From assembly GCA_907163075.1 (NCBI GenBank), contig CAJQTY010000001.1, forward strand, positions 2,046,001-2,110,000: DNA of 64,000 nucleotides. The letters are read 5' to 3'. Each line of letters opens with the position of its first letter. Position 1 is the first letter of the stretch. Source of the stretch: an uncultured Rhodocyclaceae bacterium. Its GTDB lineage: Bacteria; Pseudomonadota; Gammaproteobacteria; Burkholderiales; Rhodocyclaceae. The position numbers were made by a program, and so were the translations under genes. This document shows positions 1 to 64,000 of this stretch, in pieces. The notes under the pieces were generated by a model that saw only the letters and a program-made list of their open reading frames with translations, was not told the DNA's origin and searched no databases.

Positions 1-1156
1 CCTTCTCGGTCCATTTGACGCTGCCGTACTGCGGCTGCAGGTCGCCCATGAGCAACTTCAGGAAGGTCGATTTGCCGACCCCGTTCTCGCCGATCACCGC
101 CACCCGGTCGCCGGCGTTGAGCGTGAAATCGAGGTTGCTGAATATCTTGCGCTCGCTGCCGGGGTAGGCAAACGTCAGCTTTTCGACCTCTACCGCCTGG
201 CGGTGCAGCTTTTCCTTCTCGTCGTATTCGAAGCGAATCCACGGGTACTGGCGCGACGACGGTTTGACGTCTTCCGGACGCAGTTTCTCGATCAGCTTGA
301 CCCGTGACGTGGCCTGCTTGGCCTTGGACTTGTTGGCCGAAAAACGGCGCACGAAATCCTGCAGTTCCGAGATGCGTTCCTTGGCGCGCGCGTTGGCGTT
401 CTGCTGCTGCTGGCGGGCCTGCGACGAGGCTTCCATGAAGTCGTCGTAGTTGCCCGGATAGACGGTGATCCTGCCGTAGTCCAGATCGGCCATGTGCGTG
501 CACACCTGGTTCAGGAAGTGGCGGTCGTGGGAGATGATGATCATCGTGCTATTGCGCTCATTGAGCACATTTTCAAGCCAGCGGATGGTGGCGATGTCGA
601 GGTTGTTGGTCGGTTCGTCGAGCAGCAATATGTCGGGATTCGAAAACAGCGCCTGCGTCAGCAGCACGCGCAGCTTCCAGCCCGGCGCCACTTCGCTCAT
701 CGGGCCGAAGTGCTGTTCGGAGGGAATGCCGACGCCGAGCAGCAGCTCGCCGGCACGCGCTTCGGCGGTATATCCGCCATACTCGGCAAAATGGCTTTCC
801 AGCTCTGCGGCGTGCAGGTAATCCTCCTCGCTGGCTTCCGGATTGGCGTAGATCGCATCCTTCTCCTGCATGCAGGCCCACATCTGCTCGTGCCCCATCA
901 TCACCACGTCGATCACGCGCTGATCTTCGAAGGCGAACTGATCCTGGCGCAGGTAGGCCATGCGCTCGTGAGCGTCCTTCGAGACGTTGCCGGCGCTGGG
1001 CTCGAGTTCGCCATCAAGAATCTTCATGAAGGTCGACTTGCCGGAGCCATTGGCGCCGATCAGGCCATAGCGATAGCCCTCGCCGAACTTGACGGAAACG
1101 TTTTCAAAAAGGGGCTTGGCCCCGAACTGCATGGTGATGTTGGAGACGACGAGCAC
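1..1156 (-). CDS. ybiT: ABC-F family ATPase, YbiT-like (partial, 3' end off window)
   Basis: Soluble twin-ATPase of the ABC-F family, whose members act on the ribosome and are not transporters. About 385 N-terminal residues are visible and the 3' end lies beyond the left edge. The first nucleotide-binding domain has Walker [10 protein letters not shown] at residues 34-42 and a Walker B with [11 protein letters not shown] near residue 190. A charged linker follows, and a second Walker [10 protein letters not shown] lies near residue 355. I start it at GTG 1156 ([11 protein letters not shown]), with GAGG seven bases upstream. The opening residues resemble E. coli YbiT more than EttA or Uup. It is divergent from ahpC. 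The subfamily assignment is recognition from memory and slightly less sure than the ABC-F call. Confidence 0.88.
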
Positions 1157-1291
1157 TCAGGAACCTCGGCAAAGTCATTGATTTGAAAGGCCGCTATTGT
1201 ACCCGAGGAGGCCTTGCGCAAGGGTGTTGCACACGAACTTAAGGCCGGCGAAGAGAAAAGCAGTCGCGGCGATCGGACGTCGTCGCAATAA

Positions 1292-1337
1292 ATAGCTTTT
1301 GACTATTTATTGTATCGTTACAATCAATTTGTTAAAT
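1292..1337 (+). promoter_or_regulatory. Tandem OxyR-type operator and promoter of ahpC
   Basis: Two 15-base elements lie exactly seven bases apart: ATAGCTTTTGACTAT (1292-1306) and ATCGTTACAATCAAT (1314-1328). The OxyR tetramer consensus is ATAG-N-T-NNN-A-N-CTAT, spacer of seven, same again. The first element differs at one fixed position and the second at two. A plausible promoter overlaps: TTGTAT at 1310-1315 and TTAAAT at 1332-1337, spacing 16. The first element also sits in a perfect 9-base inverted repeat, AATAAATAG/CTATTTATT. The position ahead of a peroxidase gene fits OxyR activation. Binding itself is inferred. Confidence 0.72.
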
Positions 1338-1408
1338 AGGTGCCGCGCTCCTATCATTCCCCCGTCGCACCACTTTATCAACCCGTCACACCAAAAGGAG
1401 CAATCACC

Positions 1409-1975
1409 ATGCAATCGTTGATCAATACCGAAATCGTCCCGTTCAAGGCTACCGCCTACCACAATGGCAAGTTTGTTCCCGTCTCCGATGCCGACCTGCG
1501 CGGCAAGTGGTCCGTCGTCTTTTTCTACCCGGCCGATTTCACCTTCGTCTGCCCGACCGAACTGGGCGACCTCGCCGATGAATATGCCGACTACCAGAAG
1601 ATGGGCGTCGAGGTGTATTCGGTGTCGACCGACACCCACTTCACGCACAAGGCCTGGCATGACGCATCGGACACGATCAAGAAGATCCGCTACCCGATGA
1701 TCGGCGACCCGACCGGCACCATCACCCGCAATTTCGGCGTGATGATCGAAGAAGAAGGCCTGGCGCTGCGCGGCACCTTCGTCATCAATCCGGAAGGCGT
1801 GATCAAGGTTTGCGAGATTCACGACCTGGGTATCGGACGCGACGCCAAGGAACTGAAGCGCAAGATCCAGGCTGCCCAGTACGTCGCCTCGCATCCGGGT
1901 GAAGTGTGCCCGGCCAAGTGGACGCCGGGTGACGCGACGCTCGCTCCGTCGCTCGACCTGGTCGGAAAAATCTAG
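1409..1975 (+). CDS. ahpC: Alkyl hydroperoxide reductase subunit C (typical 2-Cys peroxiredoxin)
   Basis: Cytoplasmic peroxiredoxin of 188 residues that reduces H2O2 and organic peroxides and is re-reduced by AhpF. The peroxidatic Cys48 sits in FTFVCPTEL and the resolving Cys167 in GEVCPAKW. Length and both motifs match the E. coli-type AhpC. An open frame continues upstream to 1340, but ATG 1409 is preceded by AAAGGAG at 1394-1400 and gives the family's usual N-terminus (MQSLINTEI). It is followed by ahpF after 106 bases that fold into a long hairpin. Induction by peroxide is expected from the OxyR-type site at 1292-1328. Confidence 0.97.
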
Positions 1976-1990
1976 GACGGCAAGGCCCGG

Positions 1991-2053
1991 CCACAACGCG
2001 TACAACACGCTCGACGACACCTGCTTGCGCGGTCTTCGTTGTACGCATTGTGG
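1991..2053 (+). other. Long imperfect inverted repeat between ahpC and ahpF
   Basis: CCACAACGCGTACAAC (1991-2006) pairs with GTTGTACGCATTGTGG (2038-2053) at 15 of 16 positions around a 31-base loop. It lies 15 bases after the ahpC stop and 28 bases before the ahpF start. There is no downstream T-run, so it does not look like an intrinsic terminator. A processing or stability hairpin that keeps ahpC mRNA above ahpF mRNA is the simplest reading, by analogy with other peroxiredoxin operons where AhpC is needed in excess. Confidence 0.6.
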
Positions 2054-2081
2054 TCAATTCGCAAGCTATTGGGAGAAAAAA

Positions 2082-3641
2082 ATGCTCGACGCCACCATCA
2101 AGACCCAGCTCAAGGCTTACCTTGAGCGACTTCAGCACCCCATCGAACTGGTCGCCACGCTCGACGATAGCGACAAGGCGCAGGAGGTGCGCGGCCTGCT
2201 CGACGACATCGCCTCGCTTTCCGACAAGGTGGGCGTGCGCAACGACGGCAGCGACAAGCGCAAGCCCTCGTTCGCCGTGACACGCCCCGGCGAGACGGCG
2301 CGCATCGGCTTTTCCGGCATTCCGATGGGTCATGAATTCACCTCGCTGGTGCTGGCCCTGCTGCAGACCGGCGGCCATCCGGCCAAGGTTGAAGCCGAGC
2401 TGATCGAGCAGATTCGCGCCATACCCGGCACCTTCCACTTCGAAACCTTCATCTCGCTGTCCTGCCACAACTGCCCGGACGTGGTCCAGGCGCTCAACCT
2501 GATGTCCGTGCTCAATCCCGGCATCAGCCACACGATGATCGACGGCGCGCTGTTCCAGGACGAAGTGAACGAACGAAAGATCATGGCCGTGCCAACCGTC
2601 TATCTGAATGGCGAGCCCTTCGGGCAGGGACGCATGACGCTCGAGGAGATCATCGCCAAGGTCGACAGCGGCGCCGTTGCGCGCGAAGCCGAGAAACTGG
2701 CGGCCAAGGCGGCCTTCGACGTGCTCGTCGTCGGCGGCGGCCCGGCCGGTGCGGCAGCGGCCATCTACGCAGCGCGCAAGGGCGTGCGCACCGGCGTCGT
2801 CGCCGAACGCTTCGGCGGGCAGGTGCTCGATACGCTGGCCATCGAGAACTTCATCTCGGTCAAGGCCACCGACGGCCCGAAGCTTTCCGCCGGGCTGGAA
2901 CAGCACGTGCGCGACTACGAAGTCGACATCATGAACCTGCAGCGCGCCGAGCAACTGGCAACCGGCGCGGACGGCCTGACCGAAGTCCGGCTGGCCAGCG
3001 GCGCGGTGCTCAAGAGCAAATCGGTGATCATTTCCACCGGCGCGCGCTGGCGTGAAATGAACGTGCCGGGCGAGAAGGAATATCGCGGTCGCGGCGTGGC
3101 CTATTGCCCGCATTGCGACGGCCCGCTGTTCAAGGGCAAGCGCGTCGCGGTGATCGGCGGCGGCAATTCGGGGGTCGAGGCGGCGATCGACCTCGCCGGC
3201 GTCGTCGCCCACGTGACCCTGATCGAGTTCGACAAGGCGCTGCGTGCCGATGCCGTGCTGCAAAAAAAGCTCTTCAGCCTGCCCAATGTAAAGGTCATCA
3301 CGCACGCACTGACGACAGAAGCGACGGGCGACGGTGAAAAGGTGAACGGCCTCGTCTACCAGGACAGGACGAGCAACGAAGTGCACACCCTTGAGCTCGA
3401 AGGCATCTTCGTGCAGATCGGCCTGCTGCCCAATACCGACTGGCTCAAGGGCACGATCGCCCTGTCGCCGCGCGGCGAAATCGAGGTCGACGCACGCGGC
3501 CAGACCTCGCAACCCGGCGTCTTTGCGGCCGGCGACTGTACGACGGTGCCGTTCAAGCAGATCATCATCGCCATGGGCGAAGGCGCCAAGGCCTCGCTCA
3601 GCGCCTTTGACCACCTGATCCGCAGTCCCGTGCCGGCATAA
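2082..3641 (+). CDS. ahpF: Alkyl hydroperoxide reductase subunit F (flavoprotein disulfide reductase)
   Basis: FAD- and NAD(P)H-dependent reductase of 519 residues that passes electrons to AhpC. The N-terminal double-thioredoxin-like region carries CHNC (Cys128, Cys131). The thioredoxin-reductase-like part has an FAD-binding GGGPAG near residue 218 and the redox pair CPHC (Cys342, Cys345), followed by an NAD-binding GGGNSG. A C-terminal FAAGDCT motif is typical of the family. Start is ATG 2082 after GGGAG at 2071-2075; the frame is open further upstream but without family similarity. A hairpin separates it from ahpC. Length matches E. coli AhpF. Confidence 0.97.
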
Positions 3642-3742
3642 GGGTCCGGCCAGACAACGCCGGGAAAGACTCATGCCGTGCAATCGCGGCTCAACCGGGC
3701 TGATGCTTTGGCATGAACCGTCGCGCCCGACCCGCCAACAAA

Positions 3743-3768
3743 AACGGCCTCCATTCTTGGAGGCCGTT
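3743..3768 (-). terminator. Rho-independent terminator of the 38-codon gene
   Basis: A perfect 11-base stem AACGGCCTCCA / TGGAGGCCGTT (3743-3753 and 3758-3768) has a 4-base loop. Read on the minus strand it is followed by GTTTTTGTTGG, the expected U-tract. On the plus strand the following bases are CTAGCT, so it is a poorer terminator for ahpF. It ends transcription of the small gene at 3800-3916 and may also insulate ahpCF. Confidence 0.85.
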
Positions 3769-3799
3769 CTAGCTAAAGTGGGCGCTGCCCACGAGTTGG

Positions 3800-3916
3800 T
3801 CATCTTCCATCGGGAATGTACTCTTCTTCAACCGGCTCGGAATCGCGCGAGCTGAAGTAGAGGTCCAGGACGAATGGCAGGGCGACAAGAGCAAAAGTTG
3901 CAATAGCGTAGATCAT
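3800..3916 (-). CDS. Unrecognised 38-residue membrane microprotein
   Basis: A short frame (ATG 3916, TGA 3800-3802) begins MIYAIATFALVALPFVLDLY and then turns hydrophilic and acidic, with PVEEEYIPDGR at the end. The first 20 or so residues are one membrane-spanning segment, so a small single-pass inner-membrane protein is likely. Support for a real gene: an AAGGAAA ribosome-binding site six to eight bases before the ATG, its own T-tailed terminator 32 bases after the stop (3743-3768), and a 279-base leader (3917-4195) separating it from kdpE. I do not recognise the family and assign no function. It lies downstream of kdpE on the same strand, so it could be read from kdp or from its own promoter in the leader. 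Confidence 0.62.
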   Translation of the reverse strand: MIYAIATFALVALPFVLDLYFSSRDSEPVEEEYIPDGR

Positions 3917-4195
3917 GATATTTCCTTTCGTGAATGACAGGTGCTGCCACCTGACGAACGAACGATATCAAGGACCGTTCTCGAGAGCTGTTGCGCCTTT
4001 GTCGCCCATTGATAGTCTCTTTGCCGGCTTTTTGTATCACGGCGTGACCCGTTTGCACAAAAACAACAGTGTGCGGGCGAAGCCGCCAACATGCTGCCGG
4101 GCAGGCGACGTCGAGTCACCATAAACGTGGCTGAACGGCCGGCGAATCGTTCTGGCTGGCGCTGACGGCGAAACAGGCGAAAAAACGGGCGCTGC

Positions 4196-4894
4196 TCAAA
4201 CGCCGAGGACAAAACGGTAGCCAATGCCGGCTTCCGTGATGACATGCCTGGGCATCGACGCATCGTCCTCGATCTTTTTGCGCAGGTTGGCCATATGCAC
4301 GCGGACGTAATGGGTGTCTTCGGCATGGCCCGGCCCCCAGACCACTTTCAGCAACTGGCGATGAGTGACCACCCGGTCGGGCTGCGCCGCCAGGTAGGTC
4401 AATAGCCGGTATTCGATGGGCGTCAGGTGCAGCGGTTCGCCCTTGCGCTCGACGACGCGACGGGTCAGGTCGATGCACACGTCGCCAAACCGGATCAGGG
4501 GTTCGTTCACCGCGGCCTGCTGCAGACGGCGCCTGAACTGGGCGCGAATACGGGCGAGCAGTTCGCCCGCGCCGAAAGGCTTGACCAGATAATCATCCGC
4601 TCCGGCATCGAGCGCGGCGATCTTGTCCGTTTCGTTGCTGCGCGCCGACAGGACGATGACCGGACAGGTCGACCACCCGCGCAGGTCGCGGATGAAATCG
4701 ACCCCATCACCGTCGGGCAAACCGAGATCGAGGATGACGAGTTCCGGTCGCCGCGTTCCGGCTTCGATCAATCCCCGCTTGATGCAGTCGGCCTCGAACA
4801 CCTCATGCCCTTCGCTCTCCAGCGCCAGGCGGACAAAGCGCCGGATGTCGGCCTCGTCCTCGACGATCAGTACCTTCGACCTGATTTCGCTCAT
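4196..4894 (-). CDS. kdpE: KDP operon response regulator KdpE
   Basis: OmpR/PhoB-class response regulator of 232 residues. The receiver domain has the acidic pocket ED (residues 12-13), the phospho-acceptor Asp56 in VILDLGLPDGDG, and K in LVKPF. A winged-helix DNA-binding domain fills residues 130-230, with the TPIEYRLL and YVRVHMANLRKKIE signatures. Phosphorylated by KdpD, it activates kdp transcription when potassium is low. Start is ATG 4894 (MSEIRSKVLIVEDE); the frame is open upstream but inside kdpD. It follows kdpD by 13 bases, so the two are co-transcribed at the end of the kdp operon. Confidence 0.96.
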   Translation of the reverse strand: MSEIRSKVLIVEDEADIRRFVRLALESEGHEVFEADCIKRGLIEAGTRRPELVILDLGLPDGDGVDFIRDLRGWSTCPVIVLSARSNETDKIAALDAGADDYLVKPFGAGELLARIRAQFRRRLQQAAVNEPLIRFGDVCIDLTRRVVERKGEPLHLTPIEYRLLTYLAAQPDRVVTHRQLLKVVWGPGHAEDTHYVRVHMANLRKKIEDDASMPRHVITEAGIGYRFVLGV

Positions 4895-4907
4895 TTTCCG
4901 CAAGCCT

Positions 4908-7625
4908 TCATTTGCCGTGCTCCACAAACGCCTCGACGATACCTGCTGTGCCACCGTCATCATTGGGCGGCTCGCCGCGCGGCAGCGTCAGGACGAAGCT
5001 GGCGCCACCGGTCGCTCGCGTTTCGCCGCGGATCGTTCCGCCATGCGCCTGCATTATGGCGCGACAGATGGTGAGACCCAAACCGACGCCCGGAGTCGCA
5101 CTTTCGCTTTTTCCGCGTACGAACTTCTCGAACATGGCGTCTTCACGGCCGCTCGGCAGACCGGGCCCCTCATCGTTGACCCTCACCACCACGCTATCTC
5201 CTTCGGCCCGGGCCTTGATTTCGATCGGGGTGTCGGGCGGTGTGTACTTGCCGGCGTTTTCCAGCAGGTTCACCAGCACGCGCTCGATCAGAACGGCATC
5301 GAAGTGCAACAGCGGCAGATCGGGCGCCAGGCGGACCGTCAGTGGGTGGCCCTCCAGTATCGAGGCGCAGGCGCCAAGCGCGCTGCCGACCACGTCCTCC
5401 AGGGGTTGCCACTGACGATTCAGTTGCACGGCGCCCGACTCCAGTCGCGCCATGTCCAGCAGATTGTTGACCAGGGCATTCATCCGCATCGCCGAACTTC
5501 GCATGGCCAGGACCAGTTCCTGCTGCTGCCCGGTTGGCGGCGGCTTTGTCAGCTGCAGCGCATCCGCCAGGCCGACAAGCGACGCCAGGGGATTGCGCAG
5601 GTCATGCGAAATCGCGGACAACAGCGAGTTGCGCAGCCGTTCCGACTCCATCTGCAGCGTGGTTTTTTGCGCCACGTCGATATAGTGGATGCGCTCGATG
5701 GAGATTGCCATCAGTGACGCACAGGTATCAAGCAGCCGGCGATGTTCCGGGCCGAGCAGCCCGGTTTCCTTCGGTTCGATGGCAATGACGCCGCGCAGGC
5801 GCATCGTGGCCTTCAGCGGCAGCACCAGGCACTTGCTGGCGGGAAGCGTGTCGGTACCCCGTCCGGCGGCTTCCCCGCGCTCGAAAGACCATTGCGCAAC
5901 GCCCAGATCAACCTCGGTGGTGGCACCCGGCAGCACGTTCAGATGATCGTGATCGTCGGCCACCAGCAGCGCCGACTTGACTCCGAATTCCATGGCAAGA
6001 AAGCGGGAGCCGATCTCGGCGACCTGCTCGACCATCAGCGCAGCCGAGAGGTCGCGCGACATGTCGTAGAGGCCGCTGACACGACGTTCGCGTTCGGTAA
6101 CCGCTTCAACCTGTATCTTCAAACCCGCCGTAAGCTGGCCGACAACTAGGGCCACGAAAAGCATTACGGCGAAGGTGAGGAGGTATTGGACGTCGGACAC
6201 CGCGAACGAGAAGCGCGGGGAAACAAAGAAGAAATCGAACAGGCAGACGCCAACGAAGGCGGCAAGAATGGCGGGGCCACGACCATGTAGAAGGGCAACA
6301 CCAACCACCGCGAGCAGGAACAGCATCACGATATTGCTCAGCTCGAGCACGCCGAGCAAGGGCGTCGCCAGCAATGCAATGGCGCCGCAGATGGCCAGGG
6401 CAGCGGCGTAGCCCTTCCAGTGCGTGGGAGTACGTGCGGCAGGCCGATCAGGGCTGGCGCGCTTTGCCGGAACATTTTTTTCGAGAGCGACCCGGAGGAT
6501 GTCCAGATCGCTTGCTTCTGCTTCAAGCTCGTCGCCAAGCGTGCGCTGTCCCGGCCAGCGCCAGCGTTGCTCCGGCCGTCCGATGACCAGGCGCGAGAGG
6601 TTATGCTCATGGGCATAACGCACCAGCGCCGGGGCGACAGCCGGAGACGACAGTTCAGTGCTCGTGGCGCCAAGCTCCTGCGCCAGTTTCAGCACCCGCA
6701 GCACACCCTGGCGCCGACGCTCGCTGGCTTCGCTTTTTTCAGGAGATTCAACATGAACCGCATGCCATGGCACATCAAGCTGCGCGGCCAGACGAGCACA
6801 CACACGCACAATTTTCTCGCCCTGCTCACCTGATCCGATGCAGGCCAGAAGCGATTCGCGGTTGGGCCACACCGGTGAAGTGGAACTGCGGCTCCTATAC
6901 GCCTGCATCTCGCCGTCCACGCGATCCGCTGTGCGACGCAGCGCCAGCTCGCGCAGCGCCAGCAGATTGCCCTTGCGGAAGAAGTTTTTCGCCGCACGAT
7001 CCGCCTGCTGCGGCAGGTAGACCTTGCCCTGGCGCAAGCGCTCGAGCAATTCGTCTGGCGGAAAATCAACGACTACGACTTCATCGGCCTCATCAAAAAT
7101 GCGATCCGGCACCGTCTCCCAGACACGGATTCCGGTAATGCCGCTGACAATGTCGTTCAGGCTTTCGAGGTGCTGGACGTTCATCGTTGACCAGACGTCG
7201 ACGCCTGCGTCCAGCAGCTCCTGAACATCCTGCCAGCGCTTCGGATGACGCGAGCCCGGGACGTTGGTGTGCGCCAACTCGTCGACCAGCACCCGCCCGT
7301 CGGGATTCCCGGCGCCGTACGCGAGCGCCGCGTCGAGGTCGAACTCCGACAATTTTTTGCCGCGGTGATCGATCTCCTTCATGTCCAGCCGCGGCAAACC
7401 GCGCGCCATGGCTTCGGTATCGCTACGCCCGTGCGTTTCGACGATGCCGATGGTCAAGGAAGCGCCTTGCGCCTGCGCGTCGCGCGCTGCGGACAGCATG
7501 GCGTAGGTCTTGCCAACGCCGGCCGAGGCGCCGAAGAATATCTTCAGCTTGCCGCGTCGCGCCCTGGCTTCCTCGGCGTTCAGGCGATCGAGCAGCTGGT
7601 CGGGATCGGCGCGTTCGTCCTTCAT
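4908..7625 (-). CDS. kdpD: Osmosensitive K+ channel histidine kinase KdpD
   Basis: Membrane sensor kinase of 905 residues, the usual KdpD size. Domain order: N-terminal KdpD domain with Walker A GASAGVGKT (about residues 32-40) and the HTNVPGSRHPKRWQDV signature; a universal-stress-protein-like domain around 250-370; four closely packed membrane segments around 400-500; a GAF-like region; then HisKA with His674 in SAISHDLRNP and an HATPase with NLLENAGKYTP and GVGLGLTI. It phosphorylates KdpE in response to low K+ and, in E. coli, is modulated by c-di-AMP or EIIA-Ntr depending on species. It starts nine bases after kdpC. Confidence 0.97.
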   Translation of the reverse strand: MKDERADPDQLLDRLNAEEARARRGKLKIFFGASAGVGKTYAMLSAARDAQAQGASLTIGIVETHGRSDTEAMARGLPRLDMKEIDHRGKKLSEFDLDAALAYGAGNPDGRVLVDELAHTNVPGSRHPKRWQDVQELLDAGVDVWSTMNVQHLESLNDIVSGITGIRVWETVPDRIFDEADEVVVVDFPPDELLERLRQGKVYLPQQADRAAKNFFRKGNLLALRELALRRTADRVDGEMQAYRSRSSTSPVWPNRESLLACIGSGEQGEKIVRVCARLAAQLDVPWHAVHVESPEKSEASERRRQGVLRVLKLAQELGATSTELSSPAVAPALVRYAHEHNLSRLVIGRPEQRWRWPGQRTLGDELEAEASDLDILRVALEKNVPAKRASPDRPAARTPTHWKGYAAALAICGAIALLATPLLGVLELSNIVMLFLLAVVGVALLHGRGPAILAAFVGVCLFDFFFVSPRFSFAVSDVQYLLTFAVMLFVALVVGQLTAGLKIQVEAVTERERRVSGLYDMSRDLSAALMVEQVAEIGSRFLAMEFGVKSALLVADDHDHLNVLPGATTEVDLGVAQWSFERGEAAGRGTDTLPASKCLVLPLKATMRLRGVIAIEPKETGLLGPEHRRLLDTCASLMAISIERIHYIDVAQKTTLQMESERLRNSLLSAISHDLRNPLASLVGLADALQLTKPPPTGQQQELVLAMRSSAMRMNALVNNLLDMARLESGAVQLNRQWQPLEDVVGSALGACASILEGHPLTVRLAPDLPLLHFDAVLIERVLVNLLENAGKYTPPDTPIEIKARAEGDSVVVRVNDEGPGLPSGREDAMFEKFVRGKSESATPGVGLGLTICRAIMQAHGGTIRGETRATGGASFVLTLPRGEPPNDDGGTAGIVEAFVEHGK

Positions 7626-7634
7626 CGCGGAACG

Positions 7635-8213
7635 TCACTGACGAGACGTGGCATCGAGCGCAAGATTAAGCTCCAGAACAATGACCCGAGGATCGCCAAA
7701 GATACTCCATTGCCGATCTTCGGTGTATTGGGCGACTAGTGCCTTGACTGTTCCGGGATCAAGCTGCCGCGCCCTGGCGACACGCTCGATCTGGTATTCG
7801 GCGGCGGCCGGGCTGATATGCGGATCGAGGCCGCTGGCCGAAGCGCTGACCAGATCGGCCGGTATCGGCTTGGCGTTGCCGGGATCGGCCGCCTTCAGGG
7901 TATCGATTCGCCCTTTGACCATATCGCTCAATGCCGGATTGAGCGGGCCAAGATTGGAGCCGCCGGACGCCGAGGCGTTGTAGGGCATGGTTGAGGTGGC
8001 CGATGGCCGGCCCCAGAAATATCCGGAACCGGTGAAGTTCTGCCCGATCAGGCGCGAACCCACCACCTTGCCGTCCCTGACGATGAGGCTCCCATTCGCC
8101 GCTTCGGGAAACGCAACCCTGGCGATGCCGGTGATGGCGAGCGGATAGATTACACCGGTGACTACGGTAAGCAGGGCGAAGAGGCTGAGCGCGGGTCGTA
8201 ACAAGGTTTTCAT
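7635..8213 (-). CDS. kdpC: K+-transporting ATPase subunit C (KdpC)
   Basis: Single-pass subunit of 192 residues in the KdpFABC pump; it contacts KdpA and increases ATP affinity. One N-terminal membrane segment is visible ([20 protein letters not shown], about residues 12-31). The periplasmic family signatures follow: [31 protein letters not shown] and [17 protein letters not shown]. Start is ATG 8213 with GGAG nine bases upstream. It lies 14 bases after the kdpB stop. The length matches family members. Confidence 0.97.
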
Positions 8214-8227
8214 GAGTATTCTCCGGT

Positions 8228-10333
8228 TTATGCCAGGCCAATGGCAGCAATGGCCGCATCGATCAGCTTGATGCCGATGAAGGGTACGATGACTCCGCCC
8301 AGTCCGTAGATCGCCAGATTCTGCCGCAGCAGCGTGGCGGCGCCGAGCGGGCGGTAGCGGACGCCCTTCAGGGCCAGCGGAATGAGGAAGACGATGATCA
8401 GGGCGTTGAAGATCACCGCCGAGAGGATCGCCGAGGACGGGCTGGCCAGCCCCATGACGTTAAGCGCGGCGAGTTGCGGATAGGTGGTGACGAAAGCCGC
8501 CGGGATGATGGCGAAATATTTGGCGATGTCGTTGGCGATGGAAAACGTCGTCAGCGAACCGCGCGTCATCAGCATCTGCTTGCCGGTTTCGACGACTTCG
8601 ATGAGCTTGGTCGGATTGGAGTCGAGGTCGACCATGTTGCCGGCTTCCTTGGCTGCCTGCGTGCCGGTGTTCATGGCCACGGCCACATCAGCCTGCGCCA
8701 GCGCCGGCGCGTCGTTGGTGCCGTCACCGGTCATCGCTACCAGACGGCCTTCGCCCTGGTACTTGCGAATCAGGACCAGCTTGTCTTCCGGCGTGGCTTC
8801 GGCGAGAAAGTCGTCGACGCCGGCTTCAGCGGCGATTGCCGCGGCCGTTATCCGGTTGTCGCCGGTGACCATGATGGTCTTGATGCCCATCTTGCGCAGC
8901 TCGGCGAAGCGTTCCTTCATGCCGCCCTTGACGATGTCCTTGAGTTCGATGACGCCCAGCGCGCGCGTTTGTCCGTTGATTGCGTCCGCGACCACCAGCG
9001 GCGTGCTGCCGCGGCGGGCTACTTCCTCGACCCGGTCGGAAACCGATTTGGGAAACTCGCCACCGAAGGCTTCGACATGTTTCTTGACAGCTTCCGCCGC
9101 GCCCTTGCGGATCTGGCGCCCTTCCGCCATATCGACGCCACTCATGCGCGTGTTGGCCGAGAAGTGCACGAAGTGCGCATCGAGGGCGTGAATATCGCGC
9201 TCGCGCAACTGGAAGCGCTGTTTGGCCAGGACGACGATGCTGCGGCCTTCCGGCGTTTCGTCGGCCAGCGATGCAAGTTGGGCGACATCGGCCAGCTCGG
9301 TTTCGCTGACGCCGTCGGCGGGCAGGAAGGCCGACGCCTGGCGGTTGCCAAGCGTGATGGTGCCGGTCTTGTCGAGCAGCAGCACGTCGACATCGCCCGC
9401 CGCTTCGACCGCGCGACCGGAGGTGGCAATCACGTTGGCCTGCATCATGCGGCTCATGCCGGCGACGCCGATGGCCGAGAGCAACCCGGCGATGGTCGTC
9501 GGAATCAGGCAAACGACGAGGGCGATCAGCACCGTGATGCTGACCGGCGCGCCGGCCTGCCCCGACTCCCTGGCCAGATCCGCGCCAAACAGCGAGAACG
9601 GCAACACGGTAACCGTAACCACCAGGAAGACGATGGTCAGCGCCACCAGCAGGATGGTCAGGGCGATTTCGTTGGGCGTCTTCTGACGCTTGGCGTTTTC
9701 CACCATGGCGATCATGCGGTCGACAAAGGTTTCGCCGGGATTGACCGTTACGCGTATCACGATCCAGTCGGACAGCACCCGCGTGCCGCCGGTCACCGAC
9801 GAGAAGTCGCCGCCCGATTCACGGATGACTGGCGCCGATTCGCCGGTGATGGCCGATTCATCGACCGAGGCCACGCCTTCGATGACCTCGCCATCGGCCG
9901 GAATGAGTTCGTGTGCCTCGACCAGGATCACGTCGCCCTTGCGCAACTCGTTGGCCTGGACCATCTCCCATTCAGCGCCGAAATGAGGCCCCAGCAGCTT
10001 CTTGGCCCAGCTTTCCCGTTTCAGGCCGCGCAGCGCGTTGGCCTGGGCTTTGCTGCGCCCTTCGGCGAGGGCTTCGGCGAAATTGGCGAAGAGGACGGTG
10101 AACCACAACCACAGTGCGATGGCGAGGACGAATCCAGGGCGTTCCACGATTCCGGCATCGCCCTGGCCGCCCAGGGCCTGGAACCAGAGGAAAGTGGTCA
10201 GGATACTGCCCACATAGACGACGAGCATCACCGGATTGCGCCATTGCACCGTCGGATTCAATTTCTTGAACGATTCGACGATGGCTGGACCAGCCAGAGC
10301 CGGGTCGAACAGCGTAAACATCTTGCGTGTCAT
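8228..10333 (-). CDS. kdpB: K+-transporting P-type ATPase subunit B (KdpB)
   Basis: Catalytic P-type ATPase subunit of 701 residues. The phosphorylated aspartate is Asp321 in LLLDKTGTI, the actuator loop TGES is at 163-166, and the hinge motif [11 protein letters not shown] is in the C-terminal third. Seven hydrophobic stretches fit the family topology. Serine in TGES corresponds to the residue whose phosphorylation inhibits KdpB in E. coli at high K+. Start is ATG 10333, with GGGAG seven bases upstream; a longer reading frame runs back into kdpA but has no family similarity. It starts 17 bases after the kdpA stop. Confidence 0.97.
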
Positions 10334-10350
10334 TTTGTATCTCCCGTGGC

Positions 10351-12129
10351 TCAGCGGGCAGCAATGAGCATGAGGTGCTCGATGACCGGCCCGAGAGCCA
10401 GCGCCGGTACATAATTCAAAAGACCGACGAGCAGCACGACGCCGATCAGCAGGGTAACGAAGAGCGGTCCGTGCGTCGGCAAGGTGCCTTCGGTGACGGC
10501 CAGACGCTTCTTGGCGGCCAGCGACCCGGCAATAGCCAGCACCGGGATGATGACGCCAAAGCGCCCGAACCACATGGCGATGCCGAGCAGGATGTTGTAG
10601 AACGTAGTGTTGGCGGAGAGGCCGGCAAAGGCGCTGCCGTTGTTGTTGGCCGCCGAGGTGAAGGCATAGAGAATCTCCGAGAAGCCATGGGCGCCGGGGT
10701 TGGCGATGCCGGCGCGACCGTCACCAACCATCACGGCGATGGCCGTACCAACCAGGACCAGCAGTGGCGTTACCAGGATGGCGATCGAGGTCATCTTCAT
10801 CTCGTAGGTTTCGATCTTCTTGCCCAGATACTCCGGCGTGCGGCCGATCATCAGTCCGGAAATGAAGACCGCCATGATGGCGAAGACGAGCATGCCGTAG
10901 AGTCCGCTGCCGACACCACCGAACACGACTTCGCCAAGTTGCATCAAGACCAATGGCACCATGCCGCCGAGCGGAGTAAAGGAGTCGTGCAGGGCATTGA
11001 CCGCGCCGCAGGACGCCGCCGTGCTTATCGCGGCGAACAATCCGGATTCGGCGATGCCAAAACGGGTTTCCTTGCCTTCCATATTGCCGGAGACCGGATC
11101 GACGCCCAGTTGCGTCAGCAGCGGATTGGCCTGCTGTTCGAAATACATCGCTGCGGCCGCCATCACGACAAACATGATGGTCATGGCGGCGAGTACCGCC
11201 CAGCCCTGCCGTGTATCGCCGACCATGCGCCCGAAAGTGAAGCACAACGCGGCCGGGATCACGAAGATCGACAGCATCTGGATGAAGTTTGAAAGTGGCG
11301 TGGGGTTTTCATAGGGGTGTGCCGAGTTGGCGTTCATGAACCCGCCACCGTTGGTGCCGAGCATCTTGATGGCTTCCTGCGAGGCGACCGGGCCCATGGC
11401 CAGTGTCTGGGTCGTGCTTTCCGCCGGCTCGGTAAGGGCGGCGCCCTTGTCGTTCTTCATTGGCTGCCCAGCGGGATCGAGCCTGGGCGTGGCGTAATGC
11501 GTGACTTCCAGCGTCGTGACTTCCTTGTAGGCAGCGAAGTTCTGGATGACACCCTGGCTGGTCAGGAAGACGGCATAGACGATGGCGATGGGGAGCAGGA
11601 CAAAAAGCGTGACCCGCGTCAGATCAACCCAGGCGTTGCCGACGGTCGCGGCCGCATGGCGGGCAAAGCCGCGGATGAGGGCGATGACGACGACGATGCC
11701 GGTAGCAGCGGAAAGGAAATTCTGCACCGCCAGCGCCAGCATTTGCGTCAGGTAACTCATCGTCGATTCGCCGCCATACCCTTGCCAGTTCGTGTTGCTG
11801 ACGAAGCTGATCGCCGTGTTGAAGGCGGAGTCCGGGCTGACGTTGGCCATGGCCTGGGGATTGAGTGGCAGCCATGCTTGCAGGCGCTGCAGAGCGTACA
11901 CCGCCAGAACGCCGAGTACGTTGAAGAGCAGAATGGCGAAAGCGTATTTCAGCCAGCCCATCTCCTCGTCCTCGCGGATGCCGCAAAGGCGATAGAGAGT
12001 GCGTTCGATGCTTCCGCACGGCTTGAAGCGCCCTTCCATCACCTCGGCGATGTAGGTGCCCAATGGCTTGACCGTCAACAGCAACACGGCCATGAATAGC
12101 CCAAGCATAATCCAGGCATGTGAGCTCAT
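10351..12129 (-). CDS. kdpA: K+-transporting ATPase subunit A (KdpA, potassium channel subunit)
   Basis: Potassium-binding channel-like subunit of 592 residues, with about ten membrane segments and the four selectivity-filter regions of the superfamily of K+ transporters: [39 protein letters not shown] and [10 protein letters not shown]. Start is ATG 12129 ([10 protein letters not shown]) with GGAGG seven bases upstream, chosen because it overlaps the kdpF stop by four bases (ATGA). It forms the import path while KdpB hydrolyses ATP. Confidence 0.97.
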
Positions 12130-12218
12130 GAAAAGTCCTCCGGATGGAGCAGCGCCGCGATCAGGTAGATCAGCAGGCCGGCCGCGACGATGCCGGTGAG
12201 AATGTAAAGCCAGGTCAT
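12126..12218 (-). CDS. kdpF: K+-transporting ATPase subunit F (KdpF)
   Basis: Thirty-residue single-pass protein ([16 protein letters not shown], then [13 protein letters not shown]). It stabilises the KdpFABC complex in lipids. The C-terminal LLHPEDF is characteristic of KdpF. ATG 12218 overlaps the stop of the preceding microprotein (ATGA), and its own stop overlaps the kdpA start in the same way, so three cistrons are translationally coupled. The longer reading frame upstream is the neighbour's shadow. Confidence 0.93.
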
Positions 12219-12307
12219 TTCGCACCTCGCAGCTTGGCGCAGCCGGCGGCGAAACCGATCAGCAGCGCGAAGAACAAGCCGATGGCGGCAAGATAGACGA
12301 GATCCAT
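12215..12307 (-). CDS. Hydrophobic microprotein preceding kdpF
   Basis: Thirty residues: [19 protein letters not shown], then [11 protein letters not shown]. It is one membrane helix with a positively charged tail after GC. Similar tiny proteins with a conserved glycine-cysteine before the tail occur ahead of kdpF in other proteobacteria, sometimes with a misleading 'potassium ABC transporter ATPase' label; that statement rests on memory. Start ATG 12307 follows GAGGGAAAG. The stop overlaps kdpF by four bases, so it heads the kdp operon. A structural or assembly role in KdpFABC is inferred, not shown. Confidence 0.78.
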
Positions 12308-12439
12308 GGTTTCTTTCCCTCGTGGTGTTTCGACACACTCATGCTAGGAAAGCGGGCATCAAGACGGTGACAAGATAGGTATCTGCCGTATCAAGAATAC
12401 GTAAAGACGGCGATGAAATTCTTGAACCAAAAAATCTCG

Positions 12440-12490
12440 GTTGAAACCGCTTTCAACGCAGAGATCGCAGAGATCGCAGAGACGCAGAGG
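12440..12490. repeat. Dispersed repeat: hairpin plus four CGCAGAG units
   Basis: A small hairpin GTTGAAA-CCGC-TTTCAAC (12440-12457) runs into four near-tandem units of CGCAGAG(A)(T) at 12457-12490, spaced 9, 9 and 8 bases apart. It lies between the kdp promoter region and the 3' end of panE. Its head (GAAACCGCTTTCAACGCAGA) matches the element after ccmB at about 42928-42945, so both belong to one dispersed family. No coding sense was found. Confidence 0.62.
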
Positions 12491-12510
12491 GTGCGGAGGA
12501 AAACCCGGTC

Positions 12511-13431
12511 TTACGCCTGGCGCCGGATCGAGTAGGCCTGCAGGTGCGAGTAGGCGATCCCAAGCAGTGGCGCGGCAAGGCCGTTGGCCTGCGCGCGCGC
12601 CGCCATGTCGCCCAGGATGTGATCCGCTTCGGTCGGCCCGCCGCGCTCGACGTCGCGCAGCATCGAAGCCATCAGGCTCGATCCGGGTTCGGTCAGCGGC
12701 TTGCGGCTGGCCGCCAGTTGCGCCTCGGCCACGGCATGACCGCACGCCGCGGCGATCGTCGCGCATTCCGCCAGCAGGCCCGTGATGAAGGCTTCGCCGG
12801 CCACCGTGCGCAGGATGTCGCCGATGCTGGCGCGCATGACACAGGTCGCACCCGCCAGCGTGGACAGGAAGACGATCTTGTCCCACATGGCCTGCTCGAT
12901 GTTTTCGGACAATTCAAATTCGACACCCGACGCCGCCAGGAGTTGCGCCAGCGGCTGCAGCCACGGCGTGGGCCGCGGCGTGCGTGAGCCAATGCAGATC
13001 CGGTGCACCCGGTTGAGGTGCCTGATTTCACCGTTCTGCGCCAGCGTCACCGAAATGAAGGCGACGCCGCCGAGTACCCGCTCCGCGCCGAAGCGGGCGA
13101 CCAGGGGGTCGATGTGCGCAACGCCATTCAACAGAGGCAGAATCACGCTTTGCCCGCCGACGGCCGGTGCGATGGCGTCCATCGCCGACGCCAGATCGTA
13201 GGCCTTGCACGACAGGATGACGACGTCGAAGTTTTCGTCCAGCTCGCCGCTGGTCAGCACCCTGGGTACGATCTGCGTATCGCCCTGCGGGCTGACCACC
13301 TTCAGCCCGCTTTCCCGCAACTGTGCCGCCCGCGCCGGGCGCGCGAGAAAAGTCACGTCGCCGCCCGCAGCGTGGATTCTGGCGCCGAAATAACCGCCGA
13401 TGCCGCCCGCACCCAAAACAAGAATTCGCAT
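12511..13431 (-). CDS. panE: 2-dehydropantoate 2-reductase (ketopantoate reductase)
   Basis: NADPH-dependent reductase of ketopantoate to pantoate in pantothenate/CoA synthesis; 306 residues. The N-terminal Rossmann fold opens with MRILVLGAGGIGGYFG. SCKAYD near residue 72 supplies the catalytic lysine, and NGVAHID and the C-terminal dehydrogenase domain follow (FLSTLAGATC, then SSLMASMLRDVERGGPTEADHILG). Start is ATG 13431 with GGGAGG seven bases upstream. The family also contains reductases of other 2-oxoacids, so substrate is inferred from similarity. It is convergent with nothing and divergent from the methyltransferase gene. Confidence 0.9.
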   Translation of the reverse strand: MRILVLGAGGIGGYFGARIHAAGGDVTFLARPARAAQLRESGLKVVSPQGDTQIVPRVLTSGELDENFDVVILSCKAYDLASAMDAIAPAVGGQSVILPLLNGVAHIDPLVARFGAERVLGGVAFISVTLAQNGEIRHLNRVHRICIGSRTPRPTPWLQPLAQLLAASGVEFELSENIEQAMWDKIVFLSTLAGATCVMRASIGDILRTVAGEAFITGLLAECATIAAACGHAVAEAQLAASRKPLTEPGSSLMASMLRDVERGGPTEADHILGDMAARAQANGLAAPLLGIAYSHLQAYSIRRQA

Positions 13432-13570
13432 CGCCGACCTCCCGTGAGCCGAAAAAACTGACGGCATACTGTACTCCCTTTGCCCCGACTCCGATTTTTC
13501 GTGAGCGGCGGCCTCGCCTTTCAAGCGTATACTCAAATCCCTCGTGACTTCAGCTCGCTCGCCCTTCGAC

Positions 13571-14845
13571 ATGTCTCCAACAATTTCAGCGGCTGCCATC
13601 GCCGAATACGAGCTGGTGGCGCTTGGCCAGATATTCACGCCGCCGGCCATCGTCGATTGCATGCGCACGCTGGTGCGCAACAGCGGACGCGTCCTCGAGC
13701 CGGCGTGCGGCGACGGCGCCTTTCTCCGCCATTTTCCTGGCGCGCTGGGGATCGAGATCGACCCGCGCCATGCGCCGCCGGGCGCGGAGGTGATGAACTT
13801 CTTCGAACTGGCCGACGACGAGCTGTTTTCCACGATCATCGGCAATCCACCCTACGTGCGCTACCAGGACATCTCTCCCGGAACCCGGCGGCTGGCGGGC
13901 GCCAGCGTGCTCGACAAGCGCGCCAACCTGTACCTGTTCTTCATCGAGAAGTGCCTGCGCCTCCTGGAACCTGGTGGTGAACTGATTTTCATCACGCCGC
14001 GCGACCTGATCAAGTCCACCTCGGCCGTTCCGCTCAACCAACAGCTGTTTGCCGCCGGGACAATTACCGACTTCATCGATCTGGGCGATCTGCACCTGTT
14101 TGGCAACGCCACGCCCAACTGCGCGATCTGGCGTTTCGAGCGCGGAAACACATCGCGGCACACGCGTTACGCCAGCCTCGGTTCTTCCGACAGGGCGACC
14201 GGGCTACAGAACCTGCAGTGGGAAGATCGCCGTTTCGTCGAAAGCGGCGGCCACCTGCTGTTCACCCGGCACGACTATCCGCTGTGCCTGGCCGACATTG
14301 CCTTCGTCAAGGTCGGCGCGGTGTCGGGCGCCGACGATCTCTATAGCAGCGACAAGTTCGGCAATCGCGACTTCGTCTGTTCTTCGACGGTGTCCGACGG
14401 CAAGACGCGGCGCATGATCTGGTGCGAGCCCGGCGAGCCGACGCCGGCAGCGCTGCTGGCGCACAAGGAGCGCTTGATCGCCCGCCGCATCCGCCACTTC
14501 GACGAGTTCAACTGGTGGCAGTGGGGTCGCGGTTATTTCCAGTCGGAACTGCCGCGCGTTTACGTGAACAACAAGACGCGCCGCGCGCAACCTTTCTTCA
14601 CGCACGACTGTCTGAACTACGACGGTTCGGTTCTCGCCATCTTCCCGCATGATTCGACGGTCGATGTGAAGGCGTTGGCGGAGGCGCTCAATGGCGTCGA
14701 CTGGTCGGACCTCGGCTTTATCTGCGACGGCCGCTTCCTGTTCACCCAGCGCAGCCTGGAGCAGACGCCCTTGCCCAAGTCCTTCCGCATATTCCGGCCG
14801 GAGGCCGGCATAACATGGTGGGACAAGCTCAAGAAACTGTTTTGA
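13571..14845 (+). CDS. Orphan class I N6-adenine-type DNA methyltransferase (Eco57I/TaqI-like)
   Basis: SAM-dependent methyltransferase of 424 residues. SAM-binding motif I is LEPACGDGAFL (about 42-52), and the catalytic motif IV is NPPYV (92-96), the (N/D)PPY signature of amino-methyltransferases that modify adenine N6. A helix-rich segment NLYLFFIEKCLRLLEPGGEL follows. The C-terminal half may be a target-recognition region but has no motif I recognise. No restriction endonuclase gene is adjacent, so it is an orphan or a methylase with an untested target. ATG 13571 is preferred over GTG 13544; neither has a clear ribosome-binding site, while TATACT at 13528-13533 hints at a promoter just upstream. 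Confidence 0.75.
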   Translation: MSPTISAAAIAEYELVALGQIFTPPAIVDCMRTLVRNSGRVLEPACGDGAFLRHFPGALGIEIDPRHAPPGAEVMNFFELADDELFSTIIGNPPYVRYQDISPGTRRLAGASVLDKRANLYLFFIEKCLRLLEPGGELIFITPRDLIKSTSAVPLNQQLFAAGTITDFIDLGDLHLFGNATPNCAIWRFERGNTSRHTRYASLGSSDRATGLQNLQWEDRRFVESGGHLLFTRHDYPLCLADIAFVKVGAVSGADDLYSSDKFGNRDFVCSSTVSDGKTRRMIWCEPGEPTPAALLAHKERLIARRIRHFDEFNWWQWGRGYFQSELPRVYVNNKTRRAQPFFTHDCLNYDGSVLAIFPHDSTVDVKALAEALNGVDWSDLGFICDGRFLFTQRSLEQTPLPKSFRIFRPEAGITWWDKLKKLF

Positions 14846-14886
14846 CACTGATCAATCCGGCTTTCCGGCCGGAGCGGAGATAAGCC

Positions 14887-16197
14887 ATGGTTCCACATCT
14901 GACGACGGCCCTGACCGGCCCCCTCCTGGCGCTCGAAGCGAAATTCCTCGACGCCACACCGGACATCGAACGCTGGCTGCGCGGCCAGTGGCAGGAGTAC
15001 ACGCCGCCGTTCTACGGCTCGGTGGACCTGCGCAACTCCGGCTTCAAGCTGGCGCCGGTGGACATGAACCTCTTCCCCGGCGGCTTCAACAACCTGAACG
15101 CGGCCTTTCTGCCGCTCTGCGTGCAGGCGGCGATGACGGCCATCGAGAAGATCTGCCCGAGCGCCAAGAGTCTGCTGCTGATTCCCGAAAACCATACGCG
15201 CAACCTCTTCTACCTGCAGAATGTGGCGCAGTTGGTCGCCATCCTGCGCCTTACCGGTCTCGATGTCCGTCTCGGCACGCTGTTGCCGGAGATCGACAAG
15301 CCGACGTCGGTCGACCTGCCGAACGGCACCTCGCTGCTCCTCGAACCGCTGGTCAGAAGCCGCTACCGCCTGGGCCTGGAAGGTTTCGATCCGTGCGCGA
15401 TCCTGCTCAACAACGACCTCTCGGCCGGCATTCCGGAGATTCTGCAGAATCTCAACGAGCAGTTCGTTCTACCGCCGCTGCACGCCGGCTGGGCGGTGCG
15501 CCGCAAGTCCAACCATTTTGCCGCCTACGACGACGTGGCCAATGATTTCGCCCGGCTGGTCGGTATCGACCCATGGCAGATCAATCCCTATTTCTCGGTG
15601 TGCAGCAGCGTGAATTTTCACGAACGACAGGGCGAGGACTGCCTGGCGTCCAATGTCGACGGCGTACTCGGCATGATCCGCGAAAAGTACAAGGAGTACG
15701 GTATCGACGAGACGCCCTACGTGGTGGTCAAGGCCGACGCCGGCACCTACGGCATGGGCGTCATGACGGTCAAGGATGCGTCCGAGATTACCGGCCTCAA
15801 CCGCAAGCAGCGCAACAAGATGTCGGTCATCAAGGAAGGCATGAACGTCACCCAGGTCATCATCCAGGAGGGCGTGCACACGCACGAGCGTGTCACCGAC
15901 GGCGTTGCCGAGCCGGTGGTGTACATGATCGACCGTTTTGTCGTCGGCGGTTTCTACCGCGTGCATAGCGGCCGCGGCATCGACGAGAACCTCAATGCGC
16001 CGGGCATGCACTTCGAGCCGCTGGCCTTCGAAACCAGTTGCTCGCTGCCCGACCACTGCCAGACGCCCGACGCCCCGCCAAACCGCTTTTATGCCTACGG
16101 CGTCGTCGCCCGCCTGGCGCAGCTCGCCGCCTCTCTGGAACTGGAACGCACGGCGCCGGCGGAAGAAGCCCGGGAACTGATCGCCGCAACCGTCTAA
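14887..16197 (+). CDS. gshA: Glutamate-cysteine ligase, proteobacterial type
   Basis: First enzyme of glutathione synthesis, joining glutamate and cysteine with ATP; 436 residues. It belongs to the proteobacterial GshA type first noted in Acidithiobacillus, unrelated in sequence to E. coli GshA. Recognisable stretches are SVDLRNSGFKLAPVDMNLFP, GGFNNLN near the N-terminus, VVVKADAGTYGMGVM and YMIDRFVVGGFYRVH near the C-terminus. Start ATG 14887 follows GGAG. gshB lies 104 bases downstream, giving a complete two-step pathway. Confidence 0.92.
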   Translation: MVPHLTTALTGPLLALEAKFLDATPDIERWLRGQWQEYTPPFYGSVDLRNSGFKLAPVDMNLFPGGFNNLNAAFLPLCVQAAMTAIEKICPSAKSLLLIPENHTRNLFYLQNVAQLVAILRLTGLDVRLGTLLPEIDKPTSVDLPNGTSLLLEPLVRSRYRLGLEGFDPCAILLNNDLSAGIPEILQNLNEQFVLPPLHAGWAVRRKSNHFAAYDDVANDFARLVGIDPWQINPYFSVCSSVNFHERQGEDCLASNVDGVLGMIREKYKEYGIDETPYVVVKADAGTYGMGVMTVKDASEITGLNRKQRNKMSVIKEGMNVTQVIIQEGVHTHERVTDGVAEPVVYMIDRFVVGGFYRVHSGRGIDENLNAPGMHFEPLAFETSCSLPDHCQTPDAPPNRFYAYGVVARLAQLAASLELERTAPAEEARELIAATV

Positions 16198-16236
16198 CCG
16201 GGCGTCATGTTGACGGACGACGACGAAAAATTTCAC

Positions 16237-16258
16237 CATTCCGGTGCCGGCCGGAATG
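16237..16258 (+). other. Intercistronic hairpin between gshA and gshB
   Basis: CATTCCGG (16237-16244) pairs perfectly with CCGGAATG (16251-16258) around a 6-base loop. It lies about 40 bases after the gshA stop. No T-run follows, so termination is not implied; attenuation or mRNA protection is possible. Confidence 0.4.
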
Positions 16259-16301
16259 ACCCGTTTGGCGTTTCGGCCACCACCTCCCTGGAGTCCATTT
16301 C

Positions 16302-17267
16302 ATGCGCTTTGCTTTCATTCTCGATCCGCTCGATTCGCTGAAGGCCTACAAGGATTCAAGCATCGCCATGATGCGCGCCGCGCAGGCGGCCGGCCACGCC
16401 GTGTGGGCGATCCAGCAGCCGGCAATCCACTGGTCGGCGCTGCATGGCGTGTGCGCCGAGGCGGTACATCTGGAGATGCTGGCCGATGATGCCGAATGGT
16501 TTGTCGAAATCGACCGTCATGTGGTGCCGCTGCGCGACTTCGCCGCCGTGATCATGCGCAAGGACCCGCCCTTCGACATGGAATACGTGACCAGCACCTG
16601 GCTGTTGCAGCGCGCCGAGGCCGAAGGGGCGCACGTCTTCAACCGTCCGCAGGCGCTGCGCGACCACTCCGAGAAGCTGGCGATCGCCGAATTCGCCCGC
16701 TTTGCCGCGCCGACGCTGGTGGCGCGCGACGCGGCGCTGATCCACGCCTTTGTCGACAGGCACCGCGACGTTATCCTGAAACCGCTTGACGGCATGGGCG
16801 GCAGCCAGATTTTCCGCGTCCGCCACGACGATCCGAACCGCAACGTGATCGTCGAAACGCTGACTCACGAAGTCATGCACCAGGGCACGCGAACGATCAT
16901 GGCGCAGCGCTACATCCCGGAGATCGTTGACGGCGACAAGCGCATCCTGATCGTCGGCGGTGAAGTGGTCCCGTATTGCCTGGCACGCATCCCGCTGGCC
17001 GGCGAGACGCGCGGCAACCTGGCGGCGGGCGGCACCGGCGTGACGCGCGAGCTGAGCGTCCGCGACCGCGAAATCGCCGGAGCGCTGGCGCCGGTGCTGG
17101 CCGCGCGCGGACTGCTGCTGGTCGGCATCGACGTCATCGGTGACTGGCTGACCGAGATCAACGTCACCAGCCCGACCTGCATGGTCGAAATCTGCGAACA
17201 GACCGGTTTTGACGCGGCAGCCATGTTCGTCGCCGCGCTGGAGCGGGAATGCGCCGTGCCCGCCTGA
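16302..17267 (+). CDS. gshB: Glutathione synthetase
   Basis: ATP-grasp ligase of 321 residues that adds glycine to gamma-glutamylcysteine. The N-terminal domain starts MRFAFILDPLDSLKAYKDSS, and the substrate-region MRKDPPFDMEYVTSTWLL is typical. The ATP-grasp core has ILKPLDGMGGSQIF and a C-terminal GIDVIGDWLTEINVTSPT. All match E. coli-type GshB. A GGAG lies about ten bases before ATG 16302. Its last 19 bases overlap the start of apbE. Confidence 0.97.
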   Translation: MRFAFILDPLDSLKAYKDSSIAMMRAAQAAGHAVWAIQQPAIHWSALHGVCAEAVHLEMLADDAEWFVEIDRHVVPLRDFAAVIMRKDPPFDMEYVTSTWLLQRAEAEGAHVFNRPQALRDHSEKLAIAEFARFAAPTLVARDAALIHAFVDRHRDVILKPLDGMGGSQIFRVRHDDPNRNVIVETLTHEVMHQGTRTIMAQRYIPEIVDGDKRILIVGGEVVPYCLARIPLAGETRGNLAAGGTGVTRELSVRDREIAGALAPVLAARGLLLVGIDVIGDWLTEINVTSPTCMVEICEQTGFDAAAMFVAALERECAVPA

Positions 17268-18295
17268 TTTTCCGTACCTTTCTCGCGACCTTCGTTTTTT
17301 TTCTCGCGGCCTGCGGCAAGGCGCCGCTCGAGCAACAGGAATCCTTCGTTTTCGGCACCCGCGTCGAGATCCTGATTGCCGGACTCGACGCAGCGCGGGC
17401 GCGTCCGGCCGCCGCGGCGGTACTGCGCGAATTCGACCGGCTGCATCGCACCTACCACCCCTGGCAAGCTTCCGAACTGAGCGAACTCAACACCGCGCTG
17501 GCCGCCGGAAAGCCGCACCAGGTCACGCCGGAAATGGCGTCGCTGATCGCCGATGCGCAACGCCTGTCAGCGGCGGGTGAGGCGCTTTTCGACCCGGGCA
17601 TAGGCCATCTGATCCGCCTGTGGGGGTTTCAGTCCGACGAATTCAAGGCCGTCCTGCCCGATCCGGCGGCGCTTGCCGCGTGGCGCGCGGCCCGGCCCGG
17701 CATCGCCGATCTGCGCCTCGACGGCGCGCGGGTGAGCAGCCGCAACGCTCTGGTGGCGCTCGATTTCGGCGGCTACCTCAAGGGCGTTGCGCTGGACCGG
17801 GCGGCGTCCATCCTGCGCGAGCGTGGCGTCGATAACGCGCTGATCAACATCGGCGGCAACGTCATGGCGCTCGGCCGCAAGAATGGCGAGCGCTGGCGCG
17901 TCGGCATCCAGCATCCGCGGCAGCCGGGGCCGCTGGCCACGGTCGAACTCGACGACGGCGAGGCGATCGGCACCTCCGGCGATTACCAGCGCTATTTCGA
18001 GCTCGATGGCCAACGCTACTGCCACCTGCTCGACCCGCGCAGCGGCCAGCCGGTCATGCACACGCAGGGGCTGACGGTGCTCATCACGCCGCGCCAGGCC
18101 GCCGGAACGCTCTCGGATGCGGCATCGAAACCGCTCTTCATCGGCGGCGCGGACTGGCCGGCAATGGCCCGGCGGATGGGCATCAGCCAGGTGCTGCGCA
18201 TCGACGCCGAAGGACGCGTCCAGGTTAGCGCCGCACTGCAACGTCGCCTTGAATTCGTGGGCGGCCAGCCCAAAGCGCTCGAAATTATCCCGTAA
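17249..18295 (+). CDS. apbE: FAD:protein FMN transferase (ApbE lipoprotein)
   Basis: Periplasmic flavinyl transferase of 348 residues that attaches FMN to threonine in target proteins such as NqrB/NqrC or RnfG/D. A lipoprotein signal ends LAAC at Cys22. Family motifs: FDPGIGHLIRLWGF, ALDFGGYLKGVALD, NALINIGGNVMALG, AIGTSGDYQRYFE and YCHLLDPRSGQP. The start overlaps gshB by 19 bases, so it belongs to that operon. No Nqr, Rnf or other target gene lies within the window. Confidence 0.93.
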   Translation: MRRARLIFRTFLATFVFFLAACGKAPLEQQESFVFGTRVEILIAGLDAARARPAAAAVLREFDRLHRTYHPWQASELSELNTALAAGKPHQVTPEMASLIADAQRLSAAGEALFDPGIGHLIRLWGFQSDEFKAVLPDPAALAAWRAARPGIADLRLDGARVSSRNALVALDFGGYLKGVALDRAASILRERGVDNALINIGGNVMALGRKNGERWRVGIQHPRQPGPLATVELDDGEAIGTSGDYQRYFELDGQRYCHLLDPRSGQPVMHTQGLTVLITPRQAAGTLSDAASKPLFIGGADWPAMARRMGISQVLRIDAEGRVQVSAALQRRLEFVGGQPKALEIIP

Positions 18296-18364
18296 GCCTT
18301 TTCCGGGCCTTCCGAAAAGCGCGGAATCCCTTAGAATGCTGCTTGAACACCACGGGAACACCCA

Positions 18365-18754
18365 ATGATCGGTATCCTCCTGATAACGCATGGCACGTTT
18401 GGCGAGAGCCTGATTCAGAATGTCTGCCATGTTCTCAACAAACGGCCGCAATTGATCGGCCAGTTCGGTGTTGCGGCGCAGGACGATCCGCTGGATATCC
18501 TGCCCATGGCCAGGCTGCTGCTGAAGGAGGTCGACGACGGTGAGGGGGTGCTGATCATGACCGATATCCTGGGCGCCACGCCGGCCAACCTGGTACTGAA
18601 GCTGCTGATACCGGGTCGTGTCGAGGGCATCGCCGGGGTCAACATGCCGATGCTGCTGCGCGCACTGACCTATCGCAAGAACGGAATGGAAACGCTATTG
18701 CAAAAAGCCATCAGTGGCGGCCACGACGGCGTCGTCAACATGCACCGACACTGA
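18365..18754 (+). CDS. PTS fructose/mannose-type EIIA domain protein
   Basis: Single EIIA domain of the mannose (PTS-Man) family, 129 residues. The phospho-acceptor is His9 in LITHGTFGE, and VLIMTDILGATPAN is a family signature. With HPr and enzyme I directly downstream, and no EIIB, EIIC or EIID permease visible, the set looks like a regulatory phosphorelay and not a sugar importer. Such three-gene sets are known in betaproteobacteria. A GGGA lies ten bases upstream of ATG 18365. Confidence 0.92.
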   Translation: MIGILLITHGTFGESLIQNVCHVLNKRPQLIGQFGVAAQDDPLDILPMARLLLKEVDDGEGVLIMTDILGATPANLVLKLLIPGRVEGIAGVNMPMLLRALTYRKNGMETLLQKAISGGHDGVVNMHRH

Positions 18755-18784
18755 CCGTTTTAGATTTATCAACAGGAAATCCCA

Positions 18785-19054
18785 ATGCTACGCGCTGAAA
18801 TCGAAATTTCGAACAAACTGGGCCTGCATGCTCGTGCTTCGGCCAAGCTGACGCAACTGGCCGGCAGTTTCAATTCCGAGGTGTGGATGGAGAAGGGAAC
18901 GCGCCGGATCAACGCCAAGAGCATCATGGGCGTGATGATGCTGGCGGCGGGCAAGGGCTCGACGGTGGTCGTCGAAACCGCCGGCAACGATGAGCAGCCG
19001 GCGCTCGAATCCCTGCTCAAACTGATCTCCGACAAATTCGGCGAAGGCGAATAG
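18785..19054 (+). CDS. ptsH: Phosphocarrier protein HPr
   Basis: Eighty-nine residues. The active His15 is in GLHARASAKL, and Ser46 is in AKSIMGVMMLAA, the site that an HPr kinase (HprK) phosphorylates in organisms that have one. HPr takes phosphate from enzyme I and gives it to EIIA. AGGAAA precedes ATG 18785. It lies 30 bases after the EIIA gene and 7 bases before ptsI. Confidence 0.97.
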   Translation: MLRAEIEISNKLGLHARASAKLTQLAGSFNSEVWMEKGTRRINAKSIMGVMMLAAGKGSTVVVETAGNDEQPALESLLKLISDKFGEGE

Positions 19055-19061
19055 GCAAGCC

Positions 19062-20801
19062 ATGAGCTTCACTTTGCACGGACTCGCCGTTTCGAACGGC
19101 ATCGCCATTGGCCAGGCGCATCTGCTTTCGCAAGCCACGCTCGAGGTTTCGCACCTCGTCATCACGCCGCGCATGGTGGAAAAGGAAGTGGCGCGTTTCG
19201 AAACGGCGCTGGCAAGAGTGCGTAGCGAGTTCGAGGCGATGAAAGTCAGCATGGAGAAATCGCCGACCGATATCCGGGCCTTCATCGACCTGCACATGAT
19301 GATCCTCTCCGACCCCGAGTTGTCCGAAGTACCCAAGCAGATCATCCGCGAGCGGCGCTGCAACGCGGAATGGGCGATCGTGCAACAGATGGAGGTGCTG
19401 GTTGCACAGTTCGACAAGATCGACGACGCCTATTTGCGCGAACGCAGTTACGACGTGCGCCAGGTCGTCGAGCGCGTCGTCCGCGAACTGACCGGACGGC
19501 CGGGCCATGCCGCGGTCAAGGTGCCCAAGGGCGTCAAGGGAGAAAACCTGATCGTCGTCGCGCATGACCTTTCCCCGGCCGACGTGATGGCCTTCAAGGA
19601 TCAGCATTTCGCGTCCTTCGTCACCGACGTCGGCGGCGCCACCTCGCACACCGCGATCCTCGCGCGCGGCATGGGCATCCCGGCGGTGCTCGGCCTGCAC
19701 AACGCGCGGCAACTGATTCGCGACAAGGAAACGATCATCGTCGACGGTACGCGCGGCGTGCTGATCGTCAATCCCGACCCGCGGATTCGAGAAGAATACG
19801 AGCTCAGGAAGAGCCAGATCGAGATCGAGCGCTCGAAGCTCAAGCTGTTGAAGACCGCGCGCGCGACGACGCTTGATCGGGTGAAGATCGAGCTCCTGGC
19901 CAACATCGAAGAGCCGAGCGACGTCGCCATCGCGCTGGAGAGCGGCGCCGAGGGTGTCGGCCTGTTCCGTACCGAGTTCATCTTCCTCGGACGTGGCGAC
20001 ATGCCGAGCGAGGACGAACAATTCGAGGCCTACCGCAGGGCCGTCAAGGGGATGGACGGGCGGCCGATAACGATCCGCACCTTTGACCTCGGCAACGACA
20101 AGAGGGTGCATTCGAGCATGACCGAGGATCGCAAGCGCGACAATCCGGCGCTCGGCCTGCGTTCGATCCGCCTGTCGCTGACCGAACCGAAATCGTTCCA
20201 GGCGCAGTTGCGCGCCATTCTGCGCGTCTCGAAGCTGGGCAAGGTCAAGATCCTCATCCCGATGCTTTCGCACGGCCATCAGATCGACCAGACGCTCGCC
20301 GCTCTGGAGCAGGCCAAATCCAGCCTGCGTGGCGAAAAGATTGCTTTCGACGAGAGCATCGAGATCGGCGGGATGATCGAGGTGCCGGCCGCCGCGCTCG
20401 CCGTTGGCCTGTTCCTGCGCCGCATGAATTTCATTTCGATCGGCACCAACGACCTGATCCAGTACACGCTGGCCATCGACCGCAGCGACGAGCAGGTGGC
20501 CAGCCTCTACGACCCGCTGCATCCGGCTGTCATGATGCTGCTGGCGCACGTCATCAGCACCGCCGAGAAGGTCAATGTACCGGTGTCGATGTGCGGCGAA
20601 ATGGCCGGCGACCCCAACCTGACCCGCCTGCTGCTGGGCATGGGCCTGCGCCAGTTCTCGATGTTTCCGGCGCAAATTCCGGCCTTCAAGCAAAGAGTCA
20701 AGCAGAGCGACATTTCGGGGATCACGCCGATCGTCCGGCGCATACTGCGCCTCGAGGAATCCGCCAAGATCCAAGAGCAGATCGATCGTCTCAATATTTG
20801 A
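19062..20801 (+). CDS. ptsI: PTS enzyme I (phosphoenolpyruvate-protein phosphotransferase)
   Basis: Enzyme I of 579 residues. The phosphorylated His196 is in GGATSHTAIL. The PEP-binding C-terminal domain contains GVGLFRTEFIFLGR, IRTFDLGNDK, FISIGTNDLIQYTLAIDR and the catalytic cysteine in SMCGEMAGDP. It uses PEP to phosphorylate HPr. It is the last gene of the three-gene PTS set; about 30 bases separate its stop from the metX riboswitch. Confidence 0.97.
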   Translation: MSFTLHGLAVSNGIAIGQAHLLSQATLEVSHLVITPRMVEKEVARFETALARVRSEFEAMKVSMEKSPTDIRAFIDLHMMILSDPELSEVPKQIIRERRCNAEWAIVQQMEVLVAQFDKIDDAYLRERSYDVRQVVERVVRELTGRPGHAAVKVPKGVKGENLIVVAHDLSPADVMAFKDQHFASFVTDVGGATSHTAILARGMGIPAVLGLHNARQLIRDKETIIVDGTRGVLIVNPDPRIREEYELRKSQIEIERSKLKLLKTARATTLDRVKIELLANIEEPSDVAIALESGAEGVGLFRTEFIFLGRGDMPSEDEQFEAYRRAVKGMDGRPITIRTFDLGNDKRVHSSMTEDRKRDNPALGLRSIRLSLTEPKSFQAQLRAILRVSKLGKVKILIPMLSHGHQIDQTLAALEQAKSSLRGEKIAFDESIEIGGMIEVPAAALAVGLFLRRMNFISIGTNDLIQYTLAIDRSDEQVASLYDPLHPAVMMLLAHVISTAEKVNVPVSMCGEMAGDPNLTRLLLGMGLRQFSMFPAQIPAFKQRVKQSDISGITPIVRRILRLEESAKIQEQIDRLNI

Positions 20802-20834
20802 CTTTTGCCAGTGCTAACGGTAACTTCCTCACAT

Positions 20835-20889
20835 AGCGCCGATTTGAACGATCAGCTTGCGGGCGCTCAATAAATACGGCTAAAGCGGG
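20835..20889 (+). promoter_or_regulatory. SAM-II-like riboswitch upstream of metX
   Basis: The P1 stem is AGCGCC (20835-20840) with GGCGCT (20862-20867). Inside comes the near-invariant GATTTGAAC (20841-20849), and after P1 the conserved single-stranded segment AATAAATACGGCTAAAG (20869-20885). The order CG-C-GATTT-AAC, GCGC, ATAAAT, GCTAAA is that of the SAM-II (metA) aptamer, which binds S-adenosylmethionine in a pseudoknot. Its place 60 bases before metX fits repression of methionine synthesis when SAM is plentiful. SAM-II is best known from Alphaproteobacteria, so this occurrence deserves a covariance-model check. Confidence 0.82.
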
Positions 20890-20894
20890 GCCCG

Positions 20895-20928
20895 CCCAGT
20901 CCGCTTTTTTCAGGCCGACTGGGTTTTT
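20895..20928 (+). terminator. Intrinsic terminator in the metX leader
   Basis: CCCAGTC (20895-20901) pairs with GACTGGG (20917-20923), and a T-tract (TTTTTGTTTT) follows at 20924. The loop holds a further T-run, 20905-20910. It lies between the riboswitch and the metX start, so SAM control could act by premature termination and not by hiding the ribosome-binding site. It might instead just terminate ptsI transcripts. Confidence 0.68.
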
Positions 20929-20950
20929 GTTTTCTTCCGATACGATCGCA

Positions 20951-22078
20951 ATGTCACTAGAGAATTCCGTCGGAGTCGTTGTTCCGCAACGAGTCCGTTT
21001 CAATGAGCCGATGACGCTGAAGAGCGGTGCACGGCTGCCCGGTTTCGAACTCGTGTTCGAAACTTACGGCACCCTGAATGCCGCGCGCTCGAATGCCGTT
21101 CTCGTTTGCCACGCGCTTTCCGGCGGTCATCACGTCGCCGGCATTTACGCCGACAACCCGCGAAACGTCGGCTGGTGGGATAACGTGGTCGGCCCCGGCA
21201 AGCCACTCGACACCAACAAATTCTTCGTCGTCGGGGTCAACAATCTTGGCGGCTGCTACGGCTCGACCGGGCCGATGTCACTCAATCCCGAGACCGGCAA
21301 GTGCTATGGCGCGGATTTCCCGATGGTCACCGTCGAGGACTGGGTGGCGGCGCACGCGCGCCTGGCCGATCACCTCGGCATCGAGACCTGGGCGGCGGTC
21401 ATGGGCGGCAGCCTGGGCGGCATGCAGGCGCTTGAATGGTCGCTGCAGTTCCCGGACCGCATCCGCCACGCCATGGTGATCGCCTCGGCGCCCAAGCTCT
21501 CGGCGCAGAACATTGCCTTCAACGAGGTGGCGCGGCAGGCCATCATCTCGGATCCCGATTTTCACGGCGGCCACTATGCCGAACACGGGGTGGTGCCGAC
21601 CAAGGGCCTGCGCCTGGCGCGCATGGTCGGCCACATCACCTACCTGTCGGATAGCCAGATGGGCGAAAAATTCGGCCGCCAGTTGCGCCACGGCGAACAC
21701 AAGTTCAGTTACGACGTCGACTTCGAGATTGAGTCCTACCTGCGCTACCAGGGCGACAAGTTCGCCGGATTTTTCGACGCCAACACCTACCTGATCACGA
21801 CCAAGGCGCTCGACTATTTCGATCCGGCCTACGCCTACGACGGCGACCTGGCCGCCGCGCTGGCGCGCGCCAAGGCCAGCTTCTTCGTCGCCAGCTTCTC
21901 GACCGACTGGCGCTTTGCGCCAGCGCGTTCGCGCGAAATCGTTTTCGCCCTGGTGCACAACCGCCGCCATGTAGCGTATGCCGAAATCGACTGCGACGCG
22001 GGGCACGACTCCTTCCTGCTCGATGACGCCCACTACCACGCCGTGCTGCGCGCCTATCTGGAGAACATATCAACATGA
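20951..22078 (+). CDS. metX: Homoserine O-acyltransferase (MetX)
   Basis: Alpha/beta-hydrolase-fold acyltransferase of 375 residues that acylates homoserine at the start of methionine synthesis; acetyl or succinyl specificity cannot be told by eye. The nucleophile serine sits in [13 protein letters not shown], and the early signatures [13 protein letters not shown] (here with one change) and [12 protein letters not shown] are present. The catalytic Asp and His lie near the C-terminus in FSTDWRF and [14 protein letters not shown] 20951 gives the usual N-terminus; the frame extends back to a TTG in the leader terminator, which I discount. The stop overlaps metW by four bases. Confidence 0.95.
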
Positions 22079-22683
22079 ACTTTACGGCCAAGGAACGCGA
22101 ACGTTTCGACTTTGCCGTCATCGCCAACTGGATTCCACCCGGCGAGCGCGTGCTCGACCTCGGCTGCGGCGACGGAAAGCTGCTGCGCTACCTGCGCGAA
22201 ACCAAGGGCGTCTTCGGTTACGGCGTCGAGATCGATCACGAGAGCGTGCTCGGCTGTATCCGCAACGGCGTCGACGTGATCCAGATCGATATCGAAGGCG
22301 GCCTCTCCGGCATCGAGACCCAGTCCTTCAACCACGTCATCATTTCCCAGGCACTGCAGGCGATGCACGGCACCGAGCGTATCCTCGGCGAAATGCTGCG
22401 CGTCGCCGAAGAGGCCGTGGCGAGTTTTCCCAACTTCGCCTACCGCGCCAACCGGGCGGCGATCGCCGACGGGCATATGCCGGTTTCCGAGGATCTGCCC
22501 TACGAGTGGTACGAAACACCGAACGTGCGCTTTTTCACCATAGCCGATTTCGAGGCGCTGTGCAGCAAGCTCGGGATCGAGATTCGCGAGCGGCTGGCCT
22601 TTGACGAGAACGGGCAGTTGGTAACCGACGACCCCAATCTGAACGGCAGCCTGGCCTTTTATCGCCTCGGTCGAAAGTCCTGA
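22075..22683 (+). CDS. metW: Methionine biosynthesis protein MetW
   Basis: SAM-dependent-methyltransferase fold protein of 202 residues. Motif I is [12 protein letters not shown] near residue 25, and the family signatures [19 protein letters not shown] (about 50-68) and the [16 protein letters not shown] stretch are clear. MetW pairs with MetX in many proteobacteria and is needed for MetX activity. It overlaps metX (ATGA), so both are translated together. Confidence 0.95.
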
Positions 22684-23969
22684 TGACGGGCGATTTGCCC
22701 GGCTCGATGCGCGTCCTGCTGACGCGCCGGATGCTGATCTGCGTCTTTACCGGCTTCACTTCCGGCCTGCCGCTCTACCTGTTGCTCAATCTGCTGCCGG
22801 CCTGGCTGCGCAGCGAGGGAGTCAATCTCAAGACGATCGGCTTTTTTGCGCTGATCCAGTTTCCCTACACCTGGAAGTTTCTCTGGTCGCCCTTTCTCGA
22901 TCGTTACGCCCTGCCTGTTCTCGGTCGACGGCGCAGCTGGTCGCTGCTCATGCAGATCGGCCTGCTGTTCTCGATCGGCCTACTCGGCGGACTCTCGCCG
23001 CGCACCGATATCGCGCCGGTCCTCTGGCTCGCCGCGCTGCTCGCGCTTTTTTCCGCGACGCAGGACATCGCGCTCGACGCTTATCGGCGCGAACTGCTGA
23101 GCGAAGCCGAACTCGGCCTGGGTAACGCGGTGCATGTCAATGCCTACCGCGTGGCCGGGCTGGTGCCGGGATCGCTGTCGCTGATCCTGGCCGACATTCT
23201 GCCGTGGTCGCAGGTGTTCTGGGTGACCGCCGCCTTCATGCTGCCTGGCATGGTCATGATCCTGCTGGTCAGCGAACCGGTATCCGCGTGCGCCGCACCC
23301 AGAACCTTGCGCGAAGCCGTCGTCGAACCCTTCCACGAATTCATCGGGCGCAATGGTCTGCGTGACGCGGTGTTAGTGCTTGCTTTCATCTTCCTCTACA
23401 AACTGGGCGACTCGCTATGCACGGCACTGGCGACGCCCTTCTACCTCGACATGGGTTTCACGAAAACCGACATCGGCCTCATCGCCAAGCATGCCGGCCT
23501 CTGGCCGGCGGTGATCGGCGGCCTGCTCGGCGGCCTGTGGATGGTGCGGCTGGGAATCAATCGCGCGCTGTGGCTGTTCGGCGTCGTACAACTGGTGTCG
23601 ATTCTCGGCTTCGCCTGGCTCGCCTGGCTCGGGCCGCAAGCCGCCATCGGCCTTGACCAGCGCCTGGCGCTAGCCGCCGTGATTGGCGTGGAGGCGCTCG
23701 GTGTCGGGCTGGGAACGGCCGCCTTCGTCGCCTTCATTGCGCGGACGACGCATCCGGCCTACACGGCGACCCAGTTCGCCTTGTTCACCAGCCTGGCCGC
23801 CGTACCGCGCACCTTCATCAACGCCTCGGCCGGCTGGCTGGTCGAAGGCCTCGGCTGGTTCAACTTCTTCCTGCTGTGTACCGTGCTCGCCGTTCCCGGC
23901 ATGCTGCTGCTTTCGCGCGTCGCCCCGTGGCACAGCGCGATACCCTCTGGAGATCGCCGTGTTCATTGA
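22683..23969 (+). CDS. ampG: AmpG-type MFS permease (muropeptide transporter)
   Basis: Major-facilitator permease of 428 residues with about twelve hydrophobic segments. Family signatures include GFTSGLPLYLLLNLLPAWLR and FPYTWKFLWSPFLDRY, then SATQDIALDAYRRELL. AmpG imports anhydromuropeptides from the periplasm for cell-wall recycling, and influences beta-lactamase induction where AmpR is present. It begins at ATG 22683, one base overlapping the metW stop, so it is part of the metX operon. Its last 11 bases overlap the next gene. The substrate is inferred from family. Confidence 0.88.
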   Translation: MTGDLPGSMRVLLTRRMLICVFTGFTSGLPLYLLLNLLPAWLRSEGVNLKTIGFFALIQFPYTWKFLWSPFLDRYALPVLGRRRSWSLLMQIGLLFSIGLLGGLSPRTDIAPVLWLAALLALFSATQDIALDAYRRELLSEAELGLGNAVHVNAYRVAGLVPGSLSLILADILPWSQVFWVTAAFMLPGMVMILLVSEPVSACAAPRTLREAVVEPFHEFIGRNGLRDAVLVLAFIFLYKLGDSLCTALATPFYLDMGFTKTDIGLIAKHAGLWPAVIGGLLGGLWMVRLGINRALWLFGVVQLVSILGFAWLAWLGPQAAIGLDQRLALAAVIGVEALGVGLGTAAFVAFIARTTHPAYTATQFALFTSLAAVPRTFINASAGWLVEGLGWFNFFLLCTVLAVPGMLLLSRVAPWHSAIPSGDRRVH

Positions 23970-24717
23970 CTCGCAGGACAGGGACGGAGCACCGATTTCG
24001 GCGACGGCGCGAGCGCTGATCGCCGCTGCCGGCGAGCTGTCGGCCACGGTCGCCGACTTCGCTTTCGCTGCCCCGGTGTCGCATGTCTACAACCCACTGA
24101 CTTACGCCTGGGCGCCGCACGAGTTGTATCTGCGCCGCTTCGCGGCCAGCCGCAAGAAAGTGGTCTTCGTCGGCATGAATCCCGGCCCCTTCGGAATGGT
24201 GCAATGCGGCGTCCCGTTCGGCGAGATTGCGGCCGTGCGCAACTGGATGGGAATCGAGGCGAAGGTCGACAAACCACCGCGGGAAAACCCGAAACGGCCG
24301 GTCGAAGGCTTTGCCTGCGGCCGTTCGGAAGTCAGCGGACGGCGTCTGTGGGCCTTGTTTCAGCAGCGTTTCGGGACGGCCAATGACTTTTTCGCCGAAC
24401 ATTTCGTCGCCAACTACTGTCCGCTGGCCTTTTTCGACAATGGCCGCAATCTCACCCCGGACAAGCTGCCGGCGGCCGAGTCCACACCGCTCTACGCCGC
24501 TTGCGACACGCATCTTCGGCAACTCGTCGCGGCCCTTGAGCCGCAGTGGGTGATCGGCGTCGGCGGCTTTGCCGAAACGCGGGCCGCCGAGGCACTGAGC
24601 GGAATGAGCGTACGTATCGGCAAGGTTCTGCATCCCAGCCCGGCCAGCCCGGCCGCCAATCGGGGATGGGCGGAAGCGGCAACGAAACAACTTGCGGCCC
24701 TCGGTATCTGGTCGTAG
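23959..24717 (+). CDS. SMUG1-type uracil-DNA glycosylase
   Basis: DNA repair glycosylase of 252 residues resembling SMUG1. The diagnostic motif VGMNPGPFGMVQCGVPFGE spans residues 71-89; the second motif HPSPASPAANRGW is near residue 227. It would remove uracil, and probably 5-hydroxymethyluracil, from DNA. Start is GTG 23959, with GGAG six bases upstream, overlapping the ampG end by 11 bases. Upstream open frame has no similarity. The residue after the GMNPGPFGM core is V-Q-C where many homologues have A-Q-T. SMUG1 is uncommon in bacteria compared with family 1 UDG. Confidence 0.87.
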   Translation: MFIDSQDRDGAPISATARALIAAAGELSATVADFAFAAPVSHVYNPLTYAWAPHELYLRRFAASRKKVVFVGMNPGPFGMVQCGVPFGEIAAVRNWMGIEAKVDKPPRENPKRPVEGFACGRSEVSGRRLWALFQQRFGTANDFFAEHFVANYCPLAFFDNGRNLTPDKLPAAESTPLYAACDTHLRQLVAALEPQWVIGVGGFAETRAAEALSGMSVRIGKVLHPSPASPAANRGWAEAATKQLAALGIWS

Positions 24718-24721
24718 TCGA

Positions 24722-25057
24722 TCAAGCGCCGGGTGCGGCAGGTTTCCTGCGCGGCTGACGCCGACGATCGAGCCACCAGGCGTAGGCCGGCAGCAGCAGA
24801 GCGGAACCGGGCAACAGCAGGAACAACAGGTAGGGCGAAACCCGCGACAGGGTGCGTAACTGCACGAGCAGTTCGGCTTTTTCCTCGGCGGTCCACGTGC
24901 CGCCGTTGCGATGCCGCATAAGCAAAGGCATCAAGCCGCGCATGCGCACGATATCGGCAACGAACTGCGTGGACTGGCGTTTCTGGGAGGCCATCAGGCG
25001 CGCAATCAAGCCGCCACGAAGCGCGTCTCTCTGCTCGCTCGCCTGCTCTTCGCTCAC
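24722..25057 (-). CDS. Small membrane-anchored protein with LETM1-like C-terminal segment
   Basis: Protein of 111 residues; I do not recognise a named family with certainty. The first half is charged and helical (SEEQASEQRDALRGGLIARL). The C-terminal part TWTAEEKAELLVQLRTLSRV, then SPYLLFLLLPGSALLLPAYA and WWLDRRR resembles the LETM1 core, whose LxxLPG-like loop follows a hydrophobic helix. Start is GTG 25057, because it overlaps the yqjK-like stop in the pattern GTGA; longer starts fall inside that gene. It ends the yqjD-yqjE-yqjK set and faces the glycosylase gene tail to tail, four bases apart. Confidence 0.68.
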   Translation of the reverse strand: MSEEQASEQRDALRGGLIARLMASQKRQSTQFVADIVRMRGLMPLLMRHRNGGTWTAEEKAELLVQLRTLSRVSPYLLFLLLPGSALLLPAYAWWLDRRRQPRRKPAAPGA

Positions 25058-25374
25058 CAACCTGCCCGTGCGCCGAGCTCCGCGAACCTGCCACGCACCA
25101 ATCGCCAGGCACGCCAGGCGAAGAAGCCGCGCTTGGTCCAGCGCCACGCGCGATCGGCTTTGACGATGAACATTGCCGCGACGGCGAGCCCGGCAATGCT
25201 CGGATGCTGTTTTACGTAGCTGACAAGCGAACGCACGCGGGCAAGCAGCCGGTCCGCCTTGTACAGGGAAGCGCGCACGGGTTGCGCCGCATGGCCCAGA
25301 GTGGCACGCTGGTTGGCGATGCGCTCAAGCAATCGTCCGCGCTGCAGATGAAGCTCATTGAGCTGACGATTCAT
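25054..25374 (-). CDS. yqjK: YqjK-like membrane-associated protein
   Basis: One hundred and six residues with an N-terminal coiled-coil-like stretch (NRQLNELHLQRGRLLERIAN) and one hydrophobic segment (SIAGLAVAAMFIVKA, about residues 58-72), then a basic tryptophan-rich tail. This arrangement and its place after yqjE match E. coli YqjK. Function unknown; associated with the envelope stress cluster. It overlaps yqjE by 20 bases and the next gene by four. Confidence 0.72.
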   Translation of the reverse strand: MNRQLNELHLQRGRLLERIANQRATLGHAAQPVRASLYKADRLLARVRSLVSYVKQHPSIAGLAVAAMFIVKADRAWRWTKRGFFAWRAWRLVRGRFAELGARAGW

Positions 25375-25765
25375 GGCCGACGGCCGCCTTCAGTTGACGC
25401 AGGTCTTCCTGCAATTCCGCAATACTGGCGTCAAAAACTCGCTCCGGCCGGCGCGTGGCGCGCTTGAACCGGGCAACAAAAACAGCGCCAAGAATAAGGA
25501 AGAACGCGGTCGAGGCGCCGAGAATGAACAGACGGTTGTCCCAGAACAGCGCAGTAAGCAAGGCGACCGCGAGCACCGCACCGACGCCGAAACAGAACAC
25601 CAGCCCCTGTGCCAAAAGGAGCAGCCGGATAGCGCGCAGCTTTTCCTCGGCGACTTCGTTCCCGAGGAGTTCAAGCCGCGTCTTTCCGCTTTCCAGCAGT
25701 GTCGCAGCGATATTTTTCAGGGCGGAGAACAGGCTGCTGCTCTCCGCGCCTTGCTGGTCGCTCAT
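25355..25765 (-). CDS. yqjE: YqjE-family membrane protein (phage-holin-III-like fold)
   Basis: Membrane protein of 136 residues. The N-terminal amphipathic part (SSLFSALKNIAATLLESGKT) is followed by two membrane segments around residues 50-68 and 75-97, then a charged C-terminal helix. This is the pattern of the YqjE / holin-like family PF07332. In E. coli it is coexpressed with yqjD and yqjK under stress. The start ATG 25765 lies 11 bases after the yqjD-like stop. Confidence 0.82.
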   Translation of the reverse strand: MSDQQGAESSSLFSALKNIAATLLESGKTRLELLGNEVAEEKLRAIRLLLLAQGLVFCFGVGAVLAVALLTALFWDNRLFILGASTAFFLILGAVFVARFKRATRRPERVFDASIAELQEDLRQLKAAVGHESSAQ

Positions 25766-25776
25766 GCCTCGGCCGC

Positions 25777-26097
25777 TTAACGGCGACCGATGATGATGCC
25801 GATCAATAGACCGATGCTCGCCGCGATGCCGACGGCCTGCCAGGGGTTCTCATTGACATAGTCGTCGGTGGCGCGGGCGGCGGCCTTGGTCTTGTCGACC
25901 AGCGCCGCTTCGGCGTCGGCGATACGCAGTTTGGCATCGCGCAGACGCTCACCAATCCGTTCACGCAGGTCGACCATCTTTTCTCCGGCTACGCCGGCGG
26001 TGGCGCGGAGGATTTCCTCGGCGTCGGAAACGACGACTTTCATGTCGGAGACAAGTTTCTGTTTGTTGCTGTTGGACAAATCGTTAACTTCAGGCAT
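25777..26097 (-). CDS. yqjD: YqjD/ElaB-family ribosome-associated tail-anchored protein (DUF883)
   Basis: One hundred and six residues: a long amphipathic helix (residues 15-80) and a C-terminal membrane anchor AVGIASIGLLIGIIIGRR-like tail, with the motif NENPWQAVGIAA and the terminal glycine-rich GRR. This is the DUF883 (ElaB/YqjD/YgaM) family; E. coli members bind ribosomes in stationary phase. Start ATG 26097. It heads the set read toward yqjE and yqjK. Confidence 0.88.
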   Translation of the reverse strand: MPEVNDLSNSNKQKLVSDMKVVVSDAEEILRATAGVAGEKMVDLRERIGERLRDAKLRIADAEAALVDKTKAAARATDDYVNENPWQAVGIAASIGLLIGIIIGRR

Positions 26098-26142
26098 GGC
26101 AAACCTCGCATTGGAAGAGATGGATAGAAAAGCATGGCACGA

Positions 26143-26161
26143 AACAAGTTGGAAACTTGTT
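26143..26161 (-). other. Short perfect inverted repeat downstream of xth
   Basis: AACAAGTT (26143-26150) and AACTTGTT (26154-26161) are separated by three bases. It lies 51 bases after the xth stop and 46 bases before the yqjD start. Only a short T-stretch follows on the minus strand, so it is a weak terminator at best; an operator for yqjD is the alternative. Confidence 0.35.
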
Positions 26162-26212
26162 AACCATCCCCCGCAGGTTATCCAATTTGCGTGTACATAT
26201 CAATGCCAAGCT

Positions 26213-26995
26213 TCAGCAAGCATGGTCGTAGTCGATCAAGAGCGGGGCATGGTCAGAAAAACGCTGGGCTTTATAAACGTCGGCCCGGCATGCCGTAGCC
26301 GCCAGAGCGGGGGTCGCCAGCTGATAATCCAGTCGCCAGCCAACGTTCTTGGCCCACGCCTGGCCGCGATTCGACCACCAGGTGTAGCTTTCGCCAGTGG
26401 TCGTCGGATGCAGCCGGCGATAGACGTCGGTCCAGCCGCCTTCGTCAAGCACGCGGCTGACCCAGGCGCGCTCTTCGGGCAGGAAACCGGAGTTCTGGCG
26501 ATTGCTCCTCCAGTTTTTCAGATCGATTTCCTGATGCGCGATGTTCCAGTCGCCGCAAACCACCACATCGCGACCGTTTCGCGCCAGTTCGATCAGCAGG
26601 GGATAGAACAGATCCATGAAGCGGAACTTGGCCGCCTGGCGCTCCGGCGAGCTCGAACCGGAGGGCAGATAGAGCGAAATGACCGACAGATTACCGAAAT
26701 CGGCACGCAGGTAGCGCCCTTCGGCGTCGAATTCGGCATGGCCGGTGCCTTCGAACACGGCGTCGGGCTCGTTTCGGCACCATAGTCCGACACCGCTGTA
26801 ACCTTTCTTTTCCGCGCAGTGGTAGTAGGCATGGAGTCCGTCCGGCGTTTTCATCTCATCGCTCAGGTCAGCGTGTTGCGCCTTGAGCTCCTGCAGGCAA
26901 ATGACATCGGCGCCCTGCGCCGCGGCCCAGGGCAGGAAACCTTTGCTCCATGCGGAACGAAGGCCGTTGAGATTTAAGGTAATGATGCGTAACAT
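26213..26995 (-). CDS. xth: Exodeoxyribonuclease III (AP endonuclease)
   Basis: Endonuclease/exonuclease/phosphatase-family AP endonuclease of 260 residues for base-excision repair. The catalytic glutamate is in CLQELKAQ, the Asp/Asn pair in CGDWNIAH, and the final histidine in SDHAPLLIDYD. The signatures GYSGVGLW and LYLPSGSS are typical. Start ATG 26995 (MLRIITLNLNGLRSAW); the frame extends upstream but overlaps the pyrE promoter region. It is divergent from pyrE with only 37 bases between starts, so their promoters overlap. Confidence 0.95.
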   Translation of the reverse strand: MLRIITLNLNGLRSAWSKGFLPWAAAQGADVICLQELKAQHADLSDEMKTPDGLHAYYHCAEKKGYSGVGLWCRNEPDAVFEGTGHAEFDAEGRYLRADFGNLSVISLYLPSGSSSPERQAAKFRFMDLFYPLLIELARNGRDVVVCGDWNIAHQEIDLKNWRSNRQNSGFLPEERAWVSRVLDEGGWTDVYRRLHPTTTGESYTWWSNRGQAWAKNVGWRLDYQLATPALAATACRADVYKAQRFSDHAPLLIDYDHAC

Positions 26996-27032
26996 GTGTT
27001 TTCCGTGCCCGAACTGCGCAGGTGGGTCATAA

Positions 27033-27680
27033 ATGGATTTTCGCCAGGAGTTTATCGAGTTTGCCTTGAAGCAGAACGTGTTGCGTTTTGGCGAGTTCAC
27101 GACCAAGGCCGGGCGCTTGTCCCCCTACTTCTTCAACGCCGGCCTGTTCAACGACGGCACGGCGCTCGATCGACTTTCGCAATTCTACGCCAAAGCGATT
27201 CTGGCCAGCGGGATTGCCATCGACACGCTGTTCGGGCCCGCCTACAAGGGAATTCCACTCGTTGCCGTGAGCGCCCTGGCGCTGGCGCGCGCTGGACGCA
27301 ACCTGCCCTTCGCGTTCAATCGAAAAGAAGCGAAGGATCACGGCGAGGGCGGCAACATCATCGGTGCGCCATTGGCCGGGCGGGTGCTGATCATCGACGA
27401 TGTCATTTCGGCCGGCACCTCGGTGCGTGAATCCGTCGATCTGATCCGCGCGGCGGGAGCCTCGCCCTGCGGCGTGGTCATCGCGCTCGATCGCATGGAG
27501 CGCGGCACCGGAGACTTGTCGGCGGTACAGGAAGTGACGCGCGATTACGGTATCCCGGTAGTGTCCGTCGCCACGCTCGACGACCTGCTGGCCTTTCTGC
27601 GCGATCGACCGGATTTCAGGGCGCATGAAGCGGCGGTGGCGCGCTACCGGCAGGAGTATGGCGTTGCGCGCGATCACTAA
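27033..27680 (+). CDS. pyrE: Orotate phosphoribosyltransferase
   Basis: Enzyme of 215 residues that converts orotate and PRPP to OMP in pyrimidine synthesis. The PRPP-binding motif is [13 protein letters not shown] (about residues 119-131), with [13 protein letters not shown] at the N-terminus, [10 protein letters not shown] and [10 protein letters not shown]. Start ATG 27033 has GGTGGG upstream. Its last 23 bases overlap the next gene. Confidence 0.97.
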
Positions 27681-28293
27681 GCTCGGGGCGCTGGCGATTG
27701 CACTGGGGCTGTGCGGCCCGGCCGTCGCTGCCGGCAACCTCTTTTGCTGCCTCGACGCAAATGGCAAACACGTATGCGGCGATACCTTGCCGCACGAGTG
27801 CTATGGACGCGCCTACCGCGAGCTTGGCGACTCCGGCCGGACGCTGCGCAATGTCGAAGCGCCCTTGAACGCCGAGCAACGTGCCCAGCGGGCTCTTGAA
27901 GACCAACGGCGCAAGCAGGAGGAAGCGGCGCTCAGGGAAACGCAACGCAAGGATCAGGCACTGCTGAACACCTACGGCAGTGAAAATGACATCGAGGCGA
28001 TGCGCGCGCGGGCCAGGGAGGATGTGCTCAAGTCGATCAGCGCCGCCGAGGACAAGATCGCCGAAATTCGCACCCGGCGCAAGAAATTCGAGGACGAAGC
28101 GGAGTTCTACAAGAAGAAGAAGCTACCGGCTGAAGTCCAGCAGGGACTGCGCGATGCCGACTACGAGATCAAGGCGCAGGAGTCCGTGATCGAAGCGAAA
28201 AAGAAGGAGCTCGACATCATCCGCATCAAATATGACGAGGATCGCCGCCGCTTCATCGAGCTGAGCCGACGCGGCGCCCGGCGCCCGAACTGA
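27658..28293 (+). CDS. Exported coiled-coil protein with CCxD/[16 protein letters not shown] domain
   Basis: Protein of 211 residues. A signal peptide ([18 protein letters not shown]) leads to a small cysteine motif, [20 protein letters not shown], then YGRAYREL and [11 protein letters not shown], followed by a long charged coiled coil to the C-terminus. The cysteine motif recalls the DUF4124-type domain and is shared by other betaproteobacterial exported proteins in my recollection; no function is established. ATG 27658 follows AGGAG very closely (spacing two), so TTG 27664 (spacing seven) is an alternative start. It overlaps the pyrE end. Confidence 0.72.
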
Positions 28294-28310
28294 CAGCCGG
28301 TATCCGGCAG

Positions 28311-29762
28311 CTAGCCGAGTTTCCGGCGCAGCAATTCGTTCACCTGCTGCGGGTTAGCCTTGCCTTTGGTCGCCTTCATCGCCTGACCGACCAGTGCATT
28401 GAAGGCTTTCTCCTTGCCCGCGCGGAACTCGGCAACCATCGCGGCATTGGCTGCCAGCACCGCGTCGATCAGCGTCTCGATGGCGCCACTGTCGGTAATC
28501 TGCCGCAAACCCTGCTTTTCGATGATTTCATCGGCCGACTGTCCCTCACCGTTCCACAGCGCCTCGAACACCTTTTTGGCGATGTTGTTGGACAGCGTGT
28601 TGTCCGCAATGCGTGCCACGAGACCGCCCAGTTGTGCGGCTGAGACGGGTGATTCGCCGGTTTCCCTGCCTTCCTTGTTCAGACGTGCCGCCAGATCGAC
28701 CGACACCCAGTTGGCGCAGAGCTTGGCCGACGCCTTGCCGGCAGCGGCGACGGTCGCCTCGAAGTAATTGGCGACGTCGAGCGAAGCGGTCAGCGTCGTC
28801 GCGTCGTAGACGGAAAGCGCATATTCGGCGACGAAGCGGTCACGCTTGGCGCCCGGCAGTTCGGGCATGGCGGCGCGGCTGCGCTCGATCCAGTCGCGAT
28901 CGATAATCAGCGGCAGCAGGTCGGGATCGGGGAAGTAACGGTAGTCGTGCGCGTCTTCCTTCGAGCGCATGGCGCGCGTTTCGCCGGTTTCGGGGTCGAA
29001 CAGCACAGTCGCCTGCTCGATGCGGCCACCATCCTCGATGGTCGCGATCTGCCATTGCACCTCGTAGTCGATGGCCTGCTGCATGAAGCGGAACGAGTTG
29101 AGGTTCTTGATCTCGCGCCGGGTGCCGAACTCCTTCTGCCCGAGCGGACGCACCGAAACGTTGGCATCGCAGCGGAACGATCCCTCCTGCATATTGCCGT
29201 CGCAGATGCCGATCCAGCGCGCCAGGGCGTGCAAGGCCTTGGCGTAGGCCACCGCCTCCGCCGAGGAACGCATGTCGGGCTCGGTGACGATTTCAAGCAG
29301 CGGCGTTCCGGCACGGTTGAGGTCGATCCCCGACTTGCCATGAAAGTCTTCGTGCAGGGACTTACCGGCGTCCTCCTCGAGATGAGCGCGCGTCAGATTG
29401 ATCGTCTTTTCGGTCAGCGTCTCGCCCTGGCCGAGCTGAATCGCCAGCTTGCCGCCGACGACCACCGGTAGTTCGTACTGGCTGATCTGGTAGCCTTTGG
29501 GCAAATCCGGGTAGAAATAATTCTTGCGCGCAAAGACCGATTTCGGCGCCACCTGCCCGCCGACGGCCAGGCCGAAGCGGATGGCGCATTCGACAGCGCC
29601 CTTGTTGAGCACCGGCAGGACGCCGGGCAGCGCGATGTCCACCGCGCTGGCCTGCGTGTTCGGTTGCGCACCGAAGGCTATCGAACTGCCGGAGAAAATT
29701 TTCGACTGGGTCAAGAGCTGGGCGTGCGTCTCGATCCCGATTACAACTTCCCATTGTTTCAT
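28311..29762 (-). CDS. gatB: Aspartyl/glutamyl-tRNA amidotransferase subunit B
   Basis: Kinase and tRNA-binding subunit of GatCAB, 483 residues. It phosphorylates the mischarged Glu-tRNA(Gln) or Asp-tRNA(Asn). Signatures: [23 protein letters not shown]-type [28 protein letters not shown] and the GatB/YqeY helical C-terminal domain. Start ATG 29762. A lipoprotein gene separates it from gatA, an interruption of the usual gatCAB order. Confidence 0.96.
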
Positions 29763-29793
29763 CGCGTTGTACTCACTTTTACTTGCTCGCTGA

Positions 29794-30315
29794 TCAAGAA
29801 CAGCGGCCGTTCCGGGTATCGACAAGAATCGGCCAGAGATAGCTGAAGGCGTCACCGCTGCATTTCGACTGACAACTGTTGAACGCCACCGTTACGCCCT
29901 TTTCCTGCTCCCACATGCGGACGACGCATCCACTCGCATCGTCGGTCAGCACGACGTTCGGCAGCCTGGCAGTCTGCGTGAAATTCTTCATGTCGAAGCG
30001 GCACAGCCCCTGCTTAGGAATGGTCACTTCGGCAACGAAGCGCTTGACCTCGGCCTTCGTCACCTGCAGATCCATCGATCCGCGGCCGCCGGCCACGTCG
30101 TGGAAGCTGCATTTGGTGCGCACCTCGAGTTCCTTGTCCGGTATCGGCTTCAAGCTGCGGCCCGCCAGGTGCTTGAGCGGCTGCGACTTGATTCGCTCGG
30201 CCGGCGCTGGCTTGCCGGCGTTCGCCGCCGGCGCGGCAACCGGTTCCGGCAGCGGCGCCGGTGTGGCACAGGCGGCAAGCAGAACCGCCAGCGGTACGGC
30301 GTGAATCAGGCGCAT
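29794..30315 (-). CDS. Cysteine-rich lipoprotein of unknown function
   Basis: Lipoprotein of 173 residues. The signal ends VLLAAC at Cys16, then a proline/alanine linker. The mature part has six further cysteines (TKCSF, GLCRFD, SGCVV, NSCQSKC, NGRC), consistent with disulfides in the periplasm. I do not recognise the family. The start codon overlaps the gatA stop by one base (TGATG), and it ends 31 bases before gatB, so it is inside the gat operon. Confidence 0.75.
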
Positions 30316-31793
30316 CAGACGGCCCGGTCGAACCCGTCGGGATGCTGCACGTGCCAGTCGGTGACCTGCTGATAGCGGTGCGCGACGTCGAGCAACTTCG
30401 TTTCGCTGAAATAGTCGCCGATCAGTTGCAGGCCCGCCGGCAGACGGTCGGCGAAGCCGCAGGGGATCGACATGCCGGGCAGTCCGGCAAGGTTGACGGC
30501 CAGGGTGTAGATGTCCGAGAGATACATCTGCACCGGATCGGACGCCTTTTCGCCCAGCCTGAATGCGGTGCTCGGGCTGGTCGGCCCGATGATGACGTCG
30601 CACTGCCGGAACGCTTCGACGAAGTCGTTGGCGATCAGGCGGCGGATACGCTGCGCCTGCAGGTAGTAGGCGTCGTAATAGCCATGCGAAAGCACGTAGG
30701 TGCCGATCAGGATGCGGCGCTTGACTTCCTCGCCGAAACCTTGCGCCCGGCTCCTGGCGTACATGTCGTTGAGGTCGTCGTACTCGGGCGCGCGGTAGCC
30801 GTAGCGCACGCCATCGAAACGCGACAGGTTCGAACTGGCTTCCGCCGGGGCGATCACGTAGTAGGCGGCGACCGACAGCTTCATGTTCGGCAGGCTGACA
30901 GCGACCGTTTCGGCACCGAGCTTGCGGTATTCGCCAATCGCTGCCTCGACCAGCTGCATTACTTCGGGCGCGCAGCCGTCGCCGAAAAACTCCCTCGGCA
31001 AGCCGATTCTCAATCCGGCCAGCGGCTTGTCGCCCTTGGCGGCGGCAAGCTCGCGGCTGTAGTCTTCCTTCACCCGGTCGAGGCTGGTCGAATCGCGTTC
31101 GTCGAAACCGGCCATGGTGTTGAGCAGCAGCGCGCAGTCCTCAGCCGAGCGCGCCATCGGCCCGCCCTGATCGAGCGACGAGGCGTAGGCAATCATTCCG
31201 TAGCGCGAAACGACACCGTAAGTCGGCTTGAGGCCAGTCAGGTTGCACAGGGCCGCCGGCTGGCGGATCGAACCGCCGGTATCGGTACCGGTCGCCGCCG
31301 GCGCCAGCAGGGCGGCGACGGCTGCCGCCGAGCCACCCGACGAGCCACCGGCAACACGCGCCGTATCCCAGGGATTTTTCACCACGCCGTAGAACGATGT
31401 TTCACTCGACGAGCCCATGGCGAACTCATCCATGTTCGTCTTGCCGAGGATGACGGCGCCCGCGGCGTTGAAGTGCTCGATGACCGTCGCATCGTAGGGG
31501 CTGACGAAATTGCTCAGCATCTTCGAGCCACAGGTGGTCAGCCAGCCCTGGGCACAGAAAATATCCTTCTGCGCCAGCGGAATGCCGGTCAGCCGCGTGG
31601 CATTTCCGGCAGCGCGCAGTTCGTCGGCAGCCCTGGCCTGCGCCAGGCTCTTTTCGGCATCGACGGTAATATAGGCGTTGAGCGTCGGGTTGAACCGGGC
31701 AATTCGGTCGAGATAAAGCTGCGTCAGCTCGACACTGGAAATTTCCCGGGCCGCCAGTGCCTGCGACAGGGCCGAAACGCCGCGCGTGATCAT
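30315..31793 (-). CDS. gatA: Aspartyl/glutamyl-tRNA amidotransferase subunit A
   Basis: Amidase-signature subunit of 492 residues that supplies ammonia from glutamine. The [13 protein letters not shown] motif carries the catalytic serines near residue 150, and [20 protein letters not shown] holds the Ser-cisSer-Lys core. [13 protein letters not shown] supplies the catalytic lysine. Overlaps gatC by four bases. Confidence 0.97.
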
Positions 31794-32077
31794 TCGATCA
31801 CCTTCGGCACCAGGTAGAGGCCAGCTTCGGTTTCCGGGGCCACGGCCTGGAACGCCAGACGCCGGTTTTCTTCGGTAACGCGATCGGCGCGCAGGCGCTG
31901 GGCAAGATCCTGGGCGTGCGCCATCGGTTCGACGCCGTTGGTGTCAACCGCCTGCATTTCTTCGATCAGGGCGAATATTCCGTTCAGGTGGCCGAGGGTA
32001 GTCTGCGCCTCGGCATCGCTGACTTCGATCCGGGCGAGGTGAGCGACGCGCCGGACTTGTTCCAGGGTGAGCGACAT
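31790..32077 (-). CDS. gatC: Aspartyl/glutamyl-tRNA amidotransferase subunit C
   Basis: Ninety-five residues that hold GatA and GatB together. The [21 protein letters not shown]-terminus and the C-terminal YLVPKVIE are typical. First gene of the gat operon, divergent from mreB with 100 bases between starts. Confidence 0.95.
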
Positions 32078-32098
32078 GGCTATGAAATCAGTAAGGTA

Positions 32099-32127
32099 TT
32101 AAAACGAAGAGCTATATAAGGTATCAT
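32099..32127 (+). promoter_or_regulatory. Possible promoter of mreB
   Basis: TTAAAA at 32099-32104 and TATCAT at 32122-32127 are separated by 17 bases and lie 50 bases before the mreB start. The region 32095-32130 is the only AT-rich stretch in the divergent gatC/mreB gap. Match to the housekeeping consensus is moderate. Confidence 0.35.
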
Positions 32128-32129
32128 AA

Positions 32130-33221
<1,092 letters not shown>

Positions 33222-33291
33222 TATGCCGTATGGAGCAAGGGGTGAGAAAGCCCTCCCCTGTCTCTTTCCTGGATCGTGGAGCCCGTGCGCA

Positions 33292-33315
33292 GCAACCCTC
33301 CCGCGCGGGGGTTGC
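33292..33315 (+). other. GC-rich hairpin between mreB and mreC
   Basis: GCAACCC (33292-33298) pairs with GGGTTGC (33309-33315), and the loop is itself mostly C and G. No T-run follows. It sits in the 152-base mreB-mreC gap and could dampen read-through, giving more MreB than MreC. Confidence 0.4.
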
Positions 33316-33373
33316 CGGCGACGGCTTGCCGTGCTGATACTTCGCGCTTCACTATTCACTCTGCTCTGAAGCA

Positions 33374-34306
33374 ATGGATCATCAGCCGCCACCGTTCTTC
33401 AAACGCGGACCGGCGCCACTGGCGCGGCTGTCGTTCTACGCCGCGCTGTCGCTGGCGCTGATCTTCATCGACTCCCGTTTCCAGACCCTGGAATTGCTCA
33501 GACAGGGGGTATCGTTGTTTACGCATCCGATGCAACAGGCGGCGCACGTGCCGGTGGAGTTTCTTCAGGGTGGCGGCAGCTATTTCTCCAGCATCACCCG
33601 CCTTCAGGACGAAAATGCCCGCCTGAAGCGCGCGCAGCTGGACGGCGCCGAGACCTTGTTGCGCTCGCGTCAGCTTGAAGTCGAAAACGAGCGGCTGCGC
33701 AAGCTGCTCGACCTTAAGGGCCGCCAGAAAGCCAATGGGCGGGTAGCCGAGATCCTCTATGCCGCACGTGACCCATTTTCCCGTCGCGTGATTGTCAACA
33801 AGGGGCAGCAAGACAAGATCATTGCGGGACAACCCGTCGTCGACGATGCTGGTGTTATCGGTCAGGTAACACGGGTGTTCCCCTTCGTTTCGGAGATCAC
33901 GCTGATTACCGACAAGGATCAGGCGGTACCCGTCCAGATCGTGCGCAATGGCCTGCGCTCCGTCGTTTTCGGGCTGGGCGACGGCCAGCTCGAGTTGCGC
34001 TTCATGCCGTCCAACGCGGACGTGCAGAACGGCGACCTGCTGGTGACGTCGGGGCTGGACGGCATCTTTCTCTCCGGGCTGCCGGTGGCCAAGGTCGTCC
34101 ATATCGAGCGTGACACGTCGTACTCCTTCGCGCGCATCTACTGCGTACCGGTCGCCGGCGTGGAAAATTTCGGCGAGGTGATGGTCCTCGACCCTCCCGA
34201 TACGACGCCCCTGCCGGCGCAATTGACGACCGAGGCAGCGAGCGGCGCGGCCGCCAAATCCGGGGCCAAGCCGGGTGCCAAGAAAAAGCGCCTGAAAAGG
34301 GAATAG
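33374..34306 (+). CDS. mreC: Rod-shape-determining protein MreC
   Basis: Bitopic membrane protein of 310 residues. One N-terminal membrane segment (LSFYAALSLALIFID, about 19-33) leads to a periplasmic coiled coil (LQDENARLKRAQL to ENERLRKLLDLKG), then the beta-barrel domains with GVIGQVTRVFPFVSEITLIT and GDLLVTSGLDGIFLSGLPV. A basic lysine-rich tail follows. It links MreB, MreD and PBP2. Confidence 0.95.
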   Translation: MDHQPPPFFKRGPAPLARLSFYAALSLALIFIDSRFQTLELLRQGVSLFTHPMQQAAHVPVEFLQGGGSYFSSITRLQDENARLKRAQLDGAETLLRSRQLEVENERLRKLLDLKGRQKANGRVAEILYAARDPFSRRVIVNKGQQDKIIAGQPVVDDAGVIGQVTRVFPFVSEITLITDKDQAVPVQIVRNGLRSVVFGLGDGQLELRFMPSNADVQNGDLLVTSGLDGIFLSGLPVAKVVHIERDTSYSFARIYCVPVAGVENFGEVMVLDPPDTTPLPAQLTTEAASGAAAKSGAKPGAKKKRLKRE

Positions 34307-34310
34307 CCCG

Positions 34311-34832
34311 ATGCAGCCAACCTACTCCTCATCCCGCATCCTGCAGCCTGTCCGCCCGTGGTTTGTCCCTTTCAGCCTGCTGGTTGCGCTGATCCTCAAC
34401 TACCTGCCAACCTCGGCCTGGCCGTGGATGCCCGACTGGGTGGCTCTGGTCATCATCTTCTGGAGCATTCGCGAACCGCGCCGCGCCGGCATGGGATTCG
34501 GCTTCCTTCTCGGACTGGCCATGGACGTCGCCGATGCCAGCCTGATGGGACAGCACGCGCTGGCCTATGTTCTGGCGTCCTACGCGGCTTTCTCGCTGTC
34601 GCGCCGCGTCCTGTGGTTTCCGCTCGGCTTGCAGGCCCTGCATGTCCTGCCCCTGCTGCTGATCGTGCAGCTTGTGCAGTTCGGCGTGCGCGCCATGCCG
34701 GGGGTCGATCTGCCGGGCCTGACGTACTTTATCGGACCCTTTGTCGGCGCACTGCTGTGGTGGCCTCTGACCTTTATGCTGCTGTTGCCGCAGTATCAAC
34801 CGTTAGACCGTGACGCCAACCGGCCCATCTGA
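34311..34832 (+). CDS. mreD: Rod-shape-determining protein MreD
   Basis: Inner-membrane protein of 173 residues with five or six hydrophobic segments. RPWFVPFSLLVALILNYLP and GMGFGFLLGLAMDVADASLMG resemble MreD. It works with MreC in the elongasome. Four bases after mreC. Confidence 0.93.
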   Translation: MQPTYSSSRILQPVRPWFVPFSLLVALILNYLPTSAWPWMPDWVALVIIFWSIREPRRAGMGFGFLLGLAMDVADASLMGQHALAYVLASYAAFSLSRRVLWFPLGLQALHVLPLLLIVQLVQFGVRAMPGVDLPGLTYFIGPFVGALLWWPLTFMLLLPQYQPLDRDANRPI

Positions 34833-34843
34833 GGTAACCCCCC

Positions 34844-36745
34844 TTGAGCAACCGGCACTCGCGACTGAACACGCAGGACAATGAGCTGGACCGCTTCCGC
34901 TTCCGCGTCACCATTGCCGCCGGCGCGGTGGTGCTGGCCTTTGCCATCCTGATCGGACGTTTTGTCTACCTGCAGATATTCCAGCACGATTACTACACGA
35001 CACGGGCCGAAGACAACCGCATATCGCTGATCCCGATCGCGCCCAACCGTGGGATCATCGTTGATCGCAACGGCACGGTAATGGCGCGCAATTACTCCGC
35101 CTTCACCCTCGAGATCACGCCGTCGAAGATCGATGATCTCGAGGCGACGATCGAACGCGTCGGCCAACTGATCGAGATTCTTCCCAAGGACAAACGCCGC
35201 TTTCGCAAACTGCTCGACGAGAGCAAGTCGTTCGAAAGCCTGCCGATCCGCACACGACTGAGCGACGAGGAAGTCGCCCGCTTCGCCGTCAACCGCTACC
35301 TTTTCCCCGGTGTCGAAGTCAAGGCGCGACTGTTCCGGCAGTACCCGCTCGGCACCATGGCTTCGCACGTCCTTGGCTACATCAATCGCATCAACAAGGC
35401 CGACCTTGCAGCCATCGAGGAAAAAGAGCAAGGCGCCAACTACAAGGGTACCGACCATATCGGCAAGACGGGCCTGGAGCAGAAGTACGAGTTCCAGCTG
35501 CACGGCGAGGCCGGCTACGAGGAAGTCGAGATCGACGCCGGCGGTCGGGCGGTGCGCAGCCTGGCGAGGACCGCGCCGGTGTCCGGCAACGACCTGACGC
35601 TGACGCTCGACACGCGCCTGCAGGAGATCACCGAGAAGGCCTTTGGCGACCGTCGCGGCGCGCTGGTCGCCATCGAGCCGTCGACCGGCGGCATCCTGGC
35701 GCTGGTGTCGACGCCGACCTTCGACCCGAATCTCTTTGTCGACGGCATCCGCACCGAGGACTGGGACCAGCTCAACAACTCGCCGGATCGGCCGATGGTC
35801 AACCGGGCGCTGAACGGCGCCTATCCGCCGGGTTCCACGTTCAAGCCCTTCATGGCGCTTGCCGCGCTCGAACTCGGCAAGCGCACGCCGGGGCAGTCGA
35901 TTTTCGATCCCGGCTTCTTCGTTTTCGGCGGCCACACCTTCCGCGACGACAAGAAAGGCGGCCACGGGCACGTCGACATGTACCACTCCATCGTTCACTC
36001 GTGCGACACCTACTACTACATGCTCGCCAACGACATGGGCATCGACAACATCGCCCGCTTCATGGGTCAGCTGGGGCTCGGCAGCAGAACGGGGGTGGAC
36101 ATCGAAGGCGAGTCGGAAGGCGTCCTGCCGTCACAGGAGTGGAAGAAGCGCCGCTTCCGGCGGCCGGAACAGCAAAAATGGTTCGCCGGCGAAACCATCT
36201 CGATCGGCATCGGCCAGGGCTACAACGCCTACACGCCGATCCAGCTGGCCCAGGCCATGGCGGCGATAGCCAATAACGGCGTCATGTACCGCCCGCACCT
36301 GGTCAAATACATCACCGACAGCAAAACCGGTGAAAAGACCATGATCGAACCGGAACCCCTGCGCACGCTGCCGTGGAAGCCGCAAAATATCGAAATCATC
36401 AAGAAGGCGATGATCGGTGTCAACAAGGAGGGCACTGGCGCGCGCGCTTTCGCCGGTGCCGAGTACGTCTCGGGCGGCAAGACCGGAACGGCGCAGGTGT
36501 TCAGCCTCAAGGGGGGCGACTACCGGGCCAGCCGGCTCAGGCAGGAATTGCGCGACCACGCGCTTTTCATCGCCTTCGCGCCGGCGGAACAGCCTAAAAT
36601 CGCCCTCGCCGTGCTCGTCGAAAACGGCGGCTTTGGCGCGCAGTCGGCGGCGCCGATCGCGCGCATGGTGCTCGACTACTACCTGCTGGGCAAACGGCCC
36701 AAAGGCCCGGCCAAGGACGACGATGCGCCGGAAGAGGAGGAATAG
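34844..36745 (+). CDS. mrdA: Penicillin-binding protein 2 (elongasome transpeptidase)
   Basis: Class B PBP of 633 residues. One N-terminal membrane segment, a dimerisation domain (NRGIIVDRNGTVMARNYSAF), and the transpeptidase domain with the nucleophile in GSTFKP, the second motif SCD, and KTGTAQ. It cross-links peptidoglycan in elongation. The start is TTG 34844 (SNRHSRL), with GAGGT eight bases upstream; there is no ATG that would keep the N-terminal segment. A run of acidic residues ends the protein. Confidence 0.96.
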   Translation: MSNRHSRLNTQDNELDRFRFRVTIAAGAVVLAFAILIGRFVYLQIFQHDYYTTRAEDNRISLIPIAPNRGIIVDRNGTVMARNYSAFTLEITPSKIDDLEATIERVGQLIEILPKDKRRFRKLLDESKSFESLPIRTRLSDEEVARFAVNRYLFPGVEVKARLFRQYPLGTMASHVLGYINRINKADLAAIEEKEQGANYKGTDHIGKTGLEQKYEFQLHGEAGYEEVEIDAGGRAVRSLARTAPVSGNDLTLTLDTRLQEITEKAFGDRRGALVAIEPSTGGILALVSTPTFDPNLFVDGIRTEDWDQLNNSPDRPMVNRALNGAYPPGSTFKPFMALAALELGKRTPGQSIFDPGFFVFGGHTFRDDKKGGHGHVDMYHSIVHSCDTYYYMLANDMGIDNIARFMGQLGLGSRTGVDIEGESEGVLPSQEWKKRRFRRPEQQKWFAGETISIGIGQGYNAYTPIQLAQAMAAIANNGVMYRPHLVKYITDSKTGEKTMIEPEPLRTLPWKPQNIEIIKKAMIGVNKEGTGARAFAGAEYVSGGKTGTAQVFSLKGGDYRASRLRQELRDHALFIAFAPAEQPKIALAVLVENGGFGAQSAAPIARMVLDYYLLGKRPKGPAKDDDAPEEEE

Positions 36746-36748
36746 GCG

Positions 36749-37855
36749 ATGTTCCAGCAATTGCTCCACCGTTCCTGGGTTCGCCTGGTCGAGCATCTCG
36801 ACGGCCCGCTGTTGCTGATTACCTGTCTGCTGATGGCCGCCGGGCTGATCACGGTGTATAGCGCCACCTACGACTCCAACAACCGGGCGCTGGGTCAGGT
36901 GCTCAACTTGTCGGTCGGCCTCGCCGCGATGTGGGCCGTCGCTCAGCTGCCACCGCAGAAACTGATGCGCTTCGCCGTGCCGCTCTACATCCTCGGCATC
37001 GTCCTGCTGATCCTGGTGTTTCTGATCGGCGTCAAGGTCAACGGCGCCCGGCGCTGGTTGCCGCTCGGCTTCACCCGCATCCAGCCGTCCGAAATCCTCA
37101 AGATCGCGATGCCGCTGATGCTGGCGTGGTATTTCCACAAATACGAAGCGACGCTGAAGATGCGTCACTACGTCGTCGCCGGTCTGTTGCTGCTCGTTCC
37201 TTTCGGCCTGATCGCCAAGCAGCCCGACCTCGGCACGGCGATCCTGGTCGGCGCGGCGGGTTTCTACGTCATTTTCTTTGCCGGACTGCCGTGGAAGGTC
37301 ATCATCGGCATGATCGTCGCCGGCGCCAGCGCCGCGCCGTTTGTCTGGACCATGCTGCACGGTTACCAGCGCAAGCGGATTCTGACGCTGATCGACCCGA
37401 GCACCGACCCGCTCGGCGCCGGGTATCACATCATCCAGTCGACGATCGCCATCGGCTCCGGCGGCGCGTTCGGAAAAGGCTGGCTCGAAGGCACCCAGAC
37501 CCACCTCGAGTTCATCCCGGAACGTCACACCGACTTCATTTTTGCCGTTTTTTCGGAGGAACACGGGCTGCTCGGCAACAGCATTCTGGTCGTCCTCTAT
37601 CTGATGCTGATCGCCCGCGGCCTGATGATCACGGCCAACGCCTCGACGCTTTTCGCGCGCGTCCTGGGCGGATCGATCACCCTCAGCTTCTTCACCTATG
37701 CAATCGTCAACATGGGCATGGTCAGCGGCATCCTGCCGGTGGTTGGCGTCCCGCTGCCCTTCATGAGCTATGGCGGTACCGCGCTGGTGACGCTGTTTAT
37801 CGGTCTTGGCATTCTCATGAGCATCCAGTCGCACCGGATGCTGGTGAAGCAGTAG
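36749..37855 (+). CDS. rodA: RodA peptidoglycan polymerase (SEDS family)
   Basis: SEDS glycosyltransferase of 368 residues with about ten membrane segments. Signatures: NGARRWLPLGFTRIQPSEIL, KQPDLGTAILVG, HLEFIPERHTDFIFAVFSEE and GVPLPFMSYGGTALV. It works with PBP2 in lateral wall synthesis. Four bases after mrdA. GAGGAGGAA lies upstream of ATG 36749. Confidence 0.96.
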   Translation: MFQQLLHRSWVRLVEHLDGPLLLITCLLMAAGLITVYSATYDSNNRALGQVLNLSVGLAAMWAVAQLPPQKLMRFAVPLYILGIVLLILVFLIGVKVNGARRWLPLGFTRIQPSEILKIAMPLMLAWYFHKYEATLKMRHYVVAGLLLLVPFGLIAKQPDLGTAILVGAAGFYVIFFAGLPWKVIIGMIVAGASAAPFVWTMLHGYQRKRILTLIDPSTDPLGAGYHIIQSTIAIGSGGAFGKGWLEGTQTHLEFIPERHTDFIFAVFSEEHGLLGNSILVVLYLMLIARGLMITANASTLFARVLGGSITLSFFTYAIVNMGMVSGILPVVGVPLPFMSYGGTALVTLFIGLGILMSIQSHRMLVKQ

Positions 37856-37866
37856 GCGCGCGATCA

Positions 37867-38883
37867 ATGCGTGAGAAATGGAAGTTCCCGCGGCCAAGCT
37901 CGCTATCGGTGCTGCTCCTGCTGGCGGCCTGCGGCGGACAGCCAGCGCGCGTCATCGAGCCGGAACCGAGAGCCGCTGCCGACGCCGCTTCCGGAACATC
38001 GCCGGCCAGCCCGGCGCGCAAAGCCTCGATAACGCAAAAACGCGGCGGCGGATATTACAAGGACGACGGTCCGGGTGACGACATCCCGGACAACCTGGAC
38101 GACATCCCGGACGCCCAGCCGCGTCTCGAACCGCTGCATCGCTTTGCCAACAAACCTTACGTCGTGCTCGGAAAATCCTACGTGCCCGACACCAGCCTGA
38201 GGCCGCTCAGGCAACGCGGCATCGCCAGTTGGTACGGAAAAAAATTCCATGGCCAGAAGACCTCGATCGGCGAGCGCTACGACATGTTCGCGATGACCGC
38301 GGCGCACCCGACGCTGGCCATTCCGTCGTATGTCCGGGTGAGCAACGTGAGCAGCGGCAAGTCCGTTGTCGTGCGCGTGACCGACCGCGGACCCTTCCAC
38401 GCCGGCCGCATCATTGACCTTTCCTATGCCGCAGCGTACCGCCTCGGCTACGTCAATAACGGCAGTACCCAGGTCGAAGTCGAAGCCATTGTACCCGCCG
38501 CCGATGCAACGACCCTCAGCTACGCCCAGGTCAAACCGCCGCCGGCGTCCGCCAGGCCTTCGGCACCGAACTACGCTGCCGGAGGCGACGAAATCGAAAT
38601 GCTGGTGGAACGGCTGGCGGCCAGCGAGACGCCGACAGCGCCTGTCGGCCAGCAAGGGATATTCCTTCAGCTCGGCGCCTTTTCCAATGCTGACAACGCC
38701 GAGACCCTGCGCTCACATTTGTCGCGCGAACTGGACTGGATCAGCGAAGGACTCCAGGTCAACGCCAGCGGTGGCGTCTATCGCCTGCATCTCGGCCCGT
38801 ATGCCAGCCGCGCCGACGCCGAGAAGGTGGCCGAAAAGATTCGGCTCGCGCACGGCTACAAGCCGGCCTTCGTTACGCGCTGA
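37867..38883 (+). CDS. rlpA: RlpA septal-ring lytic transglycosylase-type lipoprotein
   Basis: Lipoprotein of 338 residues with lipobox LLAAC at Cys22. A disordered linker with an acidic stretch (GDDIPDNLDDIPDAQPRLEP) precedes the double-psi beta-barrel (GIASWYGKKFHGQKTSIGER, then VTDRGPFHAGRIIDLS) and a C-terminal SPOR domain (GIFLQLGAFSNADNAETLRS, about 265-335). SPOR binds denuded glycan at division sites. The family includes glycan hydrolases acting on such glycan. Start ATG 37867; the same frame is open for 936 bases upstream through rodA, which is a shadow. Confidence 0.93.
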   Translation: MREKWKFPRPSSLSVLLLLAACGGQPARVIEPEPRAAADAASGTSPASPARKASITQKRGGGYYKDDGPGDDIPDNLDDIPDAQPRLEPLHRFANKPYVVLGKSYVPDTSLRPLRQRGIASWYGKKFHGQKTSIGERYDMFAMTAAHPTLAIPSYVRVSNVSSGKSVVVRVTDRGPFHAGRIIDLSYAAAYRLGYVNNGSTQVEVEAIVPAADATTLSYAQVKPPPASARPSAPNYAAGGDEIEMLVERLAASETPTAPVGQQGIFLQLGAFSNADNAETLRSHLSRELDWISEGLQVNASGGVYRLHLGPYASRADAEKVAEKIRLAHGYKPAFVTR

Positions 38884-38909
38884 CCTGACCCAGGGCCGTC
38901 GGCGCTTCC

Positions 38910-41219
38910 CTAGCCGAGCAGGTATTGCTGCGCAACCCACGCCTGCCCGAGGGCCAGACCGCCATCGTTGGGCGGCATGCGACGCGCTTCGACCAGATGC
39001 AGCCCGCGCTCGCCGAGCCGGGAGCGCAAGCCGCGCCCGAAAACCTGATTCTGCAGGCAGCCGCCAGCGGCGGCGACGGTGCTGCCTCGCGGAGCGCATG
39101 AAAGCAGCCACGCGGTCAAGGCTTCGACCACGGTGGAGTGAAAAATCGCCGCCCCGCGAAAGGCATTCCTCTCGTCAGCCAGGGCCGCAAAAAGAGGCAT
39201 CAGGTCAAGGCCGTTATCTCCGATTTTCCAGCCATCGCGCAAGGGAGCGGCCTCGCCGAAGCGCTCGGCCATGCCCTCCAGCAACAGGCCGGCCTGTCCG
39301 CTGAACATGGAGACAAGGTTGATCCCCAGAAGCGCGGCGGCGGCGTCAAAGAGACGCCCCATGCTCGATGTTTCCCGGCAATTGCTCCCGGACGCGAGTT
39401 GCTCCGCCACCGCGGCGGCCATCGGTTGCCCAGCAAAACGTTGCGCAATTTCGTTATTGCGCCCGAGTTCATGCAAAACGGCGGCCGCCAGACGCCATGG
39501 CGTGCGCGACTCGTTGTTGTCGCCGACCAGCTTGAACGGGGCGAGATGCCCGAGGCGATCAAAACGGGCGCCGTCTACCCGCAGCAGTTCACCGCCCCAG
39601 ACCGTTCCGTCGGTGCCAATCTCCCCGCCGTCGAGCGCGAGGGAAAATACGGGGCCGGTGACATGGTGCTCGGCAAGAACCGATGCGATGTGCGCATGGT
39701 GGTGCTGTACGCCGAGCATCGGAATCCCCCGCAGCCGGGCAAAGTCGGCGGCAAATCGGGTCGCATGAGTATTCCGGTCCATGTCGTGGACGATCATTGC
39801 CGGTGAGACTTCAAGCATCTTGAGCAGATGCGCGATCGTCTCATCGAAGAAATCGCAGGCCGCCGGATTGGAAAGCTCGCCGATATGCTGGGAGACGAAG
39901 GCCTCATTGCCGCGGGTGATGCACACGGCGTTCCTGACCGGTCCGCCGACGGCAAGAATCGTCGGTCCGGCATGCAACAGCTTGACCGATCTCGGCGCAT
40001 AGCCGCGAGCTCGGCGAACCAGCTGCAGTCCACCGAGGCCGGAACAGGCGACGCTGTCGTCACAGCGCGTGACGATATCGCGATCATGAAGCAGGAAGGC
40101 ATCGGCCATTCCGGCCAGACGCTGCAGAGCTTCTTCATTGTCGATGGCGGGCGGTTCGCGACTTGGATTGGCGCTGCTCATCAGCAGGGCGAATCCCTGG
40201 GCCTTGTCGAGCCAGTCCGTCCCTGGCGGGCGCCCGGCCGCTTCATGGAAGAGCAGGTAGTGGACCGGAGCAAAGGGGAGCATGACGCCCAGCCAAGCAA
40301 GCTCCGGCGCCACCCCGGGCAGCGCCGCATCGCAACTGCTGCGTTTGCGCAGCAGGATGATTGGCCGTTCCGGCAGGTTGAGCAAGCCGGGTTCGCCGAC
40401 ACTAAGCTGCACGTAGGCTGTCGCCGAGAGCGCGTTGGCGAGCATGACGGGAAAGGGTTTGAAATAGCGATGCTTGCGCTCGCGCATGAGCGCTACCGCA
40501 ACCGCATTATGCGCATCGCAGGCCAGATGGAAGCCTCCCGTCCCCTTGATGGCGACAATTTTTCCGTCGCCGAGGAGGCTGATCGTGTTGGCGATGGCGT
40601 CGCCAGGTATCGTTTTTCCCCTGGCATCGAGCAAGGAAAGCTTCGGCCCGCATTTTGGGCAGGAATTCCCTTCAGCGTGCAGTCGCCGGTCTTCGGGCCG
40701 CCGATATTCGGCCTGACACCTGTTGCACATGGTAAAGGGCTTGAGGCTGGTGCGCGCCCGGTCGAAGGGCAGGCCGCGACAGATCGTGTAGCGCGGACCG
40801 CAATGAACGCAGGCGGTAAAGGCATAGCGCCAGCGGCGGCCGCTGGGGTCGAACATTTCGTTCAGGCAGTTGCGGCACACGGCCATATCCTGCCCGATCA
40901 TCGTTGCCACTCGCCCGCCCCGGCTGTCGAGAATGAAGAAATCCTCGGACACCGAGACCGAACCGGTATAACGCGAGGTGATAGCGTCGATCCGGGCAAA
41001 GGGAGGTGCGTCGCGATGCAGCCGCTGAATCAGGCATTCGATATTTTCGTGGCTGCCGCACGCTTCGATCTCCACGCCCTGGGCATCATTTCGCACCCAG
41101 CCCGTGAGGCTGAGCTCCTTGGCCAGACGCAATACGAGCGGACGCAAACCGACGCCCTGAACGACACCGCTGAGCCGGATGCGTTGACAGACGGTACTGG
41201 AATGATCAGAGATTTGCAC
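38910..41219 (-). CDS. hypF: Carbamoyltransferase HypF (hydrogenase maturation)
   Basis: Protein of 769 residues that makes the thiocarbamate used for cyanide ligands of [NiFe]-hydrogenases. Domain order: acylphosphatase (residues 13-90, VQGVGLRPLVLRLA), two zinc-finger pairs (CRNC / CVHC and CNRC / CPKC, about 115-205), YrdC-like domain (about 215-385), and a Kae1-like domain with HHHAHIASVL and DGTVWGGEL, then MGRLFDAAAALLG. No other hyp or hydrogenase gene lies in the window. It is convergent with rlpA, 26 bases apart. Confidence 0.93.
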   Translation of the reverse strand: MQISDHSSTVCQRIRLSGVVQGVGLRPLVLRLAKELSLTGWVRNDAQGVEIEACGSHENIECLIQRLHRDAPPFARIDAITSRYTGSVSVSEDFFILDSRGGRVATMIGQDMAVCRNCLNEMFDPSGRRWRYAFTACVHCGPRYTICRGLPFDRARTSLKPFTMCNRCQAEYRRPEDRRLHAEGNSCPKCGPKLSLLDARGKTIPGDAIANTISLLGDGKIVAIKGTGGFHLACDAHNAVAVALMRERKHRYFKPFPVMLANALSATAYVQLSVGEPGLLNLPERPIILLRKRSSCDAALPGVAPELAWLGVMLPFAPVHYLLFHEAAGRPPGTDWLDKAQGFALLMSSANPSREPPAIDNEEALQRLAGMADAFLLHDRDIVTRCDDSVACSGLGGLQLVRRARGYAPRSVKLLHAGPTILAVGGPVRNAVCITRGNEAFVSQHIGELSNPAACDFFDETIAHLLKMLEVSPAMIVHDMDRNTHATRFAADFARLRGIPMLGVQHHHAHIASVLAEHHVTGPVFSLALDGGEIGTDGTVWGGELLRVDGARFDRLGHLAPFKLVGDNNESRTPWRLAAAVLHELGRNNEIAQRFAGQPMAAAVAEQLASGSNCRETSSMGRLFDAAAALLGINLVSMFSGQAGLLLEGMAERFGEAAPLRDGWKIGDNGLDLMPLFAALADERNAFRGAAIFHSTVVEALTAWLLSCAPRGSTVAAAGGCLQNQVFGRGLRSRLGERGLHLVEARRMPPNDGGLALGQAWVAQQYLLG

Positions 41220-41641
41220 GCAAGAGGGCTTCCAGAATTGATCTCGTGGCTCCGGCTTATTCCGGATAATTGAATCGGCTTGCTGCTCCTTGGGATGCGG
41301 CGAATTTTATCGCATGGCGAGGCAATCGGGAATCCAGAGTTTTGCGCAGCGCAAAAAAGGGTTCATGGTCAGCATGGCATCCCTGGCCGATGGCAGCATG
41401 TGCCGCAACTGTTCGTCATTGTGCGCTGTGGACTACGGGCATCGTCTCACCCGTTCAGCACCGCCCGGCATTCACGCAAGGCGGCCGTCACCAACCGACA
41501 CGCCGTGCGTTTCGGCGTCGAGCGAAAGTGCAAGCAGCCGTTCCGATTGGGATACTTCCGGCAATTTATTTGACTCTCATCAATCCACGGCTAAACTCGC
41601 GCCTGCACAATAGTGCTCTTTCCACCTTTGGAATCCATTGC
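41220..41641. other. 422-base gap with no recognisable gene
   Basis: Between hypF and ccmA all three plus-strand frames are open for long stretches, but none shows a family motif or a credible ribosome-binding site. It holds a palindrome TTTTGCGC-A-GCGCAAAA (41340-41356), whose one-base loop suits a DNA operator better than an RNA hairpin, and the FNR-type site at 41570-41583. The hypF promoter must lie in its left part. Confidence 0.5.
41570..41611 (+). promoter_or_regulatory. FNR/Anr-type site and promoter of the ccm operon
   Basis: TTGAC-TCTC-ATCAA (41570-41583) matches the FNR/CRP-family consensus TTGAT-N4-ATCAA at nine of ten fixed bases. A CACAAT element at 41606-41611 would give a start near 41618, placing the site centre (41576.5) at -41.5, the standard class II activation position. 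ccmA begins 24 bases later. Oxygen-limited induction of cytochrome c maturation is a sensible role; regulator identity is inferred. Confidence 0.55.
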
Positions 41642-42256
41642 ATGCTCGAAGTCTCCCGGCTTGAATGCGTACGCGGTGAGCGAAGCCTGTTCGCCGGCGT
41701 CGGATTCCGCCTGGACGGCGGCGAGATGCTCTACCTGCAGGGACGCAACGGCTCGGGGAAAACCAGCCTGCTGCGCATCCTGTGCGGTCTTGCGCAACCG
41801 GCGGCGGGCGAAATCCGCTGGCGTGGAACTACGATCGACACGCTCGGCGAAGACTACCGACGCGAATTATGCTATCTGGGCCACCACAACGCCATCAAGG
41901 AGGAGTTGACACCGCTGGAAAACCTGCTGGCTTCGGCCCGGCTCGCCGACGAAGCGCTCGACGAGGGCGCCGCGCTCGAGGCGCTGGAAATGGTCGGCCT
42001 CGCCGGCCGCGAGGACCTGGCCTGCCGCTACCTTTCGCAGGGGCAAAAGCGCCGCGTCGCGCTGGCGCGGCTGGTCAACGAGCGGCGCGCCCTGTGGATC
42101 CTCGACGAACCCTACGTGGCGCTGGATGCGGCGGCCATCGAACTGGTCGCCGGTCTGCTCGGCGCGCACCTGCAGCGCGGCGGGCTGGTGGTGCTGACCA
42201 CGCACCAGGCGGTCGACGTCGCCGCCGGCACCGTCCGCCAACTGCGCCTGGGCTAG
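41642..42256 (+). CDS. ccmA: Cytochrome c biogenesis ATP-binding export protein CcmA
   Basis: ABC ATPase of 204 residues. Walker A is GRNGSGKTS near residue 38, the signature LSQGQKRRVALARL near 135, and Walker B LWILDEP. Works with CcmB and CcmCD to release holo-CcmE. Start ATG 41642 (MLEVSRLECVRGERSLF); a longer open frame upstream is discounted. Confidence 0.96.
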   Translation: MLEVSRLECVRGERSLFAGVGFRLDGGEMLYLQGRNGSGKTSLLRILCGLAQPAAGEIRWRGTTIDTLGEDYRRELCYLGHHNAIKEELTPLENLLASARLADEALDEGAALEALEMVGLAGREDLACRYLSQGQKRRVALARLVNERRALWILDEPYVALDAAAIELVAGLLGAHLQRGGLVVLTTHQAVDVAAGTVRQLRLG

Positions 42257-42260
42257 CCGC

Positions 42261-42929
42261 ATGCTCAAACTCGTCCATGCCATCATCAGCCGCGACCTGC
42301 GCCTGGCCATGCGCCGCCGGGCCGACATCGTTTCAGCGCTGTTTTTCTTCATCATCGTCGTCAGCCTGTTTCCGCTCGGCGTCGGGCCGGAGCCGGAACT
42401 GTTGCGCAAACTGGCGCCGGGCGTGCTGTGGGTGGCGGCGCTGCTGGCCACCATGCTCTCGCTGCCGCGCCTGTTTGCCGACGACCATCGCGACGGCACC
42501 CTGGAGCAACTGGCGCTGGCACCGCAGCCGCTCGGCCTGATCGTGCTCGGCAAGGTAGTGGCGCACTGGCTGGTTTCGGGTCTGCCGCTGGCGCTGCTGG
42601 CACCCGTGCTGGGCCTGCAGTTCGACCTGTCCAGCGATGCCCTGTGGGTGTTAAGCTCCACCCTGCTGATCGGCACGCCGGCGCTGTCCGGCATCGGTGC
42701 CATCGGCGCGGCGCTGACCCTCGGTGTACGCGGCGGCGGCGTGCTACTGTCGCTGCTGGTCCTTCCGCTGTATATTCCGGTGCTGATTTTTGGCGCTGGC
42801 GCGGTTGATGCGACCGTCACCGGACTCGGGGCGCAAGCCCACCTCTCGCTGCTCGGCGCGCTGACTCTGGGCGGCGTGTTTTTTGCGCCGTGGCCGACGG
42901 CGGCGGCTTTACGGATTGCTTTGGATTAA
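42261..42929 (+). CDS. ccmB: Heme exporter subunit CcmB
   Basis: Membrane subunit of 222 residues with six hydrophobic segments. DDHRDGTLEQLALAP and the cytosolic N-terminus ISRDLRLAMRRRADI are typical of CcmB. Four bases after ccmA. Followed by a 96-base inverted-repeat element before ccmC. Confidence 0.95.
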   Translation: MLKLVHAIISRDLRLAMRRRADIVSALFFFIIVVSLFPLGVGPEPELLRKLAPGVLWVAALLATMLSLPRLFADDHRDGTLEQLALAPQPLGLIVLGKVVAHWLVSGLPLALLAPVLGLQFDLSSDALWVLSSTLLIGTPALSGIGAIGAALTLGVRGGGVLLSLLVLPLYIPVLIFGAGAVDATVTGLGAQAHLSLLGALTLGGVFFAPWPTAAALRIALD

Positions 42930-43041
42930 AACCACTTCAATGCAGAACCACCAAGTCACGAAGAACACCAGGATGCGCCAAGAAAGACATTCAATATGTT
43001 TCCGTCTTGGTGAAACTTTGTCCCTTGGCGCCTTGGTGGTT
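42928..43041. repeat. Inverted-repeat element inside the ccm operon
   Basis: AACCACCAAG (42946-42955) and CTTGGTGGTT (43032-43041) form perfect ends of a 96-base element, with further CGCCAAG and CTTGGCG copies within. The bases in front (AAAACCACTTCAATGCAGAA, 42928-42947) match the head of the element at 12444-12462. It reads as a dispersed, possibly folded, repeat of a kind seen between genes in many betaproteobacteria. It separates ccmB from ccmC without a gene. Confidence 0.68.
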
Positions 43042-43058
43042 CGCTTTTAGTTTTTGCC

Positions 43059-43826
43059 ATGTCAAACAAACAAATCAACTGGTTCAAATTCGCCAGCCCG
43101 CAGGCCTTCTATCCGCTCGCCGGCCGGATGATTCCGTGGTTCTGGGGGCTGGCCGCGGTGTTCGGTATTGCCGGCCTCTATATCGGTTTCCTGGTGGCGC
43201 CGACCGACGCGCAGCAGGGCGAGGGCTACCGCATCATCTTCCTGCACGTGCCGGCGTCATGGATGTCGATGTTCATCTACCTGGTGATGGCCTTCTGGGC
43301 CGGGCTCGGGCTGGCCTTCAACTTTCGCCTGTCGGGCATGATGGCCAGCGCGCTGGCGCCGACCGGCGCGCTCTTCGCCTTCCTCTCCTTGTGGACCGGC
43401 GCGCTGTGGGGCAAGCCGATGTGGGGTGCCTGGTGGGTGTGGGACGCGCGCCTGACTTCGGAACTGATCCTGCTCTTTCTCTATGTTGGCTTCATCGCCC
43501 TGCAGTCGGCGATCGACGATCCACGCCGTGCCGACAAGGCCGGCGCCATCCTGGCGCTGGTCGGCGTGGTCAACGTGCCGATCATCTATTTTTCGGTGAA
43601 GTGGTGGAACACGCTGCACCAGGGCTCGTCGGTCAGCCTGACCAAGTCGCCGTCGATGGCCATGACCATGCTCTGGGGCATGCTGCTCTGTGCTCTGGCC
43701 TGCTGGATGTACGCCATCGCCGTGGCCCTGATGCGGGTACGCACCATCATGCTCGAACGCGAGCGGCACACGGACTGGGTGCGCGCCGAGCTGCGCGAGT
43801 TGTGCGAACCGGCCGGCGGGGAGTAG
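43059..43826 (+). CDS. ccmC: Heme transporter CcmC
   Basis: Haem-handling protein of 255 residues with six membrane segments. The tryptophan-rich WWD-type motif is WGAWWVWDARLTSELILLFL (about 127-146), with conserved histidines in HVPASW and VKWWNTLHQGSSVS. It attaches haem to CcmE. Starts ATG 43059, 17 bases after the repeat element. Confidence 0.96.
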   Translation: MSNKQINWFKFASPQAFYPLAGRMIPWFWGLAAVFGIAGLYIGFLVAPTDAQQGEGYRIIFLHVPASWMSMFIYLVMAFWAGLGLAFNFRLSGMMASALAPTGALFAFLSLWTGALWGKPMWGAWWVWDARLTSELILLFLYVGFIALQSAIDDPRRADKAGAILALVGVVNVPIIYFSVKWWNTLHQGSSVSLTKSPSMAMTMLWGMLLCALACWMYAIAVALMRVRTIMLERERHTDWVRAELRELCEPAGGE

Positions 43827-43829
43827 AAC

Positions 43830-44051
43830 ATGTACTGGAACAGCTTTTCCGAATTCCTGGCCATGGGTAGCCACGGACTCTACGTATGGGGTTCGGTCGG
43901 CGTCATGACCGTCGCGATGATATTGGAACCTGTGCTGCTGATCAAAGGTCAGAAGGAGCTGATTTCTCGCCTTAAGCGTCAGTTCCGTGCCGAACGGTCG
44001 GAGCAGCGAGTTGGCCGCAACGCCGATCGCGCAACACCATCCCAAGGGTAA
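43830..44051 (+). CDS. ccmD: Heme exporter protein CcmD
   Basis: Seventy-three residues with the N-terminal NSFSEFLAMGSHGLYVWGS motif and one membrane segment, then a basic tail. It stabilises the CcmC-CcmE complex. Three bases after ccmC, and its stop lies three bases before ccmE. Confidence 0.9.
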   Translation: MYWNSFSEFLAMGSHGLYVWGSVGVMTVAMILEPVLLIKGQKELISRLKRQFRAERSEQRVGRNADRATPSQG

Positions 44052-44054
44052 ACA

Positions 44055-44534
44055 TTGAAGACACGTCACAAGCGAATCGCGCTCATCGTCGGCGGACTGG
44101 CCGTTCTCGGCCTGGTCGTCGCGTTAGTGCTCAACGCCTTCCAGAGCAACCTGGTGTTCTTTTTCTCGCCGACGCAGGTGGCGGCGGGCGAAGCCCCCAA
44201 AGGCAAGCCCTTCCGCATCGGCGGCATGGTCAGAGAGGGTTCGATCAAGCGCGAGGCGGACGGCGTCACCTTGCGTTTTGTCATGACCGACACGGAGAAG
44301 GACATGACCGTCGCCTACACGGGCATCCTGCCCGACCTCTTCCGCGAAGGCAAAGGCGCGGTCGCCCAGGGCAAGCTCGGCGAGGACGGCGTGTTCATCG
44401 CCAGCGAAGTCCTCGCCAAGCACGACGAGAACTACATGCCGCCGGAAGCCGCCAAGGCGGTTGGCGACGCGCACGAACGCGCGGCCGCCAACAAGGCGGC
44501 GATCGAGGCCACCGCCAAGACCATCAAGCAGTAA
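44055..44534 (+). CDS. ccmE: Cytochrome c maturation heme chaperone CcmE
   Basis: Periplasmic haem chaperone of 159 residues with an N-terminal anchor. The covalent haem ligand is His123 in [12 protein letters not shown], with Tyr127 as axial ligand. Start is TTG 44055 ([11 protein letters not shown]), with AAGGGT seven bases upstream. An alanine-lysine-rich tail follows. Confidence 0.95.
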
Positions 44535-44557
44535 GGTAACGCTACGGAAAACCGCCC

Positions 44558-46546
44558 ATGATCCCGGAACTCGGACATTTCGCCCTTATCCTCTCGTTCT
44601 GCGTGGCGCTCGTACAAGGCATCCTGCCACTGATCGGCGCCCATCGGCGGCGACCGGGATGGATCGCCGTCGCGCGTCCAGCGGCGCTGGCGCAGGCCGT
44701 GCTGATGGCCGTTGCCTTCGGCTGCCTGACCACCGCCTTCGTGCAGAACGACTTCTCGGTGGTCTATGTGGCGCAGCATTCGAACTCGCTGCTGCCCCTG
44801 CCGTACCGGGTCGCCGCCGTCTGGGGCGGGCACGAAGGTTCGCTGCTGCTGTGGGTGGTCATGCTGGTGATGTGGACACTGGCGGTTTCGCTCTTCTCGC
44901 GGCAATTGCCGGAGGCCATGGTCGCCCGCGTGCTCGGCGTGCTGGCGCTGGTCACGGCCGGCTTCCTGCTCTTCATACTGCTCACCTCCAACCCCTTCGA
45001 TCGCCTGCTGCCGGCCGCCGAGGAAGGCCGCGACCTCAACCCGCTGCTGCAGGATCCGGGGCTGATCATCCATCCGCCGATGCTCTACATGGGCTACGTC
45101 GGTTTTTCGGTGGCCTACGCCTTCGCCGTGACGGCGCTGCTTTCCGGCCAGCTCGACGCCGCCTGGGCGCGCTGGTCGCGGCCATGGACCACGGCGGCGT
45201 GGATTTTCCTGACGCTCGGCATCGCCCTCGGCTCGTGGTGGGCGTACTACGAACTCGGCTGGGGCGGCTGGTGGTTCTGGGACCCGGTGGAGAACGCCTC
45301 GTTCATGCCGTGGCTGGTCGGTACGGCGCTGGTGCATTCGCTGGCGGTAACGGAAAAACGCGGCAGCTTCAAGAACTGGACCGTGCTGCTGGCCATTTCC
45401 GCCTTCTCGCTGTCGCTGCTCGGCACTTTCCTGGTCCGCTCCGGTGTGCTTACTTCGGTGCATGCCTTTGCCACCGATCCGACGCGCGGCATCTTCATTC
45501 TCGCCTTTCTCGTCGCCGTGATCGGCAGCTCGCTGGCGCTGTTCGCCTGGCGCGCGCCGAAGGTCGGCCTGGGCGGCCGCTTCGCGCTGCTCTCGCGTGA
45601 ATCGCTGCTGCTCACCAACAACGTCTTGCTCGTCGTCGCCTGCGCCACGGTGCTGCTCGGAACACTCTATCCCCTGCTCATCGACGCCTTCGGCGGCAAG
45701 CTGTCGGTCGGCCCGCCCTATTTCAATTTCGTCTTTCCCCTGTTGATGCTGCCGGCGCTCTTCCTGATCGGCGTCGCGCCGTTCGCGCGCTGGAAGCAGG
45801 CCAGCTTCGCCGAACTCGCCCGCGTCCTGCGCTGGGCCTTCTTGGCGGCGGCCGTGGTCGGCGTCGTGGCGCCTTTCTTCTTCGGCGAATGGAAGCCGCT
45901 GGTCGCACTGAGCCTGCTGCTGGCGGCGTGGATCGTGATCGCCGGATCGCTCAACTTTGTCGAACGCGTGCAATCGACGCGCGCCGGGCAGCCCTTCCTG
46001 GCTGCCGCGCTGAAGCAGCCGCGCAGCTTTTTCGGCATGCACACAGCGCACGTCGGCGTTGCCGTCTTTGTCGTCGGCGTCGCGATGGTCAATGGCTACC
46101 AGACCGAAAAGGACGTCAGGATGGAAATCGGCGATACCGTTTCGGTCGGCGGCTACACCTTCCGCTTCAACGGCGTGCGCGAGGAAAAGGGGCCGAACTA
46201 CAGGGCGCTGGTCGGCGACGTCGATCTGCTGAAAGGCGACCGGACGGTCCGTAAAATGAACCCGGAGAAGCGCAACTACGTTTCCTCTTCGATGCCGATG
46301 ACCGAAGCGGCGATCGATACCGGCTTCCTCCGCGACGTCTACGTCTCGCTCGGCGAACCGATCGACAAGGCCAGGCCGGACGCCGCCTGGGCCGTGCGCG
46401 TCTATCACAAACCCTTCGTCGACTGGATCTGGGGCGGCTGCGTGCTGATGGCCCTGGGCGGCCTGCTGGCCATGACCGATCGCCGCTATCGCATCAAGTC
46501 ACACGCCGCTGTACACATCGACGGCGCGCTGGCACAGAAAGCCTGA
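44558..46546 (+). CDS. ccmF: Cytochrome c heme lyase CcmF
   Basis: Large membrane protein of 662 residues with about 15 segments. The WWD motif is WGGWWFWDPVENASFMPWL (about 230-248). Histidines in SNSLLPLPYRVAAVWGGHEG and HPPMLYMGYVGFSV ligate haem. It joins haem from CcmE to apocytochrome c with CcmH. Confidence 0.97.
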   Translation: MIPELGHFALILSFCVALVQGILPLIGAHRRRPGWIAVARPAALAQAVLMAVAFGCLTTAFVQNDFSVVYVAQHSNSLLPLPYRVAAVWGGHEGSLLLWVVMLVMWTLAVSLFSRQLPEAMVARVLGVLALVTAGFLLFILLTSNPFDRLLPAAEEGRDLNPLLQDPGLIIHPPMLYMGYVGFSVAYAFAVTALLSGQLDAAWARWSRPWTTAAWIFLTLGIALGSWWAYYELGWGGWWFWDPVENASFMPWLVGTALVHSLAVTEKRGSFKNWTVLLAISAFSLSLLGTFLVRSGVLTSVHAFATDPTRGIFILAFLVAVIGSSLALFAWRAPKVGLGGRFALLSRESLLLTNNVLLVVACATVLLGTLYPLLIDAFGGKLSVGPPYFNFVFPLLMLPALFLIGVAPFARWKQASFAELARVLRWAFLAAAVVGVVAPFFFGEWKPLVALSLLLAAWIVIAGSLNFVERVQSTRAGQPFLAAALKQPRSFFGMHTAHVGVAVFVVGVAMVNGYQTEKDVRMEIGDTVSVGGYTFRFNGVREEKGPNYRALVGDVDLLKGDRTVRKMNPEKRNYVSSSMPMTEAAIDTGFLRDVYVSLGEPIDKARPDAAWAVRVYHKPFVDWIWGGCVLMALGGLLAMTDRRYRIKSHAAVHIDGALAQKA

Positions 46547-46559
46547 GGACTGAACTTTC

Positions 46560-47144
46560 ATGAACCGCTTTCTCTGGCCGCTGGTCGGCTTCGCCGTTCT
46601 CGTCGTCCTGCTCGCCGTCGGGCTTAGTCTCGATCCGCGCGACGTGCCCTCGCCCCTGGTCGGCAAACCGGCGCCGACGTTCTCGCTGCCGCAGGTGGCA
46701 GCGCCGGAACGCAACTTCTCACCGAAGGACATGCTGGGCAAAGTGTGGCTGCTCAACGTATGGTCGACCTGGTGTGTCTCCTGCCGGCAGGAACATCCGG
46801 TGCTGGTCGAAATGGCCAAGACCAAGACCGTGACGCTGGTTGGTCTCAACTACAAGGAAGTGCGCGGCGACGGCGAACTGGATGCCGACAAGATCGCCCC
46901 CGACGCCGAACGGAAACTGGCGCTGGAACGCTCCAACGCCTGGCTGGACAAGCATGGCAACCCCTACCTGCTGTCGGTGCTCGACCTCGACGGGCGCGTC
47001 GGCATCGACTACGGCGTTTATGGCGTGCCGGAAACTTACATCATCGACAAGGCCGGCGTGATCCGCATGAAACATACCGGACCGATCAGCCCCGACGCGT
47101 TTTCCGGCAAGATCCTGCCGCTGGTCACGGAGCTGTCGAAATGA
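46560..47144 (+). CDS. ccmG: Thiol:disulfide interchange protein CcmG (DsbE)
   Basis: Membrane-anchored thioredoxin-like protein of 194 residues. The redox pair is WCVSC (Cys72, Cys75), with GVPETYIIDKAG holding the cis-proline. It reduces apocytochrome c or CcmH. Start ATG 46560; the stop overlaps ccmH by four bases. Confidence 0.95.
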   Translation: MNRFLWPLVGFAVLVVLLAVGLSLDPRDVPSPLVGKPAPTFSLPQVAAPERNFSPKDMLGKVWLLNVWSTWCVSCRQEHPVLVEMAKTKTVTLVGLNYKEVRGDGELDADKIAPDAERKLALERSNAWLDKHGNPYLLSVLDLDGRVGIDYGVYGVPETYIIDKAGVIRMKHTGPISPDAFSGKILPLVTELSK

Positions 47145-47608
47145 AGGTCTGGCTGACGGCATTGCTGCTGGCGCTGGCCGCCTTCTCGTTGCAGGCCGGG
47201 GAGGCCGCGCCGCTGGCCGCGGATGAGGCCGCCGAAAAGCGCCTGGTTGATATTTCCTCCGAATTGCGCTGCCTGGTCTGCCAGAACGAGTCCTTGTCCG
47301 GCTCCCATGCCGAACTGGCGAACGACCTGCGGCGCGAGATTCGCACGCTGATCAAGGACGGCAAGAGCGACAGCGAGATCATGGACTTCATGGTCAGCCG
47401 CTACGGCGACTTCGTGCGCTACCGGCCGCCGCTCAAGCTTACCACCCTGCTGCTGTGGTTTGGTCCGGTGCTGCTCCTGGTCGGCGGCCTCGGCGCCCTG
47501 GTGCTCTACCTGCGCCGCCGCAACCAGGCCATAGTGGACACGCCGCTCAGCACCGACGAGCAAGGTCGGGCCGACCGCCTGCTCAACGTTAAAGACCAAG
47601 AACAATGA
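47141..47608 (+). CDS. ccmH: Cytochrome c-type biogenesis protein CcmH
   Basis: Small form of CcmH, 155 residues, without the TPR domain, which is separate as CcmI. A signal peptide is followed by LRCLVCQNESL (Cys44, Cys47), and a C-terminal membrane segment (LLLWFGPVLLLVGGLGALVL). ATG 47141 overlaps ccmG (ATGA). Stop overlaps ccmI. Confidence 0.95.
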   Translation: MKVWLTALLLALAAFSLQAGEAAPLAADEAAEKRLVDISSELRCLVCQNESLSGSHAELANDLRREIRTLIKDGKSDSEIMDFMVSRYGDFVRYRPPLKLTTLLLWFGPVLLLVGGLGALVLYLRRRNQAIVDTPLSTDEQGRADRLLNVKDQEQ

Positions 47609-48831
47609 CTGTCGCCTCCGGTTTCATTCTCGCTGCCGCACTGCTGGTCCTCGTCATCCTGGCGATTCTGCTGCCACCACTGCTGCGCGCGCCGGGGCCC
47701 GCGGGCGGCGTCGATCAACGGCAAGCCAACCTGGACATCTATCGCGACCAGCTGGGCGAACTCGAACGCGAACGCCACGAAGGATCGCTGTCCGACACCG
47801 ATTTCGAGCAGGCCAGGAGTGAATTGCAGCGCCGCCTGCTCGACGAGGTTCAGCCGGAAACGACAACCCCGGCGGCGACCGGCGGACGCCGGACAGCGCT
47901 GCTCCTGCTCATCGCCATCCCGCTCGGCGCGCTGGCCGGCTACCTGCTGCTCGGCAACCCGCAAGCCTTCGACCCAATGGTGGCCAAGTCGCGCGTCAGT
48001 CCACAGCAAATCGAGGCAATGCTGGCCAAGCTGGTCGAAAAACTCCGAGAGAATCCGGACGACAGCAAGGGCTGGATGATGCTCGCCCGCTCGTACAAGG
48101 CGCTGGGCCGCTATGCCGAATCGGCCGAGGCCTACAGCCACGGCGGCGCGCTGCTTGAGCAGGATGCCGTTCTGCTGTCCGACTACGCCGAGGTGCTGGC
48201 GCGGACCAATGGCAGCCTGGAGGGCAAGCCGCGCGAGCTGATCGCGCGTGCGCTCAAGGTCGACCCGAATGAACCGCAGGCTCTCTATCTGGCCGGCGCC
48301 GCCGCCACCGATCGCAATGATTTCCCTGCCGTTGTCGATTTCTGGGGACGTTTGCTGCTGCAGCTCGAACCGGGCTCGGAAGAAGCCAGGTCGCTGGAAG
48401 CGGCGGTCGACAAGGCGCGCGAAATTGTCGCCCAGAAGAATGGAAAAACAGCGGGCGGCACGCCGGAAAAGACGGCGGCTGTCGGTGCCGAAAGCATCAG
48501 CGGCGAGGTCACATTGAGCGGCAAGGTCGCTGCGCAGACCAAGCCCGACGACATGCTGTTCGTCTTCGCGCGCGCCGACGAGGGCTCACGCATGCCGCTG
48601 GCGGTAATGCGCGCCAGGGTTGCCGATCTGCCGCTGAGTTTCCGTTTCGATGACTCGATGGGCTTGCCGGGCGGAAAGAGGATTTCCGAGTTCGCGACGG
48701 TCAGTCTCGAAGCGCGTGTCGCCAAGGCCGGCAAGGCGCAGAGTTCGAGCGGCGACCTTTTCGGCAGCATCAAGGGCGTCAAACCCGGCAGTAAGAATAT
48801 CAAGGTGCTTATCGATCAGGTACAGCCCTGA
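47605..48831 (+). CDS. ccmI: Cytochrome c-type biogenesis protein CcmI (TPR)
   Basis: Apocytochrome-presenting protein of 408 residues. Two membrane segments (1-25 and about 97-115) flank a cytoplasmic leucine-zipper-like loop (LDIYRDQLGELERERHEGSL). TPR repeats follow (GWMMLARSYKALGRYAESAE). The C-terminal domain (VTLSGKVAAQTKPDDMLFVF) matches CcmI/NrfG-like partners. Last gene of the operon. Confidence 0.92.
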   Translation: MTVASGFILAAALLVLVILAILLPPLLRAPGPAGGVDQRQANLDIYRDQLGELERERHEGSLSDTDFEQARSELQRRLLDEVQPETTTPAATGGRRTALLLLIAIPLGALAGYLLLGNPQAFDPMVAKSRVSPQQIEAMLAKLVEKLRENPDDSKGWMMLARSYKALGRYAESAEAYSHGGALLEQDAVLLSDYAEVLARTNGSLEGKPRELIARALKVDPNEPQALYLAGAAATDRNDFPAVVDFWGRLLLQLEPGSEEARSLEAAVDKAREIVAQKNGKTAGGTPEKTAAVGAESISGEVTLSGKVAAQTKPDDMLFVFARADEGSRMPLAVMRARVADLPLSFRFDDSMGLPGGKRISEFATVSLEARVAKAGKAQSSSGDLFGSIKGVKPGSKNIKVLIDQVQP

Positions 48832-48850
48832 CACGAAAAATCAGGCTCTC

Positions 48851-49513
48851 ATGTCGCTCGCCCTGTTCGACCTCGATCACACCCTGCTGGACGGTGACAG
48901 CAACACGCTGTGGCTTGATTACCTGGTCGATCATGGCCACCTGCCGGCTGACGTGCGGCGGCAGCAGGCGGATTTCGCGTCGCTCTACGTCGCCGAAAAA
49001 CTGGATATCGCGGATTACCTGAGCTTTCAGCTGCAATTGCTGACGCAGCGTCCGCTCGCTGAATGGCTGCCGGTGCGCGCCGAGTTCCTCGCCGCACGAA
49101 TCGTTCCCCGCGTCTGCCGGCAGGCCTGGGACACGCTTGCCGCGCATCGCGCCCGAGGGCACCGGCTGCTGATCATCACGGCAACACACAGCTTCCTGTC
49201 GGAGGCCATCGGCCAGCTGTTCGGGTTGCCGGTCATCGCCCCGCAGGCAGAAACGCGTGACGGCTACCTGAGCGGCCGCATCATGGGCCCGATCTGTTTT
49301 CGCGAGCAGAAGATTTCCTGCCTCGCGGCCTGGCTGGCGAACGCCGGCCTGAGCGACGAGTTGCCCGGCGTCTGCCATTTCTACTCCGACTCGGCCAACG
49401 ACTTGCCCCTGCTCACCGCCGTCAGCCATCCCGTGGCGGTCAACCCCGACACGCGCCTGGACGCCTTCGCCCGCCAGCACGGCTGGCGGATACTGTCCTG
49501 GCGCTGTGCATAA
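48851..49513 (+). CDS. HAD-superfamily hydrolase, subclass IB (SerB-like phosphatase)
   Basis: Phosphatase of 220 residues. Motif I is FDLDHTLLDGDS (Asp7 and Asp9 expected), motif II is LIITATHSF near residue 108, and motif III is FYSDSANDLPLLTAV. Substrate unknown; homologues are annotated as histidinol-phosphatase or phosphoserine phosphatase-like. Start ATG 48851, 19 bases after ccmI; a longer open frame in ccmI is discounted. It lies between ccmI and ugpB; a link with glycerol phosphate is only suggested by position. Confidence 0.85.
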   Translation: MSLALFDLDHTLLDGDSNTLWLDYLVDHGHLPADVRRQQADFASLYVAEKLDIADYLSFQLQLLTQRPLAEWLPVRAEFLAARIVPRVCRQAWDTLAAHRARGHRLLIITATHSFLSEAIGQLFGLPVIAPQAETRDGYLSGRIMGPICFREQKISCLAAWLANAGLSDELPGVCHFYSDSANDLPLLTAVSHPVAVNPDTRLDAFARQHGWRILSWRCA

Positions 49514-49686
49514 AGCGGCCCTGTGCAGGCCTACGTCATTTCTCTTGACAGCCCGACAGGGCAGCGTCAGCATCAGCACCTCAAGACAAACAACATTCGG
49601 AATCGGTCATTCCCGGCATCCTTTGCTCGTCAGGCCAGCGGGCTGTCCGGAGTTCCGGAATCGCCACTTTCACTTCAGGAGATCAC

Positions 49687-50994
49687 ATGAGACTGAAATT
49701 TACCGGCCTTGCCCTCGCGGCGTTCTTTTCCGTGTCAGCGCAGGCGCAGACGGAAATCCAGTGGTGGCATTCGATGACGTCGGTCAACGGCGAATGGGTC
49801 AACGACCTGGCGAAAAACTTCAACGCCAGCCAGTCGAAGTACAAGATCGTGCCGACCTTCAAGGGCGTTTACGACGAGTCGATGACCGCCGCCATCGCCG
49901 CCTTCCGCGCCGGCAATGCGCCGCATATCCTGCAGGTGTTCGAGGTTGGCACGGCGACCATGATGGCCAGTCACAAGGCCATCGTGCCGGTCGGCCAGAT
50001 GATGAAGGACGCCGGCCAGAAGTTCGATCCGGCATCCTACATTCCGGCCGTCGCCGGCTATTACACGGCGGCCAACGGCCAGATGCTGAGCTTCCCGTTC
50101 AACAGCTCGACCACCGTCTTCTACTACAACAAGGACGCTTTCAAGGCCGCTGGAATCAACCCCGACACCCCGCCGACGACATGGATCGAGGTCGCGCAGG
50201 CGGCGGCCAAGCTTAAGGCCAGCGGGCACAACTGTCCGCTGACCATCGCCTGGCAGAGCTGGACGCAACTGGAAAGCTTCTCGGCTTGGCACAACGTCGA
50301 ATTCGCCACGAAAAACAACGGCTTTGCCGGCCTCGATGCGCGCATGAAAGTGAATACGCCATTGCACGTGCGCCACATCGAAAATCTCGCGAACATGGCC
50401 AAACAGGGCCTGTTCGTCTACAAGGGCCGGACCAACGTGCCCGAACCCACCTTCGTTTCCGGCGAGTGCGCGATGATCACCACGTCGTCCGGTTTTTACG
50501 GCAACGTCAAAAAGAACGCCAAGTTCGCCTTCGGCCTGTCGACCCTGCCCTACTACCCGGACGTTCCCGGCGCGCCGCAGAATACGATCATTGGCGGCGC
50601 CAGCCTGTGGGTCATGGCCGGCAAGAAGCCCGACGAATACAAGGGTGTCGCCGAGTTCTTCAGCTACATCTCGAGCCCCGAAGTGCAATCCGCCAGCCAC
50701 AAACGCACGGGCTACCTGCCGGTCACCACGGCCGCTTTCGCGCTCACGGAGAAGTCCGGTTTCTATAAGGAAAACCCCGGCACCGACGTGGCGCCCAACC
50801 AGATGATCCGCAAGACCACCGACAAGTCGCGCGGTATCCGCCTGGGCAACTATGTGCAGATCCGCACCATCGAAGACGAGGAACTCGAGCAGGTCTGGGG
50901 CGGCAAGAAGACCGCCCAGGAGGCGCTGGACGCCATCGTGAAGCGCGGTAACGAAATGCTGGAGCGTTTCGAGAAGGCCAACCGCAAGGGCTAA
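49687..50994 (+). CDS. ugpB: sn-glycerol-3-phosphate ABC transporter, binding protein UgpB
   Basis: Periplasmic binding protein of 435 residues. Signal peptide ends VSAQAQ. The core [20 protein letters not shown], then [15 protein letters not shown] and [19 protein letters not shown] are typical of UgpB. Binds glycerol-3-phosphate and glycerophosphodiesters. AGGAG precedes ATG 49687. The 173-base leader has no clear PhoB box. Confidence 0.94.
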
Positions 50995-51008
50995 GGGCAA
51001 GCGATCCG

Positions 51009-51890
51009 GTGGAAAAGCGCGTCGTATTCCGCTCTCGCTGGCTACCCTGGGTGCTGATTGCGCCCCAGGTATTCATCATCGTCGCGTTTTTCTTCTGGCC
51101 GGCAGCGCAAGCCCTGCTGCAATCGGTGCAACAGTCCGACGCCTTCGGCACTTCGGTCGAATGGGTCGGGCTCGAGAACTTCATCAACCTCTGGAACGAT
51201 GAAACCTATCTCGCGTCGTTCTACACGACCGCGATCTTTTCCGTTTCGGTGGCCGTTGCCGGGATCAGCCTGTCGCTGATGCTCGCCGTGTTTGCCGACC
51301 GCGTCGTCAAGGGCGCGCTGATCTACAAGACTCTCCTGATCTGGCCGTACGCGGTAGCGCCGGCGGTCGCCGGCGTGCTCTGGCTGTTCATGTTCGCGCC
51401 GAGCGTGGGCGTGGTGTCGTACGGCTTGCGCGCCATGGGCGTGGACTGGAACCACCTGCTCAACGGGACGCATGCCATGACGCTGGTGGTCATGGCTGCG
51501 GTCTGGAAGCAGATTTCCTACAATTTCCTGTTCTTCCTGGCTGGCCTGCAAAGCATTCCGAAATCGCTGATCGAGGCCGCCGCCATCGACGGCGCGCGCC
51601 CGTGGCGCCGTTTCTGGACCATCGTCTTCCCGCTGCTGTCGCCGACGACCTTCTTCCTGCTCGTCATCAACATCGTCTATGCCTTCTTCGACACGTTCGC
51701 CATCATCGACGCCGCGACCCAGGGTGGACCGGGAAAAGACACGGCCATCCTGGTCTACAAGGTCTATTACGACGGCTTCAAGGCCATGGACCTGGGCGGG
51801 TCCGCGGCGCAGTCCGTGGTGTTGATGGTGATTGTCGTCGTGCTCACCGTCGTGCAGTTCCGCTTCGTCGAAAAAAAGGTGAACTACTGA
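51009..51890 (+). CDS. ugpA: sn-glycerol-3-phosphate ABC permease UgpA
   Basis: Inner-membrane permease of 293 residues with six segments. The ATPase-coupling EAA loop is [20 protein letters not shown] (about 195-214). Start is GTG 51009 ([13 protein letters not shown]), 14 bases after ugpB. Confidence 0.94.
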
Positions 51891-51919
51891 TATGAAAAAC
51901 CTGCCGCGCGAGATTCTGC

Positions 51920-52770
51920 ATGGTTGAGCGCCGCCCCCTGCTCAACGCACTTTCCCACGTCGTCCTGATCCTGGGCGTGCTGATCGTGGCCTTTCCGCTA
52001 TACCTCACCTTCGTCGCCTCGACACAGACCTCGCAGGCCATCATGCAGGCACCGATGTCGCTGCTGCCCGGCGACCAGCTCATCGAGAACTACAGCGCCG
52101 CGCTAATGGGCAAGGGCGCCGGCGCCGGTGCCAAGGCACCGGTGGCACGGATGATGACGGTGAGCCTGATCTCGGCACTGATCATTTCGCTGGGGAAAAT
52201 ATTGATTTCATTGCTCTCGGCGTTCGCCATCGTTTATTTCCGCTTTCCCTACCGCATGTTCGTCTTCTGGTCCATCTTCATTACCTTGATGCTTCCGGTC
52301 GAGGTGCGCATCGGGCCGACCTACAAGGTGGTCGCCGATTTCGGCATGCTCGACAGCTATGCAGGCCTGACGATCCCGCTGATCGCCTCGGCTACCGCGA
52401 CATTCCTGTTCCGGCAGTTTTTCCTGACCGTTCCGGAGGAACTGGTCGAAGCCGCGCGCATCGATGGCGCCGGCCCGATGCGCTTCTTCAAGGACGTGCT
52501 GCTGCCGCTGTCGGCGACGTCGATCGCCGCGCTCTTCGTGATCCAGTTCATTTACGGCTGGAACCAGTACCTGTGGCCGCTACTGGTGACGACCAACGAG
52601 AACATGTACCCGGTAGTGATCGGCATCAAGCGCATGATTTCCGGCGGCGATTCCGAAATGCAGTGGAACATCGTCATGGCCACCGCCATGCTGGCGATGA
52701 TTCCGCCAGCGCTGGTCGTGATCCTGATGCAGAAATGGTTTGTCAAAGGCTTGGTGGATACCGAAAAATA

Positions 52771-52771
<1 letters not shown>
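51920..52771 (+). CDS. ugpE: sn-glycerol-3-phosphate ABC permease UgpE
   Basis: Second permease, 283 residues. The EAA loop is [20 protein letters not shown] (about 176-195). The early motif [20 protein letters not shown] fits UgpE. Starts ATG 51920, 29 bases after ugpA, and overlaps ugpC by one base (TAATG). Confidence 0.94.
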
Positions 52772-53789
<1,018 letters not shown>

Positions 53790-53793
<4 letters not shown>

Positions 53794-53880
53794 AGAGCGA
53801 ACCGGGTTTGCGTCCGGTGCTTCACGCGAAAGAAGATCGTGCGGACGGCCATTTCTTCATCACGGTCCTGGCCTATCCAG
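53790..53880 (+). pseudogene. Remnant of an IS1634/IS4-type DDE transposase C-terminus
   Basis: Read from 53790 the frame gives [20 protein letters not shown], then HFFITVLAYPV. This matches the C-terminal part of IS1634-type transposases (consensus LKSELGLRPxxHxxExRxDGHLFIxVLAY) as I remember it. Nothing before (it overlaps the ugpC stop) or after continues the homology, so about 30 codons remain. No terminal inverted repeats were found. Confidence 0.7.
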
Positions 53881-54009
53881 TTGAAGAAAGCCCGCCTGCT
53901 GACAGTGAAGGCGGTTCTCTATCGCCCGGTGAGCGCGCACCGCGACGGCAAGTTGATCGGCGCTCAAGTCACGGGATTTGAAGCTACCCTCGACGCTTTT
54001 TTCGAAAGC

Positions 54010-54108
54010 GGACGGGGCTGCCAGTACACGGCCTTCTGCACCCGTTACAAGGACCGGACTGGGCAGCTGAAACGCTCGATGCGCCAGATTCACCGTGCGG
54101 GCGAAGGG
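54010..54108 (+). pseudogene. Remnant of an IS21-type IstA transposase
   Basis: The frame gives GRGCQYTAFCTRYKDRTGQL, then KRSMRQIHRAGE. IstA proteins of IS21 elements carry YxYSxFCxxYxxW...LRxxHRAGEKxFVDYAG. The match stops at AGE, where the next codons (GRR, stop) leave the family sequence. The frame is open back to 53839 but that part matches nothing I know. No IstB or IS21 terminal repeats are present. Confidence 0.72.
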
Positions 54109-54128
54109 CGGCGATGACATGGCGGTAT

Positions 54129-54995
54129 TCAGATGGCGAGTTGATGCAGCGGATGGCGATCGAGGCCGGCGGCCAGCCAACCGCGCATTGCGGCTGGCAA
54201 CTGGCGGATGACCGACTCGGCCGCCGCCCGTTGCGCAAACTCCGCAAAGACGCAGGCGCCGGACCCGGTCATGCGCGCCTGCCCGAAATCGGCAAGCCAG
54301 GCGAGATAATCAGCGACGGCCGGAAAGCGCGAAACCGCTACCGCTTCCAGATCGTTACCGCCGACGCCCGGCCTCCAGTCGGCGACGCTGATCGGCCGCG
54401 TGTCGCGCTTGAGCTCCGCGGCTCCGAAAATCGCCGCCGTCGGCACCTGGACGGGCGGTTCGAGCACGACATACCAGGCCGGTGGCAAATCGATTGCGCG
54501 CAGTGTTTCACCCACGCCCTCGGCAAAGGCATTGCGTCCGAAAACAAAAACCGGCACATCGGCGCCCAGGGTCAGCCCGATGTCCTGCAAACGCTGGCGC
54601 GGCAAGCCGAGTTGCCAGAGATGGTTGAGCGCGAGCAGCACGGTGGCCGCGTCCGAACTGCCGCCGCCCAGGCCGCCACCCATCGGCAAGCGTTTTTCGA
54701 CACGGATTTCAACCCCTTGGCGGCACCCGGTTTCGGCTTGCAGCAGGCGCGCCGCCCGCACCGTCAGATCGCTTTCCGGCGACACACCCGGCAGCGGACA
54801 CGTCAAAACGACGTCGCCGTCGGCACGCGGCGAAAAGTGCAGGCGGTCGCTAAAATCGACGAAGCGAAACAGCGTTTGCAGCAGATGGTAGCCGTCGGCG
54901 CGCCGCCCCGTGACGTGAAGAAACAGGTTGAGCTTGGCCGGCGCCGGGTATGCGCTTTGCCAGTTCCAGTGGCTGCCGATGCCATCGTTTGTCAC
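54129..54995 (-). CDS. ispE: 4-diphosphocytidyl-2-C-methyl-D-erythritol kinase
   Basis: GHMP kinase of 288 residues in the non-mevalonate isoprenoid pathway. The opening [20 protein letters not shown] and the ATP loop [18 protein letters not shown] are diagnostic, and GARMTGSG-like [13 protein letters not shown] closes it. Start is GTG 54995, overlapping the lolB stop (GTGA); an ATG at 55028 would add 11 residues. Downstream, where many betaproteobacteria have tRNA-Gln and prs, there are transposase scars. Confidence 0.95.
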
Positions 54996-55603
54996 TTCCC
55001 GCTCGTCCCTTCCGGCAAGGCCGTCCATTCGTCGATGCGCAGGCGCAGTTCCAGCCCGCCCGTGCGTTCCACGAAGAGGCGACTGGGCAGCGACCGGGCA
55101 TCGTCGCCGTCATAGGCGTACTCGACCCGCCAGTCCTCGTGGCGCAGCCGCAGCAGTCGCCCCAGGGCATCGCGTTCCGCATACCCGTGCGCAGTGCCGC
55201 GTCCGCGCACCCAGTCGGTCAGTCGGGCAAGAGGCAGGGGGTAACCGAGAACCTGATTCGTCAGCGTTTCGGCATCGGACGCCACGTATACCGTGCCGTC
55301 GCTGGTCGTCAGTCGCGCGCCCTCTTCACTGGTGCTGATCTCGGCCAGCCCCTGCCCGAAGGGCGAAGAAAGCAGCACTTCATTGTTTACACCAGAGTGT
55401 CTCCAGCTTAAACGCCCGGAGTAGCTCTTGTCCTCATTACGCAGGGAAAAACGCCCGGCCAGAGAGAAATCGGACAGCGCATCGCGTGCCGGCAACGCCG
55501 TTTCCGGCGTGGATGGAAGAGCCGCGCACCCGCCGAGAAACACCACGGACAGGAAGAGTCCGGCAGCACTGCAAGCCCGTATCGACCGCAGATTCGACGC
55601 CAT
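54992..55603 (-). CDS. lolB: Outer-membrane lipoprotein receptor LolB
   Basis: Lipoprotein of 203 residues. Lipobox FLGGC at Cys26. [20 protein letters not shown] and [20 protein letters not shown], then the C-terminal [20 protein letters not shown] are LolB-like. Receives lipoproteins from LolA and inserts them into the outer membrane. Five bases after the TPR gene. Confidence 0.92.
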
Positions 55604-55608
55604 TGTTT

Positions 55609-57366
55609 TCAGGGCGCGAATTTCTTGACCGCGTTGGCCAACGCCTCGTTGCCGGGGTTTTTCTGACTCGCCTCCAGCAGTGTGCGCCGCGCATCGTCCT
55701 TGAGCCCGAGCATCCACAGCACTTCACCCAGGTGCGCCGCTATTTCCGGGTCACTGCGCTGCGTGTAGGCCCGCTCCAGATACTTCAAGGCACCCGCCAG
55801 ATCGCCCTGCCGGTAAAGCACCCAGCCCATGCTGTCCATGATGAACGAGTCATCAGGCGCCAACTCGAGCGCCTTTTCGATCAGCGCGCGCGCCTCGGGC
55901 AGACGAAGGCCGCGCTCGGCATAGGAATACCCCAGCGCGTTATAGGCCTGGGCGTTGTCCGGGCGCAGTTCAATCAACTTGCGCAAGCGGCTTTCGAGAA
56001 CGTCCATGCGATCGAGCCTTTCGGCCAGCAGTGCGGATTCGTACAACAGATCCGGTTGCTCGGGCTGGCCGGCAAGCGCCCGGTCCAGCAGGTCAAACGC
56101 CGCCTGCACCTGTTTTGCCTCGCGCAACACCCCGGCTTCGGCGATCACCAACTGGACACGCATCTCCGGCGAAGCGGCCTGCGCCTGGGCTTGGACCAGC
56201 AGTTTGCGCGCCGCGTCAGGCTTGCCCTGATCAACCAGCAGGTGCGCGCTGCGCAGCTGCGCCGGAAGGTATTGCTCGCCCGGGCCGACCTGGGCATAGT
56301 AGGCCAGCGCCTCGTCGCTGCGCTTGTCGTCCTCGGCAATCTGTCCAAGGTAGAAATAGGCCACGCTCTTGTCCGGCACGTCCAGCGTCAGCAGATGCTT
56401 GAGCCGAGCCTCGGCCATGGCCTTGTCGCCCTGCTGCAGTGCCAGCATGGCCACGGGATAGACGACCTCCGGCCGATCCGGATAGTCCTTGAGCAGTTGA
56501 TCAAATTGGCTCCTGGCTTCGTCATAGCGCTTCTCGCCGATCAGCGCCCGCGCCAGCAGCAACTGGGCGTCACGGGCTTTCGGGTTGCGCTCGATGAAGC
56601 CCTGCAGGAAACTGATCGCTTCGGCGGGAGACTGGCGCGTCAGAAGCTGCGCCTCGAACAAGGCCGCCATTTCCCAATCCGGACGCATCTCGAGCGCCCG
56701 CCGCACTTCGGCCAGCGCCCGATCGTTCTCGCCGGCGGAATTGGCGGCCACGGACACCGCGTAATGCGCTTCGGGATAGCCGAAGAATGGCCGGCAAACC
56801 TGATCAATCAGGCGAAAAACGGCTCGGTGATCCGGATTGCGGGCAAACATCCGGTTCAGCCCAAGGAGATTGTCAGCGAGGGATTCCCGGTCTACCTCTA
56901 GCATGCGCACCAGATTAGGCGCCAGATCGTCGAGCTTGTTAGACAGGATCATCACGCTGGCCAACATCTGCTGTGCGCGCTTTGAGGTGGGGTCCACGTC
57001 CAGCCACAGGCGTGCCGTTTCGAGCGCCAGATCGTAGCGGCGGGCGTGCCCGGCCACCTCGATCGTCCGCTCAAGCACCTTGGGGTCGCGGGTACGCAGG
57101 GCCAGATCGGCGTAAGCCTTGCTCGCCAGATCGAGATTGCCGCGCTGCAGGGCAATTTCGGCAAGCAGGACCTGATAAACCAGTTGCCCCGGCTGGTCGG
57201 CATACAGCGCATCGCCCGGCCGGGGCTCGGCGGGTTCCTGGCGCTTGGCTTCGCGCACGGACTGAGCGCCCTTCCTGGTGAGCAGCGTATCGTCATCGGC
57301 CCGCACGGGCACGCTGAAGGCAAGGGCCAGCGCGGTAATAAAAAGGGGGCGTAGAATGTGTTTCAT
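55609..57366 (-). CDS. Exported TPR-repeat protein
   Basis: Protein of 585 residues with a signal peptide (FITALALAFSVPVRAD) and at least a dozen tetratricopeptide units, clearest from residue 430 (AYNALGYSYAERGLRLPEAR, then DSFIMDSMGWVLYRQGDLAG). Its place before lolB and ispE, divergent from mutM, is a conserved betaproteobacterial arrangement. Probable periplasmic scaffold; partner unknown. AAGGAAA lies before ATG 57366. Confidence 0.88.
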   Translation of the reverse strand: MKHILRPLFITALALAFSVPVRADDDTLLTRKGAQSVREAKRQEPAEPRPGDALYADQPGQLVYQVLLAEIALQRGNLDLASKAYADLALRTRDPKVLERTIEVAGHARRYDLALETARLWLDVDPTSKRAQQMLASVMILSNKLDDLAPNLVRMLEVDRESLADNLLGLNRMFARNPDHRAVFRLIDQVCRPFFGYPEAHYAVSVAANSAGENDRALAEVRRALEMRPDWEMAALFEAQLLTRQSPAEAISFLQGFIERNPKARDAQLLLARALIGEKRYDEARSQFDQLLKDYPDRPEVVYPVAMLALQQGDKAMAEARLKHLLTLDVPDKSVAYFYLGQIAEDDKRSDEALAYYAQVGPGEQYLPAQLRSAHLLVDQGKPDAARKLLVQAQAQAASPEMRVQLVIAEAGVLREAKQVQAAFDLLDRALAGQPEQPDLLYESALLAERLDRMDVLESRLRKLIELRPDNAQAYNALGYSYAERGLRLPEARALIEKALELAPDDSFIMDSMGWVLYRQGDLAGALKYLERAYTQRSDPEIAAHLGEVLWMLGLKDDARRTLLEASQKNPGNEALANAVKKFAP

Positions 57367-57461
57367 GGTTTCCTTGCATTGCTCAATCAGATCACGGCTC
57401 ATTGGAGTCGTTTGCGCCACAATGGTTTTACGCATGTTATGGACTTTTCACGGCAGCAGCA

Positions 57462-58289
57462 ATGCCAGAACTTCCTGAAGTCGAAGTCAGCCGTCAAGGA
57501 TTGCTGCCCTTTGTTCCTGGGCAACGCATCGTCGACGCAATTTTCAGAGCGCCAAGACTACGCCATGAGATTCCGGCAGCGCTGGCTTCACGGCTCATCG
57601 GTCTGCGCGTCGACAGTATTTCCCGGCGCGGCAAGTATCTTCTTTTCGACTGCGAAAGCCGCTGCGGCGGCGGTTGGCTGATCCTGCACCTGGGCATGTC
57701 CGGCAGCCTGCGCCTGGTTGCGCCCGGCACTCCGCACCAGAAGCATGACCACGTCGATCTGGCCTTCGCCCAGACCACCTTGCGCTTCCGCGACCCGCGC
57801 CGTTTCGGCACGCTGCTCTGGCATGAGGGCGCCGATGTCGAGCGGCATCCGCTGCTTGCCGTGCTCGGCGTCGAGCCGCTAAGCGACGAATTCGACGGCG
57901 ACTGGCTGTTCGCACAAACCCGCCGGCGCAGCGCGCCGATCAAGCCCTTGCTGATGGATAGCCACCTCGTCGTCGGCATCGGCAATATCTACGCCTCGGA
58001 AAGTCTGTTCCAGGCCGGCATTTCGCCCCTGCGCGCCGCCAACCGCATCAGCCGCGAACGCTACCGGGTCCTCGTCCCCGCCATTCGCGCAACGCTTGAA
58101 ACGTCAATCGCCGCGGGCGGTAGCAGCGTCCGCGATTACGTGCACAGCGACGGCGGCGCCGGCTGCTTCCAGATATCCTGCGCGGTTTATGATCGGCACC
58201 GGGAGCCCTGCGCGAAGTGTGGCCGACCCGTGCGCTCGGTGCGCCAGGCCGGCCGCTCGACCTTCTACTGCCCCCACTGTCAGCGCTGA
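57462..58289 (+). CDS. mutM: Formamidopyrimidine-DNA glycosylase (Fpg)
   Basis: DNA glycosylase/AP lyase of 275 residues that removes 8-oxoguanine. N-terminal PELPEVEVSRQG (catalytic Pro2), the helix-two-turn-helix NIYASESLFQAGISPLR and the zinc finger CAKCGRPV...FYCPHC. Start ATG 57462; frame open upstream. Divergent from the TPR gene with 95 bases between starts. Confidence 0.97.
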   Translation: MPELPEVEVSRQGLLPFVPGQRIVDAIFRAPRLRHEIPAALASRLIGLRVDSISRRGKYLLFDCESRCGGGWLILHLGMSGSLRLVAPGTPHQKHDHVDLAFAQTTLRFRDPRRFGTLLWHEGADVERHPLLAVLGVEPLSDEFDGDWLFAQTRRRSAPIKPLLMDSHLVVGIGNIYASESLFQAGISPLRAANRISRERYRVLVPAIRATLETSIAAGGSSVRDYVHSDGGAGCFQISCAVYDRHREPCAKCGRPVRSVRQAGRSTFYCPHCQR

Positions 58290-58389
58290 GCGCGGCACCA
58301 GGAATCCATTCTACATAACCGCCCCATGTAATTGATCGAGCCGGGCTTTGTGATACAGTGAAAACACGTTTGTGCTGCGGGAATTCACC

Positions 58390-60345
58390 ATGACGCTTTC
58401 GCAACAATTTGCCGCCTACAGTGAATGGCGTAGCCAGCTCTCCGCACGCATCGAGGCTTTTCGTGAATGGCTGTCCGACAACGATTTGAGCGATGCGCAG
58501 ACGGATCTGCGCCTTGTCCACTTGCTCGATAAATTGCGCGAAGATCGCCTGCACGTCGCTTTTGTCGCCGAGTTCTCGCGCGGCAAGTCGGAACTGATCA
58601 ATGCCATCTTCTTTGCCGATTACGGCAGCCGCATGCTGCCCTCGTCGGCAGGTCGCACGACGATGTGCCCGACCGAACTCATGTTCGATCCGGGCAAGCC
58701 ACCGTCGATCGAACTGCTGCCGATCAAAACCCGCGAATCGAATGCCAGCATCAGCGAATTCAAGCGTACTCCACACGAATGGAAAATCATCCCGCTCGAC
58801 ATCGAATCGGCCGAGTCCATGCAGGACGCGTTGCGCTCGGTTAGTGAAGTCGAACTTGTCGCCCCGGAAATTGCACAAAAATTCGGATTTTCCACGGCTG
58901 ACAACGAGTCCGCCGCGGTGCGCACGGCAGAAGACGGCGCGGTCGAAATCCCGCGCTGGCGCCACGCCGTCATCAACTTCCCGCATCCCCTGCTGCAACA
59001 GGGACTGGTCATTCTCGACACGCCCGGGCTCAACGCCATCGGCACCGAGCCCGAGCTGACCCTGTCGCTGCTGCCCAACGCGCATGCCGTCCTTTTCATC
59101 CTGGCCGCCGACACCGGCGTTACGCTGTCCGACATGAGCATCTGGAACGAGCATATCGGCGCTCCCGGGCGGCGGAAGAAAGGACGCCTGGTCGTTCTCA
59201 ACAAGATCGACAGCATGTGGGATGAACTCAAGACGGAAGAGGAGATCAACGCCGAAATCACCCGGCAAGCCGAGACTTGCGCGACGACACTGGACCGGCC
59301 AACGACCCAGGTCTTCCCCATCTCGGCACAGAAAGCGCTGGTCGCCAAGATCAACGGCGACGCCGCGCTCCTTGCGCGCAGCCGCCTGCCGGAACTCGAA
59401 CTGGCGCTTTCCCAGGAACTGATCCCGGCCAAGCAGGAAATCGTCCTCGAGAACACCGATGCCGAGTTTTCCGACGTCTACCTGCGCATGCGTGGCCTCC
59501 TCGAATCGCGCCTCGCCGGCCTGCGCGAGCAACTTGGCGAACTGACCGAACTGCGCGGGAAAAACAAGGGCGTCGTCGAATACATGATGGGCAAGGTACG
59601 CATCGAGAAGGAAGAATTCGAGTCGGGCCTGCAGCGCCACTACGCGGTACGCAGCGTCTTCTCACAACTGACCAACAAACTGTTCGGTCATCTTGGCCTG
59701 GACGCCATGCGCGCGCTGATTTCAGAGACGCGCGAGACGATGATGCAGGCAACGTTCTCGAAAAACCTGTCGGGCGCGATGAAGAATTTCTTCAACGTTG
59801 CGCGTGACAATCTCGGCAAAGCCGACGACGAGGTCAATGAAATCATCACCATGATGGAGGTGATCTACAAGAAATTCGCGGTTGAACACGGCCTCAAGCT
59901 CGGCACCCCGACCCGCTTCGCGCTGATCCGCTACCAGAAGGAGATTGACCGTCTCGAATACTGGTGCGACAACCATCTGAACAGCATGTTCCGGCTGATA
60001 ACGCAGGAGAAGCACAAGGTCACGCAAAAGTTCTTTGAGGAAGTCGCCGTGCAGGTCAGGCGCGCTTTCGAAAGCGCCAACCGCGACACCGAATCCTGGC
60101 TGAAAGCGATCATGGCGCCGATGGAAACCCAGGTTCGCGAACACCAGATCCAGCTCAAGCGGCGGCTGGAAAGCATCAAGCGCATTCATCAGGCGACCGA
60201 CACGCTCGAAGAGCGCATCAGTGAGCTGCTGCATGTGGAATATGACCTGAACGCGCAGATCGGGTCGCTCGACAAGGCCGGCGAGGATGTCCGGCTGGTC
60301 ATGAGAAAAGCGGTCGGCCGCCGGGGCCTGCGGCACGCGGCCTGA
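58390..60345 (+). CDS. Bacterial dynamin-like GTPase
   Basis: Large GTPase of 651 residues. G1 is AEFSRGKSELIN (60-71), G2 lies in SSAGRTTMCPTEL (about 85-97), G3 in LDTPGLN near 213, G4 in NKID near 276. A long helical region follows to the end (KVRIEKEEFESGLQRHYAVR and on) with no membrane segment, as expected for soluble dynamin-family stalk. Members remodel or link membranes; this group is uncharacterised. ATG 58390 is preferred to GTG 58372. The family is recognised by motifs, not by subgroup. Confidence 0.84.
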   Translation: MTLSQQFAAYSEWRSQLSARIEAFREWLSDNDLSDAQTDLRLVHLLDKLREDRLHVAFVAEFSRGKSELINAIFFADYGSRMLPSSAGRTTMCPTELMFDPGKPPSIELLPIKTRESNASISEFKRTPHEWKIIPLDIESAESMQDALRSVSEVELVAPEIAQKFGFSTADNESAAVRTAEDGAVEIPRWRHAVINFPHPLLQQGLVILDTPGLNAIGTEPELTLSLLPNAHAVLFILAADTGVTLSDMSIWNEHIGAPGRRKKGRLVVLNKIDSMWDELKTEEEINAEITRQAETCATTLDRPTTQVFPISAQKALVAKINGDAALLARSRLPELELALSQELIPAKQEIVLENTDAEFSDVYLRMRGLLESRLAGLREQLGELTELRGKNKGVVEYMMGKVRIEKEEFESGLQRHYAVRSVFSQLTNKLFGHLGLDAMRALISETRETMMQATFSKNLSGAMKNFFNVARDNLGKADDEVNEIITMMEVIYKKFAVEHGLKLGTPTRFALIRYQKEIDRLEYWCDNHLNSMFRLITQEKHKVTQKFFEEVAVQVRRAFESANRDTESWLKAIMAPMETQVREHQIQLKRRLESIKRIHQATDTLEERISELLHVEYDLNAQIGSLDKAGEDVRLVMRKAVGRRGLRHAA

Positions 60346-60362
60346 GGGCCAGTCAATGGAAA

Positions 60363-60391
60363 ACGCCATTCCCGTAGCACAGGAATGGCGT
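60363..60391 (-). terminator. Bidirectional terminator between the dynamin gene and ferredoxin
   Basis: ACGCCATTCC (60363-60372) pairs perfectly with GGAATGGCGT (60382-60391), loop nine bases. On the minus strand it is followed by TTTTCC, ending the ferredoxin transcript. Plus-strand T content is low (CAATTCTG). Confidence 0.78.
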
Positions 60392-60406
60392 CAATTCTGA
60401 AACAGC

Positions 60407-60685
<279 letters not shown>

Positions 60686-60688
60686 TTA

Positions 60689-61186
60689 TTAACGTTTTTC
60701 GGCTACTTTCTTGAGCAGCCGATCACAAATCGCGGGCTGAACAAACTTGCTGACATCGCCACCCAGAATGGCAATTTCGCGCACCATCGTCGCTGATATG
60801 AACATGTACTGCTCGCCCGGCGTCAGGAAGATCGTTTCGACATCCGGGTAGAGGTTCCTGTTCATTCCCGCCATCTGGAATTCGTATTCGAAATCGGATG
60901 CCGCACGCAGGCCACGCAGGATCACCTTGGCCCCGCGCACATGCAGAAAATCCATCAACAGTCCGTCAAAACTGCACACCTCGGCATTCGGGTAGGGCGC
61001 AAGAACTTCCTTGGCCATCTCGACGCGCTCATCCAGGGTAAAGAACGGCCGTTTGGACATGCTCGCCGCAATCGCCACGATCACGTGATCGAAAAGATTG
61101 ACCGACCGCCGAACGAGATCTTCGTGCCCGCGCGTAAGAGGGTCAAAAGTGCCTGCATAAATGGCTACCCGCTTATTCAGCTTCAT
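60689..61186 (-). CDS. coaD: Phosphopantetheine adenylyltransferase
   Basis: Enzyme of 165 residues in CoA synthesis. [16 protein letters not shown] at the N-terminus and [14 protein letters not shown] near the C-terminus are the nucleotidyltransferase signatures. Overlaps rsmD by 14 bases. Confidence 0.97.
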
Positions 61187-61736
61187 CTGCCCTGCCTTTC
61201 CGCATCAAATGATAAAAAACCTGCCCGGCCCGGCCCCGACGCACCGTGCGCCAGTCGCCGCAGGCATCCACTGCGCTCTCGGCTTCAACGTAGAGCGCAC
61301 CGTCATCGGCCAGCAGTTCCGGCAACAGAGGCGTCAGTCGCTCCACCCAGCCCTGCTTGTACGGCGGATCGAGGAACAGCACGTCAAACCGCGATCCAGC
61401 CTCGTGCAACGTGGAGGCGAATTTTACAGCATCCGCGCGCACAATCCGCAAACGCCCGTCGGCTCCCAGCAAACGGGCATTCGCTTCCAGCGCCGCGAGC
61501 ACCCTGGGCGCATTCTCGACCATCACCACGCGCTGCGCGCCACGCGATGCCGCTTCGAAACCCAGCGCGCCGCTACCGGCAAACAGGTCAAGACAGGAAA
61601 GCCCGGACAGGTCCTGTCCAAGCCAGTTGAACACCGTCTCGCGCACGCGATCCGGCGTCGGGCGGAGTGCCTCGGAATCGGGAAAGCGCAACACGCGCCG
61701 CCGCCACTCGCCTCCGATGATGCGTATGGTGTTCAT
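61173..61736 (-). CDS. rsmD: 16S rRNA (guanine966-N2)-methyltransferase
   Basis: Methyltransferase of 187 residues. Start ATG 61736 ([14 protein letters not shown]). Motif I is [15 protein letters not shown] near residue 58 and motif IV is [10 protein letters not shown] near 120. RsmD and coaD are neighbours in many bacteria. Confidence 0.95.
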
Positions 61737-61755
61737 AAGGTATTCAACATCCGCA

Positions 61756-63051
61756 TTACTCGCCGCCGACCACGACGGTCGCCATGCTTTCCGGCCGCAC
61801 ATGGCGCGCAAATGCCGCCTTGATATCGGCGACCGCTACGCTCTCAACGTTTTCGGCATAGCGCTCGAGGTAATCCAGCGGCAAGCCGTAGAAGCCGATG
61901 ATCGCCACGTTCTCGAGAATCTTGCGATTGCTGTCGAGGCGCAGCGGGAAGCTGCCGATGAGGTTCTGCTTCGCCGCCTGCAACTCGGCCGCGCTCGGCC
62001 CTTCGGCCAGGAATCCCGCCAGCACGTCACGCGCCACCTGCAAGGCGTCGTTGGCCTGCGCCTTTTTCGTCTGCAAACCGATCTGGAACGGCCCCGTCTG
62101 CGCCAGCGGGAGAAAATAACTCTGCACGCTGTAGGCAAAACCGCGCTTCTCACGCACTTCCTTCATCAGACGGGAGACGAAACCGCCACCGCCCAGCGAA
62201 TAGTTGCCGACGAGAAGCGGGAAATAATCGGGATCGCCGCGCCTGATCGCCGGCAGGCCGACCTGGACATGCGCCTGGGCGGCCGGGTGGGCGATGCGCT
62301 GTTCGCTCGCCGCCGGCAACTGCGGCTGTGCCAGGGCCGCCGCCGCGGCATCGGGCGGCAGACCGGCGCTCAGTTCCTGCGCCAGCACTTCCGCCTGCGT
62401 CCGCGACATGTCGCCGACAATCGTCAGCGTCGCCCGTTGCGCCGTGTAGTTGCCGCGCCAGAAGGCAACGACGTCGGCGCGCTGCAGGGCGTTCACCGAT
62501 TCCGGCGTGGCCTGCCGCCCATAGGGGTGCGCCGGGTACATCGCCGCCCACAAGGCCCGGCTGGCAATCGTCTCGGGGCGCGTCAGCGCCTCCTTCAGCG
62601 CGGCCGCGCTTCGCGCCTGTTCGCGCGCGAAAACGGTGGCTGGAAACTGCGGGCTGAGCAATACAGCACGCAACAGCCCGAAGGCCGGAATGCGCTTGTC
62701 GGACGCCGAAAGCGTGCGCAAACTGAGCGAGGCCCGATCGCGGTCGACGCCGCCGGAAAGCTGCGCGCCCAAGTCCGCCAGGCGGTTGGAAAGCTCGGTC
62801 TCGTCCATGCCCTGTACGCCCATCTCGAGCAGCGCGCGCGTCAGCGAAGCGAGTCCGGCCTGGCCCGGCGGGTCGTAAGCCGTACCGGCGGCCAGGTCCA
62901 CCTGCACATCGACAATCGGCAGGTCGTGGTTTTCGACAAAGAAGACGCGTGCGCCGGACGGCGCCAGCCAGTGCGCGATAGTCGGCACCGCTTCGGCGGC
63001 GCTGCCGGCCAGGCAAAGACACAGCACGCAAAACAGCCGGACGACTTTCAT
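61756..63051 (-). CDS. M16-family (pitrilysin) zinc-peptidase-like protein, apparently non-catalytic
   Basis: Exported protein of 431 residues with a signal peptide ending SAAEAVP. M16 fold is clear (GLASLTRALLEMGVQGMDE, then VGNYSLGGGGFVSRLMKEVR and EKRGFAYSV). The zinc motif HxxEH is absent: the corresponding helix reads GLASLTRALLEMG. M16 pairs usually have one catalytic and one partner subunit, and this would be the partner. Ten bases after its neighbour. Confidence 0.85.
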   Translation of the reverse strand: MKVVRLFCVLCLCLAGSAAEAVPTIAHWLAPSGARVFFVENHDLPIVDVQVDLAAGTAYDPPGQAGLASLTRALLEMGVQGMDETELSNRLADLGAQLSGGVDRDRASLSLRTLSASDKRIPAFGLLRAVLLSPQFPATVFAREQARSAAALKEALTRPETIASRALWAAMYPAHPYGRQATPESVNALQRADVVAFWRGNYTAQRATLTIVGDMSRTQAEVLAQELSAGLPPDAAAAALAQPQLPAASEQRIAHPAAQAHVQVGLPAIRRGDPDYFPLLVGNYSLGGGGFVSRLMKEVREKRGFAYSVQSYFLPLAQTGPFQIGLQTKKAQANDALQVARDVLAGFLAEGPSAAELQAAKQNLIGSFPLRLDSNRKILENVAIIGFYGLPLDYLERYAENVESVAVADIKAAFARHVRPESMATVVVGGE

Positions 63052-63061
63052 TCTTGCCTGC

Positions 63062-64000
63062 TCAATGGCGCGACACGGTGGAAGACGCGCGCGCCGAAGG
63101 CGGCAGCGCTTGCGGATCGAGTTCGGCGACGGTCAGTTGCTCGTCGCGGAAATACTTCCGCGCGACGGCCCGGACCTGTTCGGCACTTACCGCCTGGAGC
63201 TTTTCGAGCATTCGCGTGTTCAGCCGATAGGGAACACCAGCCGACTCGAGCTGGCCGATTTCCATCGCCTGCGCGAACATCGAATCGAGTTTGTAGATCT
63301 GGCCAGCGAGCAGTTGCGCCTTGGCGCGCACCAGTTCCTCGGCCGTCACGCCAGCGCTGGCGACGCGTTCGATCTCGGCGCGCATACCCGCTTCCAGTTC
63401 CGCCCGGGTCTTGCCGGCGCTGGGCGAGCCGGTCAGATAGAAGAGGCCGGGGCCGCGCGCGGTCGAATCGTAACCGGTGCCCGCCGAAGTGGCGAGGCGC
63501 TGTTCGCGGATCAGGTTCCTGGAGAAGCGCGCCGCGTCGTGGCCGTCGAGAATCGCCGAAAGCATTTCGAGGGCATAGAGATCAACATCGGCTTCCACGT
63601 CGCGAACGACCGGCACCTTGTAGGCCATCAGCACCACCGGCAGATCGGCCGGCGCCCTGACCGTCAGGCGGCGGATGCCGCTTTGTGCCGGCTCCTCCTG
63701 CGGCTTGCGCAGCGGCAAGGCGCGCGGCACAAGCGGGCCGTAATACCGTTCGGCCAGCTTGAAGACCGCGTCGTGATCGACATCGCCGACGATCACGACA
63801 TAAGCGTTGTTTGGCACGTACCAGCGCTCATACCAGTCGCGCGCATCGTGCGCGGTCATGCTCGCAAGATCGTTCATCCAGCCGATGACCGGCACCCGGT
63901 AGGGATGCGCCTGCAGGGCAACCGCGCTCATCTGTTCAAAGAGCAGCGACTGCGGCTGGTCCTCGGTGCGCAGGCGGCGCTCTTCCATGACCACCCTGAT
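63062..64000 (-). CDS. M16-family zinc peptidase (5' part off the window)
   Basis: The C-terminal 312 residues of an M16 peptidase. EERRLRTEDQPQSLLFEQMS and YRVPVIGWMNDLASMTAHDA, WYVPNNAYVVIVGDVD match the family after its zinc-binding region, which would lie beyond the right edge. The upstream end continues open to 64000, so start and HxxEH motif cannot be checked. The two genes form a typical heterodimer operon. Confidence 0.87.
   Translation of the reverse strand: MRVVMEERRLRTEDQPQSLLFEQMSAVALQAHPYRVPVIGWMNDLASMTAHDARDWYERWYVPNNAYVVIVGDVDHDAVFKLAERYYGPLVPRALPLRKPQEEPAQSGIRRLTVRAPADLPVVLMAYKVPVVRDVEADVDLYALEMLSAILDGHDAARFSRNLIREQRLATSAGTGYDSTARGPGLFYLTGSPSAGKTRAELEAGMRAEIERVASAGVTAEELVRAKAQLLAGQIYKLDSMFAQAMEIGQLESAGVPYRLNTRMLEKLQAVSAEQVRAVARKYFRDEQLTVAELDPQALPPSARASSTVSRH

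What the first reader, a model, noticed from the sequence alone, without database searches (positions are those of the whole stretch)
20835..20928. SAM-II-like riboswitch followed by a terminator in the metX leader
The aptamer core (P1, GATTTGAAC, AATAAAT, GGCTAAAG) fits SAM-II, which is known mostly from Alphaproteobacteria. Here a complete intrinsic terminator lies between it and metX, so control may be by attenuation, whereas the usual SAM-II model is translational. The three-gene PTS just upstream could also read into it.
Basis: partly seen in the sequence, partly recalled or inferred. Interest (0 to 1): 0.7.

Follow-up and report, generated by a model that had tools for sequence, protein, structure and literature searches.

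The report
SAM-II riboswitch with terminator before metX
A short RNA switch in front of a methionine-synthesis gene probably senses the cofactor SAM and stops transcription when SAM is plentiful; the switch is of a known kind, but tracing its relatives led to an apparently undescribed cousin in front of the gene that makes SAM.

Summary
Window 20835-20887 holds a SAM-II aptamer, followed by an intrinsic terminator (20895-20928) and metX-metW. Rfam SAM_alpha scores it 34.5 bits, under its cut-off of 36; a second copy in this genome, before metH, scores 41.8. Relatives show P1 covariation, a terminator in 88 of 91 fetched loci and a promoter-like site upstream in 130 of 188. [quoted passage not shown] The metX leader is a new member of a known kind.

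Three things look new. (1) The 'metXZ' RNA of beta-proteobacteria (2014) appears to be SAM-II. (2) Rfam's Bp2_287 'sRNA' lies opposite SAM-II-like metZ leaders, 6 of 6 tested. (3) A diverged SAM-II relative precedes metK in this genome, in 28 of 28 readable metK leaders among 30 fetched and in 134 of 300 genomes of the order. Its pseudoknot covaries, and Rfam matched it in none of 12 leaders. SAM binding was not testable.

The parts
20798..20826 (+). promoter-like site: TTGACT (20798-20803), 17 nt, TAACTT (20821-20826); overlaps the stop codon of the upstream PTS gene
   Evidence: 8 of 12 consensus letters; 130 of 188 relatives reach 8 of 12 at this place against 35 of 940 shuffles. Not found by the stricter scan.
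20835..20867 (+). P1 stem (20835-20840 with 20862-20867) enclosing loop L1 (20841-20861) with the conserved GAUUUGA and CAGCUUGC
   Evidence: 95.8% of P1 cells paired, 5 of 6 pairs with changes on both sides; -9.7 kcal/mol.
20877..20887 (+). 3' tail CGGCUAAAGCG that closes the pseudoknot on L1 (20861-20877, 20860-20879, 20859-20880, 20857-20882, 20856-20885, 20855-20886, 20853-20887); with P1 and L1 it is the SAM-II aptamer
   Evidence: RF00521 alignment 20826-20900; pair counts (96.7% paired; 3 pairs invariant; the 20861-20877 type pair changes G-C to A-U).
20877..20917 (+). proposed antiterminator: 20877-20880 with 20914-20917 and 20882-20888 with 20901-20907
   Evidence: contained in the minimum-energy fold of transcripts ending at 20917 and 20920; enrichment of tail complements in relatives' terminators. 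Inference.
20895..20928 (+). intrinsic terminator: stem 20895-20901/20917-20923, inner stem 20903-20906/20912-20915, U tract 20924-20928
   Evidence: Sequence and fold; terminator in 88 of 91 fetched loci against 19 of 91 resampled controls.
20951..22078 (+). metX (MetX; best NCBIfam model homoserine O-succinyltransferase MetX, NF047916, 672 bits over a cut-off of 560)
22075..22683 (+). metW, overlapping the end of metX (metXW operon)
   Evidence: TIGR02081, 240.9 bits over a cut-off of 189.5
18365..20801 (+). three PTS genes upstream (EIIA-like 18365-18754, HPr 18785-19054, PtsI 19062-20801); context, not part of the switch
   Evidence: the EIIA gene only below model cut-offs

Best explanation
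It is a SAM-II riboswitch controlling metX-metW by transcription attenuation. A promoter just upstream starts the transcript a few bases before P1. When SAM is scarce, the 3' tail of the aptamer (CGGCUAAAGCGG) pairs with the half-made terminator as it emerges, so polymerase passes into metX. When SAM is plentiful it locks P1 and the L1-tail pseudoknot; the tail is no longer available, the terminator forms and metX is off. Shown here: aptamer architecture, terminator, promoter-like site, gene context, conservation and covariation of P1. Inferred: SAM binding, the off-direction, and the kinetic antiterminator.
For: Aptamer: RF00521 34.5 bits, genome E 9.4e-6; second copy 41.8 bits before metH (partial protein at the locus end) with its own terminator. 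Relatives: 94 of 150 family genomes at E <= 0.01; downstream genes of 91 fetched loci, the window's included (of 132 places listed, my count): 48 metX, 22 metH, 13 metZ, 8 none of these. Structure, on 60 sequences picked by hand from 189: 96.3% of cells paired, 6 of 13 pairs and 42 cells changed on both sides (shuffles 2.2 and 11.4, 0 of 500 as high); slid versions pair in 20.6-47.9% of cells. Attenuation: terminator in 88 of 91 loci, controls 19 of 91; strong complements of the tail inside the terminator in 27 of 163 against 70 of 3260 shuffles; the leader's own x2x3GCT complement in 47 of 163, permuted mean 31.5, none of 2000 as high. In the window the tail-terminator pairing is in the predicted fold of RNA ending at 20917 and 20920, and the terminator is in that of RNA ending at 20924. 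Known precedent.
Against: The window copy is below Rfam's gathering score. Its P2b is short (about 3 G-C pairs) and nearly invariant, so pseudoknot covariation rests on one tertiary pair (54 G-C, 3 A-U, 1 G-U, 2 unpaired). 34 of the 60 aligned sequences came from a pattern scan that fixed most of L1, the first P1 3' letter and the tail, so conservation there is by construction. One slid version (+1) also has 5 pairs changed on both sides, though only 14 cells against 42 and 33.8% of cells paired. At full length the terminator is the predicted minimum with or without the tail blocked, so switching must be kinetic. L1 complements in terminators are only weakly enriched (63 of 163 against 844 of 3260). 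No ligand data.
Confidence: 0.86

Rival explanations
1. A fixed terminator at the end of the PTS operon beside a decayed or unrelated SAM-II-like stretch; metX is expressed constitutively and there is no switching.
For: Strong terminator (-14.0 kcal/mol stem alone) and no ligand data. The leader does not fold better than shuffles (z -0.54).
Against: Aptamer core and terminator are kept together across genera and before three methionine genes, a promoter-like site is common just upstream, and a second copy precedes metH in the same genome. P1 covariation implies selection on the structure.
Confidence: 0.06
2. A SAM-II switch that acts mainly on translation or RNA stability, with the terminator secondary, as reported for metA of S. 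meliloti (PMC9373788, passages seen).
For: Some relatives lack a terminator and put a purine-rich, ribosome-binding-like stretch next to the tail (L111). The six (Para)Burkholderia metX leaders show no clear terminator by eye.
Against: In the window 63 nt and a full terminator lie between the tail and the metX ATG, and no good Shine-Dalgarno sequence overlaps the tail.
Confidence: 0.06
3. The RNA has the SAM-II fold but senses another ligand, such as SAH.
For: Sequence alone cannot fix the ligand. PMC10853860 (passages seen) shows a SAM-I variant that senses spermidine.
Against: The core letters match SAM-II consensus positions and most genes behind relatives are metX, metH or metZ (83 of 91).
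Confidence: 0.02

Closest known systems
SAM-II riboswitch (Rfam RF00521 SAM_alpha; metA motif, PMC1273637)
   Same: P1, GAUUUGA, CUUGC, GCUAAAG, H-type pseudoknot, methionine genes, promoter just before P1, terminator behind
   Different: Beta-proteobacterial copy; P2b short; 34.5 bits, under the cut-off of 36; tertiary pair mostly G-C
metXZ RNA element of beta-proteobacteria (PMC4239095)
   Same: Upstream of metX, or of metZ in Methylophilales, Nitrosospira and Thiobacillus; pseudoknot of regions 1-4 and 2-6; terminator. Here SAM-II cores sit before metZ in Methylophilales HTCC2181 and Nitrosospira sp. Nsp14 and before metX in 6 of 6 (Para)Burkholderia
   Different: Described in 2014 as new and distinct from SAM_alpha; its alignment figure was not available to me. 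What I take to be its alternative conformation shows no covariation here
Bp2_287 (Rfam RF02424, Burkholderia 'sRNA')
   Same: Covers the metZ leaders that hold the SAM-II-like core; 101.6-158.4 bits in 6 of 6
   Different: Modelled on the opposite strand to the aptamer; filed as an sRNA. Its authors suggested a methionine cis-element (PMC3521395, passages)
SAM-II long loops (Rfam RF01726)
   Same: Related aptamer
   Different: 14.2 bits against a cut-off of 44
SAM/SAH riboswitch (RF01727), before metK in Rhodobacterales
   Same: Lies before metK, like the sister element reported here
   Different: No significant match to the metK leader of this genome (16.3 bits against 40, and over the stretch before the start codon, not the aptamer)

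Membership tests
SAM-II riboswitch class | P1 stem around L1 | tested here: met
   95.8% of cells paired, 5 of 6 pairs change on both sides in 60 sequences; across 189 sequences 149 to 188 paired, by position
SAM-II riboswitch class | pseudoknot between L1 and the 3' tail | tested here: met
   All seven pairs can form in the window; 96.7% of cells in 60 sequences. Covariation only at the tertiary pair, and 34 rows had most letters fixed by the pattern that found them, so support is mainly conservation
SAM-II riboswitch class | conserved core letters GAUUUGA, UUGC, GCUAAA | tested here: met
   Alignment to RF00521, mean posterior 0.99
SAM-II riboswitch class | methionine or SAM genes downstream | tested here: met
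   metX-metW; relatives 48 metX, 22 metH, 13 metZ, 8 none of these, of 91
SAM-II riboswitch class | binds SAM selectively | not testable with these tools
   needs in-line probing or calorimetry
Rfam RF00521 as a database family | gathering score of 36 bits | tested here: not met
   34.5 bits; met by the metH copy of the same genome, 41.8, and in 26 of 150 family genomes. A curation cut-off, not a structural criterion
transcription-attenuating riboswitch | intrinsic terminator between aptamer and gene | tested here: met
   20895-20928; 88 of 91 fetched loci. The strict scan did not list it
transcription-attenuating riboswitch | mutually exclusive antiterminator | tested here: inconclusive
   Predicted transiently with enrichment in relatives; no experiment
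SAM-II long loops (RF01726) | gathering score of 44 bits | tested here: not met
   14.2 bits
metXZ element (PMC4239095) | six conserved regions of its published alignment | not testable with these tools
   figure and supplement not held; gene placement and described pairings agree

The most novel reading that the evidence does not exclude
The metX leader is one of three SAM-II-lineage RNAs in this genome, and the third is an undescribed riboswitch type. It is a diverged SAM-II relative (GAGUUAA, ACAACUUGC, GCUAAAGCGUC, own terminator) before metK, the SAM synthetase gene, widespread in beta-proteobacteria and also used in tandem behind ordinary SAM-II switches. 'metXZ' and 'Bp2_287' would then be further, misfiled members of the SAM-II lineage. 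SAM-II RNAs would govern homoserine activation, homocysteine formation, methionine synthesis and SAM synthesis in this group, filling a gap that a 2014 regulon study reported as unsolved for metK.
Probability: 0.6. Interest if true: 0.65.

Novelty: new member of a known kind. Interest (0 to 1): 0.42.

Why it matters
The metX leader itself is ordinary SAM-II biology just missed by the Rfam cut-off. It matters as the entry point to a wider picture. Three separately named items (SAM_alpha, metXZ, Bp2_287) look like one riboswitch lineage, and a diverged member precedes metK in the same genome. PMC4239095 reported that a search for a regulator of metK in beta-proteobacteria was unsuccessful. The metK element makes that question directly testable: does this RNA bind SAM, and with what affinity beside the metX and metH switches of the same cell?

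Tried and rejected
Strict promoter/terminator scan: nothing found in 20700-21050; I relied on the explicit sequence and on comparison with relatives.

Thermodynamic stability as evidence: z -0.54, so not used.

The alternative conformation that I read out of the metXZ text (GCCGAUUU with AAAU.CGGC): pairs in 87.1% of cells but without covariation (score 0.049, shuffled 0.048), and it is weaker than P1 in the window (-4.8 against -9.7 kcal/mol). Not adopted.

L1 as main antiterminator strand: weak enrichment only (63 of 163 against 25.9% of shuffles). It may hold in some lineages whose terminators carry CGCAAGCUGA.

Rfam RF00521 for (Para)Burkholderia metX leaders: no match at E <= 5. My model R2, which contains none of these six metX leaders (but metZ leaders of three of the same genomes), found 6 of 6 (25.7-30.2 bits). 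In the 16 metX loci of that call, 10 matched at E <= 0.001; one of the ten, L252, is itself a row of the model. Five gave no match (Nitrosospira, Novimethylophilus, Methylophilales, Neisseria, and a MAG labelled Bordetella), and Aquitalea gave only 9.4 bits outside the leader. In the first three the element is at metZ instead.

Model R1 had its P1 bracket off by one column; it was discarded and replaced by R2.

Rows dropped: one search used 163 of 199 leaders (2 not parsed, 26 without a terminator by its filter, 8 duplicates). Of 132 places, 91 were examined. One search used 27 of 30 metK loci: L277 has a longer L1 (element seen), and L288 and L290 end at or within 23 bases of the metK match.

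Papers: PMC4239095, sections 10 and 11 (part 1) plus passages; PMC2258182, PMC1273637, PMC2704228, PMC9373788, PMC3521395, PMC6337395, PMC2864571, PMC7736828, PMC12452182 and PMC10853860, passages only. No paper was read whole. Crystal-structure details of SAM-II are recalled and were used only to choose pairs.

Full report
WHAT IS THERE. Between the stop codon of ptsI (20799-20801) and the metX start (20951) lies a 149-nt leader. It holds, in order: a promoter-like TTGACT-17-TAACTT (20798-20826, its first bases overlapping the stop codon); a hairpin P1 (20835-20840 with 20862-20867) whose loop carries GAUUUGAACGAUCAGCUUGCG; AAUAAAUA; the tail CGGCUAAAGCG (20877-20887); and an intrinsic terminator (stem 20895-20901 with 20917-20923, U tract 20924-20928). 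metX and metW follow and overlap.

IS IT SAM-II? Rfam's default scan of the window reports nothing because the hit, 34.5 bits to RF00521, is 1.5 bits under the gathering score. At relaxed threshold it is the only strong hit (E 3.1e-6; next best 0.89), and for the whole genome E is 9.4e-6. RF01726 gives 14.2 bits against 44. The same genome has a second copy at C1:1298590, 41.8 bits, over the cut-off, with a terminator of its own, directly before metH (the protein is cut by the locus end). RF00521 matches 94 of 150 genomes of the family at E <= 0.01 (26 over the cut-off) and none of 14 control genomes, and 142 of 300 genomes of the order (52 over the cut-off). I take the family to be Rhodocyclaceae: one member shares its places with Thauera aminoaromatica S2, and another has a contig of the length of Ca. 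Desulfobacillus denitrificans AP021857.

COVARIATION. I aligned 60 leaders, chosen by hand for diversity from 189. With P1 and the pseudoknot as structure, 96.3% of cells pair, 6 of 13 pairs change on both sides (shuffled 2.2, 0 of 500 as high), and slid versions pair in 20.6-47.9% of cells; the +1 slide also has 5 pairs changed on both sides, but in 14 cells against 42. P1 carries the covariation (5 of 6 pairs). In the pseudoknot only the pair between the last L1 base and the tail (20861-20877 in the window) changes on both sides, from G-C to A-U in 3 sequences. PMC2258182 (passages) predicts a pair between the last L1 base and a downstream position in SAM-II from mutual information; I take it to be this one. 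Caution: 34 of the 60 rows came from a scan that fixed most of L1, the first base of the P1 3' strand and most of the tail.

ATTENUATION. A terminator follows the tail in 88 of 91 fetched family loci, against 19 of 91 first-order resampled controls. Strong complements of the tail inside the terminator occur in 27 of 163 leaders against 70 of 3260 shuffles. The tail's variable bases are matched by the leader's own terminator more often than by others' (47 of 163; permuted mean 31.5, maximum 45 in 2000). In the window the predicted fold of the growing RNA contains an antiterminator (tail with 20901-20907 and 20914-20917) when it ends at 20917 or 20920, and the terminator when it ends at 20924. 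Blocking the tail and L1, as bound SAM would, leaves P1 plus terminator. At full length the terminator wins anyway, so the decision has to be kinetic; this step is inference. A promoter-like site of at least 8 of 12 letters ending 4-18 nt before P1 occurs in 130 of 188 leaders against 35 of 940 shuffles; the metH copy of this genome is not among them. PMC1273637 describes the same placement (passages).

WHAT IS KNOWN. Terminator-linked SAM-II in alpha- and beta-proteobacteria was reported in 2007, and S. meliloti metZ has a predicted terminator-type SAM-II.

TWO RE-IDENTIFICATIONS. PMC4239095 reported SAM_alpha only in Rhizobiales and Rhodobacterales and described a new 'metXZ' RNA with pseudoknot and terminator before metX or metZ in beta-proteobacteria. 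SAM-II cores lie at such places: before metZ in Methylophilales HTCC2181 and Nitrosospira sp. Nsp14, and before metX in 6 of 6 (Para)Burkholderia genomes, where an inserted hairpin hides them from RF00521. A model built without those metX leaders finds all six (25.7-30.2 bits). I did not see the metXZ alignment itself, and these six leaders show no clear terminator by eye. Separately, six of six (Para)Burkholderia metZ leaders match RF02424 (Bp2_287, 101.6-158.4 bits) on the strand opposite to the SAM-II-like core. Its authors suggested a methionine cis-element but named no riboswitch class for it in the passages I saw.

THE metK ELEMENT. Model R2 gave a third, weak hit in this genome (22.7 bits, E 0.03), directly before metK (TIGR01034, 615.8 bits). 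Of 61 genomes searched, 59 had a MetK match; the 30 best loci were fetched. 28 of 28 with a readable leader carry the same element; the other two end at the gene. It has GAGUUAA, ACAACUUGC, GCUAAAGCGUC, P1, and a pseudoknot with GAC/GUC and GCAG/CUGC arms. Of 27 leaders, 24 have a T run behind it, and 21 have GCUC beside the tail with its complement GAGC further on. P1 pairs in 98.8% of cells with a covarying outer pair; within the family the pseudoknot hardly varies, and 19 of 500 shuffles equal the number of pairs changed on both sides. Across 76 distinct copies from all lineages fetched, metK and other genes together, one pseudoknot arm changes as AG/CU (50), GG/CC (18) and GA/UC (5), with 151 of 152 cells paired against a permuted mean of 131 and maximum of 138. 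No Rfam match fell on the element in 12 metK leaders. Model R3 finds it in 134 of 300 genomes of the order and in 25 of 299 of a phylum sample, 17 in the same order and 8 in one other family of the class. Of the 47 loci fetched, best first, 33 precede metK and 14 do not. In 20 named genomes 15 match; 10 of the 16 matches precede metK: Thauera, Zoogloea, Niveibacterium, Accumulibacter, Zeimonas, Burkholderia, Paraburkholderia, Herbaspirillum, Noviherbaspirillum and Herminiimonas. R3 also finds the window's metX aptamer (23.3 bits, E 0.0012), so the two are relatives. PMC4239095 states that a search for metK regulation in beta-proteobacteria was unsuccessful. My paper searches on this listed no description of it; the library lacks most subscription journals.

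TANDEMS. In 13 of 198 loci a second SAM-II-like element follows the first SAM-II. Where a downstream gene could be tested it was not metX, metH or metZ (for two of them also not metK).

SCORES. The metX leader alone would deserve about 0.25. The re-identifications and the metK relative, found by following it, raise the whole to 0.42.

Noticed in passing
own genome C1:613298-613388 (L263:1460-1542; L265:1359-1449): A SAM-II relative not matched by Rfam, with terminator, directly before metK. Present in 28 of 28 readable metK leaders among 30 fetched from the family and in 134 of 300 genomes of the order; pseudoknot covariation AG/CU, GG/CC, GA/UC.
   Followed up: yes
own genome C1:1298590-1298671 (L001:1501-1582): Second SAM-II copy with terminator before metH, 41.8 bits, over the Rfam cut-off.
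   Followed up: yes
L244, L245, L246, L248, L250, L251, about 90-160 nt before metX: (Para)Burkholderia metX leaders hold a SAM-II core with an inserted hairpin, not matched by RF00521. A later UUUAGCCGCC could pair either with the tail or with the GGCGG before the start codon, which suggests translational control (by eye).
   Followed up: partly
L136, L159, L165, L170, L178, L196: Rfam RF02424 (Bp2_287 sRNA) covers SAM-II-like metZ leaders on the opposite strand in 6 of 6.
   Followed up: yes
L011, L017, L047, L103, L104, L124, L139, L176, L177, L179, L191, L198, L201: Tandem arrangement: a SAM-II, then a second SAM-II-like element 58-122 nt behind it (13 of 198 loci); where testable the gene behind was not metX, metH or metZ.
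   Followed up: partly
L305-L308, L322: Family of small proteins of 95-99 aa beginning MYDC, encoded behind SAM-II and metK-type elements in tandem; function unknown.
   Followed up: no
L316, L317, L320: metK-type element before a gene that looks like a MoxR-type AAA ATPase (by eye, no family search).
   Followed up: no
L096 (5.2-kb contig): SAM-II-like RNA (29.4 bits) with a GCCC/GGGC pseudoknot arm before a short unknown gene.
   Followed up: no
L104:600-666 (-): SAM-V-like hit (33.4 bits, cut-off 41) about 800-900 nt downstream of a tandem SAM-II pair.
   Followed up: no
window 20951-22075: The best curated model for MetX is the succinyl-specific one (NF047916), suggesting homoserine succinylation rather than acetylation.
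   Followed up: no
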